The notes beneath the pieces are model-generated. The model was not told the DNA's origin. It made no database searches and was given only the letters and a program-made list of their open reading frames with translations. This document shows positions 1 through 64,000 of a stretch of 64,000 nucleotides of DNA, piece by piece. A program made the translations under genes and the position numbers. Position 1 is the stretch's first letter; each line of letters starts with the position of its first letter. This stretch comes from Planctomyces sp. SH-PL62 (GTDB lineage: Bacteria > Planctomycetota > Planctomycetia > Isosphaerales > Isosphaeraceae). The stretch covers positions 62,001 through 126,000 of the forward strand of contig NZ_CP011273.1 in NCBI RefSeq assembly GCF_001610895.1, written 5' to 3'.

Positions 1-636
1 CCGGCCGTCGCGCAAAAGCACGACGCGGTCGGCGAAGAACGTCGCTTCGCCCAGGTCGTGGGTCACAAGAACGACCGTCTTGCGGAGCGTGCGGAAGATC
101 TCGCGAAGCTCCTCCTGGAGGTCGGCGCGGACGAGCGGGTCGAGTGCGCCGAGCGGCTCGTCGAGCAGGAGCGCGTCCGGTTCCAGCATCAGGGCGCGCA
201 TCAGCCCCACGCGCTGGCGCTGGCCGCCGGAAAGCTCGCCGGGGTAGCGGTCCAGACCGTCGCCCGGGAACCGGGTCAGCGCGGCCAGTTCGTCCACGCG
301 CGCGGCGATCGCGTCGCGGTCACGGCCGAGATGGCGGGCCATCAGGGTGACGTTCGCGCGTGCGGTCAGGTGCGGGAAGAGGCCGCCGTCCTGGATGACG
401 TACCCCACCCGCAGCCGGACCGATCGGGCGGTGCTCGGCGCGACCGGCTCGCCGTCGAACGAGACCTCGCCCGAGTGCGGCCCGGCCAGGCCGATGAGGA
501 GCCGCAGCAGGGTGGACTTGCCGCAACCGCTGGGGCCGATCAACACCGTCGTCCGATTGGGGGGGAGTTTCAGCGAGATCGGGCCGAGCGCCGGGCGCCC
601 CGCGTACACCTTCTCGACGTCGCGGAGCGTGAACAT
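1..636 (-). CDS. ABC transporter ATP-binding protein, osmoprotectant/ergothioneine type (3' end outside window)
   Basis: ATPase subunit of an ABC importer at the inner face of the membrane. The 212 visible residues hold Walker A GPSGCGKST (residues 34-42), a Q-loop reading IQDGGLFPH, the signature LSGGQRQRVG, Walker B LLLDEPLGALDP and the switch motif VTHDLGEATFFADRV. The wording around the Q-loop and switch resembles the OpuBA/ProV (betaine, choline) group, to which the ergothioneine ATPase EgtV also belongs. The ATG shares one base with the stop of the upstream DUF427 gene (TGATG), so the two are probably translationally coupled. The C-terminus and any permease gene lie beyond position 1. 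The substrate is not readable from the ATPase; ergothioneine is inferred only from the neighbouring egtB and egtD. Confidence 0.9.
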   Translation of the reverse strand, partial: MFTLRDVEKVYAGRPALGPISLKLPPNRTTVLIGPSGCGKSTLLRLLIGLAGPHSGEVSFDGEPVAPSTARSVRLRVGYVIQDGGLFPHLTARANVTLMARHLGRDRDAIAARVDELAALTRFPGDGLDRYPGELSGGQRQRVGLMRALMLEPDALLLDEPLGALDPLVRADLQEELREIFRTLRKTVVLVTHDLGEATFFADRVVLLRDGR

Positions 637-917
637 CAGGTCGACACCGTCACGCCCTTCCAGAAGGCGACGTGGCCGGCGATCTCGGCGGCGGCCTCCT
701 TCGGCTTCGGGTAGTACCACGCGGCGTCCGCGTTCCGATCGCCGTCCACTTCGACGCTGTAATAGCTGGCGACCCCCTTCCAGGGGCAGGTCGTGTGCGT
801 GTCGCTCGGCTTGAAGTACTCCTGCTTGATCGAGTCGGGAGGGAAGTAGTGGTTTCCCTCGACCGTAACGGTCTTGTCGGATTCAGCCAGGACGGTGCCG
901 TTCCACGTCGCCTTCAT
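636..917 (-). CDS. DUF427 domain protein
   Basis: A 93-residue protein that matches the small DUF427 fold (PF04248): an N-terminal beta segment with WNGTVLAES, then YFPPDSI, the conserved TCPWKGVASYY block and WYYPKPKEAA near the C-terminus. The family has no established biochemical role. It lies 27 bases after egtD and overlaps the ABC ATPase start by one base, so it appears to be part of the same transcription unit. Family assignment is from sequence pattern. A role in thiol or ergothioneine metabolism is only suggested by position. Confidence 0.88.
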   Translation of the reverse strand: MKATWNGTVLAESDKTVTVEGNHYFPPDSIKQEYFKPSDTHTTCPWKGVASYYSVEVDGDRNADAAWYYPKPKEAAAEIAGHVAFWKGVTVST

Positions 918-944
918 CCAGTGATCTCCAGAGAGGGGCGGGTT

Positions 945-1898
945 TCAGGCCGCGGTCAGGTACAGGACCGCGAAGTAGTCTCGCGCGTCGGTCCAGGATT
1001 CGTCCAGGCGGAGCCCGCACGCCTGGGCGCGGGCGGCCAGCTCGGAGATGTCGTACTTGTGGGAATTCTCGGTGTGGATCGACTCGCCGGCGAGGAAGTC
1101 GAAGGTCGAGGCCCTGACTCGCACCCGGCGCTCGCGGTCGGTCACCAGGTGCATCTCGACCCGGGACTTCTCATGGTCGTAGAACGCGACGTGGCGGAAC
1201 GACTCCGCGTCGAAGTCCCCCCCCAGCTCGCGGTCGATCCGCGCCAGCAGGTTGCGATTGAACGCCGCCGTGACCCCGGCCGCGTCGTCGTAGGCGCGCT
1301 CCAGGACGGCCGGATCCTTGCGCAGGTCGACCCCCAGAAGCAGGCCGCCGCCGGGTCCGACGATCCTGGCGATCCGCCGCAGCAGGTCGTCGGCCTCCTG
1401 GGGATCGAAGTTGCCGAGGGTCGATCCGGGGAAGTACACGACCTTCCGCTCGGCCGTCGCCGCCTCGGGGACCGCGAACGGGGCGGTGAAGTCGGCGACG
1501 ACCGGCTCCACGTCCAGCGCGGGGTAGTCGTCGGCCAGGGTCGCGGCGGCTTCGCGGAGGTGCTCGCCGGAGACGTCCACGGGGACGAAGCCGGCCGGGG
1601 CGTCAAGGCGGTCGAGCAGCAGACGCACCTTGGTGAGAGCACCGGCGCCCAGCTCGATCAGCAGGCAGCGCGGGCCGCAGCGCGCGGCCATCGCGTCGGC
1701 ATGCCGGTGCATGATGCTCAGCTCGGTCCGCGTGGGATAGTACTCGGGCAACTCGGTGATGCGTTCGAACAGCCGCGAGCCGACGGCGTCGTAGAAGTAC
1801 TTGGAAGGCAGGCGTTTCCGGGGAAGCGCCAGGCCGGCGAGCACGTCGGCCCGGAAGCGGCGGTCGGCGGCCGTCGCGAGTCGGGTGTCGATCATCAT
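945..1898 (-). CDS. egtD: L-histidine N(alpha)-methyltransferase EgtD
   Basis: SAM-dependent trimethylation of histidine to hercynine, the first step of ergothioneine synthesis, in the cytoplasm. The 317-residue product has the typical length and blocks of the family (Methyltransf_33): SKYFYDAVGSRLFE and PEYYPTRTE (residues 33-59), the SAM loop IELGAGALTK (81-90), GSTLGNFDP (158-166) and the substrate-side AAFNRNLL (211-218). The start ATG overlaps the egtB stop by four bases (ATGA), giving coupled egtB-egtD translation. Reading continues open upstream into egtB in this frame, but those residues do not belong to the family. A second ATG directly follows, so the start is uncertain by one codon. 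Confidence 0.96.
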   Translation of the reverse strand: MMIDTRLATAADRRFRADVLAGLALPRKRLPSKYFYDAVGSRLFERITELPEYYPTRTELSIMHRHADAMAARCGPRCLLIELGAGALTKVRLLLDRLDAPAGFVPVDVSGEHLREAAATLADDYPALDVEPVVADFTAPFAVPEAATAERKVVYFPGSTLGNFDPQEADDLLRRIARIVGPGGGLLLGVDLRKDPAVLERAYDDAAGVTAAFNRNLLARIDRELGGDFDAESFRHVAFYDHEKSRVEMHLVTDRERRVRVRASTFDFLAGESIHTENSHKYDISELAARAQACGLRLDESWTDARDYFAVLYLTAA

Positions 1899-3157
1899 TC
1901 GGAGAGGTCCTTCGCGAGTCGGAGTCCCGAGAATTGCCAGCGGGCGTGGGGCGGGAAGAAATTGCGGTAAGTCGGCCGGACGTGCCCCGGCGGAGTGACG
2001 CACGAGCCGCCTCGCAGCACCATCTGGTTGCACATGAACTTCCCGTTGTATTCGCCGAGCGCCCCGGCGGCGGGCCGATACCCCCGATAGGCCGCGTACG
2101 GGCTGGAGGTCCACACCCATACGTCGCCATAGAACGAGCCCCCGGCGGTCGTCGGGTGGAGCCGGCCCGAGTCCAGGAAGTTCCCTTCCACCGGCCGCGA
2201 GCGGGACGCAGTCTCCCACTCGGCCTCGGTCGGCAGCCGGGCTCCGGCCCATCGGGCGTAGGCGTCGGCCTCGTAATAGCTCAGGTGGCAGACGGTCTCG
2301 GCCGGGTCCAGGGGCCGCATCCCCCGAAGCGTGAACAGCACGTGGCCGGGGCCGTCGCGGTGCCAGTGCAAGGGCGCCGACCAACCGGCGTCGCGGCCGG
2401 CGGCCCATCCGTCGGAGAGCCACAACTCGGGCCGGTCGTAGCCGCCGTCCTCGATGAACGCCAGATACTCGCCGTTGTTCACCGGACGCGAGGCCAGCGC
2501 GAACGCGGCGACGTACTCGCGATGCCTAGGCCCCTCGTTGTCGAACGTGAAGCCAGGCCCCTCATGACCGATCCAGCGCACGCCCCCCTGGTGCGGCTCC
2601 CATCCCAGGGGGCTCGGGTCGACGGCCTCCACATCAACCGCCGGGGCGTAGCAGGGCCGCAGCGGGTTCAGGCCGAACGCGTGTTTCAGGTCGGTGAGCA
2701 ACAACTCCTGGTGTTGTTCTTCGTGATTCAGGCCGATCTCGACGAGAGGCGCAATTACGCCCAGGACCTGGTCGTCGGCCGACTCGATGAGACCGAGCAT
2801 CCCCTCGTCGACCGCGCGGCGGTAGGCGTACACCTCGGCGACCGTGGGACGCGACAGCAATCCTCGGGCGGGGCGGGCCCAGCGATCGCCGATCGAGTCG
2901 TAATAGGAGTTGAACAGGAAGCCGTACCGAGGGTGATGCACGCGATACCCCGGCGCGTGCGGCACGAGCAGAAACGTCTCGAAGAACCAGGCCGAGTGCG
3001 CCAGGTGCCACTTGGGCGGGCTGCAATCGGGCATCGACTGGAGCTGATAATCCTCCGGCTCCAACGTCGTGCACAGTTCCTCACTGCGGCTACGGACCTC
3101 GCGATAGCGGGCCGCCAGCGCGGGACGAGCCGAAGAATCGGAAGGCAGGTCGGACAT
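1895..3157 (-). CDS. egtB: Ergothioneine biosynthesis sulfoxide synthase EgtB
   Basis: Non-heme iron enzyme joining hercynine to a thiol donor through a C-S bond with O2. The 420-residue product has an N-terminal DinB-like four-helix domain with the iron ligand motif KWHLAHSAWFFETF (His51) and NHEEQHQE (His145, His149), followed by an FGE-sulfatase domain ending in a GGSCVTPPGHVRPTYRNFF-like block. Length is normal. No egtA or egtC (gamma-glutamylcysteine route) and no egtE lie nearby, so this enzyme may use cysteine directly or those genes may be elsewhere. It is first in the run egtB-egtD-DUF427-ABC ATPase. Confidence 0.95.
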   Translation of the reverse strand: MSDLPSDSSARPALAARYREVRSRSEELCTTLEPEDYQLQSMPDCSPPKWHLAHSAWFFETFLLVPHAPGYRVHHPRYGFLFNSYYDSIGDRWARPARGLLSRPTVAEVYAYRRAVDEGMLGLIESADDQVLGVIAPLVEIGLNHEEQHQELLLTDLKHAFGLNPLRPCYAPAVDVEAVDPSPLGWEPHQGGVRWIGHEGPGFTFDNEGPRHREYVAAFALASRPVNNGEYLAFIEDGGYDRPELWLSDGWAAGRDAGWSAPLHWHRDGPGHVLFTLRGMRPLDPAETVCHLSYYEADAYARWAGARLPTEAEWETASRSRPVEGNFLDSGRLHPTTAGGSFYGDVWVWTSSPYAAYRGYRPAAGALGEYNGKFMCNQMVLRGGSCVTPPGHVRPTYRNFFPPHARWQFSGLRLAKDLSE

Positions 3158-3462
3158 CTCGTCTCCACGGGTGTCGGACTCGGTGTCGCGGGGGCCGATC
3201 GCACCAAGGTCGGGACAGAGGCTCGGATCGTGCGTCCAGATCGGCCTGTCCTGAATGATGCATATCTCAAGCCGAACGACTGCTCGTGTTGGACCGAAGC
3301 GATTTTAGGTTCGGTCCATTCGAACGGCAAGTTTCGCAAGGCCGCCGACGATCCCCCTTCACCCATCGCGCGCTCCGCCGAAGCACACTTTCAGGCTCGA
3401 TTACGGGGGTGGGAGACTGTCGACGTCATCGCTTCTCCCACAAGGGGAGCAGGATGACACCG
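3158..3462. other. Spacer between egtB start and the convergently placed end of the next gene
   Basis: About 305 bases that must hold the promoter of the egtB operon. No convincing -35/-10 pair was found. Open frames crossing it look like GC-driven shadows. Around 3430-3450 is a short CTTCTCCC/GGGGAG hairpin-like remnant similar to the palindromic repeats seen elsewhere in this window. Confidence 0.4.
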
Positions 3463-4932
3463 TTACGCCACGGCCGAAGTGCGCGCCTTCCCGGCGCGTC
3501 GGCGAGACTTCCAGCGCAGGAAGACGGCCGTCGCGATCGCGGCCAGGCCGGCCCCCAACAGGGCCTTGGCCTGGATGTCGGCGGCGATATAAGTGTTCAT
3601 GTCCTTCCGGTCGACTCGGGCGAACGCTTCCTCCGCGCCGCTGCGCGAGGCGATCGACTCGTTGCGCCGCGGGAAGTCGTCGAGGAAATGGTCGTCTTCG
3701 ATCGACGCTCCAGCCGCGATCTTCGCCGCCTCGAACTCCTGGTAGTCCTTCTGATAGCCCTGGCCGTAGGCCAGCTCGGCTTCGAACTGGGGGAGCAGGC
3801 GCGCCACTCGGGCCGGGTCGGACGTCAGCGTCTCCTCGATCTGGGCCTGACGCTTCCGACAATGTTCGCGCAGGAACTCCTGGATGGCCGGGTCGGTCGA
3901 GTAGCGGTCGGCCAGCCGAATGGCGCGCTCGAAGGCCGTCCAGGCGATCGACCGCTGGCCGACGCGAAGCATGGTCTCGCCCAGCGCCAGGGCGAAGTGG
4001 GGGTTGGCCCCGCCCCCTTGCCGCCACATGCCGATGATCCCCAGCGTCGGCTCGTCGAACGCGACCGGCGCGCGATGCGAGGGGAGCGGGACGCCTAGCC
4101 ATCCCGTCTCGGCCCCGACCTTCGTGATCTGATCGCGGACCGAGCCGGGGCTCGACGGGGACTCGCCCTTGCTGAACGCCACGTCGTAGGGGCGGCCGTA
4201 GGCCGTCTCGACCCAGTTGTTCTCGCGATCGAGGATCTGGCGGGTCCCGAGGTCGAGCCGATTGCCGAGGCAGTCGTACGTCTTCAGGAGCGCCGGATCG
4301 TCCATGGTGGCGAGCAAGAATTCGGCGATCGCGGCCTGCCACTGTTCGCGTCCGAAGTGGGCCTCGGGGTTCACCTCCACGGACTTGCGGATGAACCCGA
4401 CGCCCTCGCCGAACCGCTCGCGGGCCGAGGCGTCGCCCGCGGCGGCCTGCTTGAAGCTGCCGTGGATCAGGAACGTCCCAAGGTTCGCGTATGACGTGTA
4501 GAGGTCGCGGCCTTGCAAGCCCTTCGCCTCCTGTCGGGCGAGCTTCTCGCGCATCGCCGCGACGGCCTCGTCCGACCGTCCCAGCCGGTCGAGACCCACG
4601 CCCAGGTCGTCCGTCAGGTCGAAGGCCGAGGGGTCGTCGGCCGGCAAGTCCGCGAGCTTCTCGCGAGCCAGCCGATCCCGCTCCCGATAGTAGGCGGGGC
4701 CGTGTTTGGCGAACCGCTCGTGGATCACGTCGTGGGCCATCGCGAACCGGAAGGCCACGCCCCCCTCGTACTTCGGGACGTGATGCGGCGGCGGATAGGA
4801 CCGGGCCAGGAACGGGTAGTTCGACGAATCGAACGACGCCGGAAGGTTCCCGATCGCCCCGACCAGCCAGCCGACGCACCAGCCCGCCGTCATCGCCAGC
4901 GCCGTCAGGGCGACGCGTCGAGTCGCGCTCAT
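3463..4932 (-). CDS. Hypothetical membrane-anchored TPR-like protein
   Basis: A 489-residue protein of unrecognised family. It has a hydrophobic N-terminal segment (residues about 7-27), a long helical region with weak tetratricopeptide character (for example around DLTDDLGVGLDRLGRSDEA and FALALGETMLRVGQRSIAW), and a C-terminal hydrophobic segment (about 455-473) followed by a basic tail RWKSRRRAGK. This suggests two membrane anchors flanking an extracytoplasmic helical domain, but topology is inferred. Its ATG lies three bases after the stop of the small gene at 4936-5199, so the two form a tight operon. Function unknown. Confidence 0.75.
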   Translation of the reverse strand: MSATRRVALTALAMTAGWCVGWLVGAIGNLPASFDSSNYPFLARSYPPPHHVPKYEGGVAFRFAMAHDVIHERFAKHGPAYYRERDRLAREKLADLPADDPSAFDLTDDLGVGLDRLGRSDEAVAAMREKLARQEAKGLQGRDLYTSYANLGTFLIHGSFKQAAAGDASARERFGEGVGFIRKSVEVNPEAHFGREQWQAAIAEFLLATMDDPALLKTYDCLGNRLDLGTRQILDRENNWVETAYGRPYDVAFSKGESPSSPGSVRDQITKVGAETGWLGVPLPSHRAPVAFDEPTLGIIGMWRQGGGANPHFALALGETMLRVGQRSIAWTAFERAIRLADRYSTDPAIQEFLREHCRKRQAQIEETLTSDPARVARLLPQFEAELAYGQGYQKDYQEFEAAKIAAGASIEDDHFLDDFPRRNESIASRSGAEEAFARVDRKDMNTYIAADIQAKALLGAGLAAIATAVFLRWKSRRRAGKARTSAVA

Positions 4933-4935
4933 GGT

Positions 4936-5199
4936 TCAGGCCCTCGCCCGGTCGCGCCTCGAAGCCACCACGAACGCCCCCACGAGCAAGGCCGCCCCGC
5001 CCCCGAGCAGCACGTCATGCCGCAGGGCCCGGCGGATCGCCCCCTCCCCCGCCCCCTCGTCCGGCCCCACCCACTCGCCATACTGCGAGCGGAACTCCCG
5101 CTCGTGCGTCTTCAGCTCGCTGTCGTTCAGGCAGGCCCCCGCCCGCCCCCCAAGGCCGACCAGCACCAGGCCCATGAGCAAGATCCGCAAGCGCGCCAT
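4936..5199 (-). CDS. Small exported/membrane protein, hypothetical
   Basis: An 87-residue protein with an N-terminal signal-like segment (MARLRILLMGLVLVGLGG, then an Ala-Cys), a charged middle and a C-terminal transmembrane helix (LLGGGAALLVGAFVVASRR). The start was chosen because AGGAG sits about 8 bases upstream; longer readings upstream have no such site. The cysteine following GGRAGA could be a lipobox but is not a clean match. The next gene starts three bases downstream. No family recognised. Confidence 0.65.
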   Translation of the reverse strand: MARLRILLMGLVLVGLGGRAGACLNDSELKTHEREFRSQYGEWVGPDEGAGEGAIRRALRHDVLLGGGAALLVGAFVVASRRDRARA

Positions 5200-5446
5200 G
5201 GCGAGACTCCTGAAGGAAAGGGGCCGGATTTGCTGACGAGACCATTGTCTCACAGTTGTCGTAGGATTCAAGGGCGGGTCCATTAATGTGCGTCGCGAGG
5301 ACACCGCGGTCTCGGCGAAATCCCTGGGAAATGAGCCATTCGGCCCCATTTCGTCCGGAACGGCACGATGTTCGCTTGATCAGAATCGGGCTCGTCCCCC
5401 GTTGAAATGAGAGGGGAGTCGAGAGGCCCGATGGGAGCCGAGAACG

Positions 5447-6432
5447 ATGACGCCGCATGATGGGACGACGGACGGACACGATCGCGGCCTTGAAGACGAG
5501 TCGGCCGTGGGCGGGGAGTTCCTGGTCAACGAGCCGACCGATCCGGCGCGATCCGAGGAGCCCACGCGTGGGGCCATATGGCCGTCCGGACCTCGCCAGG
5601 TCGACGGGCCGGAGGTCGGCCCTTCCGCCGGGATCGGCCTCGCCGGCCTGGCGATGTGCGCGGCGCTCTCGCTCCTGATGGGCGGTGCCGGGGCCTGGGC
5701 CTACACGAGCTTCCTGGCGCCTCGGCCCCCCGTCGCGGAGAGTGCCGCGAGCGCGACGGACGAGGCGACGGGGCAGGCCGCGACCGCCCTGGCCGCTCGG
5801 CTCGACGACCTCTCCGAGCGGGTCGAGGGCCTGCGACGGGATCAGGACGCGAAGGTCACGTCGCCGATGCCCGACTTCGGACCGCTGATGGAGCGGGTCG
5901 ACAAGGTCGAGGCCGCCACGTCGGCCGTCGATTCCCTCGCCCGCAAGCTGGACGAGATCCCCGCCGAAGTGGACGCGAACCGCCGGGAGATCAAGGCCAA
6001 CCGCGAGTCGCTCGACGAGGTGCGGGGGCTCGTGGCCGAGCTTCAGAAGTCGTCGACGTCTGCGAGGGCCGACGGCGGGACGGCGCCCGAAAGCGTCGGG
6101 GGGGGCGTCCCGAGGCCGAAGGCTCGGCCGACTCGGCGATCGAGCCCGGCCTGGCGGATTTCCGGCAGCGTCGATATCGCGAGGCCTTCGACGCCTTCCA
6201 GGGCCTGACGGCCGCCCGGCCCGACGACGCCCGCGTCTGGTATCTGGCCGCGCTCTCACGCGGATTTTCCACCGGGGAGTGGACCGGCGAGACCGAGCGC
6301 ATGGCGCGTCGCGGGGCGGAACGCGAGAAGGCCGGCACCCCCGCCCGCCCGAGGATCGACGCGGCGCTCGAGGGCTTGACCAAGGAGACGGGCAAGGACT
6401 GGATCGCCTACTTCCGCGCCCAGGGCCGCTGA
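5447..6432 (+). CDS. TPR-like membrane protein, frameshifted at a G8 tract
   Basis: Two consecutive reading frames make one plausible 328-residue protein. The first frame (5447 to about 6098) encodes a polar N-terminus, a transmembrane helix (about residues 62-87) and a coiled-coil region with KLDEIPAEVDANRREIKANR. The second frame (about 6105 to 6432) encodes a TPR-like tail with FDAFQGLTAARPDDARVWYL. They meet at a run of eight G (6098-6105) where a -1 shift, or one missing G, joins them. The total of 986 bases plus one is divisible by three, fitting a single-base deletion. A sequencing or assembly error, a true mutation and slippage during translation are all possible. A GGGAG site lies about 9 bases before the ATG. 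Confidence 0.6.
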
Positions 6433-6440
6433 ACGTCCCG

Positions 6441-6474
6441 TCGCCCCCGCCCGCGGGCGATCGCGGGGGGGCGA
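6441..6474. terminator. Imperfect GC-rich hairpin between convergent genes
   Basis: TCGCCCCCGC and GCGGGGGGGCGA can pair around a 12-base loop between the convergent ends of the TPR gene and argG. The pairing has a two-base bulge and no T-run, so it is a weak terminator candidate. Confidence 0.3.
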
Positions 6475-6489
6475 TTCGGGCCGTCCACG

Positions 6490-7749
6490 TCACTTGGTGT
6501 TGCTGGGGGGGATGATGCTGGGGAGTTCGAGGCGCGGGCCGCCGGCCTTGGCGTTGAGGAGCTGGTGCTTGGCCTGGGTGGTCTGGCCGAGGCCGTGGAT
6601 CTTGATGAAGCCCATGGCGGCGGTGGCGTCGTACTGGTCGCCTTCCTCGTAGGTCGCCAGCTCGTGGCGGTAGAGGCTGTGCGGACTCTTGCGGCCGACG
6701 ACGATCAGGCCCCCCTTGTACAGCTTCATCCGGACCACGCCCGAGACGTACTGCTGGTTGGAGACCGTGAACGCCATCAGGTCCTGGTGGAGCTGGCTGA
6801 ACCAGAGGCCGTTGTAGATCAGGTCGGCGTAGGTCTGGCTGACCAGGGTCTTGAACCGCTGGGATTCCTTCGAGAGCGTGAGGAACTCCAGCTCCTTGTG
6901 GGCCTCGTTCAGGAGGATCGCGCCCGGGGCCTCGTAGATCTCGCGCGACTTGATGCCGACCAGGCGGTTCTCGATGTGGTCGATCCGGCCGACGCCGTGC
7001 TTGCCGGCGGTCTTGTTGGCGGCCTCGATCAGCTCGATGCCGTCCATCTCCTTGCCGTTCCAGGCGACCGGGCGGCCCTGCTCGAAGGTGATCTCGACCT
7101 CCTCGGGCTCGTCGGGGGCGTCCTTGGGGTCGGTGGTCCACTGGAAGGTTTCGGCGGGGGGCTCGACCCAGGGGTCTTCCAGGATGCCGGCCTCGATGGA
7201 GCGGCCCCAGAGGTTCTGGTCGGTGCTGAAGATCGACTTCTTGGTCGCCTCGACCTCGATGCCGTGCTTGGCGGCGTACTCCAGCTCCTGGGTCCGGGTC
7301 CACTTCCACTCGCGGACCGGGGCCACGATCTTGAGGTCCGGGGCGAGGGTCTGGAAGGTGACGTCGAACCGGACCTGGTCGTTCCCCTTGCCGGTGCAGC
7401 CGTGGGCGACGGCCGTCGCGCCATGCTCGCGCGCCACGCGCACCATCAGCTGGGCGATCAGCGGCCGCCCCAGCGCCGTGGCCAGCGGGTACTTGCCCTC
7501 GTAGAGGGCGCCGGCCATCAGCGAGGGCCAGACGAAGTAGTCGATGAAGAGGTTGCGGGCGTCCTCGGCGACCGCCTCGACGGCGCCGGTGCGCAGCGCC
7601 TTGTCGCGGATCGCATGGATGTCCTGCCCCTGCCCGAGGTCGCAGGTGTAGGCGATGACGTCCATGTCGTACGTTTCGTTGATCCACTTGACGGCCACCG
7701 ACGTATCGAGGCCGCCGCTGTAGGCGAGGACGATCTTCTCACGCGCCAC
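6490..7749 (-). CDS. argG: Argininosuccinate synthase
   Basis: Joins citrulline and aspartate with ATP to give argininosuccinate, the penultimate step of arginine synthesis. The 419-residue product shows the N-type ATP pyrophosphatase loop AYSGGLDTS near the N-terminus, VAHGCTGKGNDQVRF, and the family-typical REWKWTRTQELEYA and QNLWGRSIE blocks. The start is taken as GTG at 7749 (VAREKIVLAYSGG); the frame is open 29 codons further upstream but those residues are not part of the family. argH lies some 36 kb away, so the pathway is not clustered here. Confidence 0.96.
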   Translation of the reverse strand: MAREKIVLAYSGGLDTSVAVKWINETYDMDVIAYTCDLGQGQDIHAIRDKALRTGAVEAVAEDARNLFIDYFVWPSLMAGALYEGKYPLATALGRPLIAQLMVRVAREHGATAVAHGCTGKGNDQVRFDVTFQTLAPDLKIVAPVREWKWTRTQELEYAAKHGIEVEATKKSIFSTDQNLWGRSIEAGILEDPWVEPPAETFQWTTDPKDAPDEPEEVEITFEQGRPVAWNGKEMDGIELIEAANKTAGKHGVGRIDHIENRLVGIKSREIYEAPGAILLNEAHKELEFLTLSKESQRFKTLVSQTYADLIYNGLWFSQLHQDLMAFTVSNQQYVSGVVRMKLYKGGLIVVGRKSPHSLYRHELATYEEGDQYDATAAMGFIKIHGLGQTTQAKHQLLNAKAGGPRLELPSIIPPSNTK

Positions 7750-8683
7750 GGCTATATGCTCTTTTCTCTGGGGCTGAAGCTGAGGACGAGGTAGGAAACG
7801 GAACCCGCGCCGGCCCTCGGTCTCGGGCCGCCGCACCCGCGCGCACCCCCACCCGAACGGAACCCGGCCAGGCTCCCATTATTTCGCCCGGCCCCCGGTT
7901 TGACAAACCCGTTCCGACGGGCCGGCCCAGCCGACCGGCCGCACTCCGAGCGACGATCGTCCGGGCGTCCTCGAAAACGACCCCCCCTCGCGATCACGTC
8001 ACCCCAGCCCGACCCGACGCTTCAGGCGACGGCGACGCTCGCGAACGGGTTCACCAAAGCCGGACGACGCCGTACGCGTCGAACGCGAGGCCGGCGCCGA
8101 CCGCCTCCCCACCCGCGCCGAGTCGGCTCGCGGCAGTTGATCGCCGAGGACGTCCTTGACCGCGAGCGGACGTTCCCCGAGGCGGAGCCGTTGCGCCTGG
8201 TCGCCGTGAGATGGGAGGGATTGCAGGACGCCGGCCTCGCCCTGGAATTCATCAAAGATCTAAAGTCGTCTAAAAACGACGGTAATTTCCGGTGTTATTC
8301 CTGATTTCTCTTGAATTAACGCAATTTATGGTGAATCATCATGGCTGTGGCGAGAACCCACATCACGATCGCCATTTCTCACACAAGGATTCGGTCGTCT
8401 CCTTGACGCCAGGCGTCGGCCTCCACTCAGGCGCAGGAGCCGAGCAGCTTCGCGGTCGCTGATCGCGCCTCGTTTCGTCGATCTCGACGGTCGCGCCTCG
8501 GCGGGAATTCACTTGACCCGCGTCACTGGGCGAGCCGGGCTCATCATCGTGGATGCGCGTCGTCGAACGCGCTCCTTCTCCTGGCGCTGCGAATGGCGGC
8601 GGCTTGGATACCGGTCTTCCGGTTGATCGGCCGAGTCGTCAGGCGCCGACCCCGCATCGGGAATCGTCCCACAGGAGTTTCGG
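7750..8683. other. Long intergenic region with an AT-rich patch
   Basis: About 930 bases without a supportable gene. The first 500 are GC-rich, and frames through them give arginine/proline-rich shadow peptides. From about 8255 to 8360 the composition drops sharply. Inside lies a possible promoter facing the + strand (TTGAAT, 17 bases, AATCAT) and a small GTCGT/ACGAC hairpin. This may serve the gene at 8684, but the distance is over 300 bases. Confidence 0.4.
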
Positions 8684-9181
8684 ATGGAAGAAGCAACCCA
8701 GCAGCAGGCCGCCAAGAAGAGGAGACGCCTTTCCATCGACGGCCGGCTTCTCGCGATCATCGGGCGTCGCACTCCCGCCATCTACGACATCATCCCTCAG
8801 GGGCCGCTCAGCTACTTCTCCAGGGTGGCGCTCAACCCCCAACCGCTGCCGCCCCACGAGCTGGGCGCCGCGATCGCGTCCGAATTCATCCGCATCGTCT
8901 GGTTGAGCGAGCGGTTCGGGCAGGACCTCAGCGTCGCGTTGCGCGACCTGGAGGACTGGTGCCCCACTCCCCCGAGGCCGCCGAAGTTTCCGCCGTGGTG
9001 GCCGCCGATCCCCATCCCTGACCCGCACCCGGATTGGCTCACCGACTACTACCTCGGATTCGCGACCCGTCTAGCGGCCGCCACGGCGGGGGCCGACGGC
9101 TTGCGGCTCGGCGAGACCCTGGCCCAGGCGCTCGATCGATCCGTGGCCGCGGTCGAGACCGCAATCAGTCGAGCGACCTGA
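8684..9181 (+). CDS. Hypothetical protein with NPQPLPP motif
   Basis: A 165-residue protein with a basic N-terminus (KKRRRL), the motif VALNPQPLPP at about residues 48-57, a central proline/tryptophan-rich stretch (PPRPPKFPPWWPPIPIP) and a helical C-terminus. It has no signal peptide or membrane helix. AGGAG lies 6 bases before the ATG, supporting expression. The NPQPLPP motif recurs in uncharacterised bacterial proteins from memory, but no function is known to me. It is flanked by a long spacer upstream and converges on lysC. Confidence 0.7.
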   Translation: MEEATQQQAAKKRRRLSIDGRLLAIIGRRTPAIYDIIPQGPLSYFSRVALNPQPLPPHELGAAIASEFIRIVWLSERFGQDLSVALRDLEDWCPTPPRPPKFPPWWPPIPIPDPHPDWLTDYYLGFATRLAAATAGADGLRLGETLAQALDRSVAAVETAISRAT

Positions 9182-9310
9182 CCGCCGCTTCGACGGCCGG
9201 GGCGCGGACTACAGCGGTCACGGCGGTTCCCTGTGGGTCGGGGAGGAAGTCGAGACCCGGCCCCGGCCGTGCGCCGGGGCGTCTCGGGTCCGTCGAACGA
9301 TCCCCGCCCC

Positions 9311-11101
9311 TCACTCCTCGTCCAGCGCGAAGGCCTTGCGGAGGCTTTGGAGGGCGCGGCGGCCGCCGGCGGCGTCGGCGCCGACGTTGATGCGGACCTC
9401 GCTGGTGTTGATGAGCTTGATGTTGATGGAGGCGTCGGCCAGGGCGCCGAACATGGCGGTGGCGACGCCGGTGTGGGTGCGCATGCCGACGCCGGAGACG
9501 GAGAGCTTGGCCAGGTTGGGCTCGATGGCGATCTGGCCGCCGCCGAACGGGCGGACGGCCTCGGCGGCGCGTTCGGCGGAGTCGCGGGGGACGGTGAACG
9601 AGAGGTCGGTCGCGCCGGAGAGGCTCACGTTCTGGACGATCATGTCGACGAACACGCCGGCGCGGCCGATGGCCTGGAAAACCTTGGCGGCGTAGCCGGG
9701 CTCGTCGGGGACGCCGAAGAGCGAGACGTTGGCCTGGGTCTCATCCAGGTCGACGCCGGCGATGACCAGGTCTTCCATCCCCTGCGGCAGGGCGGGGTCG
9801 GCGTCGGGGTCGGCCAGGGGGACCAGCTTCATCGGCCGCTTGCCGGCCGGGGGGGGGGCGAACGGCGTGGCGGGCTCGGCGTGGACCTCGTCGAGCAGGA
9901 ACGCCTTGTGGACGGCGCGGAGGGCGGCGGCGGCGTTGGCGCGGGGGACCAGGACGCTGATCTTGATCTCGCTGGTGGTGATCATCTGGATGTTGATCCC
10001 CTCCCGCGCGAGCGCCTCGAACATGGTGGTGGCGACGCCGGTGTGGGTGCGCATCCCCAGGCCGACGACGGAGACCTTGGCGACCTCGGCGTCGTGCTGC
10101 ACGCCGGCGGCGCCGACGGCTTCGGCGGCGGATTCGGCGGCCGCGATGGTCTCGGGGAGGTCCCCCTTGGCGACGGTGAAGCTCAGCTCGGCCAGGCCCT
10201 CGACGGCGACGTTCTGGACGATCATGTCGACGACGACGGCGGCCTTGGAGATCGTGTGGAAGATCCGGTGGACGACCCCCGGGCGGTCGGGGACCCCCCG
10301 GATCGTGATCCGCGCCTCGTCTTTCGCCAGGGCCGCGCCGGTGACGGGGACCCCCAGGCGGCGGGCGTCGGTCTCGGCGACGATCCAGGTGCCGGGCGCG
10401 TCGGAGAGGCTGCTGCGGACGTGGATCGGCACGCCGTACTTCTTGGCGAACTCGATCGACCGCGAGTGCATCACGCCGGCGCCCAGGCTGGCCAGCTCGA
10501 GCATCTCGTCGTAGCTGATGCGGTCGATCTTGCGGGCCTCGGGGACGATCCGGGGGTCGGTGGTGTAGACGCCGTCGACGTCGGTGTAGATCTCGCAGGC
10601 CGAGGCCCCGAGGACGGCGGCCAGGGCGACGGCCGTGGTGTCCGAGCCGCCCCGGCCCAGGGTCGTGATGTTGTAGTTCTCGTCGACCCCCTGGAACCCG
10701 GCCACGATGACGATCCGGCCGGCGTCGAGCGCCGCCCGCATCCGCTCGGTGGAGATGTTGCGGATCCGGGCCTTGGTGTGGAAGCTGTCCGTCACCAGGC
10801 CGATCTGGGCGCCGGTGAAGCTGATCGCGGGGACGCCCAGGGATTCCACGGCCATCGCCAGCAGCGCCATGCTGACCTGCTCGCCGGTGGAGAGGAGCAT
10901 GTCCATCTCGCGGGCCGGGGGGCGGTCGTTGATCTCGCGCGCCAGGGCGACGAGCTCGTCGGTGGTGTGGCCCCGGGCCGAGACGACGACCAGGACCTGA
11001 TCGCCTCGCTGATGGGCCTGGATCGCGCGCCTCGCGGCGGCCAGGATCTTGTCCGAATCGGCGACGCTCGTCCCGCCGAACTTCTGCACGAGCAATGGCA
11101 C
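9311..11101 (-). CDS. lysC: Aspartate kinase with two pairs of ACT domains
   Basis: Phosphorylates aspartate, the entry to lysine, threonine, methionine and diaminopimelate synthesis. The 596-residue product begins VPLLVQKFGGTSVAD with the kinase motif KFGGTS, then FQGVDENYNITTLGRGGSD and the EIYTDVDGVYTTDPR block. After the roughly 250-residue catalytic domain come two similar regulatory halves, each with an SFTV strand, GMRTHTGVAT and an INIQMI/INIKLI segment, that is four ACT domains rather than the usual two. The start is GTG with GGGAG 6 bases upstream. Feedback control by lysine or threonine is expected from the ACT domains. Confidence 0.95.
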   Translation of the reverse strand: MPLLVQKFGGTSVADSDKILAAARRAIQAHQRGDQVLVVVSARGHTTDELVALAREINDRPPAREMDMLLSTGEQVSMALLAMAVESLGVPAISFTGAQIGLVTDSFHTKARIRNISTERMRAALDAGRIVIVAGFQGVDENYNITTLGRGGSDTTAVALAAVLGASACEIYTDVDGVYTTDPRIVPEARKIDRISYDEMLELASLGAGVMHSRSIEFAKKYGVPIHVRSSLSDAPGTWIVAETDARRLGVPVTGAALAKDEARITIRGVPDRPGVVHRIFHTISKAAVVVDMIVQNVAVEGLAELSFTVAKGDLPETIAAAESAAEAVGAAGVQHDAEVAKVSVVGLGMRTHTGVATTMFEALAREGINIQMITTSEIKISVLVPRANAAAALRAVHKAFLLDEVHAEPATPFAPPPAGKRPMKLVPLADPDADPALPQGMEDLVIAGVDLDETQANVSLFGVPDEPGYAAKVFQAIGRAGVFVDMIVQNVSLSGATDLSFTVPRDSAERAAEAVRPFGGGQIAIEPNLAKLSVSGVGMRTHTGVATAMFGALADASINIKLINTSEVRINVGADAAGGRRALQSLRKAFALDEE

Positions 11102-11502
11102 TGTCGACTCCCGTCTCGCCCTTGGGGCCGGCGTCGCGCCGGCCATCGTTCCGAATCGAATCGAACCGGCCCGCGTCCCGGCCGTCGGGGGCCTCATGTT
11201 TGTTGAGCCCGGGTTGAGAGCTTGCACCCGCGCGCGGGCCGGGTGGGCGGGGCGATTCATTCTAACGCCTGGCGCGGCGGGCGGCGAGACGTCCCCCGGC
11301 GCCGGAATCCCCCGCATCGCCCGTCGAACTTGCCAAGCCGGGTCGGCCTTTCCATAATAGGCGCCTGCGACGCGCCAGAGCGTCGCGAGGCGGCGCCACG
11401 GAGCGGCCCCGCCCTCGCGCCCGGCTCGAACGGCCCCGCCCTCCCCGGCCGCCGCTCCCCCGGTCGCCGCGACGATCCCCTAGCATGCATGAGAGACGCC
11501 CT
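11102..11502. other. Divergent promoter region between lysC and the UDP-glucose dehydrogenase gene
   Basis: Roughly 400 GC-rich bases separating two divergently transcribed genes, so both promoters should be here. No clear sigma-70 boxes or operator palindromes were found. Reading frames across it look like shadows. Confidence 0.35.
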
Positions 11503-12828
<1,326 letters not shown>

Positions 12829-14055
12829 GGCCCGGCCGGCGGGATCGCCGCCGGCAGCTCGCGCCAGGCCCGGGCCAGCCGTTCCAGGCCGACCCGGGCG
12901 CAGGCGTCGGCGATCGTCGCCCGCGCCGAGGGGCGGTCGAGCCTCGCGAAGGCGTCTTCCAGGGCCGGACCGAGCGTCATCGGGTCAAGCGCCTCGCGGA
13001 TCCTCGCCGTCGTCCTCGCCGCCCTCGCCGCCTCGTCGCGACGCCCCAGGATCGTCAGGGCCCGCGCCAGGCGGTAGTGCGTCCGCCAGTCGTGGGGGGC
13101 GGCCTCGCTCGCCCGCGACAGGGCCGCGACGGCCTCTTCCGGGCGGCCCTCGTAGTCCAGCTTCCAGCGGCCGTCGAGCCGATCGAACCGGGCGTCGCGG
13201 GCGGCCTCGGGCCAGGCGTCGAGGACCTCGCGGCCCCGCTCCACGTCGCCGCCGTCGGCCAGGAGGGTCGCCAGGGTCTCGCGCACGTCGGGCCGGTCGG
13301 GGTGCTTCGCGACCAGCGTTTCCAGCCGGGCCAGGCGGGTCGGGCGGTCGGGGTCGTCGGATCGGGGGTCGCCGCCGATCCGACGCCAGAGGGCGGCCTC
13401 GGCCTCCACGTCCTCCGGGTCGGCCGCGATCCACTTCTTGAGCGTGTCGCGCGCCAGGTCGTCGGGCAGGTCGGAGATCGCGGCCAGGGTCATCTCGCGG
13501 AGCACCGCCGCGCGGTCCTCGGGGGCGACGGCCTCGAACGCTTCCCAGCCGATCCTCGAGGCGTCGAACCAGCGGTCCTCGACGCGGAGGATCTCCAGCC
13601 TCAACGCCCAGGCCTTCGCGGCCTTGGGGTCGGTCGCCGTCGCCTCGCGCAAGGCCCGATCCCCCTGCGCGGCCCGGCTCAGGGCCAGGCAGGCCCTCCC
13701 CTCCTCCAGCCAGGTCGCCCCCGTCGCCGACGGCGATCCGTTCACCCGCCGCCAGAGCGCCAGCGCCGTCTCCCAATCCTTCGCCGCCGAGGCCGCCTCA
13801 GCCCGACGCCGGAGCGAGCCCGGCTCCTCCGGCCGGGCCGCCAGAAAGGCGAACGCCATGACCGCGACGGCCGCAATCACGACCACGACCACGACGCCGA
13901 TCCGCCTCGCGGCCCAGGGCGACGGGGTCGATATCGCCTCGCCCCGAGGCTCGGACGAAGTTCGGATCGGGCGACGAGGCGTGCGAGGACGAGCCATGAA
14001 GCGAGGATCTCCGATTCCTGGGGGAAGTCGAGCAATCTACGGCTCTCGCCCGTAT

Positions 14056-14107
14056 CCCTTCCCCCCTCGCGGGGGAAGGCGGCCCGCAGGGCCGGATGAG
14101 GGGGAGG
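14056..14107 (+). repeat. Dispersed palindromic repeat, copy 1
   Basis: Sequence beginning CCCTTCCCCCCTCGCG, followed by GGGGGAAGG, GGCCCGCAGGGCC and GGATGAGGGGG. It contains two nested hairpins and matches near-identical copies at 14267-14315 (opposite strand) and 37173-37226. It looks like a REP-like intergenic element. Confidence 0.8.
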
Positions 14108-14266
14108 ACGAGCACGAAAGCCGTCGGCGTTTACGAGACGTTCGCGATGACGGAAGCCGTCGACTTCATCCCTTCTGCCGGCGCGCGGGAGGTGGCCCGT
14201 ATCGGCGGATGAGGGGACGACGAGCACGCGAGCCATCAGCCGCATCCGTGCGTCCGCCTTGATGGT

Positions 14267-14315
14267 CCCCCTCATCCGGCCCTGCGGGCCACCTTCCCCC
14301 ACCAGGGGGGAAGGA
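14267..14315 (-). repeat. Dispersed palindromic repeat, copy 2 (inverted)
   Basis: Reads CCCCCTCATCCGGCCCTGCG, then GGCCACCTTCCCCC, a short loop, and GGGGGGAAGG on the + strand. It is the reverse complement of copy 1 with a few changes in the loop. Confidence 0.78.
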
Positions 14316-14483
14316 AAGAGATGGGAGGCCGCCTGATCTGCGTTCCGTCCGCGGGGATGGTCCCTCTTCATCCTGCCCGATGCGCCTCCGTTTGAGAATC
14401 CCTCCGAGAGACTCGCCGAGACTCCGTGGAAATCCCGCGCGGTTCCCGAGAAAATTGGGACGAAGAGTCGAGGATCGAATCGA

Positions 14484-15946
14484 TCAGAACCCGGCCATGC
14501 GGATGACCTCGTACGCCTCATAGACGGCGGCGACGGCCAGGACGATCGCGACGAGGACGTTCCCCCTCACGTTGATCGCCACCGCCCCGGCGAACCGGCG
14601 GACGAATCCCTCGCGCCGGGGAGGGGGCGGCGGCGACGGCGGCTCGGCGAGGCTTGCAAGCTCCGGGTCGTCCGGGGGCGGGGGCTCGACGGGGGGGATC
14701 GGCCCGGAGCCGAACAGGTAGACGGGGACGAGGAGGGCGAAGAACGTGGCCAGGATGTAGCCCTCGCCTTCCAGGAGCAGCGTCCCGGTATGGGGGATCA
14801 TCCGACCGGCCAGGATCGCCTCGGTCGGGCCCAGGATCAGGCCCCACGTCGAGGCGCGGAACATCGACAGCAGGACGCCCGAACCCGGAACGATCAACGA
14901 GGGGAGCGTGATCGCGGCCAGCGAGCCGAGCGGGAAGTTCACCAGGAACGTCACGACGGCCGCGTAGGGGATGCTCCCCGAGCGATAGGCCCGGCCCGCA
15001 GCCGCCAGCGGCCCCTTCCCCCCGTCCCCCAACTCCGACGTGACGGCCGCCAGCAGGAACGAGTTCACCGTGGGGAAGGCGTACGCCGCCAGCGACCCCG
15101 CGACGTAGAGCCCGAAAAACGCCAGATGCACCCCCCAGATCAGCCGGGGACGCCCGGCGATCTCGCGCAGCGGAGCGGTCAGGAGGATCGACGTGCTTTT
15201 CCGAGCGGCCAGGCGGCGATACAGGCCGATCAGCAGGCCCGAACCCCCGAGCAGGAAGAGCGACTGGCCGGCCAGATAGAGCCCGAAGGCGACGCCGTCG
15301 GGCCGGATTCGGGGCGTCAAAAGCTGGAACCGATCGGATGGATAGGCCGCGAGGATCAGTTCGCCGAGCTTCGCGTCGAGGCGGTCCGCATTCCTGGGGC
15401 GGATGAGCGTCACGGCCTTCGTCGCGACTTCCGGTGGGGCCAGGGCCTCGTCGAGCTTCGCGCCAGCTGTGGCCAGGTAGGACGTGGCGAACAGGGCGAC
15501 GTCCGGTGTGAGCGCGCCGACGACCTGGAGCGTCCGGCCGCCGACCTGTACGTCTGTTCCGACCGCCTCGGCCCCGGCCAGGACCTCGTCGGCGTCGGCC
15601 TCGGGAATCCGGCCCGACCGGAGCCAGGGGGCGAGCGCGGCGATCTCCGGGGTGGGGAGTTCGATCAGCTTCGGGCCCACGCTCATCGCCAGCCTCGCCG
15701 CGCCCTTGGGGTCGTCGGCCGCCATCGCCTTCGCGAACTCTCCGGAGAGCCCGGAGAGCGGCAACGGCACGGCCCGCGCGGCGAGCGTCGAGGCTCCTTC
15801 CGGCGCCGCCGGCGGCCCCCCTCGCCGATCGCCATCAGGGCCGAAGCCCACGGCGCGGAGGGGTCGATCGCCATGCGGTCCTGGTACGTCCCGACCATCA
15901 ACGCGAATCCCACCGCCGCGACGATTCCCCAGGCCCAGGGCCGCAT
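14484..15946 (-). CDS. Multi-pass membrane protein, possibly SpoIIM-like, frameshifted near its N-terminus
   Basis: The best start is ATG at 15946 (GGGAGGC 4 bases upstream), giving MRPWAWGIVAAVGFALMVG, a clear membrane segment. That frame fails after about 42 residues at a G6 run (15816-15821). A -1 shift, or one missing G, leads into the main frame that continues to 14484. The 1463 bases plus one give 487 residues. The main part has an extracytoplasmic domain and about five membrane helices, including FLVNFPLGSLAAITLP and MIPHTGTLLLEGEGYI, which weakly resemble the SpoIIM/DUF95 family (helices and a conserved PH-x-x-L-E region). Function not established. The shift may be a sequencing error or a real lesion. 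Confidence 0.6.
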
Positions 15947-16296
15947 GAACGCCTCCCATGTCGATTCGAGGACGGAGTGTCCGGTGGATTCTCGCCCCCC
16001 GGCCGTCGGCCCGCAAGAGGCTCGTCGAGTCGCGCCGGGGCTTCGGAACGGCCGGGCGATGACGCCGTCGAGCCCGATTCCCCGATAGAGTACATGGAGC
16101 CCGCGGACGTCGCGAGGCGGCGGCTTCCGTCGGCCCTGTTCAGCGCGGGCCGTCTTGCGTTAAGATCGCCCCCGACGATCAGGGAGTTTCCGGGAGGACC
16201 GAATCCGTCGGCCCCGGGATGCGGCCGGGCGAGACGTCCGTCGGGATGAGCACGCTCGGTCGATTCGTTCGTCGCACACCAGGATGGAGCCCCAGC
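15947..16296. other. Divergent intergenic region
   Basis: About 350 bases between two divergent genes. Nothing beyond the ribosome sites of the flanking genes was recognised. Confidence 0.35.
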
Positions 16297-17667
16297 ATGT
16301 TGCGGACTCAGGGACGGGCGCGTCGTCGCGCCCCGCGGACCTTGGCCCTGGATTCTCTGGAAGACCGCCGGATGATGTCCGGCCCCGGGACGCTCGGCGC
16401 GGAGCCCCCGGCGATCGTCTCGCTGATCGAGTTCGACACGGCGACGGCCCGGGTCGTCGCCGAGGGGGCGGGCCGGGTCCAGCTCACCGCGATCCGGACC
16501 GGCGACCTCTCCTCCCCGGCGACCGTGCGGGCGAGGACCGTGGCGGGGACGGCCCTTCCGGGGTATGACTACGCCGCCCTCACGACCACGCTGACGTTCG
16601 CCGCCGGCGAGTCGAAGGCGACGTTCACCGTGACCATCGGGGACGACTCGATCGCGGAGGCGCTCTTCAAGTCGTTCCGGGTGGTCCTCGAAGATCCCCA
16701 GGGGGGGGCCGGGCTGGGAGCCGTCTCCATCGCCACGGTCAACATCAAGGATGACGAGCCGGCGAGCCTGGAGCCCCTGACCCTCCTGGATTTCGGCGCT
16801 TCCGGGCTCTGGACGTTCACCACCTCCGAAGGCTTCCGCAAGATCCTCGACGCCGACCCCCAGGCCGTCGTCGCCTCCTCGAACCGGATGGCCTACATCG
16901 ACCTCGGCGTCCGCGGCCTCTGGCAGTGGGACGCGCTCCGCGGCAGCCGGCGGATCACCGATGCCGACCCCCAGAACATGGTGGTCGTGAACGACGACTG
17001 GAACCGCTCCGAGGACGTCCTGCTCGCCGACTTCGGCTCCGGCGGCCTCTGGCGGTGGAGCGAATCGCGGGGCTGGTCCCGCCTGAGCGAAGTGGACCCC
17101 CGGGCGATCACGGTCGACCGCCAGGCCGCCTACATCGACTTCGGCCACGGCGGCCTCTGGCGATACGGCGACGCCCTCCCCTGGTACAAGCTCAACGACC
17201 TCGCGCCCGAGTCGATGGCCGCCGCCGACGGCGTCCTCTTCCTGGACTACGGCGCGAGCGGGACCTGGAGCTGGGCCGCCAACCAGAACTGGAAGAAGCT
17301 CGGCGACTCCAACCCCCAGGGTCTCGCCGCCGCCGCCGGCGTCCTCTACGCCGACATGGGCCCCACCGGCCTCTGGAGCTGGACCGGCAACGTCGGCTGG
17401 CGCAAGCTCACCGACGCCGACCCGCGCTCGATGCGGATCGGCGGGGACAAGCTGTTCGTCGAGTTCGGCGAGTTCGGCCTGTGGTCGTGGTCGGCGAAGT
17501 CCCAGTTCGTCCGGCTGAGCTCCACCGCCGTCGACTCCTTCGTCCCCAGCCTCGGCGGCGACCGACTGCTCGTCGACCAGGGCGCCGCCGGGCTCTGGCT
17601 CTGGACCAGCGCCGGCTACCGCCGCCTGAACGCCGCGAACCCCGACTCCGTCGCCGTCACGGGCTGA
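16297..17667 (+). CDS. Exported Calx-beta protein with eight Trp-rich ~37-residue repeats
   Basis: A 456-residue protein. Residues 15-28 carry LALDSLEDRRMMS, the N-terminal motif common on planctomycete exported proteins. Residues about 45-153 match a Calx-beta domain (SFRVVLEDP, ATVNIKDDEP). Residues 161-456 are eight repeats of roughly 37 residues, each with a DFG/DYG-like turn, xGLWxW, a Trp/Tyr about ten residues on and a DADPxxM ending. The pattern suggests a beta-propeller or tectonin-like surface domain; the number of blades is inferred. Start chosen at 16297 because AGGATGGAG lies upstream; the frame is open to 16219. Likely cell-surface or adhesion role, unproven. Confidence 0.8.
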   Translation: MLRTQGRARRRAPRTLALDSLEDRRMMSGPGTLGAEPPAIVSLIEFDTATARVVAEGAGRVQLTAIRTGDLSSPATVRARTVAGTALPGYDYAALTTTLTFAAGESKATFTVTIGDDSIAEALFKSFRVVLEDPQGGAGLGAVSIATVNIKDDEPASLEPLTLLDFGASGLWTFTTSEGFRKILDADPQAVVASSNRMAYIDLGVRGLWQWDALRGSRRITDADPQNMVVVNDDWNRSEDVLLADFGSGGLWRWSESRGWSRLSEVDPRAITVDRQAAYIDFGHGGLWRYGDALPWYKLNDLAPESMAAADGVLFLDYGASGTWSWAANQNWKKLGDSNPQGLAAAAGVLYADMGPTGLWSWTGNVGWRKLTDADPRSMRIGGDKLFVEFGEFGLWSWSAKSQFVRLSSTAVDSFVPSLGGDRLLVDQGAAGLWLWTSAGYRRLNAANPDSVAVTG

Positions 17668-17688
17668 CGGCGATCGGGCCGCGACGCG

Positions 17689-18867
17689 TCAGGGGATCCT
17701 GTGGTACTTCTTGAGCGCGTCGCGGACGCCTTCGATGGGGATCGCCTCGACGGTTCGGCGGTTCGCGCCGGTCATGCTCTCGGCGCGGAGGAGGGCGTTG
17801 TAGACGGCCTCCTCGACGCCTTCGAGGGCGGCCTGGAAGAGCGGGGAGACGGCGTCCGTGGGGAGCGTCGCGCGGGGGCGGGGCCGATCGTCGCCGTGGG
17901 TGACGCGGCACTCGGGGGAGGTGGAGAAGGCGATGGCGTAGTCGCCGCTGCCGTTGGAGAACGACGAGCCGGTGCGGGCCAGGCCGAACACCCCCCGCGC
18001 CGCCAGGCGCTCGAGGTCGCGGGCGTCGAGCGGTGCGTCGGTCGCGACGACGATCATGCACGAGCCGTCGCCGTTGAGGCGGCCTTTCTCCTGGAGCCCC
18101 GCCGCGTCGTCCGCCGCGGCGAGGAAGGCGTGGCGGGACAGCTCCTTCCCGACCGGCGCGCCGTCGATCGTCAGCACGCCGCCGTAGTTGGCCTGGACCA
18201 GCACGCCGACCGTCCATCCGCCGAAGCGGGTCGGCAGCTTGCGCGACGACGTGCCGATCCCCCCCTTCCATCCGAACGCCTCGCAACCCGTCCCCGCGCC
18301 GACGTTCCCCTCGGCGACCCGGCCGTCGGCCGCCTGCCTGATCGCGTCCACGACATGCTCGCGGTGGAGGCGCATCCCCCGGATGTCGTTGAGGCCGCCG
18401 TCGTTGGTCTCGCCGACCAGGGCGTTGACCGAGCGGACGGCGACGTTCTCGGGATGTTCCAGCGTGTAGGCGACGACGGCGTCGACCGCCGCGCCGACGG
18501 AGAGCGTGTTGGTCAGCACGATGGGCGTCTCGATCGTCCCCAACTCCTTCACCTGGGTCGAGCCCGCGAGCTTCCCGAAGGCGTTCCCCACGAAGACCGC
18601 GCCGGCGACCTTCTCGCGGAAGAGGTTCCCGCCGTGCGGCAGGATCGCCGTGACGCCGGTGCGGATGGAATCCCCATCGATCATCGTCGTCTGCCCGACC
18701 TTCACGCCGGGCACGTCGGTGATCGCGTTGTGCGTCCCGGTCTCGAACACCCCGGGCGCGACGCCCAGCTCGCGGGCGCGAGGACGCGCCGGAGGCTCGC
18801 CGGCGGCGGCGAGCGGGGTGACGCAGGCGGCCACGAACAACATCCCGAGACGACGTCGAACAGCCAT
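17689..18867 (-). CDS. P1 family peptidase (DmpA/BapA-type aminopeptidase), exported
   Basis: N-terminal nucleophile hydrolase of MEROPS family S58, cleaving N-terminal residues from peptides or beta-peptides after self-processing. The 392-residue product has a signal peptide (RRRLGMLFVAACVTPLAAAG), then NAITDVPGVKVGQTT, VGNAFGKLAGSTQ and the autocleavage region GDGSCMIVVATDAPL with the nucleophilic serine. GTGCEAFGWKGGIGTSSR is the typical middle block. The second ATG (18867) is preferred because AGGAGG sits 8 bases before it. It converges on the Calx-beta gene. Confidence 0.92.
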   Translation of the reverse strand: MAVRRRLGMLFVAACVTPLAAAGEPPARPRARELGVAPGVFETGTHNAITDVPGVKVGQTTMIDGDSIRTGVTAILPHGGNLFREKVAGAVFVGNAFGKLAGSTQVKELGTIETPIVLTNTLSVGAAVDAVVAYTLEHPENVAVRSVNALVGETNDGGLNDIRGMRLHREHVVDAIRQAADGRVAEGNVGAGTGCEAFGWKGGIGTSSRKLPTRFGGWTVGVLVQANYGGVLTIDGAPVGKELSRHAFLAAADDAAGLQEKGRLNGDGSCMIVVATDAPLDARDLERLAARGVFGLARTGSSFSNGSGDYAIAFSTSPECRVTHGDDRPRPRATLPTDAVSPLFQAALEGVEEAVYNALLRAESMTGANRRTVEAIPIEGVRDALKKYHRIP

Positions 18868-19234
18868 TCGCATTCCCTCCTCGCTTGGGTTCCGGCTCCC
18901 TGACACTTCGGCCGTCGCGTCCGGGCAGCGGAATCGGGCCGCCCGGAAGACGATCCGGCGCCCTCGCCGCCCCATCCGCAGAGCGAATGATGACGCGCCC
19001 CGAGCCTCGCCACCCCCGCGAGGGCGGCGGCCGTGAAGACGAGGCTTCGGACCCGCGCCGGCAGGCGGGTGACGAACCTAAGATAGACCAACGAAACGGT
19101 CGACGCGATGGGGATGCCGACAAGGAGCCATGAATATACGCATCCGACCAATATCGAAGGGGCGCTCCACGACCGCTCCCGACGCCGGGATCCAGGGGGC
19201 GGTCTCGGCCGGGCGTCGGGAGAGGCGCACGGAA
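18868..19234. other. Spacer upstream of the peptidase, with a possible small membrane ORF
   Basis: The reverse strand from about 19151 encodes a short hydrophobic stretch (VYSWLLVGIPIASTVSLVYL, then RFVT and a second hydrophobic run) before it loses protein-like character and overlaps the peptidase start. It starts with TTG and lacks a ribosome site. It may be a remnant or shadow, so no gene is called. Confidence 0.3.
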
Positions 19235-19264
19235 AAGCCCTCCCCCGGCGGTGGGGGAGGGCTT
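19235..19264 (-). terminator. Rho-independent terminator after secDF
   Basis: A perfect 12-base stem AAGCCCTCCCCC / GGGGGAGGGCTT with a 6-base loop. On the minus strand the stem is followed by TTTT. It starts 33 bases after the secDF stop, ending the tgt-yajC-secDF run. Confidence 0.85.
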
Positions 19265-19296
19265 GAAGCGGAGCGGAAGCGGGGTGGGCCCGCGGC

Positions 19297-22200
19297 TTAC
19301 CGCGAGGTGACGGCCTTGGACTTGTCGCCGGGCTTGGCGAGGGCGCCGTGGGTCGCTTCCTCGTGGCCGATCCAGTCGATGAGGATCGGGGTGGCGATGT
19401 AGACGGTGCTGTAGGTTCCGCTGAGGAAGCCGACGACCAGGGCGAAGGCGAAGCCGTGGAGCCCCTCGCCGCCGAGGACGTAGAGGACGACGACGACGAG
19501 CCAGGCGGTCAGCGACGTCAGGATCGTCCGGCTGAGGGTCTGGTTGATGGCGGCGTTGACCAGCTGCGGGGTGAGGTGGGGGGTCTTCCCCTTGATCTCC
19601 CGGATGCGGTCGAAGATGACGATCGTGTCGTTCACCGAGAAGCCGATGAGCGTGAGGAAGGCCGCGACGATCGGCAGGTCGATCTTGAACTGGTCGATCA
19701 TCAGGAGCGTGTTCAGGCCCGGGACGAGCGCCAGCCAGTAGCTGACGGCGATGGCCCCCAGGGTGATGAGGACGTCGTGGACGACGGCGAGCACCGCGGC
19801 CAGGCCGTAGGTGAACGAGTGGAACCGCCACCAGAGGTAGGCCACGATGATGATCCAGCTCGCCACGGTGGCGATCAGGGCCAGGGTCCGGGTCTCCGAG
19901 GCGACCGTGCTGCCGAAGTTGGCGATCCGCTCGAAGAGCATGTCGCGGTTGTTCGCCAGCGAGTCCTTCAGGGCTTCCAGCTCGGCCTTGGCGACGTCGG
20001 GCTCCAGGTCGGTCTTGAGGATCAGCTTGGTCCCCTCGGCGCGGGCCTTGCCGCCGGAGCCGGCGGCGGTGATCTCGAACCGCGAGTTCGGGTTGACGAT
20101 CCCGGCGGCGTCGAGGACCCGGGCGAACTCGGACGAGACCACCTGGGCCGGGGGCTGGGTGCTGTTGAACGAGGTGGTGTTGAACGCCAGCTCGTACTCG
20201 CGGCCGCCGGCGAACCGGGCGACCATCGAGGGGGCGGACTTCGCCGCGGCGGACGCCGACGCCGGGGCCGCGGGCTCGCCGATCGCCTTCTCGGGGCCGA
20301 CGGTCATGTCGATCTTGGCGAGCGACGGGCCGAACGCCTCGATGATCTGGTTCTTGACCTTCTGCGAGTCCTGCTCGGTGGTCCGGATGTTGAACCGGGC
20401 CGCCTGCTCCTTCTGGTTCTGGCTGACGCGGAGGCTCTCGATGGTGACGTCGGGGAGGACGCCGGCCTTCTCGCGGACGAGCTCGGTCCGCTGGCTGGAG
20501 GAGAGGCTGCGGACGGTGGCGTCGGCCTCGTTCAGCCGGATGGTCACCAGGGTGCCGCCGGTGAAGTCGATGTTGTACATCGTCCGGCCGCGGGCGAAGA
20601 ACGCCCCCAGGCCCAGCAGGATCACGACGAGGGAGACGGCCATGCAGTAGTAGCGGGGGCCGACGAAGTCGATGTTCGTCTTGTCCAGCATCTGGCGGAA
20701 GTGCAATTCGCGCAGCCAGCCGCGGGCGTAGGCGGTCTCGAAGATGTGCCGCGACATGAAGACGGCGGTGAACAGGTTCCAGAGCATGCCCAGGATCATC
20801 GTCAGGGCGAAGCCCTTCACTTCCTCGGTGCCGACGGCGTAGAGCACGATCGCCGCGAGCAGGTTGGTGACGTGGGAGTCGAAGATCGTCACCCAGGCCC
20901 GGTTGAAGCCGTTGCGGATCTGCTGCGCCAGCCCGGCGCCGCGCTCCTTCTCCTCGCGCATGCGTTCGAAGACCAGCACGTTGGCGTCGACCGCCATGCC
21001 GATCGTCAGGGCGAGCCCGGCCAGGCCGGGGAGCGAGAAAGTGGCCTGGATGAAGGCCATCGAGCCCACCAGGAGGATCATGTTGACGACCAGGGCCACC
21101 ACCGCCACCACGCCGGCGAAGCGGTAGTAGATGATCATGAAGACGGGGACGACGAGCATCGAGACCCAGATGGCCCGCCAGCCCTTGGCGATCGAGTCCT
21201 CGCCGAGCGTCGGGCCGACGTTCTCCTCCTGGAGCGGCGTCGGGTCGAGGCTCGCCGGCAGGCTGCCGGCCTGGAGGATGTTGATGAGGTGCTGGACCTC
21301 CTTGACCTTGAACCCCTGGCCGCCCCCCTCGATGATCCCCGAGTCGCGGATCTCCGAGTTGATCGACGGGGCCGACATCACCAGGTTGTCCAGCAGGATC
21401 GCCAGCTGGTAGCGGAAGGCGTCCCCCTCCTCGGGCAGGTGCTCGCGGGTGAGCTGGCCGAAGCGGCGGGCGCCCTGGCGGTTGAACTGGAAGCCGACCG
21501 CCGGCTGGAGCTTCTCGTCGGTCTGCATGTAGGCCCGCGAGAGGTACTTGCCGGTGACGTCCTGGCGGTCCTGGACGCAGAGGATGTAGGTCTCGGTGCG
21601 GCCCTCGGAGACCTTCTCCTCGCGGACGATCGGGTCGCCCGGGCGGGGGTTGGTCGGGTCGCCGCCGCGGATCCCGCTGGGGTTGTACTCGACCCGGTAC
21701 GAGGCGATCGAGCCGAGGTTGTGGGGCTCGGCCAGGGTGAGCGTGTCGTTCGTGTTCCGGAGGATCGGGATCGCCAGCGTCTTGTCGGCGCCGGTCGCGT
21801 CCTTGCCGGTCAGGACGACTTCCACCCCGGCGTAGAGGTCGCGCTTCCAGTTCTGCTGGGGGTCGGTGATCGAGGCCTCGGTGAACTGGGGCTCGGTCCC
21901 GGTGGAGACCTCGCCCAGCCGCGCCCACTTGTAGCGCGCGGGGGGCTTGGCCAGGCCGCCGGGGCCCATCGCGCGGGCGATCGCCTCGGAGTCGTGCTTC
22001 TGGTTGGCGAGGATCCGGAACTCAAGCGAGCCGACGTCCGTCAGCATCTTCTTGATCTCCTCGACCTCCTCCGGGCTCGCCTTCGGCAGGATGATCTCGA
22101 TCCGGTTGTTGCCGATGTTGCGGATCGGCGTCTCCTTGACCCCCTGCGGGTCGGCCCGCTGCTTCAGCGCGGCGATCAGCTCCTCCATGTTGAAGTTGCC

Positions 22201-22359
22201 GGACGACGTACTCTCCTTGGCGACCTCGTAGACGAGGATCGTCCCTCCGGAGAGGTCGATGCCCAGCTTCAACTTCTTCTCGGGGGGAGACATGGCGATC
22301 AGGCCCAGGAGGGTCGATCCCACGATCAAGATGCTCTTCCAGTTCACAAGGTTCTTCAT
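19297..22359 (-). CDS. secDF: Protein translocase SecDF fusion
   Basis: Proton-driven accessory of the Sec translocon that pulls exported proteins across the inner membrane. The 1020-residue product joins SecD (residues 1 to about 555) and SecF (from about 560). The SecD half has an N-terminal helix, LGIDLSGGT, the large periplasmic P1 region and the helix block GLALTIGMAVDANVLVFERM. The SecF half has NIDFTGGT, a shorter periplasmic domain and LIGFSVNDTIVIFDRIRE. There are two six-helix sets. Fusion is common in planctomycetes and Firmicutes. It lies 245 bases after yajC and is followed by a strong terminator. Confidence 0.96.
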   Translation of the reverse strand: MKNLVNWKSILIVGSTLLGLIAMSPPEKKLKLGIDLSGGTILVYEVAKESTSSGNFNMEELIAALKQRADPQGVKETPIRNIGNNRIEIILPKASPEEVEEIKKMLTDVGSLEFRILANQKHDSEAIARAMGPGGLAKPPARYKWARLGEVSTGTEPQFTEASITDPQQNWKRDLYAGVEVVLTGKDATGADKTLAIPILRNTNDTLTLAEPHNLGSIASYRVEYNPSGIRGGDPTNPRPGDPIVREEKVSEGRTETYILCVQDRQDVTGKYLSRAYMQTDEKLQPAVGFQFNRQGARRFGQLTREHLPEEGDAFRYQLAILLDNLVMSAPSINSEIRDSGIIEGGGQGFKVKEVQHLINILQAGSLPASLDPTPLQEENVGPTLGEDSIAKGWRAIWVSMLVVPVFMIIYYRFAGVVAVVALVVNMILLVGSMAFIQATFSLPGLAGLALTIGMAVDANVLVFERMREEKERGAGLAQQIRNGFNRAWVTIFDSHVTNLLAAIVLYAVGTEEVKGFALTMILGMLWNLFTAVFMSRHIFETAYARGWLRELHFRQMLDKTNIDFVGPRYYCMAVSLVVILLGLGAFFARGRTMYNIDFTGGTLVTIRLNEADATVRSLSSSQRTELVREKAGVLPDVTIESLRVSQNQKEQAARFNIRTTEQDSQKVKNQIIEAFGPSLAKIDMTVGPEKAIGEPAAPASASAAAKSAPSMVARFAGGREYELAFNTTSFNSTQPPAQVVSSEFARVLDAAGIVNPNSRFEITAAGSGGKARAEGTKLILKTDLEPDVAKAELEALKDSLANNRDMLFERIANFGSTVASETRTLALIATVASWIIIVAYLWWRFHSFTYGLAAVLAVVHDVLITLGAIAVSYWLALVPGLNTLLMIDQFKIDLPIVAAFLTLIGFSVNDTIVIFDRIREIKGKTPHLTPQLVNAAINQTLSRTILTSLTAWLVVVVLYVLGGEGLHGFAFALVVGFLSGTYSTVYIATPILIDWIGHEEATHGALAKPGDKSKAVTSR

Positions 22360-22467
22360 CGGCGTTCCTCAAGCCCCGCAGGCGGCGGCCGACCGCGGTC
22401 CCTGGTCGGCGGAAATCGGGATGGGATCGGATTCGATCGGAGAAATCAGGATGGCTCGATCTGCACG

Positions 22468-22490
22468 CCCCCTCGCGGGGGAGGCGGCCC
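22468..22490 (+). repeat. Degenerate fragment of the dispersed palindromic repeat
   Basis: GCCCCCTCGCGGGGGAGGCG followed by GCC, between secDF and yajC, matches the core hairpin of the repeats at 14056 and 37173 but lacks the GGATGAGGGG tail. Confidence 0.45.
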
Positions 22491-22604
22491 TCGGCGTCCG
22501 AACGGTCGGCGTCCGGGGACGTTCGACGCCCGGCCGCATCGGCGAGGCGAGGAGGCGACGGGGCCCGGCGCGGCCGGGAATCGCCGCTCCGGGGGACGGA
22601 ACGC

Positions 22605-22949
22605 TCAGTCCGACCCCGGTCCTTCCAGGACCCGGACGACGCTGGCGCGGGTGACGCTCATCTTGACCCCCTTGTCGTCGTCGATCCGCAGGCCGATGCG
22701 GTCCGACGACGGGTCGATCGAGACGACGGTCCCGTAGATCCCACCGGCGGTGACGACCTTGTCGTTCTTCTTCAGGGAGTCGATCATCGCCCGCCGCTTC
22801 TTCTCCTGCTCCTTCTGGGGCATGTAGATCATGAAATAGAAGAGCAAGGGGATCGGCATCAGGAACAGGAGCGTCGTCCAGTTGCTGGGCGGCGCGCCCC
22901 CGTCCTGGGCGAAGAGGGGGCCGATCACGTCGAACAATCCTGGCATCAT
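22605..22949 (-). CDS. yajC: Preprotein translocase subunit YajC
   Basis: Small single-helix membrane protein associated with SecDF. The 114-residue product has an N-terminal transmembrane helix (LLFLMPIPLLFYFMIYM) directly followed by PQKEQEKKRRAMIDSLKKND and the VTAGGIYGTV domain, matching the family. Two ATG codons are adjacent, so the start is uncertain by one residue, and no strong ribosome site is visible. It sits between tgt and secDF, the standard order. Confidence 0.95.
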   Translation of the reverse strand: MMPGLFDVIGPLFAQDGGAPPSNWTTLLFLMPIPLLFYFMIYMPQKEQEKKRRAMIDSLKKNDKVVTAGGIYGTVVSIDPSSDRIGLRIDDDKGVKMSVTRASVVRVLEGPGSD

Positions 22950-23049
22950 GGGGGTCCGATAAAGGCTCGTTGGGTTTCGCGAGGGGGGCCGCGGCGCGGA
23001 CGCGGGACTCGAAACCCGTCGGCGGCCGGATTTTCCTGCACTCTAACGC

Positions 23050-24216
23050 CTAGGGTCCCAGGGCTTCAAGCACTTCCAACCGCAACTGGACGAATCGGCC
23101 GGCGCGGATCGCTTCCCGCGCCCGCCGCATCAGGCGGTGGAGATACGCCAGGTTGTGGATCGACGCCAGGATCGGCCCCAGCATCTCCTTCGCCAGGAAC
23201 AGGTGCCGCAGGTAGGCCCGCGAGAACTTCGCGCAGGCGAGGCAGTCGCACCCCTCCTCCAGCGGCCGGGGGTCGCGGGCGTGGGCCGCGTTGCGGAGCT
23301 TCACCGGGCCCTGGTCGGTGAAGCAGGTGGCGTTGCGGCCGTTGCGGGTGGGCATCACGCAGTCGAACAGGTCGATCCCCGCCAGCACGGCGTCGAGCAG
23401 GTCCTGCGGGCGGCCCACCCCCATCAGGTAACGGGGACGGTCCTCCGGGAGCCGGTGGACGGAGACGTCGAGCGCCCGGCGGACCTCCTCGCGGCTCTCG
23501 CCCACGCTCACGCCGCCGACCGCGTAGCCGTCGAAATCCATCGCGATCAGGGCCTCGGCGCAGCGGGCCCGGAGGTCCTCGTGGGAGCCCCCCTGGACGA
23601 TGCCGAAGAGGGCCTGGTCGGGGCGTCGCCTCGCCTCCCGGCAGCGGCCGGCCCAGGCGATCGTGCGGTTCACGGCCGCCTCCACGTCCGCCTTGGCGGC
23701 CGGCAGGGCCGGGCACTGGTCCAGGCACATCGCGACGTCCGCCCCCAGGGCCTCCTGGATCGCCACGGCGCGCTCGGGGGTCAGCTCCAGCAGCCGGCCG
23801 TCGAGGTGCGACCGGAACGTCGCCCCCCGGTCGGTGATCTTCGCCTTGTCGGCCAGGCTGAAGACCTGGAACCCCCCCGAATCCGTGAGGATGGGGCCGT
23901 CCCAGGCCATGAAGCGATGCAGGCCCCCCATCGCCGCGACCGTCTCCTCGCCGGGGCGGAGGGCCAGGTGGTAGGTGTTGGCGAGCACCATCCGCGAGCC
24001 GACGTCGCGGAGCTGGTCCGGGGTCAGGCCCTTCACGGTCGCCTGCGTGCCGACCGGCATGAAGGCGGGGGTCTCGACCGGGCCGTGGAGGGTGTCGAGC
24101 CTCCCCGCGCGGGCGGCCGAACCGGCGTCGCGCGCCGTCGCCGTGAAGCGGACGGGGCGGACGCCGGGCGTGGGGCTCGCGGCGAGGGGCGCGGCGGGGG
24201 CGGTTTCCGGGCTCAA
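23050..24216 (-). CDS. tgt: tRNA-guanine transglycosylase
   Basis: Exchanges guanine-34 of GUN anticodon tRNAs for preQ1 in queuosine synthesis. The 388-residue product shows [22 protein letters not shown], the catalytic [17 protein letters not shown], the nucleophile region [15 protein letters not shown], and the zinc site [17 protein letters not shown]. The usual FDEC is here LDQC, a small variation. The gene starts 7 bases after the TPR-alpha-CTD gene and precedes yajC and secDF, a conserved arrangement. Confidence 0.95.
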
Positions 24217-24223
24217 GGTGGGG

Positions 24224-25615
24224 TCAGTCGTTCTTGAGTTTCAGGCCGAGGGCCGAGAGCTTGTCGCGGACCTCGTTGAGCGAGGTGACGCCGAAGTTCT
24301 TGCACTCCAGCAGGTCGTCCCCCGACCGCTTGGTCAGGTCGCCCACGGTCTGCAAGTTCAGCTTGCTCATGCACTTGCGCGCCCGCACCGACAGGCTCAG
24401 CTCGCTGATCGGCTTGCTCAGCATGGCCTGGACCTCGGGCGAGACCTCCTGCGCCGGCTCGGCGCGGTGGTCGTTCCCGCCGGGGCCGCCGCGCTCGGCG
24501 CCTTCCAGCGCCATGCCCAGCCGGACCCCCTTGGAGCGCATCATCTCCTTGATCTCGGCCAGCGAGGTCTCGCCGAAGTTCTTGGAGGCCAGCAGCGCCG
24601 CCTCGGTCGTCCGGGTGAGGTCGCCCAGCGTCCGGATGTTCATCTTGCGGAGGCAGTTGCGGCTCCGCACCGACAGCTCGAAGTCGGTGACCGGGATCTC
24701 CAGCAGCTGCTTGAGGACGGTGTAGCCCTTCTCGGCTTCCTCGTCGTAGTACATCCCCTTGCTGGCCTGGCAGTCCTTGAAGAACAGCCGGGCGCGGGGG
24801 TGGTTGGGGTCGTAGTCGAGCACGTGCCGGTAGCACTGCTCGGCCTCCCGGAACTTCATCTCGTCCTCGTACAGCACGCCCAGGTTGATCCAGGCGGCGA
24901 GCGGCACCGGGGGCCGTTCGGTGCACCGCTTGTAGAAGTCGACGGCGGCGTCGTCGTTGCCGTAGAGGTCGTTGATGTAGGCCAGCTCGAAGAGCGCGCC
25001 GTTGTGGTCGCGGTCGAGGGCCAGGGCCTTCTCCAGCTCGGCGGCGGCCAGCTCCAGGTCCCCTTCGGCGGCGAGCACCGCGCCCTGCTGGAAGTGGTAC
25101 TCGGCCGACGAGCCGACCGACGTCTCCAGCCCCCCGAGGATCGTCTTGGCCTCCTGGAACTTCCCGGCGGCCTGCTCGAACTTGCCGTTGGACTGGTCGG
25201 CCTGGCCCAGCCGACGCAGGGCGCCGGCGCGGCGAAGCTCCGAGTTCTTGGCGTCGTAGCCGAGCTTGGCCGACTTCGCGAAGGCGTCGGCCGCCTCCTG
25301 GTAACGCTGGAGGTTCTCCGCGGCCAGGCCCTGGAAATACAGGGCCATCCCGACGTCGCCGGCGCGCTTCAGGTTGTCCAGGCCGGCGGCGTATCGGCCC
25401 AGCAGGACCTCGCCGACGCCCAGGCGGAGGTTGGTCTCCTGGCTGCCGCTGGGCTGCTGCTTCTCGCGGTCGCGGATCGTCGCCACGGCGTCGCGGAGGG
25501 TCCGATAGCGGGACGGATCGCGGTTGAGCACCTCGCGCAGATCGGCGACGGCCGAAACATCGAAGGGCGTGCGATCCATGATCGCGCGGACGTCCGTGGT
25601 CATCATCTCAGTCAT
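24224..25615 (-). CDS. TPR protein with two C-terminal RNA polymerase alpha-CTD domains
   Basis: A 463-residue protein. Residues about 60-300 are tetratricopeptide repeats (for example [20 protein letters not shown] and [20 protein letters not shown]). Residues about 307-368 closely copy the alpha C-terminal domain of RNA polymerase ([33 protein letters not shown]), and 402-461 hold a second copy ([32 protein letters not shown]). Residues equivalent to E. coli alpha R265 (R317, R411), C269, G296, S299 and E302 are kept in both, and N268 only in the first, so DNA minor-groove binding is plausible. There is no polymerase-assembly domain. It leads the run with tgt, yajC and secDF. Role in transcription is inferred. 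Confidence 0.88.
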
Positions 25616-25936
25616 CGCCGAATAATCTCCCTGTTCCGCCCGCGTCCAGGCCGATCGCTCCCGCGCGCGCCGGGCCGCGACGACCTCTCGTCGGCGGGTG
25701 AATCCCAGATCGTACGCGAATTCCCTTGACTTGTCAAAGTCCGGCGTAACGCGCGCCGGGCGGCCTCGGCCGCCCGGAACTCCCCGGCCCTCCTCGGGCG
25801 CGGCCCGGCGATCTCGGGCGAATCCGGCCCCGCGAGGGTCCCCCCGACGCTATCTTCATAGAGGGTCGGCGATCGCGCGACGGCTCGCATCCCGTCGGGC
25901 CGACCGGCCGGCAAGAAGACCATCGGGGACCCGGAT
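25616..25936. other. Divergent promoter region
   Basis: About 320 bases between the divergent TPR-alpha-CTD and caspase-fold genes. TTGACTTGTCAAAG at about 25729-25742 contains the inverted repeat TTGAC/GTCAA, also a possible -35-like box or operator. No matching -10 was found. Confidence 0.35.
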
Positions 25937-27523
25937 ATGCGAATCGGAATCGGCCTGTTGGGAATCCTGGCGGCGCTGACGACGGCGCGGGCCGACGCGG
26001 GGACGCACGTCGTGACGTTCGGCGGCGGGCCGCCGTCGCACAACCAGATCTCGCTGGAGCGGAACGTCGCCTACTTCCAGCGCGTGCTCTCCAAGCTCGG
26101 CCTGGGCGGGATCCGCCACGACATCTACTTCGGCGACGGCGGCGCGGGCCCTTCGGTCCAGCACCGGATGCCCGAAGGGGACGAGCAGCGGCTGGCCAGG
26201 GCCCTGGGCCTGATCCTCTTCAACGACGACGACGGCGACCTGCGCTACTCCACGGTCGACATCCCCGGCCTGGTCGGCCCGTCGAGCGTCGCCAACCTCG
26301 ACGCCTGGTTCGAGCAGGTCGGCCGCGCCCTGCCGCCCGGCGAGCGGCTCTTCTTCTACTTCACCGGCCACGGCGGGCCCGACCCCAAGGGGGGCGATCA
26401 GCCCCGGAACACGTCGCTGGTCATGCCCGGGACCCCCAACGCCTACACCGTCGATCGGCTCGCCAGGCAGCTCGACGCGATGAGCCCGGACGTCGACGTG
26501 ACCCTGGTGATGGTCCAGTGCTACTCGGGCGGGTTCGCCAACGTGATCTACAACGAAGGCGACCCGGACAAGGGGTTCGCCCCCAACCCCCGCGCCGGCT
26601 TCTTCTCAACGATCGCCTCGCGGACCGCCGCCGGCTGCACGCCGGACATCTCCGAAGAGGACTACCACGAGTTCTCCACGTCCTTCTTCGAAGCCCTCGC
26701 CGGCGAGACCCGCACCGGGAAGCCCGTCGTCAGGCCCGACTTCGACGGCGACGGCCGGACCTCCTACGCCGAGGCGTTCGCCCACGTCCTGCTCTCGTCC
26801 GACACGATCGACATCCCCACCACGACCTCCGACCGCCTGCTCCGCGACCACAGCCGCTTCGCCCTCCCCGAGGACGACCCGGACCTCGGCCTGCTCCCCC
26901 AGGACGCCCCCTGGTCCGCCGTGCTCGCCGCCGCCGACCCCGCCCAGAAGGCGGCCCTCGAAGGGCTCTCGCAGATCCTCGGCCTCGACGGCGAGGACCG
27001 CCTGGCCCGCGCCCGCGAGCAGGCCAGGAGGATCGACCCCCGCCGCAACAACGGCCGCGGCCGGGGCCGGAACCGCCCCGCGAACCGCCCCGACGCCGCC
27101 CAGGCCGATCCCCCGCCCCGCCGCGAATACACCGCGCAGGCCCCGCCGACCGGGCCGAACGCCGCCCGCCGATCGAACCCCGCCGTGGGCCGCCTCCGCG
27201 CCGCCCTCGCCGAGCGCTGGCCCGAGCTGACCGTGCCGCTCCACCCCGAAGTCCCCCGGATCGTCGCTGAGCAGTCCGACGCCATCCGCCGCTTCCTCGA
27301 AGCCCATCCCGACTACCCGGCCATCTCCGGCCGACTCTCCCGCCGCCCCGCCCCTCTCGGCGACGACCCCGAGCGCACCTGGGTCAAGTACCAGCGCCTC
27401 CTCGAACGCGCCGACACCGTCATCCTCGCCGCCAACCTCCCCAAGACCGGCGACCCCGAAGCCCTCGGCGTCCTCCGCCGCCTCCTCGAACTGGAATCCC
27501 GCACCCTCGCCCCGGGCTCCTGA
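25937..27523 (+). CDS. Secreted caspase-fold (C13/C14-like) protein with EF-hand
   Basis: A 528-residue protein with a signal peptide (first 20 residues, ending ARAD). A caspase-like core follows: hydrophobic strand and His in FFYFTGHGG (His145), then strand and Cys in LVMVQCYSGGF (Cys195). The QCYSGG pattern resembles legumain/C13 and bacterial caspase-like enzymes. Residues 268-279 (DFDGDGRTSYAE) are a perfect EF-hand calcium loop, suggesting calcium dependence. From about 345 the sequence is an Arg/Pro/Asn-rich linker and a helical C-terminus unlike known domains. Target unknown. Export suggests an extracytoplasmic protease rather than a suicide effector. Confidence 0.8.
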   Translation: MRIGIGLLGILAALTTARADAGTHVVTFGGGPPSHNQISLERNVAYFQRVLSKLGLGGIRHDIYFGDGGAGPSVQHRMPEGDEQRLARALGLILFNDDDGDLRYSTVDIPGLVGPSSVANLDAWFEQVGRALPPGERLFFYFTGHGGPDPKGGDQPRNTSLVMPGTPNAYTVDRLARQLDAMSPDVDVTLVMVQCYSGGFANVIYNEGDPDKGFAPNPRAGFFSTIASRTAAGCTPDISEEDYHEFSTSFFEALAGETRTGKPVVRPDFDGDGRTSYAEAFAHVLLSSDTIDIPTTTSDRLLRDHSRFALPEDDPDLGLLPQDAPWSAVLAAADPAQKAALEGLSQILGLDGEDRLARAREQARRIDPRRNNGRGRGRNRPANRPDAAQADPPPRREYTAQAPPTGPNAARRSNPAVGRLRAALAERWPELTVPLHPEVPRIVAEQSDAIRRFLEAHPDYPAISGRLSRRPAPLGDDPERTWVKYQRLLERADTVILAANLPKTGDPEALGVLRRLLELESRTLAPGS

Positions 27524-27749
27524 CGGATTCTCAACGGCCAAACGCCAAACCTGGAGAAGCGGCGAGGGCCGCGCGCTCGATGGCCTTCCACCTCTGCGGT
27601 ATGTCCAACGCCGTACGTCCCCCCTTGTTTCGCCGCGTCTCCTCGAACGCGAAACCGGAGCGGCGAGCCGCGTCCCGCCGTGCGGCGGCCGGCCGTCGGT
27701 ACGGTTCTTGCTTAAGAAACCAGGCATTTGAGGGCGGAAGGGAGGGGAC

Positions 27750-28799
27750 ATGCGCGCGCTCACGGTAGTGCCGGGCACGGCGGGCTCGGCCCGGGTTGAA
27801 GACATCGCCGAACCGGACCCGGCCGAAGGCTCGGTGCTCGTCGAGACGATCGCCGTCGGCGTGTGCGGGACGGACCTCGAGATCACGTCCGGCGTATACG
27901 GGTGGGCCCCGCCCGGGCGGGGACGGCTCGTGCTCGGGCATGAGTCGCTCGGCCGGGTGCTCGAGGCCCCGGCCGGGAGCGGGCTATCCGCGGGCGATCT
28001 GGTCGCCGGGATCGTCCGCCACCCGGACCCGGTGCCGTGTCCGAACTGCGGCGTGGGCGAATGGGACATGTGCCGGAACGGGCGGTACACGGAGCGCGGG
28101 ATCAAGGAGATCGACGGATTCTGCCGCGAGCGGTTCCGGAGCGACCCCGGCTTCCTCGTCAAGGTCGCGCCGCACCTCGGGCTCCTCGGCGTCCTCATGG
28201 AGCCGGCGAGCGTCCTCGCCAAGGCCTGGGAGCACATCGAGCGGATCGGCGAGCGCGCCCTCTGGAGGCCGAAGACGTGCCTCGTCACCGGCGCGGGGCC
28301 GATCGGCCTCCTGGCGGCGATGATGGGGCGGCAGCGGGGGCTGGAAATTCACGTCCTCGACCGCGTCACCGAGGGGCCGAAGCCGGGGCTGGTGAGGGAC
28401 CTCGGCGCCCATTATCACACCGGCTCGGTGAAGGAGCTCTCGGCCGAGGCCGACGTCGTCGTCGAGTGCACCGGCGTCGGGCGGCTCGTCTTCGACATCC
28501 TCCAGACGACTCCGCCCGGGGCCATCACGTGCCTCACCGGCATCTCCTCCGGCGGGCGGCTGATCCCGACCGACGCGGGGGCGCTGAACAAGAGCATGGT
28601 GCTCGAGAACGACGTCGTCTTCGGCTCGGTGAACGCCAACCGCCGGCACTACGAGAAGGCGGCCGACGCGCTCGCCCGGGCCGACGCGGGGTGGCTGAAG
28701 CGGATCGTGAACCGGAGCGTCCCGCTCGACGCGTGGGCGGACGCCCTCGCCCGACGGCCCGACGACGTCAAGCCCATCATCCAGCTCGCGGAGGTTTGA
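27750..28799 (+). CDS. Zinc-dependent glucose 1-dehydrogenase, archaeal type
   Basis: Medium-chain dehydrogenase oxidising glucose to gluconolactone with NAD(P)+. The 349-residue product has the catalytic zinc residues Cys39 (GVCGTD) and His64-Glu65 (GHES), the structural zinc cysteines in CPNCGVGEWDMC (97-108), the nucleotide-binding TGAGPIGLLAAMMG and the Glucose_dehyd_C signature VFGSVNANRRHYEKAADAL. That C-terminal block separates this family from ordinary alcohol dehydrogenases. Six bases separate it from the GH15 gene, so they are co-transcribed. Its product would consume glucose freed by that enzyme. Confidence 0.92.
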   Translation: MRALTVVPGTAGSARVEDIAEPDPAEGSVLVETIAVGVCGTDLEITSGVYGWAPPGRGRLVLGHESLGRVLEAPAGSGLSAGDLVAGIVRHPDPVPCPNCGVGEWDMCRNGRYTERGIKEIDGFCRERFRSDPGFLVKVAPHLGLLGVLMEPASVLAKAWEHIERIGERALWRPKTCLVTGAGPIGLLAAMMGRQRGLEIHVLDRVTEGPKPGLVRDLGAHYHTGSVKELSAEADVVVECTGVGRLVFDILQTTPPGAITCLTGISSGGRLIPTDAGALNKSMVLENDVVFGSVNANRRHYEKAADALARADAGWLKRIVNRSVPLDAWADALARRPDDVKPIIQLAEV

Positions 28800-28805
28800 C
28801 GGCTC

Positions 28806-30599
28806 ATGGCGCTTCCGATCGAGGACTACGCGCTCATCGGCGACTGCCAGACGGCCGCCCTCGTCGGCAAGGACGGGTCGGTCGACTGGCTCTGCTTCCC
28901 GCGGTTCGACTCCCCGGCCTGCTTCGCGGCGCTCCTGGGGACGCCCGGGAACGGGCGGTGGCGGATCGCGCCGGCCGGGGGCGTCCGCTCCGTCCGGCGC
29001 CGCTACGTAGGCGACACCCTCGTCCTCGAAACCGAATTCGAGACGGAGGCCGGCAAGTTCGCGGTCATCGACTTCATGCCGATCCGGGGCGAGGCGCCCG
29101 ACGTCGTCCGGATCGTGGAAGGCCGGGGCGGCGCGGTCGCCGTGCGGAGCGAACTGGTCATCCGCTTCGACTACGGATCGATCATCCCGTGGGTCCAACG
29201 GGACGACGGCGGGGTGACGGCCGTCGCGGGGCCGGACGCGCTCCACCTCCGGACGCCGGCCGAGACCCACGGCGAGAACATGAAGACCGTCTCCGAGTTC
29301 ACGGTCCAGGCCGGCGAGCGCGTCCCCTTCGCCCTCACCTGGCACCGGTCGTTCGACCCCGTCCCGACGCCGGTCGACGCGGAGGCGTCGCTGGACGACA
29401 CCCTCGCCTGGTGGCGGGAGTGGTCGGGGCGGTGCACGTACCAGGGCGTCCGGCGGGACCTCGTCCTCCGCTCGCTGATCACGCTCAAGGCGCTCCAGTA
29501 CCTCCCGAGCGGCGGGATCGCGGCCGCCGCCACCACGTCGCTCCCGGAGTTCATCGGGGGCGTGAGGAACTGGGACTACCGGTATTGCTGGCTGAGGGAT
29601 GCGACCTTCACCCTCCTCACCCTCGTCAACGCCGGCTACACGGAGGAGGCCCGCGCCTGGCGGGAGTGGCTCCTGCGCGCCGTGGCCGGCGACCCGTCGA
29701 AGCTCCAGATCATGTACGGCCTCGGCGGCGAGCGGCGGCTCGACGAGTACCAGGTGCCGTGGCTCTCCGGCTACGAGGGGTCGAAACCCGTCCGGGTCGG
29801 GAACGCGGCGAGCACCCAGTTCCAGCTCGACGTGTACGGCGAGGTGGCGGACGCCCTCCACCACGCCCGGCTGGCGGGGTTGAAGCCCGCCCCGGCCGGG
29901 TGGGCGCTCGAGAGGGCGCTCGTGCGGTTCGTCGGCGACGTGTGGGATGACCCTGACGAAGGGATCTGGGAGGTCCGGGGACCGAAGCGGCACTTCACGC
30001 ATTCGAAGGTCATGGCCTGGGTCGCGCTCGACCGGGCGATCAAGAGCGCCGAGAAGTTCGGGCTCGACGGCCCGATCGACGCGTGGCGGGGGCTCCGCCG
30101 AGCGGTCCGCGACCGCGTCTGCCGGGACGGCTTCGACCCGGCGATGAACTCGTTCGTGCAGTCCTTCGGCTCGGACCTCCTCGACGCCAGCCTTCTCATG
30201 ATCCCGCTCGTCGGGTTCCTCCCCCCCTCCGACCCGCGGGTGCGGGGCACCGTGGAAGCCGTCGAACGCCACCTCCTCCGGGACGGATTCGTCCTCCGGT
30301 ACGACACGTCCAAGTCCGACGACGGCCTCCCGCCGGGCGAAGGGGCGTTCCTCGCCTGCACGTTCTGGCTCGCCGACAACTACGCCCTCCTCGGCGAGCG
30401 GGACAAGGCGGAGCGGCTCTTCGAACGGCTGTGCGGCCTCGCCAACGACGTGGGCCTCCTCGCCGAGGAGTACGACCCGGCGAGCCGGCGCCTCGTCGGC
30501 AACTTCCCGCAAGCGTTCTCCCACATCGGACTCGTCGACACGGCGATGAACCTGTCGCGACCAGAGTCCTGTCCCGCGGGACAACGTAAGGAGCGTTAG
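28806..30599 (+). CDS. Glycoside hydrolase family 15 protein (trehalase or glucoamylase type)
   Basis: Inverting glucosidase, cytoplasmic since no signal peptide is seen. The 597-residue product has an N-terminal trehalase-like domain (IEDYALIGDCQTAALVGKDG, DWLCFPRFDSP) and a GH15 (alpha/alpha)6 barrel with NWDYRYCWLRDA, the putative general acid Glu in GIWEVRG, SKVMAWVALDRA and the general base region LLAEEYDP. It ends in FSHIGLVDTAMNLS and then a short, unusual tail PESCPAGQRKER. Actinobacterial relatives act on trehalose; substrate cannot be settled from sequence. Coupled to glucose dehydrogenase. Confidence 0.92.
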   Translation: MALPIEDYALIGDCQTAALVGKDGSVDWLCFPRFDSPACFAALLGTPGNGRWRIAPAGGVRSVRRRYVGDTLVLETEFETEAGKFAVIDFMPIRGEAPDVVRIVEGRGGAVAVRSELVIRFDYGSIIPWVQRDDGGVTAVAGPDALHLRTPAETHGENMKTVSEFTVQAGERVPFALTWHRSFDPVPTPVDAEASLDDTLAWWREWSGRCTYQGVRRDLVLRSLITLKALQYLPSGGIAAAATTSLPEFIGGVRNWDYRYCWLRDATFTLLTLVNAGYTEEARAWREWLLRAVAGDPSKLQIMYGLGGERRLDEYQVPWLSGYEGSKPVRVGNAASTQFQLDVYGEVADALHHARLAGLKPAPAGWALERALVRFVGDVWDDPDEGIWEVRGPKRHFTHSKVMAWVALDRAIKSAEKFGLDGPIDAWRGLRRAVRDRVCRDGFDPAMNSFVQSFGSDLLDASLLMIPLVGFLPPSDPRVRGTVEAVERHLLRDGFVLRYDTSKSDDGLPPGEGAFLACTFWLADNYALLGERDKAERLFERLCGLANDVGLLAEEYDPASRRLVGNFPQAFSHIGLVDTAMNLSRPESCPAGQRKER

Positions 30600-30923
30600 G
30601 ACGAAGCACGAGCCGCCGGGCCGCGAACCGTCCGGCGTCCTGGCGGCTTGGAAGAAAGCTTCCCTGTGGCCAGGCACTGCATCTAGAGGATTTAGGCAAT
30701 GCGCGGGGGGCAAGACCGCTTAGATCCCCCCACTTTCCTGTTTGGGTGCCTGGACAATCGGAAAATCCCAAATAGGGAACGCTTCTGCCGCAGGATGCCA
30801 TCCAAGTAGTTATGGATTTTATATGGCCGGGCGCGGCTCCTCTAGCCTGCCCCCTGCGAGCATGGTAGTTTGATCGGTCGGTTTTTGTGCGAGGTCAAGG
30901 GGCGGCGGGCTGGGCGACAACTC
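30600..30923. other. Intergenic region of lower GC at the edge of the nuclease/ATPase module
   Basis: About 320 bases with visibly lower GC than the flanks. TTATAT at 30819-30824 could be a -10 box for the nuclease gene, but no good -35 sits 17 bases before it. The frame of the following gene is open from TTG at 30870. The composition change is consistent with the border of an acquired segment. Confidence 0.4.
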
Positions 30924-32000
30924 ATGAGTGTCAAAGACTGCCTCGTCAACCGCCCGCGCGAAGCCAGCGGCGCAATGGCGGCCAACCGCTTCGACTTCCA
31001 GCGGGATTGGGCGCTCTGCCACCTGTTCGAGTTGCAGGAAGGCGGCAAGGACTACGTGCTCGTGATGGAGCACCACGACGACGTGGTGGTCCTGGATTCG
31101 CCCGTCGACCCGAAGGCGGTCGATTGCTACCAGATCAAGACGGCGGATTCGCACTGGAGCCTGACCGCCCTGCTCAGGCCGAAGAAGCTGAAGAAGGCTA
31201 AGGGCAAGTCCATCCTCGGCAAGATGTACGAGAACTGCCTGGTCTTCAAGGCGAGCGTCCGGTCGGTCAACCTGGTCAGCAACTACCCCTACCGGATGGA
31301 CCTGAAGTGCGGGACCAAGTCCGACACGAAGGACACGATCTGCCTGAACGAGTTGGCCGACGAAGAGGCGGACGGCGTGATCGACAAGATCATGAACGAG
31401 CACGGTCTGACCGCCCCGCCGGTCTTCCTTGACCTGGCCAAGCTCGTCGTCACCGCGCTCAGCGTCCACGACCACGCGGACCACGCGAAGGGCAAATTGG
31501 TGGCGTTCCTCGAGCGGGAGCGGCCTGGGATTTCCATCGCGGTCGGTCCGCTCTATAACACGCTCTACGACGAGCTCAGGCGGAAGGCGAACTACGAGAA
31601 GCAGGGGCTGGATTACGACGGGGTCCTCAAGCACAAGGCGATCTCGCGGGCGCAGTTCACGGGTTTGATCTCGAAACTCCGGGAGGAGAAGAAGTTCGAG
31701 CGCGAGTGGCCAGCCATCGACGCGAAGCTGGCCTCGGAAGACGTGGGGTTTCGGGAGCTGATCCAGATCCGCGACGCCTGCCGCCTCTTCGAGATGGAGC
31801 GGATGCAGGACTGGAACGTCGTGCTTGCCCAGACCCGCCAGGCCGTCCAGGCTGCCGCCGACGACGCCTGCGCCGCGAAGCTTTCCGCAACGCTGGACCA
31901 TTGCGTCGCGCGGGTGCGGGCCCTGAGAATCAAGGGGTCGGAAATCTACGGCAACCCCTACCTGAAGGCCATCGCCCTCTTCCACCTATATGCTTATTAA
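30924..32000 (+). CDS. DUF4297 (Cap4-type) dsDNA nuclease domain protein
   Basis: A 358-residue protein whose N-terminus fits DUF4297: REASGAMAANRFDFQRDWAL, then an acidic EHHDDVVVLD (residues 49-58), and DCYQIKT (68-73), which together make a PD-(D/E)xK-like site with Q-x-K in the last position as in Cap4 effectors. The rest is helical with no SAVED domain, and may act as a partner-binding region. Frame is open from a TTG at 30870; ATG at 30924 is preferred, and ATG at 30975 is possible. It is 41 bases before an SMC-like ATPase gene, the arrangement of Lamassu/ABC-3C defence. DNA cleavage on phage sensing is inferred. Confidence 0.82.
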   Translation: MSVKDCLVNRPREASGAMAANRFDFQRDWALCHLFELQEGGKDYVLVMEHHDDVVVLDSPVDPKAVDCYQIKTADSHWSLTALLRPKKLKKAKGKSILGKMYENCLVFKASVRSVNLVSNYPYRMDLKCGTKSDTKDTICLNELADEEADGVIDKIMNEHGLTAPPVFLDLAKLVVTALSVHDHADHAKGKLVAFLERERPGISIAVGPLYNTLYDELRRKANYEKQGLDYDGVLKHKAISRAQFTGLISKLREEKKFEREWPAIDAKLASEDVGFRELIQIRDACRLFEMERMQDWNVVLAQTRQAVQAAADDACAAKLSATLDHCVARVRALRIKGSEIYGNPYLKAIALFHLYAY

Positions 32001-32041
32001 CAACTATAGGAAGCTTGTTCGCAACCTACGGAAGAAGACGG

Positions 32042-33748
32042 ATGCCAAGCTTCTTTTTAAAAAATCTGACCCTGCTCTCCCTGCAAGAAAAGCGGGGGAG
32101 AAGGTTCTCGTTCCACCCAAAGACGACGATAGTCAAGGGTGATAACGACACCGGCAAGTCGTCGCTCCTGAAGAGCATCTACCGCTGCTTCGGTGCCGCC
32201 CCCGCCGTCACCCACGCGAAATGGAAGGACGCCCGCGTCATCGGGGTCCTGACCTTCGCGGTGGACGGCAGGACGTTCCACGTCCTCCAGAACCAGACGC
32301 GTTACAGCTTCTTCGACGCCGACCGGCAGCACCTCGAGTCCTTCGATTCCGTCACCAACGGGGTCGCGCCCTACTTCGCCCGGCTGATGGGGTTCGGGTT
32401 GAAGCTGCCGACGCGCAAGGGGGACCTGGTCACGCCGCCGCCCGCCTACCTGCTCCTGCCCTTCTACGTCGACCAGGACGCGGGCTGGAAGAGCAGTTGG
32501 TCGTCCTTCGCCCGGCTGGACCAGTTCGCCAACTGGAAGAAGGACCTGGCTGAGTACCACGCGGGGGTGAGGCCGAACGAATACTACCGGGCGAAGGGCT
32601 CGCTGGACTCGCTGCACGAGAAGTTGCAGCCGCTGAACGGCAAGCAGGCGTCGCTCCGGTCGATCCTGCTCGACCTGGAAGAGCGCCTGAAGTCCGCGAC
32701 CTTCGACATGGACATTGAGGCCTATCAGAACGACGTGAAGGAGCTGCTGCTGCTCTGCGACAAGATCAAGAAGCGGGAGGAGCAGCTCCGCGAGCAACTG
32801 GCCCGGCATTATTCCGCGAAGACGGTGGTCGAGACGCAGATCGCCATCGCCAACAGCATGTTGGGCGACCTCCAGGCCGACATCGAGTACATCGTCAAGC
32901 ACGAGACCAAGGACCACATCGACTGCCCGATGTGCGGGGCGGTCTACGAGAATTCGTTCGAGGAGCGGCTGGCCATCGCCCAGGACGAGGACCGCTGCCA
33001 CGAGCTGCTGAGCCAGTTGCAGGACGACTTGATCGAGGTGAACGGCAAGATCGAGAAGACCAGCAACGCGTTCGTGGACACCAAGGCGGATTTCGCCCGG
33101 GTGGACAAGATCCTCAACACGAAGCGAGGGAAGCTGAAGCTGAAGGACTTGATCGAGAACGAGGGCCGGAAGCAGGTCCAACAGATCATCCGCAACGACA
33201 TCGCGGCGGTCGAGGGGCAGATCGCCGAGGTGCAGAAGGAGATAAACGCCGTCAAGGCGGAGATGGCCCTGTACGACAACGCGGAGCGGAGGAAGGCGAT
33301 AACCAAGAAGTTCCGCGAGATGATGGGGAAGTACCTGTTCGAACTGGAGGTCCACAACCTGGCCCACGAGAAGCTGCACGTCTATTCGAGCGTCTCGGAG
33401 ACCGGGAGCGACCTCCCCCGCGCCCTGCTGGCCTATTACTACAGCATCCTCCACCTGATGAAGGAGAATTCGACGGCGGCCTTCTGCCCCATCGTGATCG
33501 ACTCGCCGAACCAGCAGGACCAGGACATAGCCAACCTGAAGAAGATGCTGAGCTTCATCCACGAGCGGCGGCCCAAGGACTCGCAGGTGGTGCTGGGCCT
33601 GGTCGATGACTGCGGGGTCGAGTTCGACGGCAGCGTTATCGAGCTGTCGGACAAGAACCAGCTTTTGCAGACGAAGGGCTACGCCGCGATCTCGGCGGAA
33701 GTACGCGATCTGCTGGACAAGGTCCGCTTGAGCAACTCAGAGGAGTAG
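32042..33748 (+). CDS. SMC/Rad50-like ABC ATPase with zinc hook
   Basis: A 568-residue protein. Walker A is GDNDTGKSS (residues 33-41) and follows FFLKNLTLLS as in SMC/RecN-like heads. Coiled-coil arms flank the hook CPMCG (Cys295, Cys298), like the Rad50 zinc hook. The C-terminal half-head has SETGSDLPRALLAYYYSIL, a divergent signature motif, and Walker B IVIDSPNQQDQD (Asp487). The DSPNQQ ending is typical of conflict-system ABC ATPases rather than true Rad50. GGAAGAAG precedes the ATG at 32042. It is paired with the upstream DUF4297 nuclease, and resembles LmuB or the ABC component of ABC-3C systems. No separate middle subunit (LmuC) was seen. Confidence 0.85.
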   Translation: MPSFFLKNLTLLSLQEKRGRRFSFHPKTTIVKGDNDTGKSSLLKSIYRCFGAAPAVTHAKWKDARVIGVLTFAVDGRTFHVLQNQTRYSFFDADRQHLESFDSVTNGVAPYFARLMGFGLKLPTRKGDLVTPPPAYLLLPFYVDQDAGWKSSWSSFARLDQFANWKKDLAEYHAGVRPNEYYRAKGSLDSLHEKLQPLNGKQASLRSILLDLEERLKSATFDMDIEAYQNDVKELLLLCDKIKKREEQLREQLARHYSAKTVVETQIAIANSMLGDLQADIEYIVKHETKDHIDCPMCGAVYENSFEERLAIAQDEDRCHELLSQLQDDLIEVNGKIEKTSNAFVDTKADFARVDKILNTKRGKLKLKDLIENEGRKQVQQIIRNDIAAVEGQIAEVQKEINAVKAEMALYDNAERRKAITKKFREMMGKYLFELEVHNLAHEKLHVYSSVSETGSDLPRALLAYYYSILHLMKENSTAAFCPIVIDSPNQQDQDIANLKKMLSFIHERRPKDSQVVLGLVDDCGVEFDGSVIELSDKNQLLQTKGYAAISAEVRDLLDKVRLSNSEE

Positions 33749-34116
33749 GTCGCACGCCCGGCGGACCTAACGCTCCCGGCCGTGAGGTGGCTCCCCCCTA
33801 CTATCGTACTCGCGGTCTTGCCAGTCCTTCTTCGGCTGATCATGGCAGCTCATAAGCTCGCGGCCTATCTTGCAACTTAGTAGGTCGAGCCGCACGGTCA
33901 GCATGACCCGTGGCCGCGGTGGCCAGGCACCAAAGCTACATTCGGGGCCTCGGACGCCGTTCGGCTAGCTCGGGACGTTCCGTAACCCGGCGGATAGTGT
34001 CATTGTCTTTACGGGCTGCGCGCGTCGCGTGGCGGGGTCGTTGCTCCCTTGCCGCCTCTGGGCCGGTTCCTGCAACGGCTTCCCGCCTGGTCGACGAGCG
34101 AGCGAGGCTTCGAAAG

Positions 34117-34225
34117 TGCGCGAACGAAGCCAATTTCCGGGAGCGGGTTCTGGTGTTAAAGAGATGTCTGAAAAGGACTTGCGTGGTCGGCTTCGTTTCG
34201 CGGGGCGGGGCGAAGGAAGCCAATT
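34117..34225. repeat. 109-base repeat, copy 1
   Basis: Begins TGCGCGAACGAAGCCAATT and ends GCGAAGGAAGCCAATT, so each unit is bounded by direct copies of a GAA(C/G)GAAGCCAATT-like motif. Between them are a GGGTT, a TTAAA and the shared string AGGACTTG. The second copy lies exactly 161 bases downstream. Confidence 0.8.
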
Positions 34226-34277
34226 CGCGGCGGGCCTGGGGGCGATGCGAGGCGCGGGATCGGTGAGAGATGAAAAC

Positions 34278-34386
34278 TGCGCGAACGAAGCCAATTCTTG
34301 AAGCCGGGTTGTGGATTTAAAATGATTTGAAATAAGGACTTGTAGTGTCTGGTTCGTTCGGCGGGTCGGGGGGAACGAAGCCAATT
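34278..34386. repeat. 109-base repeat, copy 2
   Basis: Same length and ends as copy 1: it starts TGCGCGAACGAAGCCAATT and ends GAACGAAGCCAATT, with conserved GGGTT, TTTAAA and AGGACTTG in the middle and several substitutions elsewhere. It abuts the hemA stop at a distance of 11 bases. Confidence 0.8.
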
Positions 34387-34397
34387 TGGGGAGGGGC

Positions 34398-35717
34398 TCA
34401 GGTAATCTTCTTGAGGCTGGCCTGGGGCTGGGAGTCGGTGAGGCCGAAGAGGTGGCGGACGGCGGTGAGGATGGGGTGGGGGGATTCGGGGGCGGAGGCG
34501 GCTTCGGCGGCGGCGGTGCGGACGGCGGCGCGGGGGTGGTGGAGGAACTGGTTCTGGAGCCGGGCGGCCATGTGGGCGATGGCCTCGCGGTCGGCGTCGG
34601 AGAGCTGGGGCATGTTGCCGAAGAGGTGGTCCAGCTCGCGGCGGCGGATCTGGTCGGCCCGGTCGCCGAGCTGACGCAGGAGGACCCCGGCGTCCTGCTG
34701 GCGGCGGATGGCCGCGTAGCAGGCGGCGGTCTCGCGCTCGATGATCTGGAGGGCCGGGTCGACCCCCCGGCGGCGGCGCGAGAGGTTCTGCTCGGCCTGG
34801 GCGCGGAGGTCGTCGACGTTGTAGAGGGTCACCTGGTCGAGGTCGCCGATGCGGGGGTCGAAGTCGCGGGGGATGGCGATGTCGAGGATCAGGGACAGCC
34901 GGTTGCGGCGGGCGCGCTGGACGCGGACGTACTGGTCCAGGGTCATGATCGGCTCGGCGGCGGCGGTGGTGCTGATGACGAGATCGGCGTCGACGAGGGC
35001 CTGGCCCAGGCTGTCGAACGGCACGGCCCGGCCCCGCCAGCGTTCGGCGGCGGCCTCGGCGCGTTCGGCGTTCCGGTTGACGATCAGGATCCGTCCCGGC
35101 TCCAGCTTCTTGAGGTGCTGGAGGGTGAGGTCCCCCATCTTGCCGGCGCCGATCACCAGCACGGTCTTGTCGGTGAAGGTGTCGAAGACCTCGCGGGCGA
35201 GGTCCACGGCGACGCTGGCGACGGAGAGCTTCCCCTGGTCCATGCCGGTCTTCTCGCGGACGAGCTTGCCGACCCGAAGCGCGTTCTGGAAGACGGCGTG
35301 GAAGACCGGCCCGGCGGCCTTGCGGTCGACGGCCGAGCGGTACGCCTCGCGGACCTGGCCCAGGATCTGGCCCTCGCCCAGCACGAGGCTCTCCAGGCTG
35401 GCGGCGACCCGGAACAGGTGGCCGACGGCCGCCTCGTCGTGGTAGCCGACCAGGTGCCCGGCGAACTGGTCGGGATGCAGGCCGTGGAAGTCCGCGAAGA
35501 ACCCCGAGAGGGCGTCGACGTCGGGGATGGCGTCGGCCGGGCCGGCGGCGTAGATCTCGACCCGGTTGCAGGTCGAGAGGACGACGAACTCGCTCCCCGG
35601 GAAGGCGTCTTGAAGCGAGCGCAGGGCGGCGTCCAGGCGGTCGTCGCCGAAGGCCAGGGCCTCGCGGACCGTCGCGGGGGCGGATCGATGGTCGACCCCG
35701 AGGGCCAGCAGCCTCAC
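34398..35717 (-). CDS. hemA: Glutamyl-tRNA reductase
   Basis: Reduces glutamyl-tRNA to glutamate-1-semialdehyde with NADPH, starting tetrapyrrole synthesis by the C5 route. The 439-residue product has the nucleophile Cys50 in VLSTCNRVEIY, GHLFRVAASLESLVLGEGQILGQ, the NADPH loop VIGAGKMG and the C-terminal dimerisation helices. The start is GTG with GGGAGG five bases upstream, and it overlaps the stop of the HemX/CcsA-type gene by four bases (GTGA). The frame is open far upstream, but those residues do not match the family. Confidence 0.96.
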   Translation of the reverse strand: MRLLALGVDHRSAPATVREALAFGDDRLDAALRSLQDAFPGSEFVVLSTCNRVEIYAAGPADAIPDVDALSGFFADFHGLHPDQFAGHLVGYHDEAAVGHLFRVAASLESLVLGEGQILGQVREAYRSAVDRKAAGPVFHAVFQNALRVGKLVREKTGMDQGKLSVASVAVDLAREVFDTFTDKTVLVIGAGKMGDLTLQHLKKLEPGRILIVNRNAERAEAAAERWRGRAVPFDSLGQALVDADLVISTTAAAEPIMTLDQYVRVQRARRNRLSLILDIAIPRDFDPRIGDLDQVTLYNVDDLRAQAEQNLSRRRRGVDPALQIIERETAACYAAIRRQQDAGVLLRQLGDRADQIRRRELDHLFGNMPQLSDADREAIAHMAARLQNQFLHHPRAAVRTAAAEAASAPESPHPILTAVRHLFGLTDSQPQASLKKIT

Positions 35718-36586
35718 GGCAACCTCCCGATCGTCCGCGACGCGCCGTGGGCCGTGGGGAGCCGCAGGGCCTCGACCCCGACCCAGGTGAAGACCAGGAA
35801 GGCGAACGCCGCGATCGTCAACATCATCACCGTCCGCCCCCGCATCGACGGCCGGAACCGGGCGTGCAAGAGGCCCGCGAACACCAGCCACATCCCGAAG
35901 GCGCTGAGGACCTTGGGGTCGTACCAGGGGACCCCCAGGGAGGCCCCGACGCCCCCCTTCCGGAGTTCCACCACGCTGAGCAAGACCCCGATCAGGAGCC
36001 CCGCCGTCAGGAGCGGGAAGGCCGCGACCACCGCCCCTCGGTTGACCCGTTCGGACTGCTCCAGGCTCGGCAGCGAGAACCCGTACCGCCGCGTCTGCTT
36101 CGACTTGAGCCGGCGCATCTGGGCCAGGTACATCAGCCCGGTCGCGAACGCCAGCGACGCGCAGACGGCCCCCGCCAGCAGGAACGTCCCGTGGACGGTC
36201 CCCCAGAAGGCCGTGGCCCCGTCCCATTCCCGCCCTTCCGGCGACCGGGGGACGAACCACGCGGCCCCCAGGATCAGGCCCAGGACCAGGGGGAGCGTGA
36301 AGAAGCCGACGGCCACGTTGCGGGACCACTGGAGCATCAGGTAGAGGCTGATCAGGGCCACGACCCACGACAGCACCATCACCGACTCGAACGCCGAGGT
36401 CACCGGCAGGGTCTGGCGCGTCCAGGCGAGGTTGGCCAGGTAGAGCGTCTGCACGATCCATCCCAGGAAGGTCAGGCCGACCCCCAGGTGCCACCGGAAC
36501 CGGCTGCGCACGAAGACCCGGGCCAGCTCGACCGCCAGCGCAAGCCCGTAAGTCCCGGCGAAACACAGGATCTGCAGCCGATCCAT
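35714..36586 (-). CDS. Cytochrome c assembly (CcsA/HemX-type) membrane protein
   Basis: A 290-residue protein with about eight membrane helices. WGTVHGTFLLAGAVCASLAFATG carries the conserved His-bearing helix, and PKVLSAFGMWLVFAGLLHARF matches the CcsA-like core. It overlaps hemA by four bases, the classic hemX-hemA order, suggesting a role in heme handling or control of hemA as well as cytochrome maturation. Start at ATG 36586; the frame remains open upstream, but those residues are not hydrophobic and look like shadow. Confidence 0.88.
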   Translation of the reverse strand: MDRLQILCFAGTYGLALAVELARVFVRSRFRWHLGVGLTFLGWIVQTLYLANLAWTRQTLPVTSAFESVMVLSWVVALISLYLMLQWSRNVAVGFFTLPLVLGLILGAAWFVPRSPEGREWDGATAFWGTVHGTFLLAGAVCASLAFATGLMYLAQMRRLKSKQTRRYGFSLPSLEQSERVNRGAVVAAFPLLTAGLLIGVLLSVVELRKGGVGASLGVPWYDPKVLSAFGMWLVFAGLLHARFRPSMRGRTVMMLTIAAFAFLVFTWVGVEALRLPTAHGASRTIGRLP

Positions 36587-36806
36587 ACCGTTGCGGCCCT
36601 CGACGCCTCGATATCCGCGCCCCCCGCGCGCTCCGCCCCATTGTAAGAGAATCGCCGGCCGAATCCCAGAGGCGTCGGAGTTCGGGCCGCGCCTGCCCCG
36701 CGAGTCGGCCGGCGGGCGCATCGGGAGGAAGTCGCGGCGCGTATGATGGAGGATGAGCGGGGCCGTCGGCCCCATTTCCTCGGATCTGACGCGAAGGGTT
36801 TCCGCG

Positions 36807-37130
36807 ATGATCGACCTCATCAAGCAGACGCTGCTGACCGGCGTGGGCCTCGCCGTGCTGACCAAGGACAAGGTGGAGGAGCTCGGCCGCGGCCTGGTGG
36901 ACCAGGCCAAGCTCTCCGAGAACGAGGGCCGCGACTTCCTCGACAACCTCATGAAGCAGTCCGAGACCGCCCGCGACGAGTTCGAAGCTCGCGTCAACGG
37001 CCTGGTCAAGAAGGCCGTCGAGGGCCTCAACCTCGTCCACAAGGACGAACTGGCCTCGCTCCAGGCGCGGGTCGCCGAGCTGGAGACCGAACTCCAGAAG
37101 CACGAACGCTCGGCCGCCCACGACGCCTGA
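36807..37130 (+). CDS. Small coiled-coil (phasin-like) protein
   Basis: A 107-residue, largely helical, charged protein: MIDLIKQTLLTGVGLAVLTK, then EELGRGLVDQAKLSENEGRD, KKAVEGLN and a C-terminal heptad-like LQARVAELETELQKHE. It resembles the polyhydroxyalkanoate-regulator/phasin-like PhaF-type short proteins. GAAGGG lies 8 bases before the ATG at 36807; an earlier ATG at 36753 adds 18 residues without support. It is divergent from the hemX-hemA pair. Function not established. Confidence 0.75.
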   Translation: MIDLIKQTLLTGVGLAVLTKDKVEELGRGLVDQAKLSENEGRDFLDNLMKQSETARDEFEARVNGLVKKAVEGLNLVHKDELASLQARVAELETELQKHERSAAHDA

Positions 37131-37172
37131 CCGCGAGGGCGGCGGCCGACGACGCGGGGCCGGACCCTAACG

Positions 37173-37226
37173 CCCTTCCCCCCTCGCGGGGGAAGGTGGC
37201 CCGCAGGGCCGGATGAGGGGGGAGGA
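37173..37226 (+). repeat. Dispersed palindromic repeat, copy 3
   Basis: CCCTTCCCCCCTCGCGGGGG, then AAGGTGGCCCGCAGGGCC and GGATGAGGGGGGAGG. It is almost identical to 14056-14107 over its whole length, although 23 kb away. It lies between a convergent gene pair. Confidence 0.82.
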
Positions 37227-37283
37227 GGCAGGCCCGCGCCGGTCTGCCCGCCTCCTTCGACGACGCCTGGTCGGGGCTCCGGG

Positions 37284-38273
37284 TCACGCCTCGGCCTGTT
37301 TGGCGGCGGTCGCGCGCTTGCGGCGTTTGGGGGGCTCGGCGGGGGTCTTGCGACCGCCGGCGAGGGGCTCGGCTCCCCCTTCGAGGGGCTGGCCGGGGCG
37401 GGCGGCTTCGAGTCGCTTCTCGACGGCCGCGGCGTAGTCGTTGGAGAGTTCGAAGCCGAGGAAGCGGCGGTGGAGCTTCTTGGCGACGGTCAGGGTCGTG
37501 CCGCTGCCGGCGAAGGGGTCGAGGACCGTCTCGCCCGGGTTGGAGCAGGCGCGGACGACTCGGCCCAGGAGTTGTTCGGGCATCTGGCAGCCGTGCCACC
37601 CGGCGCGTTCCTTGAACGTGCCGCAGACGCGGGGGATGTACCAGGTATCCTCCATCGGGTCGAAGCCGGTGGTCATGTCCTGGGGGCGGAGGATCCAGGT
37701 GTCGTCGGGGAGCCGTCCCTTGGGGTTGGCGCGGGCGTCGGCGTAGACGAGTTGGCGGGCCGACGGGACGCGGACGTCCTCGTCGTTGAAGGTGAAACGT
37801 TTGGGGTCCTTCAAGAAGTAAAACAAGTGGGCGTGGCTGCGGGCGAATTTCCGTCGGCAGTGGACCCCAAACGTATAGTACCAAACCACCCAGCTCCGCA
37901 TGGTCAGGCCCAGCTCGCGGTGGAAGATCCACTTCATTTCGGCGGCGTATTCGTCGCCGATCGCGAGCCAGAACGTCCCGTCGGGCTTGAGCGCACGAAC
38001 GACTTCACGGCCCCAGCGCCTCGTCCAGTCGAGGTAGGCGTCGGTGTCGCGTTCGTCGTCGTAGACATCGTAATCATAGCCGATGTTGAAGGGGGGGTCG
38101 GCGAAAATCAGGTCGATCGAGCCCGTCTCGATTCGGGGCAACAGGTCCAGGCAGTCGCCCGGGTACAAACGGTCGAGTTCGAAGCCGACCGGGGCGGATT
38201 CGCTGGAATTCCGCGCGCCGAAGGTCGGCGCCTCCCCGTCGCTTCCGGAGGGCGTGATAACCGGTTTCCGCAT
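37284..38273 (-). CDS. DNA methyltransferase (beta-class, N4-cytosine or N6-adenine)
   Basis: SAM-dependent amino-methyltransferase of the N6_N4_Mtase type. The 329-residue product has the catalytic motif [12 protein letters not shown] (DPPF at 59-62) near its N-terminus and motif [11 protein letters not shown] near the C-terminus (about 251-260), the beta-class order. The C-terminal tail is lysine/arginine-rich ([13 protein letters not shown]). No restriction endonuclease is nearby, so it may be an orphan methylase. Start ATG lies 8 bases after the sigma-54 activator stop, giving a probable two-gene operon. Target sequence unknown. Confidence 0.92.
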
Positions 38274-38281
38274 GGTCGGGC

Positions 38282-39487
38282 TCACTCGTCGTTGGGGAGG
38301 GGGGCGTCGCCGGTCCGGCCGCCGTCCGGGGCGTCGTCGCCGTCGCCGTTGGAGGGGCCGGCGGCGGGGGCGTTCTCGTCGATCCGATATTCCGAGAGCT
38401 TCTTGTGGAGCGTGTTGCGGTTGATCCCCAGCCGCGCGGCGGCCTTGATCTGGACCCGGTCGCAGGTCTGCAAGACCTGCTGGATCAGCTCGCGCTCGAC
38501 CTGGCCGACGACGCGGTCGTGCAGGTCGTTGGCGTTGGGCCCGGCGGAACGGATGCCCTGGCGGACCAGCTCCGACGTGAGGGAGGAGAAGTCGGCGCCC
38601 GAGCCGCCGCCTCGGTGGCGGATCGGCCGGGGCGCGGCCTCGCCTCGAAGCTGGGGGGGGAGGTGCTCGACCATCATCTCCGGGCCGTCCCCCAGGATGA
38701 CCGCCCGCTCCACGTAGTTCTGGAGTTCGCGGACGTTCCCCGGCCAGTCGTGCTCGCGGAGGCGTCGCATCGCCTCGGGGTGCACCCGTCGCATCTCGCG
38801 GCGGTTCTGCTCGGCGTACCGCTTGAGGAAGAAGAGGACCAGCAGCTCCACGTCGTCGCGACGCTCGCGCAGCGGGGGGAGGTGGATGGGGATGACGTTG
38901 AGGCGGTAATAGAGGTCCTCGCGGAAGCGGCCGGCGTCGATCTCGTCGAGGAGGTCGCGGTTGGTGGCCGCGATGATCCGGGTGTCCACCTTCCTGGTGT
39001 TGTTGTCGCCGACCCGCTCGAACTCCCCCTCCTGGAGCACGCGGAGGAGCTTCACCTGGAGCTTGGGCGAGGTGCTGTTGACCTCGTCCAGGAAGATGCT
39101 GCCGGTGTGGGCGGCCTCGAACCGGCCGGTGCGGTTGTCGACCGCGCCGGTGAACGACCCCTTCACGTGGCCGAACAGCTCGCTCTCCAGCAGGCTCTCG
39201 GTGAGCGCCCCGCAGTTGACACGGATGTAGGGGCCGGTGGAGCGCGGGCTGAGGTCGTGGATCGCCCGCGCGACCAGTTCCTTGCCCGTGCCGGTCTCGC
39301 CGACGATCAGGACGCAGGCCCGAGAGGGGGCGACCTGGCGGGTGGTCCGGTAGACCTCGCGCATCATCGGCCCCGCGCCCACGACCCCGGGGAGCGGGGC
39401 GTTCGGATCGAGGCCGGACCCCGGCCCCGTCCCGCGGGGCTCGGGTTTCAGCGGGCGACCGTAGCTCGGCCGGGTCTCGATGGGCAT
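38282..39487 (-). CDS. Sigma-54-dependent transcriptional activator without receiver domain
   Basis: AAA+ enhancer-binding protein that remodels sigma-54 RNA polymerase. The 401-residue product has a short N-terminal tail (about 30 residues) with no receiver, GAF or PAS domain, then Walker A GETGTGKE (63-70), the sigma-54 contact loop as GSFTGA (110-115, usually GAFTGA), Walker B IFLDEV and the arginine-finger region [16 protein letters not shown] Fis-type helix-turn-helix [18 protein letters not shown] lies near residues 355-380, followed by an acidic tail. It is directly upstream of the methyltransferase. Signal input must come from elsewhere or from its own level. Confidence 0.93.
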
Positions 39488-39553
39488 GGGACGGGCGATT
39501 CCTGGTGGTGCGGTGTCCTGGTGCGGCGGCGCGGCGATCCGGCGTCGACCTCG

Positions 39554-41959
39554 TCAACCCGGAGGCGCGGCCTCCACCGGCGGCGGCGCGGGGATCGTCG
39601 ACGTCGGCGCGATCGGCGGCGCGGGGGGCGTCGCGGCCGCCGGGGCCGGCGTCGCCGGCTCGACGGTTTCGGCGGCGGGCGCCGCGGCCGGGGCCCAGGT
39701 GGGATCGGCGGCGGCCCCGCCGGGGACGAGGTTCGCGGGCCGCTGTTCGGACTCGCGGGAGGTGCGGCGGAGGGCCCCCAGGACCATGCCCAGGCCGGTG
39801 TGCAGGTCGGCGTCGTCCTCGGACTGGAAGGCGTGGCTCAGCTTGACCTCCTGGTCCGGGGCGAGCATGGGGCCGAACCGCTGGATGCTCCGGGCGAGGC
39901 GGCGGGCGCCGTCGCGCCGGAGGGCGGGGTCGCGAGAGCCGTCGAGGATCGCGTCGGCCAGGGCGCGCTGGGCCTGGGGCGACGGGATCTCGCCCAGCGT
40001 CTCGGCGATGGGCCCTTCCACGCCGAACAGGCCGATCGCCGAGGAGAGCGTCTCCCGGGCGGCGGCCAGGTCGGGCGCGAACAGGCTGCGGGGGCGGGCG
40101 GCGATCCGGGCGAGGGTCTCCGCGGCGGCCTTCGCCTGCGACATCCGCTCCTCGTCGCTCAGCTTCGAGGGCCGCCCGCCGATCTGGCGCTCGAGGTCCT
40201 CGGGGGTGGCGGTGTAGACCACGAACTTGACGCCCGGGTAGTTCCGCGCCAGGTTCGGTCGGCGGGCTTCCAGGTCGCTGGGGCCGTAGACGAACAGCGG
40301 CAGGGGCGAGGTCCGCGCGTCGCTCCGCAGGATCGAGAGGATGTCGAGCAGGTCCCAGGAGCCGGAGGCGTGGTCGTGGGCGGTGAGGATCATCTCGACG
40401 TCGGCCGACTCGGTCGCGGACTGGAAGCCGCGCTCGCCGCTGGTCTCGACGTTCGCCTCATATCCCAGGCCCCGGAGCGCCCCGGCGACCTGCGCCCCCC
40501 GCGCCGGGTTGCCGTCGATCACGACGGCCCGGGGACGGCTCTGGTTCAGGAGGAACCGAGCCAGGGTGGGGACGACCCGGCTGGAACCGGGGAACGCCCG
40601 CGTCGGGCTGAGGTCGACGATGGCGCGGGCGGCGGCGAGCTGGAGCCGGCGGCCGGGGGCGGAGAGGGCCTCCACCAGCGGGTGCGGGCGTCCGTCCCGC
40701 GAGGGGAGGCTGGGATCGGCGACCTTGCCCAGGGCCTCGGCCGTGACGGCGGCCAGGTTGACGCGGCTGGTCGCGATCGCCCCCCGGAGGAGGTCGGCGA
40801 GGACCTCGGGGCCGGCGGCCAGGGCCTCGGCGTACGTCTCCTGGTCCTGGGCCGGGAAGTTGGCGAACCCGACCTTGTCGATGGCCCGCTCCAGCAGGAA
40901 GCCGAGTTGGACTACCTGCGCCCGGCGGTTCGCGGGCTCGAGCTGGAGCGCCTGGCCGGCGAGCTTGCCGCCGAAGATCCCCTCGACGTCCACCTGCCGG
41001 GCCACGACCGGGGCGGGTAGGCCCTGCGCCTCGTCCCAACGCCAGAGCAGGACGCGCTCGCCGGGCATCTCGTACTGGTGCCGGGCCAGGGATTCGGCGG
41101 CGTCGTCGAGCGTGTTGACGGGCGAGCGGGGCTGGTTCGCGAACGGCTTGCCGGTCAGCTTCTCGATCGCCAGGGCGGCCGCCGTCTTGACCGGGATCGG
41201 CGAGTCGGCCCAGGCGGCGGGGAAGGTCAGGAACGGCACCGCGCGGGAGTCGGCGAGGTCGCCCAGGATCCCCGCGACGTCGGCCGCCAGGAGGGGGTCG
41301 GGGCTGTCCAGGGCGGCGATCCAGGCCGGGACCGACGAGGTGTCGAGCCGGCCGGCGTTGTGGATGAGCCGCCCGCGCTCGGGGGCCGTCGGGCCGTACT
41401 TCTTGATCTCGGCCACGATCGCGGGGACGGCGAACGGCCCCGACTCGCGGAGCCTCGCCACGGCGTAATCCTGCTCTTCCTTCGAGGCCAGGAGGGCGGG
41501 GATGTAGCCGCGGATCCGCTCGGGGTCGGCGGTCATGCGGCGGGCGGCGGCGTTCAGCTTGTCGGTCAGGGGCTTGGCGAAAGGCTTGGTGGCCGGGTCG
41601 TCGTCGAGGCGGAGGAACGAGCCGGGGCCGTACTTGTCGCGGAGCTTCAGCAGGGTCGCGTCGTCGACCTCGGCCTGGGAGAAGGTCTCCAGGTAGGGGA
41701 CCGCCTGGCGGCCCTGGCCGGTCCGCGAGAGATAGTCGATCGCGCCCCAGAGCTCCTCGGGCGTCTTGGGCTGCTGGGCGAACAGCTCGGGGCCCGGGAT
41801 CTGGGCGTGTGCCAGCGGGAGGGCCGGACCGGCCGTCGACCAGCCGAGGGCGACGAGCGCCCCGGCCGCCAGCGCCCGCGATCGCGACGACGCGCGGGGC
41901 CTCCGCGACGGTCCCGTTTCCTCGGATCGGCCGATCGAGCGAACGATGTCTTGACGCAT
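39554..41959 (-). CDS. Exported HEAT-repeat protein with a degenerate receiver-like domain
   Basis: An 801-residue protein with a signal peptide ([18 protein letters not shown], cleavage near AHAQ). Residues about 60-450 contain HEAT-like helical repeats (for example [19 protein letters not shown]). Around 470-600 is a receiver-like fold: [47 protein letters not shown]. The phosphoacceptor Asp and terminal Lys positions are not conserved, so it is probably a pseudo-receiver. The C-terminus is a proline/alanine-rich tail. A related HEAT segment follows ([23 protein letters not shown]). Start is uncertain. Function unknown. Confidence 0.8.
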
Positions 41960-42132
41960 GACTGTGATCCGATGAGTTGATGTCCGGGACGCCCCGCCCC
42001 GCCCTGCTCCGCCTGGCCTTACTCCTCGGCTCCCCGCCTCCCGCCCTCGCTCCTTCGCGTCCTCGTCCGATCCCCGCGCGGCCTCGCGACCGCCGAGGGG
42101 CCCCCCGGCGGTCGTCCGCTCCGGTCTTCGTT

Positions 42133-43416
42133 TCAGACTTCAAGCTCCTGGGCCACCAGGTCGTCGAGCGTCTCGCGGCGGCGGACCAGCTTGGCCTGGT
42201 CGCCGTCGACGAGGACCTCGGCGGCGCGGGGGCGGGTGTTGTAGTTGGAGGCCATGACCATGCCGTAGGCGCCGGCCGAGAACGTCGCCAGGAGGTCGCC
42301 GCGGTCGAGGGGCGGCAGCGACCGGTCCTTGGCGAAGAAGTCGCCGCTCTCGCAGATCGGGCCGACGACGTCCCGGGGCTCGGCTCCGGGGATCTCGGCC
42401 TCGTAGTCGGTCGGGGGCGCGGGGAACCCTTCGGGCACCACGACCGGCCAGATCCGGTGGAACGACTCGTAAAGCGCCGGCCGGATCAGGTCGTTCATGG
42501 CGGCGTCCTGGATCAGGAACCGCTTGTCGCCCGACTGCTTGGTATATAACACACGGCTGACCAGCACGCCGGCGTTGCCGGCGATCACCCGCCCCGGCTC
42601 GATCGCCAGGCGGCACTTCGCGGCCTTGATCCCCGGCAGGATGGCCGCGGCGAACTCGCGGATCGGCCGGGCTTCCGACCCCTTGTAGGCGATCCCGTAG
42701 CCCCCCCCCATGTTGTACCAGGCGATCGGGTGGCCCATCGCCCGCAGCCTCTCGATCAGCTCCACCCCCTTACCGACCGCCTTCGCGTAGGGGTCGACCG
42801 AGGTGATCTGAGAGCCGATGTGCATGTGCATGCCGATCATCGACAGGCTCGGGATATCCTTTACGGTCCCCGCGATCCGCATCGCCCGATCGATATCCAA
42901 ACCGAACTTGGATTCCTTCTGCCCCGTCGACGTGTACCGATGGGTCTTCGGGTCCACGTCCGGGTTCACCCGCAGCGCGATCGGCGCGACCCGCCCCATC
43001 GACGCCGCCACCCGGGCGATCGACTCCAGCTCGGCCTCGCTCTCGACGTTGAACATCAGCACGCCGGCCTCGATCGCCTGGGCGATCTCCGGGTCGCTCT
43101 TGCCCACCCCCGCGAACACCGTCTTGCCGGGGTCGCCCCCCGCCTTGACCACCCGGAACAGCTCGCCGCCGGAGACCACGTCGAACCCGCTGCCGTGCCC
43201 GTTCAGGAGCTTCAGCACGCCGAGGTTCGAGTTCGCCTTCACCGAGTAGCAGACCAGCGGGTCGACCTCGGCGTAGGCCTCCTGCAACGACTTGAGCGCG
43301 TCGACGATCGCCCCCGCGCTATAAATGTACAGCGGCGTCCCGTACTCCTCCGCCAGCCTGGCGACCGGGACGGCTTCGCAATAGAGCTGATTTTCGCAGT
43401 ACTGGAAGGCTTCCAT
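42133..43416 (-). CDS. lysA: Diaminopimelate decarboxylase
   Basis: PLP enzyme making lysine from meso-diaminopimelate. The 427-residue product has the lysine-bearing PLP motif CYSVKANSN, GSGFDVVSGGEL, HMHIGSQ, the phosphate-binding EPGR and the active-site CESGDFF. Length is standard. It lies 136 bases after argH on the same strand and may share its transcript. Together with lysC in this window it covers both ends of lysine synthesis. Confidence 0.96.
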   Translation of the reverse strand: MEAFQYCENQLYCEAVPVARLAEEYGTPLYIYSAGAIVDALKSLQEAYAEVDPLVCYSVKANSNLGVLKLLNGHGSGFDVVSGGELFRVVKAGGDPGKTVFAGVGKSDPEIAQAIEAGVLMFNVESEAELESIARVAASMGRVAPIALRVNPDVDPKTHRYTSTGQKESKFGLDIDRAMRIAGTVKDIPSLSMIGMHMHIGSQITSVDPYAKAVGKGVELIERLRAMGHPIAWYNMGGGYGIAYKGSEARPIREFAAAILPGIKAAKCRLAIEPGRVIAGNAGVLVSRVLYTKQSGDKRFLIQDAAMNDLIRPALYESFHRIWPVVVPEGFPAPPTDYEAEIPGAEPRDVVGPICESGDFFAKDRSLPPLDRGDLLATFSAGAYGMVMASNYNTRPRAAEVLVDGDQAKLVRRRETLDDLVAQELEV

Positions 43417-43507
43417 GGGGCTTCGATCTTCAATAAGGGTGGGGAAGGTCGGGCGAGGACCGCCCGGTTCGTCGTCTGACTTGGGATCGCTCGACGTCGG
43501 CCTTCCT

Positions 43508-43539
43508 CGCCTTCTCCCCTTGTTGAAGGAGAAGGGGCG
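43508..43539. terminator. Hairpin between argH and lysA
   Basis: CGCCTTCTCC pairs with GGAGAAGGGGCG (two-base bulge) around CCTTGTTGAA. It resembles the other CTTCTCC/GGAGAAG repeat hairpins of this genome, and may act as an attenuator or partial terminator. No T-run follows. Confidence 0.4.
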
Positions 43540-43552
43540 ACCGACCTGCGGC

Positions 43553-44935
43553 CTACAGTTCCAGCTTCGTCTTCCACCGACCGAGCTGCGTCGCCACCTG
43601 GTCCGGGGCGGTCGAGCCGTAGGACTTGAACGCTCGGATCGCCGCCTCGACGCCCAGTAGGCCGCGGGCGTCGGGGCCGAGCTTGGGGGAGGCTTCGGCG
43701 AGGTCGGCGTCGGAAAGGTCGGCCAGGCGTTTCAGGCCCTGGCGCTCGCAGAGGCCGACGAGGCGGCCGATGACCTCGTGGGCGGTGCGCTGGGGGACGC
43801 CCTGGAGGATCAGGTGCTCCATCAGGGTCGTCGCGTCCAGGTAGCCTTCGTCGAGCCGTTCGCCGATCCGTTCGGGGCGGAGGTTCGCCCCCGAGACCAC
43901 CACGGCGGCCAGCTCGACGCAGGCCTCGACGGTGTCGAAGGCGTCGAACAGGGGGAGCTTGTCTTCCTGGAGGTCGCGGTTGTAGGCCAGCGGCAGGCCC
44001 TTGATGAGGACCAGCAAGGTCGTCAGCGAGCCGACGACGCGGGCCGAGCGGCCCCGGATCAGCTCCAGGACGTCCGGGTTCTTCTTCTGTGGCATGATGC
44101 TGGAGCCGGTGCAGATCGCGTCCGGCAGCGCCAGGAAGCCGAACTCCTGGGTGCTCCAGAGGATCCATTCCTCGGCCCAGCCGGCCAGGTGCTCGGCGAT
44201 CAGGGTCAGGGCGAAGACCGCCTCGATGGCGAAGTCGCGGTCGCTGGAGACGTCCAGGCTGTTCGCCGCGACCCCCTCGAAGCCCAGTTCGCGGGCCGTG
44301 AAGTCGCGGTCGATGGGGATGCTCGTCCCGGCCAGCGCCGCCGCGCCCAACGGCAGGACGTTCAACCGCTTGCGGCAGTCCGCCAGGCGGCCGCGGTCGC
44401 GTTCGAGCTTCTCGACGAAGGCCAGGAAGTAGTGCGGGGCCAGGACCGGCTGCGCCCGCTGCATGTGGGTGTAGCCGGGGAGGATCAGCCCTTCGTGCCG
44501 AACGGCTGACTCGACGAACGCCCGCTGGAGGTGGACCAGACCGGAATCGAGGCGGTCGATGGCGTCGCGGGTCCAGAGCTTGACGTCGGTCGAGACCTGA
44601 TCGTTGCGGCTGCGGCCGGTGTGGAGCTTGCGGCCGAGGTCCCCCAGCTTCTCGGTGAGGGCGGCCTCGATGTGCATGTGGACGTCTTCCCGCTCCAGGA
44701 CGAACGGGAACCGGCCTTCCTCGATCTCGGTCTGGATCTCGGAGAGGCCCTTGACGATGGCCTCGCACTCCGGGGCCGTCAGCAGGCCGACGTGGGCCAG
44801 CATCCGGGCGTGCGCCTGCGAGCCCAGGACGTCGTGACGGAAGAGCCGGCGGTCGAACGAGATCGACTCCGTGAACTCCTCCACCCGCCTGTCCGTCCCG
44901 GCCTCGAACCGCCCGCCCCAGGGCTTGCTCGCCAC
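43553..44935 (-). CDS. argH: Argininosuccinate lyase
   Basis: Splits argininosuccinate into arginine and fumarate, last step of the arginine pathway. The 460-residue product has KPWGGRF at the N-terminus, EDVHMHIEAALTEKLG, LHTGRSRNDQV, PGYTHMQRAQP and the fumarase/ASL signature GSSIMPQKKNPD. Length is standard. It is followed on the same strand by lysA. Confidence 0.97.
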   Translation of the reverse strand: MASKPWGGRFEAGTDRRVEEFTESISFDRRLFRHDVLGSQAHARMLAHVGLLTAPECEAIVKGLSEIQTEIEEGRFPFVLEREDVHMHIEAALTEKLGDLGRKLHTGRSRNDQVSTDVKLWTRDAIDRLDSGLVHLQRAFVESAVRHEGLILPGYTHMQRAQPVLAPHYFLAFVEKLERDRGRLADCRKRLNVLPLGAAALAGTSIPIDRDFTARELGFEGVAANSLDVSSDRDFAIEAVFALTLIAEHLAGWAEEWILWSTQEFGFLALPDAICTGSSIMPQKKNPDVLELIRGRSARVVGSLTTLLVLIKGLPLAYNRDLQEDKLPLFDAFDTVEACVELAAVVVSGANLRPERIGERLDEGYLDATTLMEHLILQGVPQRTAHEVIGRLVGLCERQGLKRLADLSDADLAEASPKLGPDARGLLGVEAAIRAFKSYGSTAPDQVATQLGRWKTKLEL

Positions 44936-45349
44936 GTCCCGCCCCCTTCGTCTGGTCGCGATGGTTCGTCCCGGCGCCTGCGCGCCGATTCAGCAATCCG
45001 AGCCCAAGTATAGGCAGCCGCCCCCAGGGATTCAATCGCCCCCACTCCTTGACGCGACCTCGACGCGAAGGGTTCGACGCGTCGTCGGGCTCGCGCGAGG
45101 GATTCGGCCTGGCGGGACGACATCGTGCGCGCATTGCAGACAGAGTCCTTACTCGGCGGTCAGGTTTTCGCGCCTGTTGCATTTTGCGCGACTCGCTGAC
45201 TCGCTCGGCCGCCGGTCGCTTTCGACTCAAAGAGTCGTCGCCAGGAGGATGATGCTGTTTCGGCGGGTGTCTGACATATGTAGAGTGAAGGTTGCCGCTC
45301 TGGATGGCCGACATTCTCCGCGCCGCCGCTGAATCACGGGAGGCCGATC
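44936..45349. other. Divergent intergenic region between argH and a small membrane protein gene
   Basis: About 410 bases. It should hold the argH promoter. A drop in GC around 45130-45300 is visible, with an ACATATGTAGAGTG patch near 45272 that could be part of a promoter for the downstream + strand gene. No operator or RNA feature was recognised. Confidence 0.35.
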
Positions 45350-45880
45350 ATGCTCGGGCCGGAATCAAGGTTCTCGATCAGGGGGATGCTCCTGGCTCTG
45401 GCCGTGACCGCCCTGCTCTTCGCGGCGTTGCGGAGCGGGGACGAGGTCCGCATGGTCTGGGAGGTGATCGGCGGCTGCTTGGGGATCGTCGCCTACTTGA
45501 GATATCGCGACCTGCTGGCCTGGCGGGCGTCGCAAGGGCTGGAGACCGGCCGAGGTCGGAAGGCGCGGGAGGCGTTCAAGGCGGTCGGGGTTGCGGTTCT
45601 GGTGGTGGGGCTGGCGGACTTCGCCTTCCTGGTGGGCTTCATCGTTTCGGATGGAATTAGGGGCCCGATCGTATTACCCGTCGCGATGGGCCTGATTCTC
45701 GCGATGCTGGTCGCGAGGTCGATGCGGAGCCACTTCTGGCTTCCGGGGGCGACGCGCTGGCGACGCCTGAGGATCTACCTGAAGCTCTGGCCGGTCGCCT
45801 GGATGTTGGTGGCGGTGATCGTGTCGACTGTGCTGGCGGTGATATTGCCGTTATTTCAGGCAGCTCATTCGGTACGTTGA
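45350..45880 (+). CDS. Small integral membrane protein, hypothetical
   Basis: A 176-residue protein with about five hydrophobic segments (for example GMLLALAVTALLFAALR, VAVLVVGLADFAFLVGFIV, PIVLPVAMGLILAMLVA, VAWMLVAVIVSTVLAVILPLF). GGGAGG lies 6 bases before the ATG, supporting translation. No family recognised. Confidence 0.7.
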   Translation: MLGPESRFSIRGMLLALAVTALLFAALRSGDEVRMVWEVIGGCLGIVAYLRYRDLLAWRASQGLETGRGRKAREAFKAVGVAVLVVGLADFAFLVGFIVSDGIRGPIVLPVAMGLILAMLVARSMRSHFWLPGATRWRRLRIYLKLWPVAWMLVAVIVSTVLAVILPLFQAAHSVR

Positions 45881-46041
45881 GCTCGGACGCTCGCATCGCC
45901 TGGCCCGGTGCGGAGGCCGGCCGCCCTCGTCACGATGGACGCTGTGCATATCCCGGGTCCCGGAAGTGGGAAAGACGCCATGGGCGGCCCGCCGTCCGCG
46001 CCCGGCCGCGGGAACCGCGATTCCGAGACCGCGCGCCAGGC

Positions 46042-46695
46042 TCAGGCCACGGATTCGTCAGGAGCCCGTTCGGCGACGAGTCGCGCCCGTCGATTCAGGA
46101 CGCGGTACTCCGGCAGGCTCGCCCGGAAGAAGGCGGCGGCGGACTGGTGGTTGAAGGGGGCGTGCAGGGCGTCGTCGGGGATCCAGACGCCCCCGACGAA
46201 CGCCTTGTGACGAAGCAGGAAGCCGTCGCGAAGCTCGACGGCCCCGCGGTAGAACGACCAGTCCTCGCTGGCTTCGGACTGAGGGGTCTGCACGATCAGA
46301 CGTTCCGGCGTGAACGTCAGCGCGACTTCCCGGCCCGCGACCCCATACTTGAGGTACAACCTCCGCAGCCGCCGTCGGAAGCCATAGAGGAACACCCAAA
46401 GGAGCCACGCCGACATGATCGTCAGGTAAAGTGCGATCATGACGCTCGCCCCCTCCCCCTCCCCTTCGCGCTTCGGGCCCGCGAATTCGGCGATGAACAG
46501 CCCGATCCCCGCCAGCAGCATCAGGTGCAACCCGACGAAGCCGACGAGCTTCAGGAGCGGCGACCCGTAGCCGGGGAACCGCGTCATCCACCAGGCGCGG
46601 CAGCCGGCGAGGAACGCCTCCTCCGTGAACCGATAGGAGGCCGTCCCGACCACCCGCGCGGGATCGGGGACGAACGGCGAGTCGAGGACGGCCAT
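46042..46695 (-). CDS. YcxB-like membrane protein
   Basis: A 217-residue protein with an N-terminal soluble segment, two membrane helices (LVGFVGLHLMLLAGIGLFIA and VMIALYLTIMSAWLLWVF) and a C-terminal domain like YcxB: LTFTPERLIVQT, WSFYRGAVELRDGFLL, VWIPDDAL. GGGAG precedes the ATG by about 10 bases. It lies 7 bases after its paralogue at 46703-47323, so both are from one duplication and one transcript. Biological role unknown. Confidence 0.72.
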   Translation of the reverse strand: MAVLDSPFVPDPARVVGTASYRFTEEAFLAGCRAWWMTRFPGYGSPLLKLVGFVGLHLMLLAGIGLFIAEFAGPKREGEGEGASVMIALYLTIMSAWLLWVFLYGFRRRLRRLYLKYGVAGREVALTFTPERLIVQTPQSEASEDWSFYRGAVELRDGFLLRHKAFVGGVWIPDDALHAPFNHQSAAAFFRASLPEYRVLNRRARLVAERAPDESVA

Positions 46696-46702
46696 CGGCG
46701 GA

Positions 46703-47323
46703 TTACTCCCGGGGCCTGACGGAGCGAGCGATCGTGCGGTAATTCGCGACCTTCGATCGCAGGAACGCCGCGACGGTTCGGGCGTCGAGGGGCGCGAGGA
46801 CTCCCCGCTTCGGGAGCCAGATCCCCAGCCCCGGCGGGTAGAGCAGCACGAAGCCGTCGCGCAGCTCGACGGCCCCCGTGAAGAGGTCCCAGGCGGTCCG
46901 CGCGTCCGACTTCTCGGTGTGGCTCAGCAAGCGATCCGTCGTGAGCGTCAGGTCCACCCGCAGGCCCGCGAGGGGGGAGTCGCGGAATCGCTTCCGCATC
47001 CGTCGCCCACGGCCGTAGAGCAAACGGTCGAGGAGCCAGCCCCCCGCGAGCACCAGCACCAGGCCCATGATCGCCGATCCCGCCGATCCCGGCCGCCCGC
47101 GGAAGTCCGTGCCGAGCCAGAGCAGCACGATCAGCAGGCCGAAAAGGAGCAGCACGTGGCCGAGAATCAGCAGCGGGAGTCGGATGATCCAGCCGTCGAA
47201 GGACTGCCCGTTCGCGATCAGCACGGCGCGCTTGGCGGCCGTGAACTCGACCTCGTTGAACCAGTACGAGACCCGCCCCACGACTTCCGGCGTCGACTCG
47301 ACTTGAGGGTCCGCTTCGTCCAT
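46703..47323 (-). CDS. YcxB-like membrane protein, paralogue
   Basis: Shares domain order with its downstream neighbour: RVSYWFNEVEF, membrane helices (LPLLILGHVLLLFGLLIVLL and AIMGLVLVLAGGWLLDRLL), then LTLTTDRLLSHT, WDLFTGAVELRDGFVLL and IWLPKRGV. The frame is open to a GTG at 47377; ATG at 47323 is preferred since it has a GAGG-type site at a workable distance and begins closer to the homologous region. Function unknown. Confidence 0.7.
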   Translation of the reverse strand: MDEADPQVESTPEVVGRVSYWFNEVEFTAAKRAVLIANGQSFDGWIIRLPLLILGHVLLLFGLLIVLLWLGTDFRGRPGSAGSAIMGLVLVLAGGWLLDRLLYGRGRRMRKRFRDSPLAGLRVDLTLTTDRLLSHTEKSDARTAWDLFTGAVELRDGFVLLYPPGLGIWLPKRGVLAPLDARTVAAFLRSKVANYRTIARSVRPRE

Positions 47324-47448
47324 GTCCCGAGCCGCCCCCTCAGGTCGCTTCTCCGGATTCGAGACGATCCGGCCCACGTCGGCATGATTGGATCACGCCG
47401 GGGGGCCGCCCGCAAGGGAGCCCCCCGACCAATCGCGACGCCGTCGGC

Positions 47449-47934
47449 TCACTTGCAGCCGTCGGGCGACTGGGCGAACATGGCGGCCATCCGCTCTTTC
47501 ATCTGCTCGGGAGCCACGTCCTCGATGTGGGTGGCGACCGACCAGTGGTGGCCGAACGGGTCGACGAGCTTGCCGTAGCGGTCGCCCCAGAACATGTTCT
47601 CCGGCGACATCACCGCGGTTGCACCCGCCGCGACGGCCTGCGCGAACGTCGCGTCGACGTCCGGGACCATCAGGTGGATCACCACGCTCGCCCCCTTCGC
47701 CGACGGCGCGACCGACCCGTGCTCGGGGAACTCGTCGGCCAGCATGACCACCGAGTCGCCCAGCGTCAGCTCGGCGTGGCCGACCCGCTCCACCCCGTCC
47801 GGCCCCGGCCACGGCAGCCGAGACCGCTCCTCCGCCCCGAAAGCCTTCTTGTAGAACTCGATCGCCTCCCCAGCGCCCTTCACCACCAGATGCGGCGTGA
47901 TCGTCCGGAACCCGTTCGGCTTCGCATCGGCCAT
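47449..47934 (-). CDS. VOC family (PhnB/glyoxalase-like) protein
   Basis: A 161-residue protein of the vicinal oxygen chelate fold: TITPHLVVKGAGEAIEFYKK, FGAEERSRLP, GHAELTLGDSVVMLAD and the second half with VHLMVPDVDATFAQAVAAG-like sequence and WGDRYGKLVDPFGHHWSVATH. Members of the PhnB/YCII-like branch often lack a known substrate. GGGAGG lies 8 bases before ATG at 47934. A perfect palindrome sits 33 bases upstream of the start. Confidence 0.88.
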   Translation of the reverse strand: MADAKPNGFRTITPHLVVKGAGEAIEFYKKAFGAEERSRLPWPGPDGVERVGHAELTLGDSVVMLADEFPEHGSVAPSAKGASVVIHLMVPDVDATFAQAVAAGATAVMSPENMFWGDRYGKLVDPFGHHWSVATHIEDVAPEQMKERMAAMFAQSPDGCK

Positions 47935-47966
47935 ACGTCGACCTCCCGTTAGGCGTTCGTAACGTT

Positions 47967-47988
47967 CTCGTGTTCACGCGAACACGAG
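47967..47988. promoter_or_regulatory. Perfect palindrome upstream of the VOC gene
   Basis: CTCGTGTTC-ACGC-GAACACGAG, nine-base arms and a four-base spacer, 33 bases before the VOC start. No T-run follows on either strand, so an operator is more likely than a terminator. Confidence 0.5.
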
Positions 47989-48080
47989 GATTCAACCCGG
48001 ATATCGACTTTCTGTCAACGTCTGTACAGTGGTTTCGGGCGGAATTCTCGTTTTCCACATGTCCGCATGGGAGGCGGGCG

Positions 48081-50009
48081 TCAGCGACGGGATCGCGCGG
48101 GATCGTCCCCGGCCTCGCGGGCGATCGTGGGGGACGGGGCGATCGGGTCGTCGTTGAGGGTCGCCCACGCGGTGACGGGGAGACCCCGGGCGTCTCGGCC
48201 CAGGAGCTTGACGACGAGGGGGATGGACGGCGGGACGTCACCGAGGCGGATCGGCCGGGAGTCGAGCGTCGCGTCGGCGGGGATCTCGACGCCGCCGAGG
48301 GCTTCGGCGAGGTCGTCGGCGACGAGCCGGCCGGGGAGGGTCGGCGAACGTCGGGGATCGGCGGGGGGCGTGAGCGGTTCCCAGCCGAGCGCCAGGAGCT
48401 TGACGACGCCTCCCCCCTGCTCTCGGGCCGAGACGCGGAGCATGACGTCGCCGTTCGCGGCCGTGTAGGTTCGGGCGCTCATCGCCAGGCGAGAGGAGCG
48501 GGGGAGGCGGACGGCCGTCACCTGGAGCCTCGCGGCGTCGGGCCCCTCGACGCGCACCTCGACGGCCTTCGCGCCGCCGCCGTCGATGATCGCGTAATGC
48601 GGGCTGGTCCCGGCCGCCTCCCAGACGTCGGGCTCGCCGTCGATTTCCACGCGGGTCGGCCGAGGTCCCGCCGGCAGCCAGGGGCCGTCGCTCCCCCCCG
48701 TGCGGAAGCCCGTGAAGGCTGGCGAGGGGGACCCGTCGGCCTCCAGGTAAAGCTCGGTCGTCCAGTCTCGAAAGAGGTCCTCGAAGGCCCGGCCGGTCGC
48801 CGCTTCCAGGCTCGCCGCGCCCCGCAGGCCCGATCCGGCCAGGGTCGGCAGCAGGTCGGGGCCGTAGCGGTCGGCGCACCATCGGAGGAACAGGTAGGTG
48901 CTCCCCCGGTTGCCGTGGCTCCGGAACAGGTCGGCCGCGTAATAGTCGTCCACCACCAGCCGATATCGCTCGGGACGAGACAGGAACGCGCTGACGCGGT
49001 GATCCAGGTTGGATCGCGTGAACCCGTGCAGGTCTTCGCAGAGGTGCGCCAGGGCCTCGTCGAGCCAGCCTTCCTCCTCGATCGCCGTCCCGGCGTCGGC
49101 CCCGCGATGGAGACATTTTCTCGTGAACACGACGGCGTGCGTATATTCATGCGCCATGACGGTGCGGAGGTGCGGCCCGGCGCGGAGGTCCGTGCTCAGG
49201 TACATCATGTCGCACCGGTTGCCGAACGGCGCGGGGTAGCCCGGATCGAGATCCGTGACGCGGACGTAGCCGTCGACGGCGTGGCGGCCTCCCCCCAGGC
49301 GGGCGAGCCAGCTTGAGAAGAAGACGGTGAAGCGGCCGTCGCCGTCGGCGTCGTCGGCCAGGCCGATCGTCCGGGCCGCGACCGGGCGGACGTGGGCGTC
49401 GAAGGTGTCGACCACGTCGGCGAGCGTCTCGGCGTCGACCCGCTCCACGTCCTCCTCGGCGACGTACACCTGCACCCGCTCGCCGATCGCCCGCAGCGTC
49501 CCCCGGACCTTCTGGTAGTTGCTCGCCCCGCCGACGTCCCCCTCGCGGACCATGACGTGGAAGTCGCGATGAGGCTCCGGCGGCAAGAGCGGCGCGGCGA
49601 CGTCCGCCGGGGGTCGGGGGGGCGTCAGCGCGGGCTCCCGGATCGGGCTTTCCGGGGCGCGTTCCGGGGGCCGGGCGCGGTCGACGCCCCGCGCCGAGAG
49701 CCGGACGGAGAACGGGCCCGGCTCCGGCGCCAACGAGGAGACGACGACCAGGAGGTCGCCCCCTGCTTCGCCGTCGTTCGGGGCGTCGAACGTCGCGAAG
49801 CCGTCGCGCACGGCGATCGGGACGGGCTCGCGGGGCCGCCAGTCGACTGGGGGGAGTGGGGACGAGATCCGGGACGACGGCGGGGGCGACGAGGCCGACG
49901 ATCGGGCGTCGCCCCAGGGGGCGAGGCCCGCCCCAGAGGCCGAGAGCCCGAGCGCCAGCAGCGCCGCGGCCGAGGCCCGCAGGGCCCGAAATCGGGAGCG
50001 ATCCGTCAT
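48081..50009 (-). CDS. Exported zinc metalloprotease, M30-like
   Basis: A 642-residue protein with a signal peptide (FRALRASAAALLALGLSASG). The zincin motif HEYTH is at residues 287-291, followed by EEEGWLDEALAHLCED, matching the gluzincin-type third ligand region of family M30 (hyicolysin). DADGDGRFTVFFSS before it may bind calcium. A C-terminal beta-rich region (PTRVEIDGEPDVWEAAG) may be a binding domain. The frame is open to 50219, but the start at 50009 (MTDRSRFRAL) gives the proper signal peptide. Substrate unknown. Confidence 0.82.
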   Translation of the reverse strand: MTDRSRFRALRASAAALLALGLSASGAGLAPWGDARSSASSPPPSSRISSPLPPVDWRPREPVPIAVRDGFATFDAPNDGEAGGDLLVVVSSLAPEPGPFSVRLSARGVDRARPPERAPESPIREPALTPPRPPADVAAPLLPPEPHRDFHVMVREGDVGGASNYQKVRGTLRAIGERVQVYVAEEDVERVDAETLADVVDTFDAHVRPVAARTIGLADDADGDGRFTVFFSSWLARLGGGRHAVDGYVRVTDLDPGYPAPFGNRCDMMYLSTDLRAGPHLRTVMAHEYTHAVVFTRKCLHRGADAGTAIEEEGWLDEALAHLCEDLHGFTRSNLDHRVSAFLSRPERYRLVVDDYYAADLFRSHGNRGSTYLFLRWCADRYGPDLLPTLAGSGLRGAASLEAATGRAFEDLFRDWTTELYLEADGSPSPAFTGFRTGGSDGPWLPAGPRPTRVEIDGEPDVWEAAGTSPHYAIIDGGGAKAVEVRVEGPDAARLQVTAVRLPRSSRLAMSARTYTAANGDVMLRVSAREQGGGVVKLLALGWEPLTPPADPRRSPTLPGRLVADDLAEALGGVEIPADATLDSRPIRLGDVPPSIPLVVKLLGRDARGLPVTAWATLNDDPIAPSPTIAREAGDDPARSRR

Positions 50010-50257
50010 CCCAAGCCCTTCCCCGCCTGGACCTTGCCGACGCGACTTGGGCGGTTCCCCCGCCTTGCCGATCGGCCGTGACAGGCTTTCGATCGGTCGC
50101 GCCGGCCGTGCGGCTTGAACGGATCGCGTCGGGGTTTGTGGTTCCCGGACCCTCGCCGCGACTTGAGTTTTTTCGGCCGTTCGCCGGGGCATCGGCGGGC
50201 CGTCGGCTTTGCGGATCAAGTCGGTCGTCGCGGTCGGCCGATAACGGGGAGGAGACG

Positions 50258-50566
50258 ATGATCGAACCGTTCCCGGACAGGAAAGGCCCGGCCCACATGG
50301 ACCCGCGCACGCCCCGACGCCCGTTCAAGCTCGCGACGGCCGCCGTCGCGCTCGGCCTCGCCGGGGCCGCCGCCTGTTCCGGCTGCGCCCGCGACCGCTT
50401 CTACACCGCGACCCCCGAATCCGGCGGCGTCGGCCGCGTCGTCCGACGCCCCGCCCTGGAAACCCCCGCCGTCAAGCCCCTCTTCGTCGGCGGCTACGCC
50501 GGCGCCGACTACAGCCGCGGTTCCCGGCCCACCCCCCTCCGCAGCCGGCCGATGGAGGTCGAATAA
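50258..50566 (+). CDS. Small lipoprotein, hypothetical
   Basis: A 102-residue protein with a basic start, a hydrophobic helix (LATAAVALGLAGAAACSGC) ending in a cysteine that could be lipidated, and a short basic, glycine-rich tail. GGAGGAGACG directly precedes ATG at 50258. The lipobox is not canonical at the -3 position. Lies between the M30-like protease (divergent) and the caspase-STAND gene. No family recognised. Confidence 0.6.
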   Translation: MIEPFPDRKGPAHMDPRTPRRPFKLATAAVALGLAGAAACSGCARDRFYTATPESGGVGRVVRRPALETPAVKPLFVGGYAGADYSRGSRPTPLRSRPMEVE

Positions 50567-50673
50567 GCCTCATCCAAGCGATTCCCGATTTTTCGTCGAC
50601 GGCCCGCCCCGCCTCGCTAAGATGAACACTTCCGAGTCGCCAGCATGCAGCGAGGCGTTCGGGAGGAGGCTTC

Positions 50674-53109
50674 ATGGCCGGTCGACGGGCCCTCATCATT
50701 GGGTCGCAATGCAACGCTCTCGGCAGGCTGAGCTTCCTGCCCGACGTCGCCCAGCGACTTCACTCCCTCATGACCGATGGCCCCGGCGCGTGCGCGGGCG
50801 TCCCCCTGGAAGGCCGACCGGCCGGGCTCCTGCTCGACCCGAGCGTCGCCGAGACCAAAGATGCGATCGACGGCGCGATTCGGGCCGCGGCGGAAGCGGG
50901 CGAGTCGCTGATCCTCGCCTACGTGGGCCACGGCGACTTCCAGAACAGCCACTTCTTCCTGATGCCGACTGACGCTCAGAAGGCGACGAGCAAGAGCGCT
51001 GTGCATCTCGCGAAGTGCATCGGCGAGTGCCTGGAGGAGTACCCAGGCTTCCGCGGCCTGACGGTCCTGGTCGACGCCTGCCACGCCGGGATGGGCGTCG
51101 AGCAGGCGATGGCGTCCTGGGCCGAGTTCGTGAAGGGGCTAAGCGGCTTCGAACTCTTGACCGCGACCGACGACCAGGAGACGGCCAACGCACCCCTCTT
51201 CCGGACGCTGACCGAGATCCTCGAACGGGGTGATCCCGAGGCCGGCGACCGCGTCACCTCCCGCGACGTGCACCGGCGTCTGCGGGCCGCCTACCATCCC
51301 GCGCAGCGGGCGGCCTTCAACGCCGACGTCGACCTGGGCCGCAACCCCGCCAAGGACCCCGGCGACGTCTTCTGGCAGGACAGCCCGGGACGCCCCCAGA
51401 TCCTCCAGCGGACCTGGTACTTCCAGCCCACGGCGGACCTCGGCCGGCTGGTCGCAGCGAGCCAGGCCGAGCCGATCGTCGTCCTGGCCGGCGCGGCGGG
51501 CTCGGGCAAGTCGACGCTCGCCTCGGCCCTGACGCGGCCCGAACTGGCGACCGGCCTCGTCCCCGAGGGCTTCGTCCAGGCGATCGGCGTCCTGCTGGCC
51601 CAGACGACCGAGGTCGGCCTCGCCCGCGACCTGGAGACGCAACTGAAGCGATCCGTCCCCGGCTTCGCGGACGCCGTCCAGGCGTTCCAGCTCGCCGTCC
51701 CAGACGACGAACGGAAGCGGCTCGACCACCTCAGCCTGAAAGTGCTCCGCCCGCTCGCCTACCTGCCGGAATCGTCGGTCGTGCGGATCATCCTCGACGG
51801 ATTCGACCAGCTCTCGCAACCGATGCGCGACCTGATGGAGCGGACGCTCGCGGAGTCGCCTCCTGCGCTCCGGCTGATCGTCACGGCGCATCCCGAGACG
51901 CCGGGCTGCCCGCCGGGGCGTCGCCTTGCGCTGGAGCCGACGGACGCATCGGCGCTGGACGCCTACCTGAAGGCCCGCGACATCCCGGCCGCGGCGCGCT
52001 CGGCGATCCTCGGCAGGGCCGGAGGCCAGTGGCTGGTCGCGACCCTCCTGGCCGACGCCGTAATTGCGGAGCCCGGAATCGACCTCGCCCACCTGCCCGG
52101 CACCGTCGCCGAGGCCTACGCGAAGCGTCTGGAGCAGACGACCGGTGGATCCTCCAGCGAATGGCGGGACCGCTTCGGCCCCATCCTCGCCGCCTTGGCC
52201 GTCGCCGGCTCGGGCCCGATCCTCCCCCTCCCCCTCCTCGTCCACGCCTCCGCGACCCTCGAAGGCCCTTCCGACGAGGATTCCGTCCGCGCCGCGCTCG
52301 ACGCCCTCGGCGGCCTCGTGGTCCGCGGCGAGTCCGGCGCGCCGACCGAACACGTCGGCCTCTTCCACGCCACCCTGCCCGAATACCTGCTCAGCGTCCC
52401 GGCGGCCGATTCGGGCTTCGAGATCGACGCCCCCGCCGCCCATCGTGCGATGATCCAGGCCATCGACGTCCTCGCCCCCAGCACCAAGCGTCTCCTCGAC
52501 GACCCGTTGCACCGCTATGCCTTCCTACGCGAGGTCCACCACCACTGGATGGTTGAGGACCACGCGCGAGCCTACAACTGCCTGTACCAGCGGGAATCGA
52601 ACATTCCCCGAGCCAACCTCCTTCGGTGGGAAGAGTGGGTTTCTCCATTCGGCCAGCGATCTGACACAGACGATCCACGGACCCTTCGATTTAGGTCGCA
52701 AGTTGCCTTCTGGACGGGGGAGTGCGGTGACGCGCGGGGTGCGTTGGCGGCGTATGCGGCGTTGCTGCCCGACCGGGAGCGGGCGCTGGGCCGCGACCAC
52801 CCCGACGTGCTGACGACCCGCGGCAACCTCGCCGCCTGGACGGGGGAGTGCGGTGACGCGCGGGGTGCGTTGGCGGCGTATGCGGCGTTGTTGCCGGACC
52901 AGGAGCGTGCGCTGGGCCCGGACCACCCCGACACTCTCGCTACACTCGGTATTCTGGGCCTCTACGCGGCCCTGGTCGGCGATCGGCCTCAGAGCTGCCG
53001 GTGGCTGCGCGAGGGATTGTCTCGCGCGGAAAAACGATTCGAGCCCGATTATCCGCTGATCAAGGACTTGCGGAACTTGATGGAGCAAGTCGGATGCGGC
53101 TCGCCCTGA
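50674..53109 (+). CDS. Caspase-STAND-TPR protein
   Basis: An 811-residue cytoplasmic protein with NLR-like architecture. Residues 1-230: caspase fold, His86 in LAYVGHGDFQ and Cys136 in VLVDACHAGMG. Residues about 250-560: STAND NTPase, Walker A GAAGSGKST (273-281) and Walker B RIILDGFDQL (Asp375). Residues about 680-770: tetratricopeptide repeats with ERALGRDHPDVLTTRGNLA-type units. The first two repeats are almost the same at DNA level. The scheme (protease effector, NTPase switch, repeat sensor) matches bacterial conflict or cell-death proteins. It converges on an alpha/beta hydrolase gene only 7 bases away. Trigger and target unknown. Confidence 0.88.
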   Translation: MAGRRALIIGSQCNALGRLSFLPDVAQRLHSLMTDGPGACAGVPLEGRPAGLLLDPSVAETKDAIDGAIRAAAEAGESLILAYVGHGDFQNSHFFLMPTDAQKATSKSAVHLAKCIGECLEEYPGFRGLTVLVDACHAGMGVEQAMASWAEFVKGLSGFELLTATDDQETANAPLFRTLTEILERGDPEAGDRVTSRDVHRRLRAAYHPAQRAAFNADVDLGRNPAKDPGDVFWQDSPGRPQILQRTWYFQPTADLGRLVAASQAEPIVVLAGAAGSGKSTLASALTRPELATGLVPEGFVQAIGVLLAQTTEVGLARDLETQLKRSVPGFADAVQAFQLAVPDDERKRLDHLSLKVLRPLAYLPESSVVRIILDGFDQLSQPMRDLMERTLAESPPALRLIVTAHPETPGCPPGRRLALEPTDASALDAYLKARDIPAAARSAILGRAGGQWLVATLLADAVIAEPGIDLAHLPGTVAEAYAKRLEQTTGGSSSEWRDRFGPILAALAVAGSGPILPLPLLVHASATLEGPSDEDSVRAALDALGGLVVRGESGAPTEHVGLFHATLPEYLLSVPAADSGFEIDAPAAHRAMIQAIDVLAPSTKRLLDDPLHRYAFLREVHHHWMVEDHARAYNCLYQRESNIPRANLLRWEEWVSPFGQRSDTDDPRTLRFRSQVAFWTGECGDARGALAAYAALLPDRERALGRDHPDVLTTRGNLAAWTGECGDARGALAAYAALLPDQERALGPDHPDTLATLGILGLYAALVGDRPQSCRWLREGLSRAEKRFEPDYPLIKDLRNLMEQVGCGSP
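52711..52890 (+). repeat. Tandem repeat within the TPR region
   Basis: The 54 bases from 52711 (TGGACGGGGGAGTGCGGTGA...) recur without change at 52837, 126 bases (42 codons) later. Similarity continues at lower identity to about 52920. The two units encode the same TPR, pointing to recent unit duplication. Confidence 0.85.
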
Positions 53110-53116
53110 CAGACGG

Positions 53117-54052
53117 TCATTCCAGGGCTTCGATGATCGCCTTTCCCACGGCGAGCCGTCCCAGGTAAGTCTCGGGCCGGTGGGGATTGCCGCCGGGTTC
53201 CTGGAAGTGGAAGGAATTGAGGCGGGAGCCTTCGGGGACGGTCTGACCGAAGAGGGGGTGCAGGTCGGGGTCGGCGGCGACGACGTCTTCGAGGTTGGCG
53301 TGGTTGAGCCAGGTCTGGACGAGGGGCGGGAAGGACGCGCGCGGGTCGAGGCGTTCGGTGACGATGGTGCGGAGGCCGAGGGGGGAGCCGAGGGTGACGA
53401 GGAGCGGCAGCGGGCTCGTCAGGCGGTGGGCGCATTCGTAGGCGACCACGGAGCCGAGGGAGTGGCCGATGAGGATCACCGCGTCGTCCATCTGGTCGAG
53501 CACGGTCTGCCGGATCGCGTTGCGGAGGTCCGGCTCGGTGAGGTAGCGAGTGACCTGATTCAGGGTCGTCAACAAGGTTCGCTCGACGATGTACATGCCC
53601 GGACGGGCGATCCAGGGGCTGCGAGCGAGGGCCTTGAGGATCGTCCGCGCCACGTTGCCGGTCCCCTGGGCACCCGCGCCTTCGGGGTCGCGGACCATTG
53701 CGAGGGTCCGGGCGGCCTGAACGGCTGACGCGCTCTCGCTCGGGGCGCGCTCGGCCACGCGTTCCAGCCACTCGGTCATCAGGGACTCGGCCAGGCTCGC
53801 CTGGTCTGCGGTCAGGTCGTCGAGGTCGTCATGGGCCCCTTGCACGTCCGGGGCGCGGAACCGGTCGCCGTAGTAGGCGACGTGGACTTCGATATGGGCC
53901 GGGTCGCTCGTCGGGAGTTGGAGCCGGTCGGCCAGGTCCCCCCGGCCCGCGAGCCGGACGCCCCCGGCCAGCGCCGGGACCCAGCCGGCCCGGATGCCGT
54001 CGGCCGTCTCGCGTTGGTTGTCGATCCCGTGGACCAGGACGATTCGCGTCAT
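53117..54052 (-). CDS. Alpha/beta hydrolase (lipase/esterase-like)
   Basis: A 311-residue protein, no signal peptide. VLVHGID near the N-terminus gives the oxyanion region, VILIGHSLGSVVAYECAHRL the nucleophile elbow with Ser, and a C-terminal FHFQEPGGNPHRPETYLG contains the candidate catalytic His. It resembles DUF676/PGAP1-type hydrolases. It ends 7 bases from the end of the caspase-STAND gene, facing it. In other genomes such hydrolases accompany STAND or caspase genes, suggesting a joint conflict role, but this is inference. Substrate unknown. Confidence 0.78.
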   Translation of the reverse strand: MTRIVLVHGIDNQRETADGIRAGWVPALAGGVRLAGRGDLADRLQLPTSDPAHIEVHVAYYGDRFRAPDVQGAHDDLDDLTADQASLAESLMTEWLERVAERAPSESASAVQAARTLAMVRDPEGAGAQGTGNVARTILKALARSPWIARPGMYIVERTLLTTLNQVTRYLTEPDLRNAIRQTVLDQMDDAVILIGHSLGSVVAYECAHRLTSPLPLLVTLGSPLGLRTIVTERLDPRASFPPLVQTWLNHANLEDVVAADPDLHPLFGQTVPEGSRLNSFHFQEPGGNPHRPETYLGRLAVGKAIIEALE

Positions 54053-54248
54053 GGATGGGTCTCCTCGATGGGTGATCGCACGGAAACGAGGATACCCGAG
54101 AAGCCGGCCCGGTGTTGACGGGGCGGTCGGAATCGGGGAAAGATACGGCGTGGAGCCCGGTGAAGGGAGATTCCGCCGACGCGGCGGTGCATCCGGGTTG
54201 GGGGCCTTTAGGGGAGGCGGTCAGGGACGACCGCCCAACGGAAGCTCT

Positions 54249-54740
54249 ATGTCTGAAGAGACCATCCAGTACGTCGACGGCGAGATCGAAGGCGTCGAGA
54301 TCCGCTATTTGAAGACCTTCAGCGACAAGCGCGGGTGGCTGATCGAGGTCTTCCGCCATGACGAGCTGGCCCAGGATCGCTGGCCGGTCATGACCTACAT
54401 CTCCTCGACCCTGCCGGGCGTGGCGCGCGGGCCGCACGAGCATGTCGACCAGACCGACGGCTTTGCGTTCATCGGTCCTTCGGATTTCAAGCTCTACCTG
54501 TGGGACACCCGCAAGGAGAGCCCGACCTTCGGCCGTCGCTTCGTCGAGGTTCTGGGCGAATCCCGCCCGGCCGCCGTGTGGATCCCCCCCGGCGTCGTCC
54601 ACGCCTATCGCAACGTCGGCGACAATCCCGGGCTGGTCCTGAACGCGCCCAACCGCCTCTACGCCGGCGAGGGGAAGAAGGAGCCGATCGACGAGATCCG
54701 CCACGAAGACGCCGATCCGCCGCGATTCATCATGGACTGA
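54249..54740 (+). CDS. dTDP-4-dehydrorhamnose 3,5-epimerase-like cupin protein
   Basis: A 163-residue cupin of the RmlC family: RGWLIEVFRHDEL, GVARGPHEHVDQTDGFAF, DFKLYLWDTR, WIPPGVVHAYRNVGD and NAPNRLY. These are the family's substrate-binding blocks, with the catalytic-type His in GPHEHVDQ. No other dTDP-rhamnose genes are near, so it may act on a different nucleotide sugar. GGAAG lies 5 bases before ATG at 54249; the frame is open upstream to 53994 but without family similarity. Confidence 0.85.
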   Translation: MSEETIQYVDGEIEGVEIRYLKTFSDKRGWLIEVFRHDELAQDRWPVMTYISSTLPGVARGPHEHVDQTDGFAFIGPSDFKLYLWDTRKESPTFGRRFVEVLGESRPAAVWIPPGVVHAYRNVGDNPGLVLNAPNRLYAGEGKKEPIDEIRHEDADPPRFIMD

Positions 54741-54770
54741 GCGGGCGAATCGTGCGATTCGAAACGTCGA

Positions 54771-54807
54771 CGGCGGGCGAGGGACGATCTGCGTCCCTCG
54801 CCCGCCG
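54771..54807. terminator. Bidirectional terminator hairpin
   Basis: A perfect 16-base stem, CGGCGGGCGAGGGACG / CGTCCCTCGCCCGCCG, around the loop ATCTG, between convergent rfbC-like and sodC genes. No T-run, but the stability and placement support termination for both. Confidence 0.75.
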
Positions 54808-54839
54808 TGTTGCGTTCGCTTCGCGTCCGGCCCGATCGA

Positions 54840-55397
54840 TCAGGGCTTGGCGACGCCGATGACGCCGACGGCGAGCCGGCCGCCGGCGTCGCCTGAGGGC
54901 TGGCTCTTGAGGTCGTCGGCCTTGGCGTGGACCACCAGGCCGCGGCCGATGATCGAGGCCGGGCCGTGGAACTTCAGGTGGGCGTCTTCCAGGTCGATGG
55001 TCGCCTTGCCGTTCTCATCGGCCGTGACGTTGCCGAGGTCGCCGACGTGCCGCATCGGGGCTTCGCGGTCGGCGTGCTGCTCCTGGGTCGGGTTGAAGTG
55101 GCCGCCGGAGGCCATGCCGTCCTCGGACCACGCGCCGAACTCGTGGACGTGGAAGCCGTGCTTGCCGGGCGTGAGGCCGGTGATGACCCCCTCGACCTTG
55201 ATCTTGCCGCCGTGCTCGGTGAAGGTGATGTGGCCCTGCACCTTGCTGTCCTTGGTCGGGACCATGGTGGCCACGGCCTTGGTGATCGGCGCGGCGGCGG
55301 CGTGCGCCTTGTCGTCCGCGTGCTGGCCGAGGGCCGAGGAGCCCATCCCGATCAGGCCGCAGAGCGCCAGGGCCGCGGCGCTTCGATGGATCGTCAT
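54840..55397 (-). CDS. sodC: Cu/Zn superoxide dismutase, exported
   Basis: Converts superoxide to oxygen and peroxide outside the cytoplasm. The 185-residue product has a signal peptide (ALALCGLIGMGSSALGQ), copper ligands in GFHVHEFG and VVHAKADD, zinc/bridging ligands in GGHFNPTQEQHADRE and RHVGDLGNV, and the C-terminal GGRLAVGVIG. The conserved disulfide cysteines are missing: the first would lie after HEFG, and the last motif normally reads RLACGVIG but is RLAVGVIG. Both members of the pair are gone, so this is likely a stable variant and not damage. Confidence 0.93.
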   Translation of the reverse strand: MTIHRSAAALALCGLIGMGSSALGQHADDKAHAAAAPITKAVATMVPTKDSKVQGHITFTEHGGKIKVEGVITGLTPGKHGFHVHEFGAWSEDGMASGGHFNPTQEQHADREAPMRHVGDLGNVTADENGKATIDLEDAHLKFHGPASIIGRGLVVHAKADDLKSQPSGDAGGRLAVGVIGVAKP

Positions 55398-55674
55398 CGT
55401 CTTCGTTCTCCTTGGTGTTCGGTTCGGTCGCGTCGATGTCGGTGCGGGGCCGAGCCTCGCGTCGGCCGTCGCTTCCCCAGAGGATCGAAGGTAGCCTGCG
55501 AACCGGCGGGTCTCAAGGGGCCGCCCTCGGGGGAACCCCTGGTTATGCCAGCAAAGCGCGGGCCCAACCCGTGGCCGATCCGGGGGATTTCGCCGGCCGC
55601 GTCCTTGTTTCGGCCGTGGGGCCGGGGGATCATGGGTCGACTATCCCGCCCGCGACCGTCGTGGAACCCGCCCC

Positions 55675-56754
55675 ATGCCGACGCCCGACGCTTCCGCCCC
55701 CACTTCCACCCCGACCGACGCCCTGATCCTGGTCCGGCTGCTACTCGCCGGGACGAAGGGGGCGAAGGCCGCGGATCTCCGCAAGGACCTGGAGCCGATC
55801 CTGGGCCGACGCTGGCCGGGGAGCGAGCTGGCCTCGGTGATCGACCGGGCCCTGATCAAGCTGGCCGCCGACGGCCTGGCCGTCCAGCAGCCGGGACGGA
55901 CGAAACGAGCCCCTGCGACGTTCCTCGCGACCGACGACGGCCGCCGCGACGCGCTGGCGTTCCTGGGGGTCGCGGAACTCCCCGCGAAGCCCAAGCCGAC
56001 GTGGGCGAGCCTCAAGAAGTCGCTCCTGATCGCCAGGGCGCTCGGCCTGGACGCTCTCGCCCCGGTCGCCAAGGACGACGCCCTCCGCGCCGTGCTGCTG
56101 GACCGTCAGGCGGGGCTGGGCCTGGGGGGGGCGCCCACGCTCAAGCAGGCCAAGGAGGCCTGGACCCGCAAGCACCTGGGGATGGGTCCCAGGGAAAAGG
56201 TCACGCTGGAGACGGTGCAAGCGGCCCTCTTCCGGCGCGCCCTGGCGGGCGCGCCGACCTCGCCGGTCCCCGCCAAGGGGACGCTCGACCTGTTCCTGGC
56301 CGAACGCCTGGGCGCTCCCGGCAAGCCGTTCAAGAGCCTCCGCGACGAGATCGTCCGCCGCTGGGCCGAAGGGATCCCCGGCCTCGTTTCGGAGCCGCCG
56401 AACGGGGCCGAGGCCGAAGTCGCCACCCCCTCCCCCGCCCTCGACCTGGGCGCGTTCGCGAGGCGTGTCCGCGAGGCCGTGAGGGGCTGTCGGACGGGAC
56501 GCCACGGCGAGGACAAGGTGTTCGTCGTCCACGTCTGGCGGGCGCTCCAGCACGATCCCTCGTTCCGCGGCGGCGACTTCGCGCTGTTCAAGAAGCGGCT
56601 GGCCGAGGCCAACAACGCGAGGCTCCTCAGCCTTTCGCGGGCCGATCTGGTCCAGGCGATGAACCCCGAGGACGTGCTGCTTTCGGAGGTCCCTTACATG
56701 AATACGTGCTTCCACTTCGTCCGCGACGAGCCGGGCCGGGGGGCGGCGTCATGA
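55675..56754 (+). CDS. Winged-helix protein of unrecognised family
   Basis: A 359-residue protein. Residues about 15-90 look like a winged helix (LRKDLEPILGRRW, IDRALIKLAADGLAVQQPG). A middle region follows with SLKKSLLIARALGLDAL and FRRALAG. The C-terminus has a distinctive block: CRTGRHGEDKVFVVHVWRAL, FKKRLAEANNARLLSLSRAD, LVQAMNPEDV and FHFVRDE. The gene overlaps the AAA ATPase by ATGA, so the proteins should be made together. No ribosome site is obvious. It may be the DNA- or target-sensing partner of the ATPase. Function not known to me. Confidence 0.72.
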   Translation: MPTPDASAPTSTPTDALILVRLLLAGTKGAKAADLRKDLEPILGRRWPGSELASVIDRALIKLAADGLAVQQPGRTKRAPATFLATDDGRRDALAFLGVAELPAKPKPTWASLKKSLLIARALGLDALAPVAKDDALRAVLLDRQAGLGLGGAPTLKQAKEAWTRKHLGMGPREKVTLETVQAALFRRALAGAPTSPVPAKGTLDLFLAERLGAPGKPFKSLRDEIVRRWAEGIPGLVSEPPNGAEAEVATPSPALDLGAFARRVREAVRGCRTGRHGEDKVFVVHVWRALQHDPSFRGGDFALFKKRLAEANNARLLSLSRADLVQAMNPEDVLLSEVPYMNTCFHFVRDEPGRGAAS

Positions 56755-58610
56755 CCGCCGAAGCGAACGCCGCGCGCGTCGCCGCCTTCTGCTCGTCGGC
56801 CGCGGCCGATCCGTTCCACGCCGTCGCCACGGCCTCGGACGTCTGGCGGCCCGACCCGTACGACGTGGAGTCGATCCACGGCCGCGTCCGGGCCTGGTTC
56901 GACCGCGCCGTCGAGCGGGCGCGGGACGTCTCGGGGCCGTCGTCGGGCCGCCTGCTCCTGTTGCTGGGGGAGTCCGGGAGCGGCAAGACGCACCTGATGC
57001 GCGCCTTCCGGAGCAAGGTCCACGGCGCGGGCCGGGGGTATTGCGCCTACATGCAGATGACGTCGTACACCGGCGACTATCCCCGCTATGCGCTGAACAA
57101 CGTCATCGAGTCGCTCGACCGCCCGTACTGCGAAGGCGCCTCGCCCGAATCCGGCCTGCGCAGGCTCTCCGACGGCCTCGTCGCGATGCTGGGCGAGGAC
57201 CGTCGCGAGGGAGTCGAGCGGCTCCGCGAGGGGGGGCTCGACCAGGCCGCGATCGACGCGGTCGTCGCCGAAACGGCCGACGCCCTGATTCGCGACGAGC
57301 GCCTGGCGCGAGTGGACGTTTATCTGATCCAGGCCCTCCTCTATCTCCAGGCCGGCGACCCGGCGATCCACGCCCGGCTCCTGAAATACCTCCGCTGCGA
57401 GGACCTCAACGCGCGCGACCGCCGCTACCTGGGGGACGTCGACCCCAACACTTACGCCGACGCCTGCTCGCGGATGACCGCGCGGCTGGGCGGGCTGATC
57501 CACGCGGTCGAGGGCGCCCCGCTGGTGATCTGCGTGGACCAGCTCGAGGACGTGTTCGACCTGGAGCAGGCGTCGGCGAAGTTCCGACGGGCGATGGCCA
57601 CGCTCTGCGACCTGCTCAGCCGCGTCCGCTCGGCGATCGTCGTCGTCTCGTGCCTGGAGAACTTCTACGACGAGCTGAAGCCGATGCTCACGCGGTCGAC
57701 CCGCGACCGCGTCGAGAACGACCCCCGCCCGGCCGTGCTGGAGACCCCCTGCGGGCCGGAAGAGGTCCGGGCGCTGATCGCGCGACGGATCGAACACTTA
57801 TTCAAGTCGGCGGGCGTCGATCCCGACCCGATGGATCCGATCGCGCCGATCCCCGAGGCGCTGGCGACGGCCCTGGTCGGCCTCCGCGCCCGCGACGTCT
57901 TGCAGGAGTGCCAGGCGTATCGCGAGCGGTGCGTCGAGGAAGGGAAGATGGCCGCGCACCCTCCTGAGAGCGGCCCCGCGCCCGCCGTCGCCGCTCCGAA
58001 GGGGGACGACGAGGCGAGGCGGGCCGTGGACGAGATCGAGCAGGCGTGGAGCGACTTCCGATCCGCCCAGGCCGAGCCCGCGCCGGTCGAGGAGCCCGAG
58101 CTTGCCGAGGCGCTGGCGCGAGGGCTCCGGGACGCCAGCGAGGAGGACGGGGGCGGCGAGGCCCGCGTCCGGGTCGACGGCCGGTTCGTGACGTTCGACG
58201 GCCCCCGCGCCCGCTTCGTCGCCTCGGTCTGCAACCGGCCGCCGCAAGGGGGCGCGCTCAGTCGGGAGATCGAGGAGCTGGACGCTTTCGCCGCCGCGGA
58301 GGGCCTGCGGGCCGTCGCGGTCCGGTCGGCGGCGTTCCCCCCCAGCAAGACCTCGAAGACGGCGAAGGTCCTCGCCGACTTCGACGCCGGCGGCGGCCTC
58401 CGCGTCGTCGTCGAGGACTCCGACTGGCGAGCCTTCGCCGCCTTCGCCGCCTTCCGAGACCGTCGCGGCGGCGAGCCCGCCTTCGAAGCCTGGCGCAGGC
58501 GCACCCGCCCCTTGACCGGCCTGAAGTCGCTGCGGACGATACTGCATCAGGACGCGCCGCCTCCCGCTCGACGGGCAGGCGGGACGCCGGACGACGCGAC
58601 CCCACCTTGA
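56751..58610 (+). CDS. AAA family ATPase with C-terminal domain of unknown function
   Basis: A 619-residue protein. Walker A is LLGESGSGKTHLMRAF, followed by AYMQMTSYTGDYPRYALNNV and SLDRPY. Walker B is VICVDQLEDVFD, then a sensor-like SAIVVVSCLENFYDEL. The architecture is like ORC/Cdc6 or related single-AAA proteins. A C-terminal alpha/beta segment (residues about 475-600) has RVDGRFVTFDGPRARF and LRVVVEDSDWRAF, with conserved-looking charged residues that could be a nuclease or DNA-binding domain, but no catalytic motif was proven. ATGA overlap couples it to the upstream winged-helix gene. Paired organisation is like defence or mobile-element ATPase modules. Confidence 0.75.
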   Translation: MTAEANAARVAAFCSSAAADPFHAVATASDVWRPDPYDVESIHGRVRAWFDRAVERARDVSGPSSGRLLLLLGESGSGKTHLMRAFRSKVHGAGRGYCAYMQMTSYTGDYPRYALNNVIESLDRPYCEGASPESGLRRLSDGLVAMLGEDRREGVERLREGGLDQAAIDAVVAETADALIRDERLARVDVYLIQALLYLQAGDPAIHARLLKYLRCEDLNARDRRYLGDVDPNTYADACSRMTARLGGLIHAVEGAPLVICVDQLEDVFDLEQASAKFRRAMATLCDLLSRVRSAIVVVSCLENFYDELKPMLTRSTRDRVENDPRPAVLETPCGPEEVRALIARRIEHLFKSAGVDPDPMDPIAPIPEALATALVGLRARDVLQECQAYRERCVEEGKMAAHPPESGPAPAVAAPKGDDEARRAVDEIEQAWSDFRSAQAEPAPVEEPELAEALARGLRDASEEDGGGEARVRVDGRFVTFDGPRARFVASVCNRPPQGGALSREIEELDAFAAAEGLRAVAVRSAAFPPSKTSKTAKVLADFDAGGGLRVVVEDSDWRAFAAFAAFRDRRGGEPAFEAWRRRTRPLTGLKSLRTILHQDAPPPARRAGGTPDDATPP

Positions 58611-58632
58611 GAAGAGAACCAGGCGAACTCCC

Positions 58633-60961
<2,329 letters not shown>

Positions 60962-61040
60962 CGCCGCCCGCCCCCGCCCCCGCCCCCACGCCCCGATCTC
61001 GGCGTGGGGGCGCGCCGTCGTGGTCCGCGGCTCGGCCGGG

Positions 61041-62258
61041 TCAAGCCCGACGTCCCTCCCACCTGATGCAGGCCTCGACGTCGCGCAGGGCGCTTCGCGC
61101 CTCTCGGTATTCCGGGTCCAGGCGGATCGCCTCCCGGAAGCACTCGGCGGCCTCATGGAACCGCTCGCGGCACCGCAGCACCAGGCCCAGATTGAAATAG
61201 GCCTCGTCGACGCGGCCCTTTTCGCAGGCGACGCCGGCCCGATGGACTTCTTCGGCCTCGTGCAGCCGCCCCTGCCTCGTCAGCACGCCGCCCAGGAAGA
61301 TCCGCCCGGCCGCATGGTCGGGATCGGCCTCGACGGCGTTCGTATACCAGGCCGTCGCCTTCTCCAGATCTCCCGCCGCGTCGAAGAGGTAGCCCATGCC
61401 CATGAGGGGGAGCCGACGCCCCTCGGCCGGGAAGAGTTCGAGAGCCCTGGCGATCGCCCCCTCGGCTTCCTGGAAGTGGGCGGCCTTGACGAGGGCTTCC
61501 CCCAACCGCACCCAGGCGACGGCATCGTCGGGATAGTCGGTCAGGTACCGCCGCGCGACGCGGATCGTCGAGGCCGGGAACGGTCCCTCCGAAAGCCGCC
61601 TCAGCCGCTCGTACCGCTCGTCCTCGTCCCTCTCGCCCTCTCGTCGCCGAAGGCTCGATCGGCCGGGTCGGCTTCGCCGTTCCTCCCACCTGATGCAGGC
61701 CTCGACGTCGCGCAGGGCGTGTCGCGCCTCGCGACGTTCCGGGTCGAGTCGAAGCGCTTCCCGGAAGCAGGCGGCGGCCTCGCGGAAGCGCTCGCGGGCC
61801 CTCAGCACGAAGCCCAGCTGGAGATTCGCCTCGTCGATGTAGCCCTTGGCACAGGTGAGGCCGGCTCGAAGGAGGTCTTCGGCCTCGTGCAGCCGACCCT
61901 GCCTCGCCAGAAGTTCGCCCAGCCAGATCCGGCCGGCCGCGTGGCCGGGGTCGGCCTCGATGGCCTTTCGATACCAGGCCGCCGCCTGGCCTTGATCGCC
62001 CGCCGCGTCGAAGAGGTACCCCATTTTCAACAGGGGATTTCGTCGCAAGTCGGGCGGGCAGAACTCCAGGGCCTTCGCGATCGCCTGCTCGGCTTCCTCG
62101 TAGCGGGCCATCCTGGTCAGGACGTCTCCCAGCCACATCCAGACGACCCCGTCGTCGGGGTAGTCGATCAGGTATCGGCGCGCGACGCGGATCGTCAGGG
62201 CCGGGTAATGCCTCTTCGACAATCGCCTCAGACGCTCGTATCGCGCCTCGCGTCCCAT
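61041..62258 (-). CDS. TPR protein with internal 209-codon duplication
   Basis: A 405-residue protein of tetratricopeptide repeats. It has two similar halves, each starting RYERLRRLS, passing through GYLFDAAGD and GRLHEAE, and ending DVEACIRWE. DNA around CCTCCCACCTGATGCAGG at 61055 recurs at 61682, an offset of 627 bases. GGAGG lies 6 bases before ATG at 62258; the frame is open to 62402 but without TPR character. No membrane segment. Function unknown. Confidence 0.8.
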   Translation of the reverse strand: MGREARYERLRRLSKRHYPALTIRVARRYLIDYPDDGVVWMWLGDVLTRMARYEEAEQAIAKALEFCPPDLRRNPLLKMGYLFDAAGDQGQAAAWYRKAIEADPGHAAGRIWLGELLARQGRLHEAEDLLRAGLTCAKGYIDEANLQLGFVLRARERFREAAACFREALRLDPERREARHALRDVEACIRWEERRSRPGRSSLRRREGERDEDERYERLRRLSEGPFPASTIRVARRYLTDYPDDAVAWVRLGEALVKAAHFQEAEGAIARALELFPAEGRRLPLMGMGYLFDAAGDLEKATAWYTNAVEADPDHAAGRIFLGGVLTRQGRLHEAEEVHRAGVACEKGRVDEAYFNLGLVLRCRERFHEAAECFREAIRLDPEYREARSALRDVEACIRWEGRRA

Positions 62259-62398
62259 CACGCCCTCCGTCGCCGGAAGCCCAAGCCCGAGAGATCGACC
62301 TGCGAGCCTAACAGGAACCCGGGCTCGGGTGGTCGGGGCGTCGGAATTCCTGTGCCTGGATGCGGCACTTCGCGCAGGCGAAGCCGTCCACAGGCCCC

Positions 62399-63424
62399 TC
62401 ACTTCGCGAATTCGGCGTGGGGGTGGGTGGTGTAGAAGTGCGTCCCGCGACGGGGGTCGTGGAAGCGGTGGAAGGGGACGGCGCCATCGATCGGCTCGGG
62501 CAGGACGTGGAACGCGACCCCCTCGGACTGGTAGAGGCGGGGGCGGATGCGTTCGGAATTCGGGTCGGTCGTGTAGAGGTGGTCGGTGCGGCTCCGCAGC
62601 AGTTCGACGGAGACGGCGCCCGGGGCGTCGGCGGTCGGGACGTAACCGGCCAGGCCCTCGGGGGTGAAGGCGCCGGGGACGTCGATCGTCGGGCTGAGGG
62701 TGTAGCGGTGCGCCCCGGTGCGGACGTTGAGCCAGCGGTGGAGCGGGACCGCGCCCGGTCGGGGCTCCCGGAAGATGTAGCCCAGCGTCCCCTGGCGTTC
62801 GAGCCGGGTCAGATCGAACTTCAGGACGACGAAGTCGGGGGCGTAGTCCAGCCCGCAGAGGACGCCGTAGTCCTTGTACATCGCGGCGCGCTTGAGGATC
62901 TCGGCGTTGAGCTTCTGGTTGACCGACTCGGCCTTGCCGTCGACGACCTGGGTGGCGATGGCGTCGAACTGCTTGCCCAGCAGCTTCGCCAGCAGTCCCG
63001 CCACCCCTTCCAGCTCTGTCCGCTTGACCTCGTCCACGTCCACCCGGAACCGGGGCGAGCCGTCGGGACCGGCCTCGACGTTGACGCTGGCCTTGATGTC
63101 GAACCGGAACTTCCGCCAGCCGTCGACGTGGTCCTTCGACCGCGAGGCGTTCTCCGAGAGCGGCCCCGAGGCCGGCGGCCGGAACTCTCCCTCCGCCGTG
63201 AACGCCGCCAGCAGCTTCCGCTCCTTCGGGTCGATCCCCACGAGCCGGTACGAATGCACCGAGCCCCGATACTTCTCCTGATCGAACCGGTTCGGCGGCA
63301 GCTTCTCCACCACCCCGGCCAGGTAGCCCTTCTCCAGCTTGATCTCCGTCGCCCCCCGCGCGGGGGCGGCCAGGGCGCTCAAGAGGATCGCGAGCGCGAG
63401 GCCCGCGCGACGGGTGTGGCTCAT
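62399..63424 (-). CDS. Exported protein with DUF5648-like C-terminal domain
   Basis: A 341-residue protein with a signal peptide (RRAGLALAILLSALAAPARGA). The middle is unrecognised and contains DVDEVKRTELEG. The C-terminus has three tandem short blocks: LHRWLNVRTGAHRYTLSP, HLYTTDPNSE and FHRFHDPRRGTHFYTT, matching the DUF5648-type repeat often found in surface or lipase-associated proteins. The frame is open to 63649 but the signal peptide decides the start at 63424. Function unknown. Confidence 0.78.
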   Translation of the reverse strand: MSHTRRAGLALAILLSALAAPARGATEIKLEKGYLAGVVEKLPPNRFDQEKYRGSVHSYRLVGIDPKERKLLAAFTAEGEFRPPASGPLSENASRSKDHVDGWRKFRFDIKASVNVEAGPDGSPRFRVDVDEVKRTELEGVAGLLAKLLGKQFDAIATQVVDGKAESVNQKLNAEILKRAAMYKDYGVLCGLDYAPDFVVLKFDLTRLERQGTLGYIFREPRPGAVPLHRWLNVRTGAHRYTLSPTIDVPGAFTPEGLAGYVPTADAPGAVSVELLRSRTDHLYTTDPNSERIRPRLYQSEGVAFHVLPEPIDGAVPFHRFHDPRRGTHFYTTHPHAEFAK

Positions 63425-63665
63425 CAGGATCGATCCATCGAGTGGCGGGGCGGGATCCGTGGGCGCGGATTTATACCAACAACCCGAGGATCGGGCTAGG
63501 CGATTCGAGGCCGTGGGCGCCGTCGAACGTCCTGGCTGCTGGCGTCGCGAGATCGGGCATGGTCTCATGGTCAGCCGACGGTCGAGTCGGGGGCGGCCTC
63601 GGATTCTCGGAGCGGCTCCGGGCCGCCGGATGGGGTTGAAATCCAGCACGAAGGAAGGCCAGACC

Positions 63666-64000
63666 GTGACGTCGTACGAGGATCTCTACAGGACCTTGTT
63701 CCAGGACTTCGGCTATCCGCTGACCAATCGCACCGCGTTATCGCCCCGATCGATCGCCCAGGCCGAGTAGCGGCTGGGCGTCCAGGCACCGACGTCCTTG
63801 CGCGAGTATTATCTCGTCGCGGGCCGCGAGAAGCGTTTCAACCTGAGCCAGGAGCGTCTCCTGCCGCCGTCGGATTGGAAGGTGGAGGGGAAGAAGCTGG
63901 TCTTCATGGAGGAGAACCAGGGGGTCTGCATCTGGGGCGCATCCGTCCGCGCGCCCGACGCCGAGGATCCCCCCGTCTCCGAGGGACAGCCCGACGACGA
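63666..64000 (+). pseudogene. SMI1/KNR4-like protein gene interrupted by a TAG codon, cut by the window edge
   Basis: From GTG at 63666 (GGAAGG 8 bases upstream) the frame encodes SYEDLYRTLFQDFGYPLTN... and AQAE, meets TAG at 63768-63770, and goes on in the same frame with RLGVQAPTSLREYYLVAG, NLSQERLLPPSDWKV and MEENQGVCIWG to the end of the window. The downstream part carries the SMI1/KNR4 motifs. A CAG to TAG change of a glutamine would explain the break. Such proteins are often immunity partners of toxins. The C-terminus is not visible. Confidence 0.7.

Follow-up and report, generated by a model that had tools for sequence, protein, structure and literature searches.

A planctomycete protein of 463 aa joins a tetratricopeptide repeat (TPR) superhelix to two C-terminal domains that belong, by profile and predicted fold, to the alpha C-terminal domain (alpha-CTD) family of RNA polymerase. 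Alpha-CTDs are usually regarded as parts of RNA polymerase; here, known domains stand in an unnamed, widely kept combination. We favour, with moderate confidence, the view that the protein is a DNA-binding transcription co-regulator kept across planctomycetes, in which the alpha-CTDs would hold UP-like DNA and the TPR would dock a partner. This view is built on computed domains, predicted fold, residue conservation, occurrence and divergence between the copies, from which we infer the DNA binding, the partner and the direction of the effect.

The window, i.e., the whole stretch of DNA that was analysed, is 64,000 nucleotides long. A preliminary description had placed an open reading frame at 24224-25615 and given no strand; the frame exists, lies on the minus strand and starts with ATG. 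The tgt, yajC and secDF genes with which it was said to cluster are all downstream and on the same strand. The features are as follows:

24224..25615, minus strand: CDS of 463 aa, TPR protein with two C-terminal RNA-polymerase alpha-CTDs (ORF list, translation, Pfam)
24752..25441, minus strand: TPR superhelix, residues 59-288 (Pfam TPR matches, AlphaFold2 model)
24515..24712, minus strand: alpha-CTD copy 1, residues 302-367 (Pfam, alignment)
24431..24514, minus strand: linker between the alpha-CTD copies, residues 368-395 (model, alignment)
24233..24430, minus strand: alpha-CTD copy 2, residues 396-461 (Pfam, alignment)
23050..24216, minus strand: tgt, queuine tRNA-ribosyltransferase, directly downstream of the TPR/alpha-CTD gene
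22605..22949, minus strand: yajC
19297..22359, minus strand: secDF, a fused secD-secF
25709..25737, minus strand: sigma70-like promoter TTGACA-17-TACGAT, upstream of the TPR/alpha-CTD gene

The Pfam family PF03118 matches the protein in two stretches, with 138.3 bits against a cut-off of 23.8 (E 6.6e-41). TPR_2 scores 59.6 bits (cut-off 27) and several other TPR models match; together with the helices of the model and TPR structural matches, this identifies a TPR protein. The Pfam scan found no DNA-binding domain besides the alpha-CTDs. In the full-length AlphaFold2 model (alignment of 46 sequences, mean pLDDT 89.6), helices extend to approximately residue 305, some of them N-terminal to the TPR superhelix, and are followed by two compact domains. 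The linker between these, 28 residues here and with a median of 22 across the family, is modelled at pLDDT below 50 for residues 373-390. For a model of the tandem only (37 sequences, mean pLDDT 80.6), each of the 50 PDB matches that Foldseek listed is an entry for RNA polymerase or the alpha-CTD, where the matched chain was taken to be alpha from entry titles and aligned ranges, and VIA-align gave Z values up to 13.8 with an rmsd of 1.1 over 67 residues. Matching by sequence to the PDB yielded 43 distinct sequences for each copy, every one named RNA polymerase alpha, with best values of 4.1e-15 for copy 1 (4.8e-14 to a chain named E. coli alpha) and 1.8e-12 for copy 2. Profile, predicted fold and residues therefore bear out the earlier assignment of both domains as alpha-CTDs. 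Since the tandem model matches RNA polymerase entries, the fold as predicted does not support the possibility, raised at the time, that the domains would prove to be generic helix-hairpin-helix modules. Searches with the full-length fold were filled by TPR proteins and are uninformative on function.

The protein shares with RNA polymerase alpha the sequence family, the predicted fold and most DNA-contact residues of PF03118, but differs in that it has no alpha-NTD and carries its alpha-CTDs in tandem on a TPR protein; moreover, copy 2 has mostly Lys or Arg at positions 268 and 315. Pfam found no match to the alpha-NTD families PF01193 and PF01000 in the 463-aa protein, while a true RpoA scanned alongside shows both. 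Without an alpha-NTD, the protein should not join polymerase as an alpha subunit. Its scores of 137.5 bits for the NCBIfam rpoA equivalog (cut-off 302) and 124.4 for TIGR02027 (cut-off 227.8) are far too low for RpoA, and we rejected an alternative RpoA subunit on both counts. None of the 25 NCBIfam matches listed names the architecture or reaches its cut-off.

Two other known systems offer partial likenesses. AfsR/SARP-type activators are TPR-bearing, transcription-activating factors according to PMC10936776, which often mentions alpha-CTD. Unlike these, the planctomycete protein contains alpha-CTDs itself, and Pfam detected no winged-helix or NTPase domain; an OmpR-type winged-helix domain is absent from the 23 Pfam families matched at E up to 1, which places the protein outside SARP/AfsR. 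Copy 2 weakly matches profiles of the BREX kinase PglW around positions 785-864, an alpha-CTD-like stretch, but the NCBIfam score is 27.9 versus 990 bits and Pfam gives no kinase domain match. Among the papers that queries of an open-access library brought up, none is on a TPR plus tandem alpha-CTD architecture; judged by title and abstract, they deal with other subjects. The main texts of essential-gene papers on Planctopirus limnophila (PMC10632474) and Verrucomicrobium spinosum (PMC12283558) do not mention tetratricopeptide, TPR or rpoA.

To compare residues, we use the numbering of the E. coli alpha-CTD, as given by alignment. Copy 1 of the 463-aa protein retains R265, N268, C269, N294, G296, S299, E302 and G315, as well as D259 and E261; copy 2 retains R265, C269, N294, G296, S299 and E302 and has Lys at 268 and 315. 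The equivalents of R265, C269, G296, S299 and E302 listed in the preliminary description are thus present in both copies. The family comprises 147 tandem frames, which gave 128 distinct copy-1 and 131 distinct copy-2 sequences for comparison with 49 RpoA alpha-CTDs. R265 is invariant (100%) in both copies. Copy 1 further conserves N268 (98%), C269 (97%), N294 and G296 (100% each), S299 (99%) and E302 (100%), and copy 2 conserves N294, G296 and S299 (96% each), E302 (100%) and, to a lesser degree, C269 (77%). At position 268, copy 2 has Lys (83%) or Arg (12%), and at 315, Arg (77%) or Lys (19%). For the DNA-contact set R265, N268, N294, G296, S299 and E302, this amounts to 6/6 in copy 1 and 5/6 in copy 2, with Lys/Arg replacing N268. 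Arg at 267 is typical of copy 1 (96%) and copy 2 (94%) alike, and RpoA has Ser there in 69%. Position 298, which is Lys in E. coli, is Thr in both copies of the 463-aa protein and in the organism's own RpoA, and likewise in 96% of copy 1, 94% of copy 2 and 49/49 planctomycete RpoA sequences.

Nine DNA-face columns are less variable than random column sets, with fractions of random sets scoring as low of 0.00015 for copy 1, 0.0008 for copy 2 and 0.00015 for RpoA, though some of them may be conserved only for the sake of the fold. Together with profile, predicted fold and residues, this makes the UP-element-type DNA contact proposed earlier plausible. Across 16 matched genomes, pairwise identity averages 72% for copy 1, 60% for the RpoA alpha-CTD and 54% for copy 2, and the two copies within one genome are 48% identical. 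A tree of 101 rows, built from few alignment columns, groups the copies with the least possible number of label changes, and 64 of its 98 inner branches are open. According to PMC11434276, R265 and N268 of E. coli alpha contact the backbone and minor groove, and N268T or N268A disrupts function; according to PMC7822876, R265 and N294 enter the minor groove of the UP element, and K291 and K298 make phosphate contacts. Since copy 2 alters N268 and such changes are harmful in E. coli alpha, DNA binding by copy 2 may differ or be absent. The best reading of these sequences is that copy 1 presents the classical alpha-CTD surface and that copy 2 is specialised, being richer in basic residues.

The full protein matches 293/294 Planctomycetota genomes at E up to 1e-3, a count that includes weak matches, possibly to other proteins. 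We therefore applied a stricter test, with the tandem alone, to 98 Planctomycetota genomes with a completeness of 95% or more, of which 97 show no more than 5% contamination. The tandem matches all 98, and in 93/98 both copies lie in one stop-free frame. This recurrence excludes chance and, together with the profile match, led us to reject a chance resemblance or a mis-called frame. Copy 1 only was found in 5/98 genomes (G295, G195, G275, G239 and G088), which share one family code; Pfam counts three alpha-CTDs in G295, so the second copy there may have diverged rather than gone missing. Pfam counts exactly three alpha-CTDs in 83/98 genomes, two in 4 and more than three in 11, where three is the number expected for RpoA plus one tandem. 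The TPR profile was confirmed for the window protein and two relatives (L155 and L182), and the closest named relative is from Paludisphaera soli (92%). The preliminary description had missed this phylum-wide occurrence, along with the divergence of copy 1 from copy 2 and the phage-contig domains that resemble copy 2 (below).

Other alpha-CTD proteins were seen along the way. In L155, L156, L159 and L161, which share one planctomycete family code, the protein stops after copy 1 (371-380 aa as called), with TPRs confirmed in L155. A second unusual alpha-CTD architecture is found in genome G019 (L174:1462-3168), where three alpha-CTD stretches precede a sigma70 region-4 domain. Three planctomycete proteins of 99-135 aa (L171, L172 and L173) comprise barely more than one RpoA-like alpha-CTD and have Lys at 298. 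Searching plasmids with the tandem gave 80 matching records; among these, the 30 listed either are annotated as RpoA or lack annotation under the match, and are thus uninformative on the architecture elsewhere.

On the reading we favour, two alpha-CTDs on a flexible linker would grip A/T-rich minor-groove DNA, e.g., UP elements upstream of promoters, in a manner modelled on the polymerase's own alpha-CTDs. If the analogy applies, copy 1 at least should enable the tandem to hold A/T-rich DNA. The TPR superhelix would dock a protein partner, be it polymerase, sigma, a regulator or another factor, as suggested by the usual role of TPR domains and by the many invariant TPR columns; docking would then add or withhold promoter contacts independently of RpoA. 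We count in favour of this co-regulator the invariant R265, the conservation of the DNA face, the one-frame occurrence in 93/98 genomes, the conservation of copy 1 above that of RpoA and the viral copy-2-like domains. We count against it Thr in place of K298, the N268 change in copy 2, the position of copy 2 as the least conserved domain and the 5/98 genomes with copy 1 only.

Since the effect may be activation or repression, two rivals have to be weighed. The preliminary description had put forward a decoy or a bridging factor. In the first rival, a free alpha-CTD pair would act as a decoy that sits on UP elements or takes up activators destined for RpoA, lowering transcription at alpha-CTD-dependent promoters. 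Alpha-CTDs on a protein that has no alpha-NTD would suit this role, and copy 1 preserves the classical surface, with E286 and G315 at 100% each across the family. However, a TPR conserved over more than 200 residues, with many columns invariant in the alignment of 46 sequences, would be superfluous for a pure decoy, and copy 2 differs from RpoA at 268, 286 and 315 and so is not a faithful mimic. We consider this explanation unlikely.

The second rival draws on the neighbouring genes. Our gene-order survey covered 80 loci, each of at least 9 kb, from 61 near relatives and from other lineages (19 loci, 20 regions having been fetched and one omitted). Tgt is within reach of the TPR/alpha-CTD gene in 53/80 loci, on the same strand every time, YajC in 46/80 and SecDF in 45/80. 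In 47 loci, all from the 61 near relatives, Tgt either starts no more than 300 nt downstream or overlaps with the frame as called, and the gene precedes tgt-yajC-secDF in most near relatives. The -35 stretch of the promoter is present in 2 near relatives and absent from the other 4 aligned. Of the 19 other-lineage loci, 8 have a RuvA-type gene as the first or second gene downstream (2 called by Pfam, the remainder by similarity to those 2), 1 has RuvC directly downstream, and SpoIID-type genes are found at +1 in 3 and at +4 in 3. Pfam, run on a sample of these neighbours, identified RuvA and SpoIID twice each and RuvB, RuvC and QueH once each; the others were called by similarity.

In the window itself, the gene adjoins one for a 528-aa protein at 25937-27523 (plus strand). 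Pfam gave nothing for this protein at E up to 0.01, and PADLOC matched it weakly to a caspase (0.00023); its His-Gly and Gln-Cys-Tyr-Ser-Gly-Gly stretches are reminiscent of caspase-like peptidases. Further along, at 30870-32000 and 31706-33748 (plus strand), PADLOC profiles identify a Lamassu-type anti-phage defence pair, LmuA (DUF4297, 8.3e-93) and LmuB (AAA ATPase, 2.6e-202).

In this second rival, the protein would be a scaffold constantly bound, through the TPR or copy 1, to core polymerase, sigma or the machinery of translation and export, and would thereby connect transcription to the tRNA-modification and Sec functions encoded nearby. The same-strand order with Tgt is consistent with this, as are the retention of D259 (96%) and E261 (99%) in copy 1 and the HPVRSR-containing stretch in which the organism's main sigma factor ends, the first Arg of which we take to correspond to R603 of E. 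coli sigma70. Gene order alone is weak evidence, however, and other lineages have lost the linkage and carry RuvA, RuvC, SpoIID or different genes downstream. Nor do the 261 and 287 columns show special conservation in copy 1, copy 2 or RpoA (0.2 or more of random sets score as low; 0.26 for the 261 columns of copy 1), and we make no strong claim of sigma binding by copy 1. A constant scaffold thus appears improbable to us. Very unlikely is an accessory role in DNA repair or recombination, in which the alpha-CTD fold would bind branched or bent DNA and the TPR recruit repair proteins; the RuvA-type and RuvC neighbours speak for it, but the domains match polymerase alpha by sequence and fold, and bacteria commonly have a cluster in the order ruv-que-tgt-yajC-secDF, so the ruv linkage may reflect an inherited position.

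Scans of IMG/VR revealed alpha-CTD genes on many viral contigs, and free alpha-CTD domains are common there (L229-L296). The best profile for 70 distinct viral domains (L221-L296) is RpoA for 41, copy 2 for 21 and copy 1 for 8, many by small margins, which carry no meaning since the E. coli alpha-CTD, used as control, itself prefers copy 1 by 2.8 bits. Five viral domains prefer copy 2 by at least 12 bits over the next profile: those of L226 (28.0 bits), L221 (25.1), L223 (22.5) and L225 (21.7), and the fourth domain of L227 (12.6); a weak domain of L281 (10.8 bits) and L228 (7.6 bits) come next. The L227 protein (L227:3128-4252, 375 aa), from a viral contig of 198 kb, has four alpha-CTDs in a row, of which the second prefers copy 1 by 20.3 bits. 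The viral proteins thus resemble the planctomycete one in their fit to the copy-2 profile and, on this one contig, in an added copy-1-like domain, but they have no TPR; four of them carry a single domain and the fifth carries four. In the tree, the phage rows fall inside copy 2, without starred support.

Terminase genes lie near the alpha-CTD domain in L145, L226 and L228, and the enzymes of L226 and L145 share 76% identity. L222 lies on the L145 contig and has the same copy-2-like domain as L221. No terminase was found among the proteins scanned for L225 and L227; that these are phages is therefore taken from IMG/VR and, in the case of L227, also from a protein sharing 54% identity with one of L146. 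The single-domain proteins of L145, L146, L225, L226 and L228 have no PHROG family match (0/5 scanned), and the four-domain L227 protein has two weak ones (best 2.2e-5). A terminase search for the phage host matched 2/294 planctomycete genomes at E up to 1e-20, with 29 and 35% identity. The L145 domain matched 11 records of annotated phages: 3 from Salmonella (2 annotated as RpoA, 1 unannotated) and 8 others, unannotated.

A broader scenario is conceivable, though doubtful: an extra factor shared by Planctomycetota might give promoters or sigma an alpha-CTD pair independent of polymerase, with copy 2 specialised towards a new target, and phages, some with contigs of approximately 200 kb, might have taken copy-2-like domains to redirect or block that factor when they infect. 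The viral look-alikes independently hint at a real target for copy 2. Planctomycetes are a phylum noted for unusual cell biology. The presence of the protein in all 98 near-complete genomes and the conservation of copy 1 above that of the polymerase's own alpha-CTD point to a core piece of transcription control, the role of which is directly testable in a genetically tractable planctomycete. A TPR scaffold with two spare DNA-gripping ends of polymerase, together with the viral look-alikes, hints at a new mode of steering gene expression.
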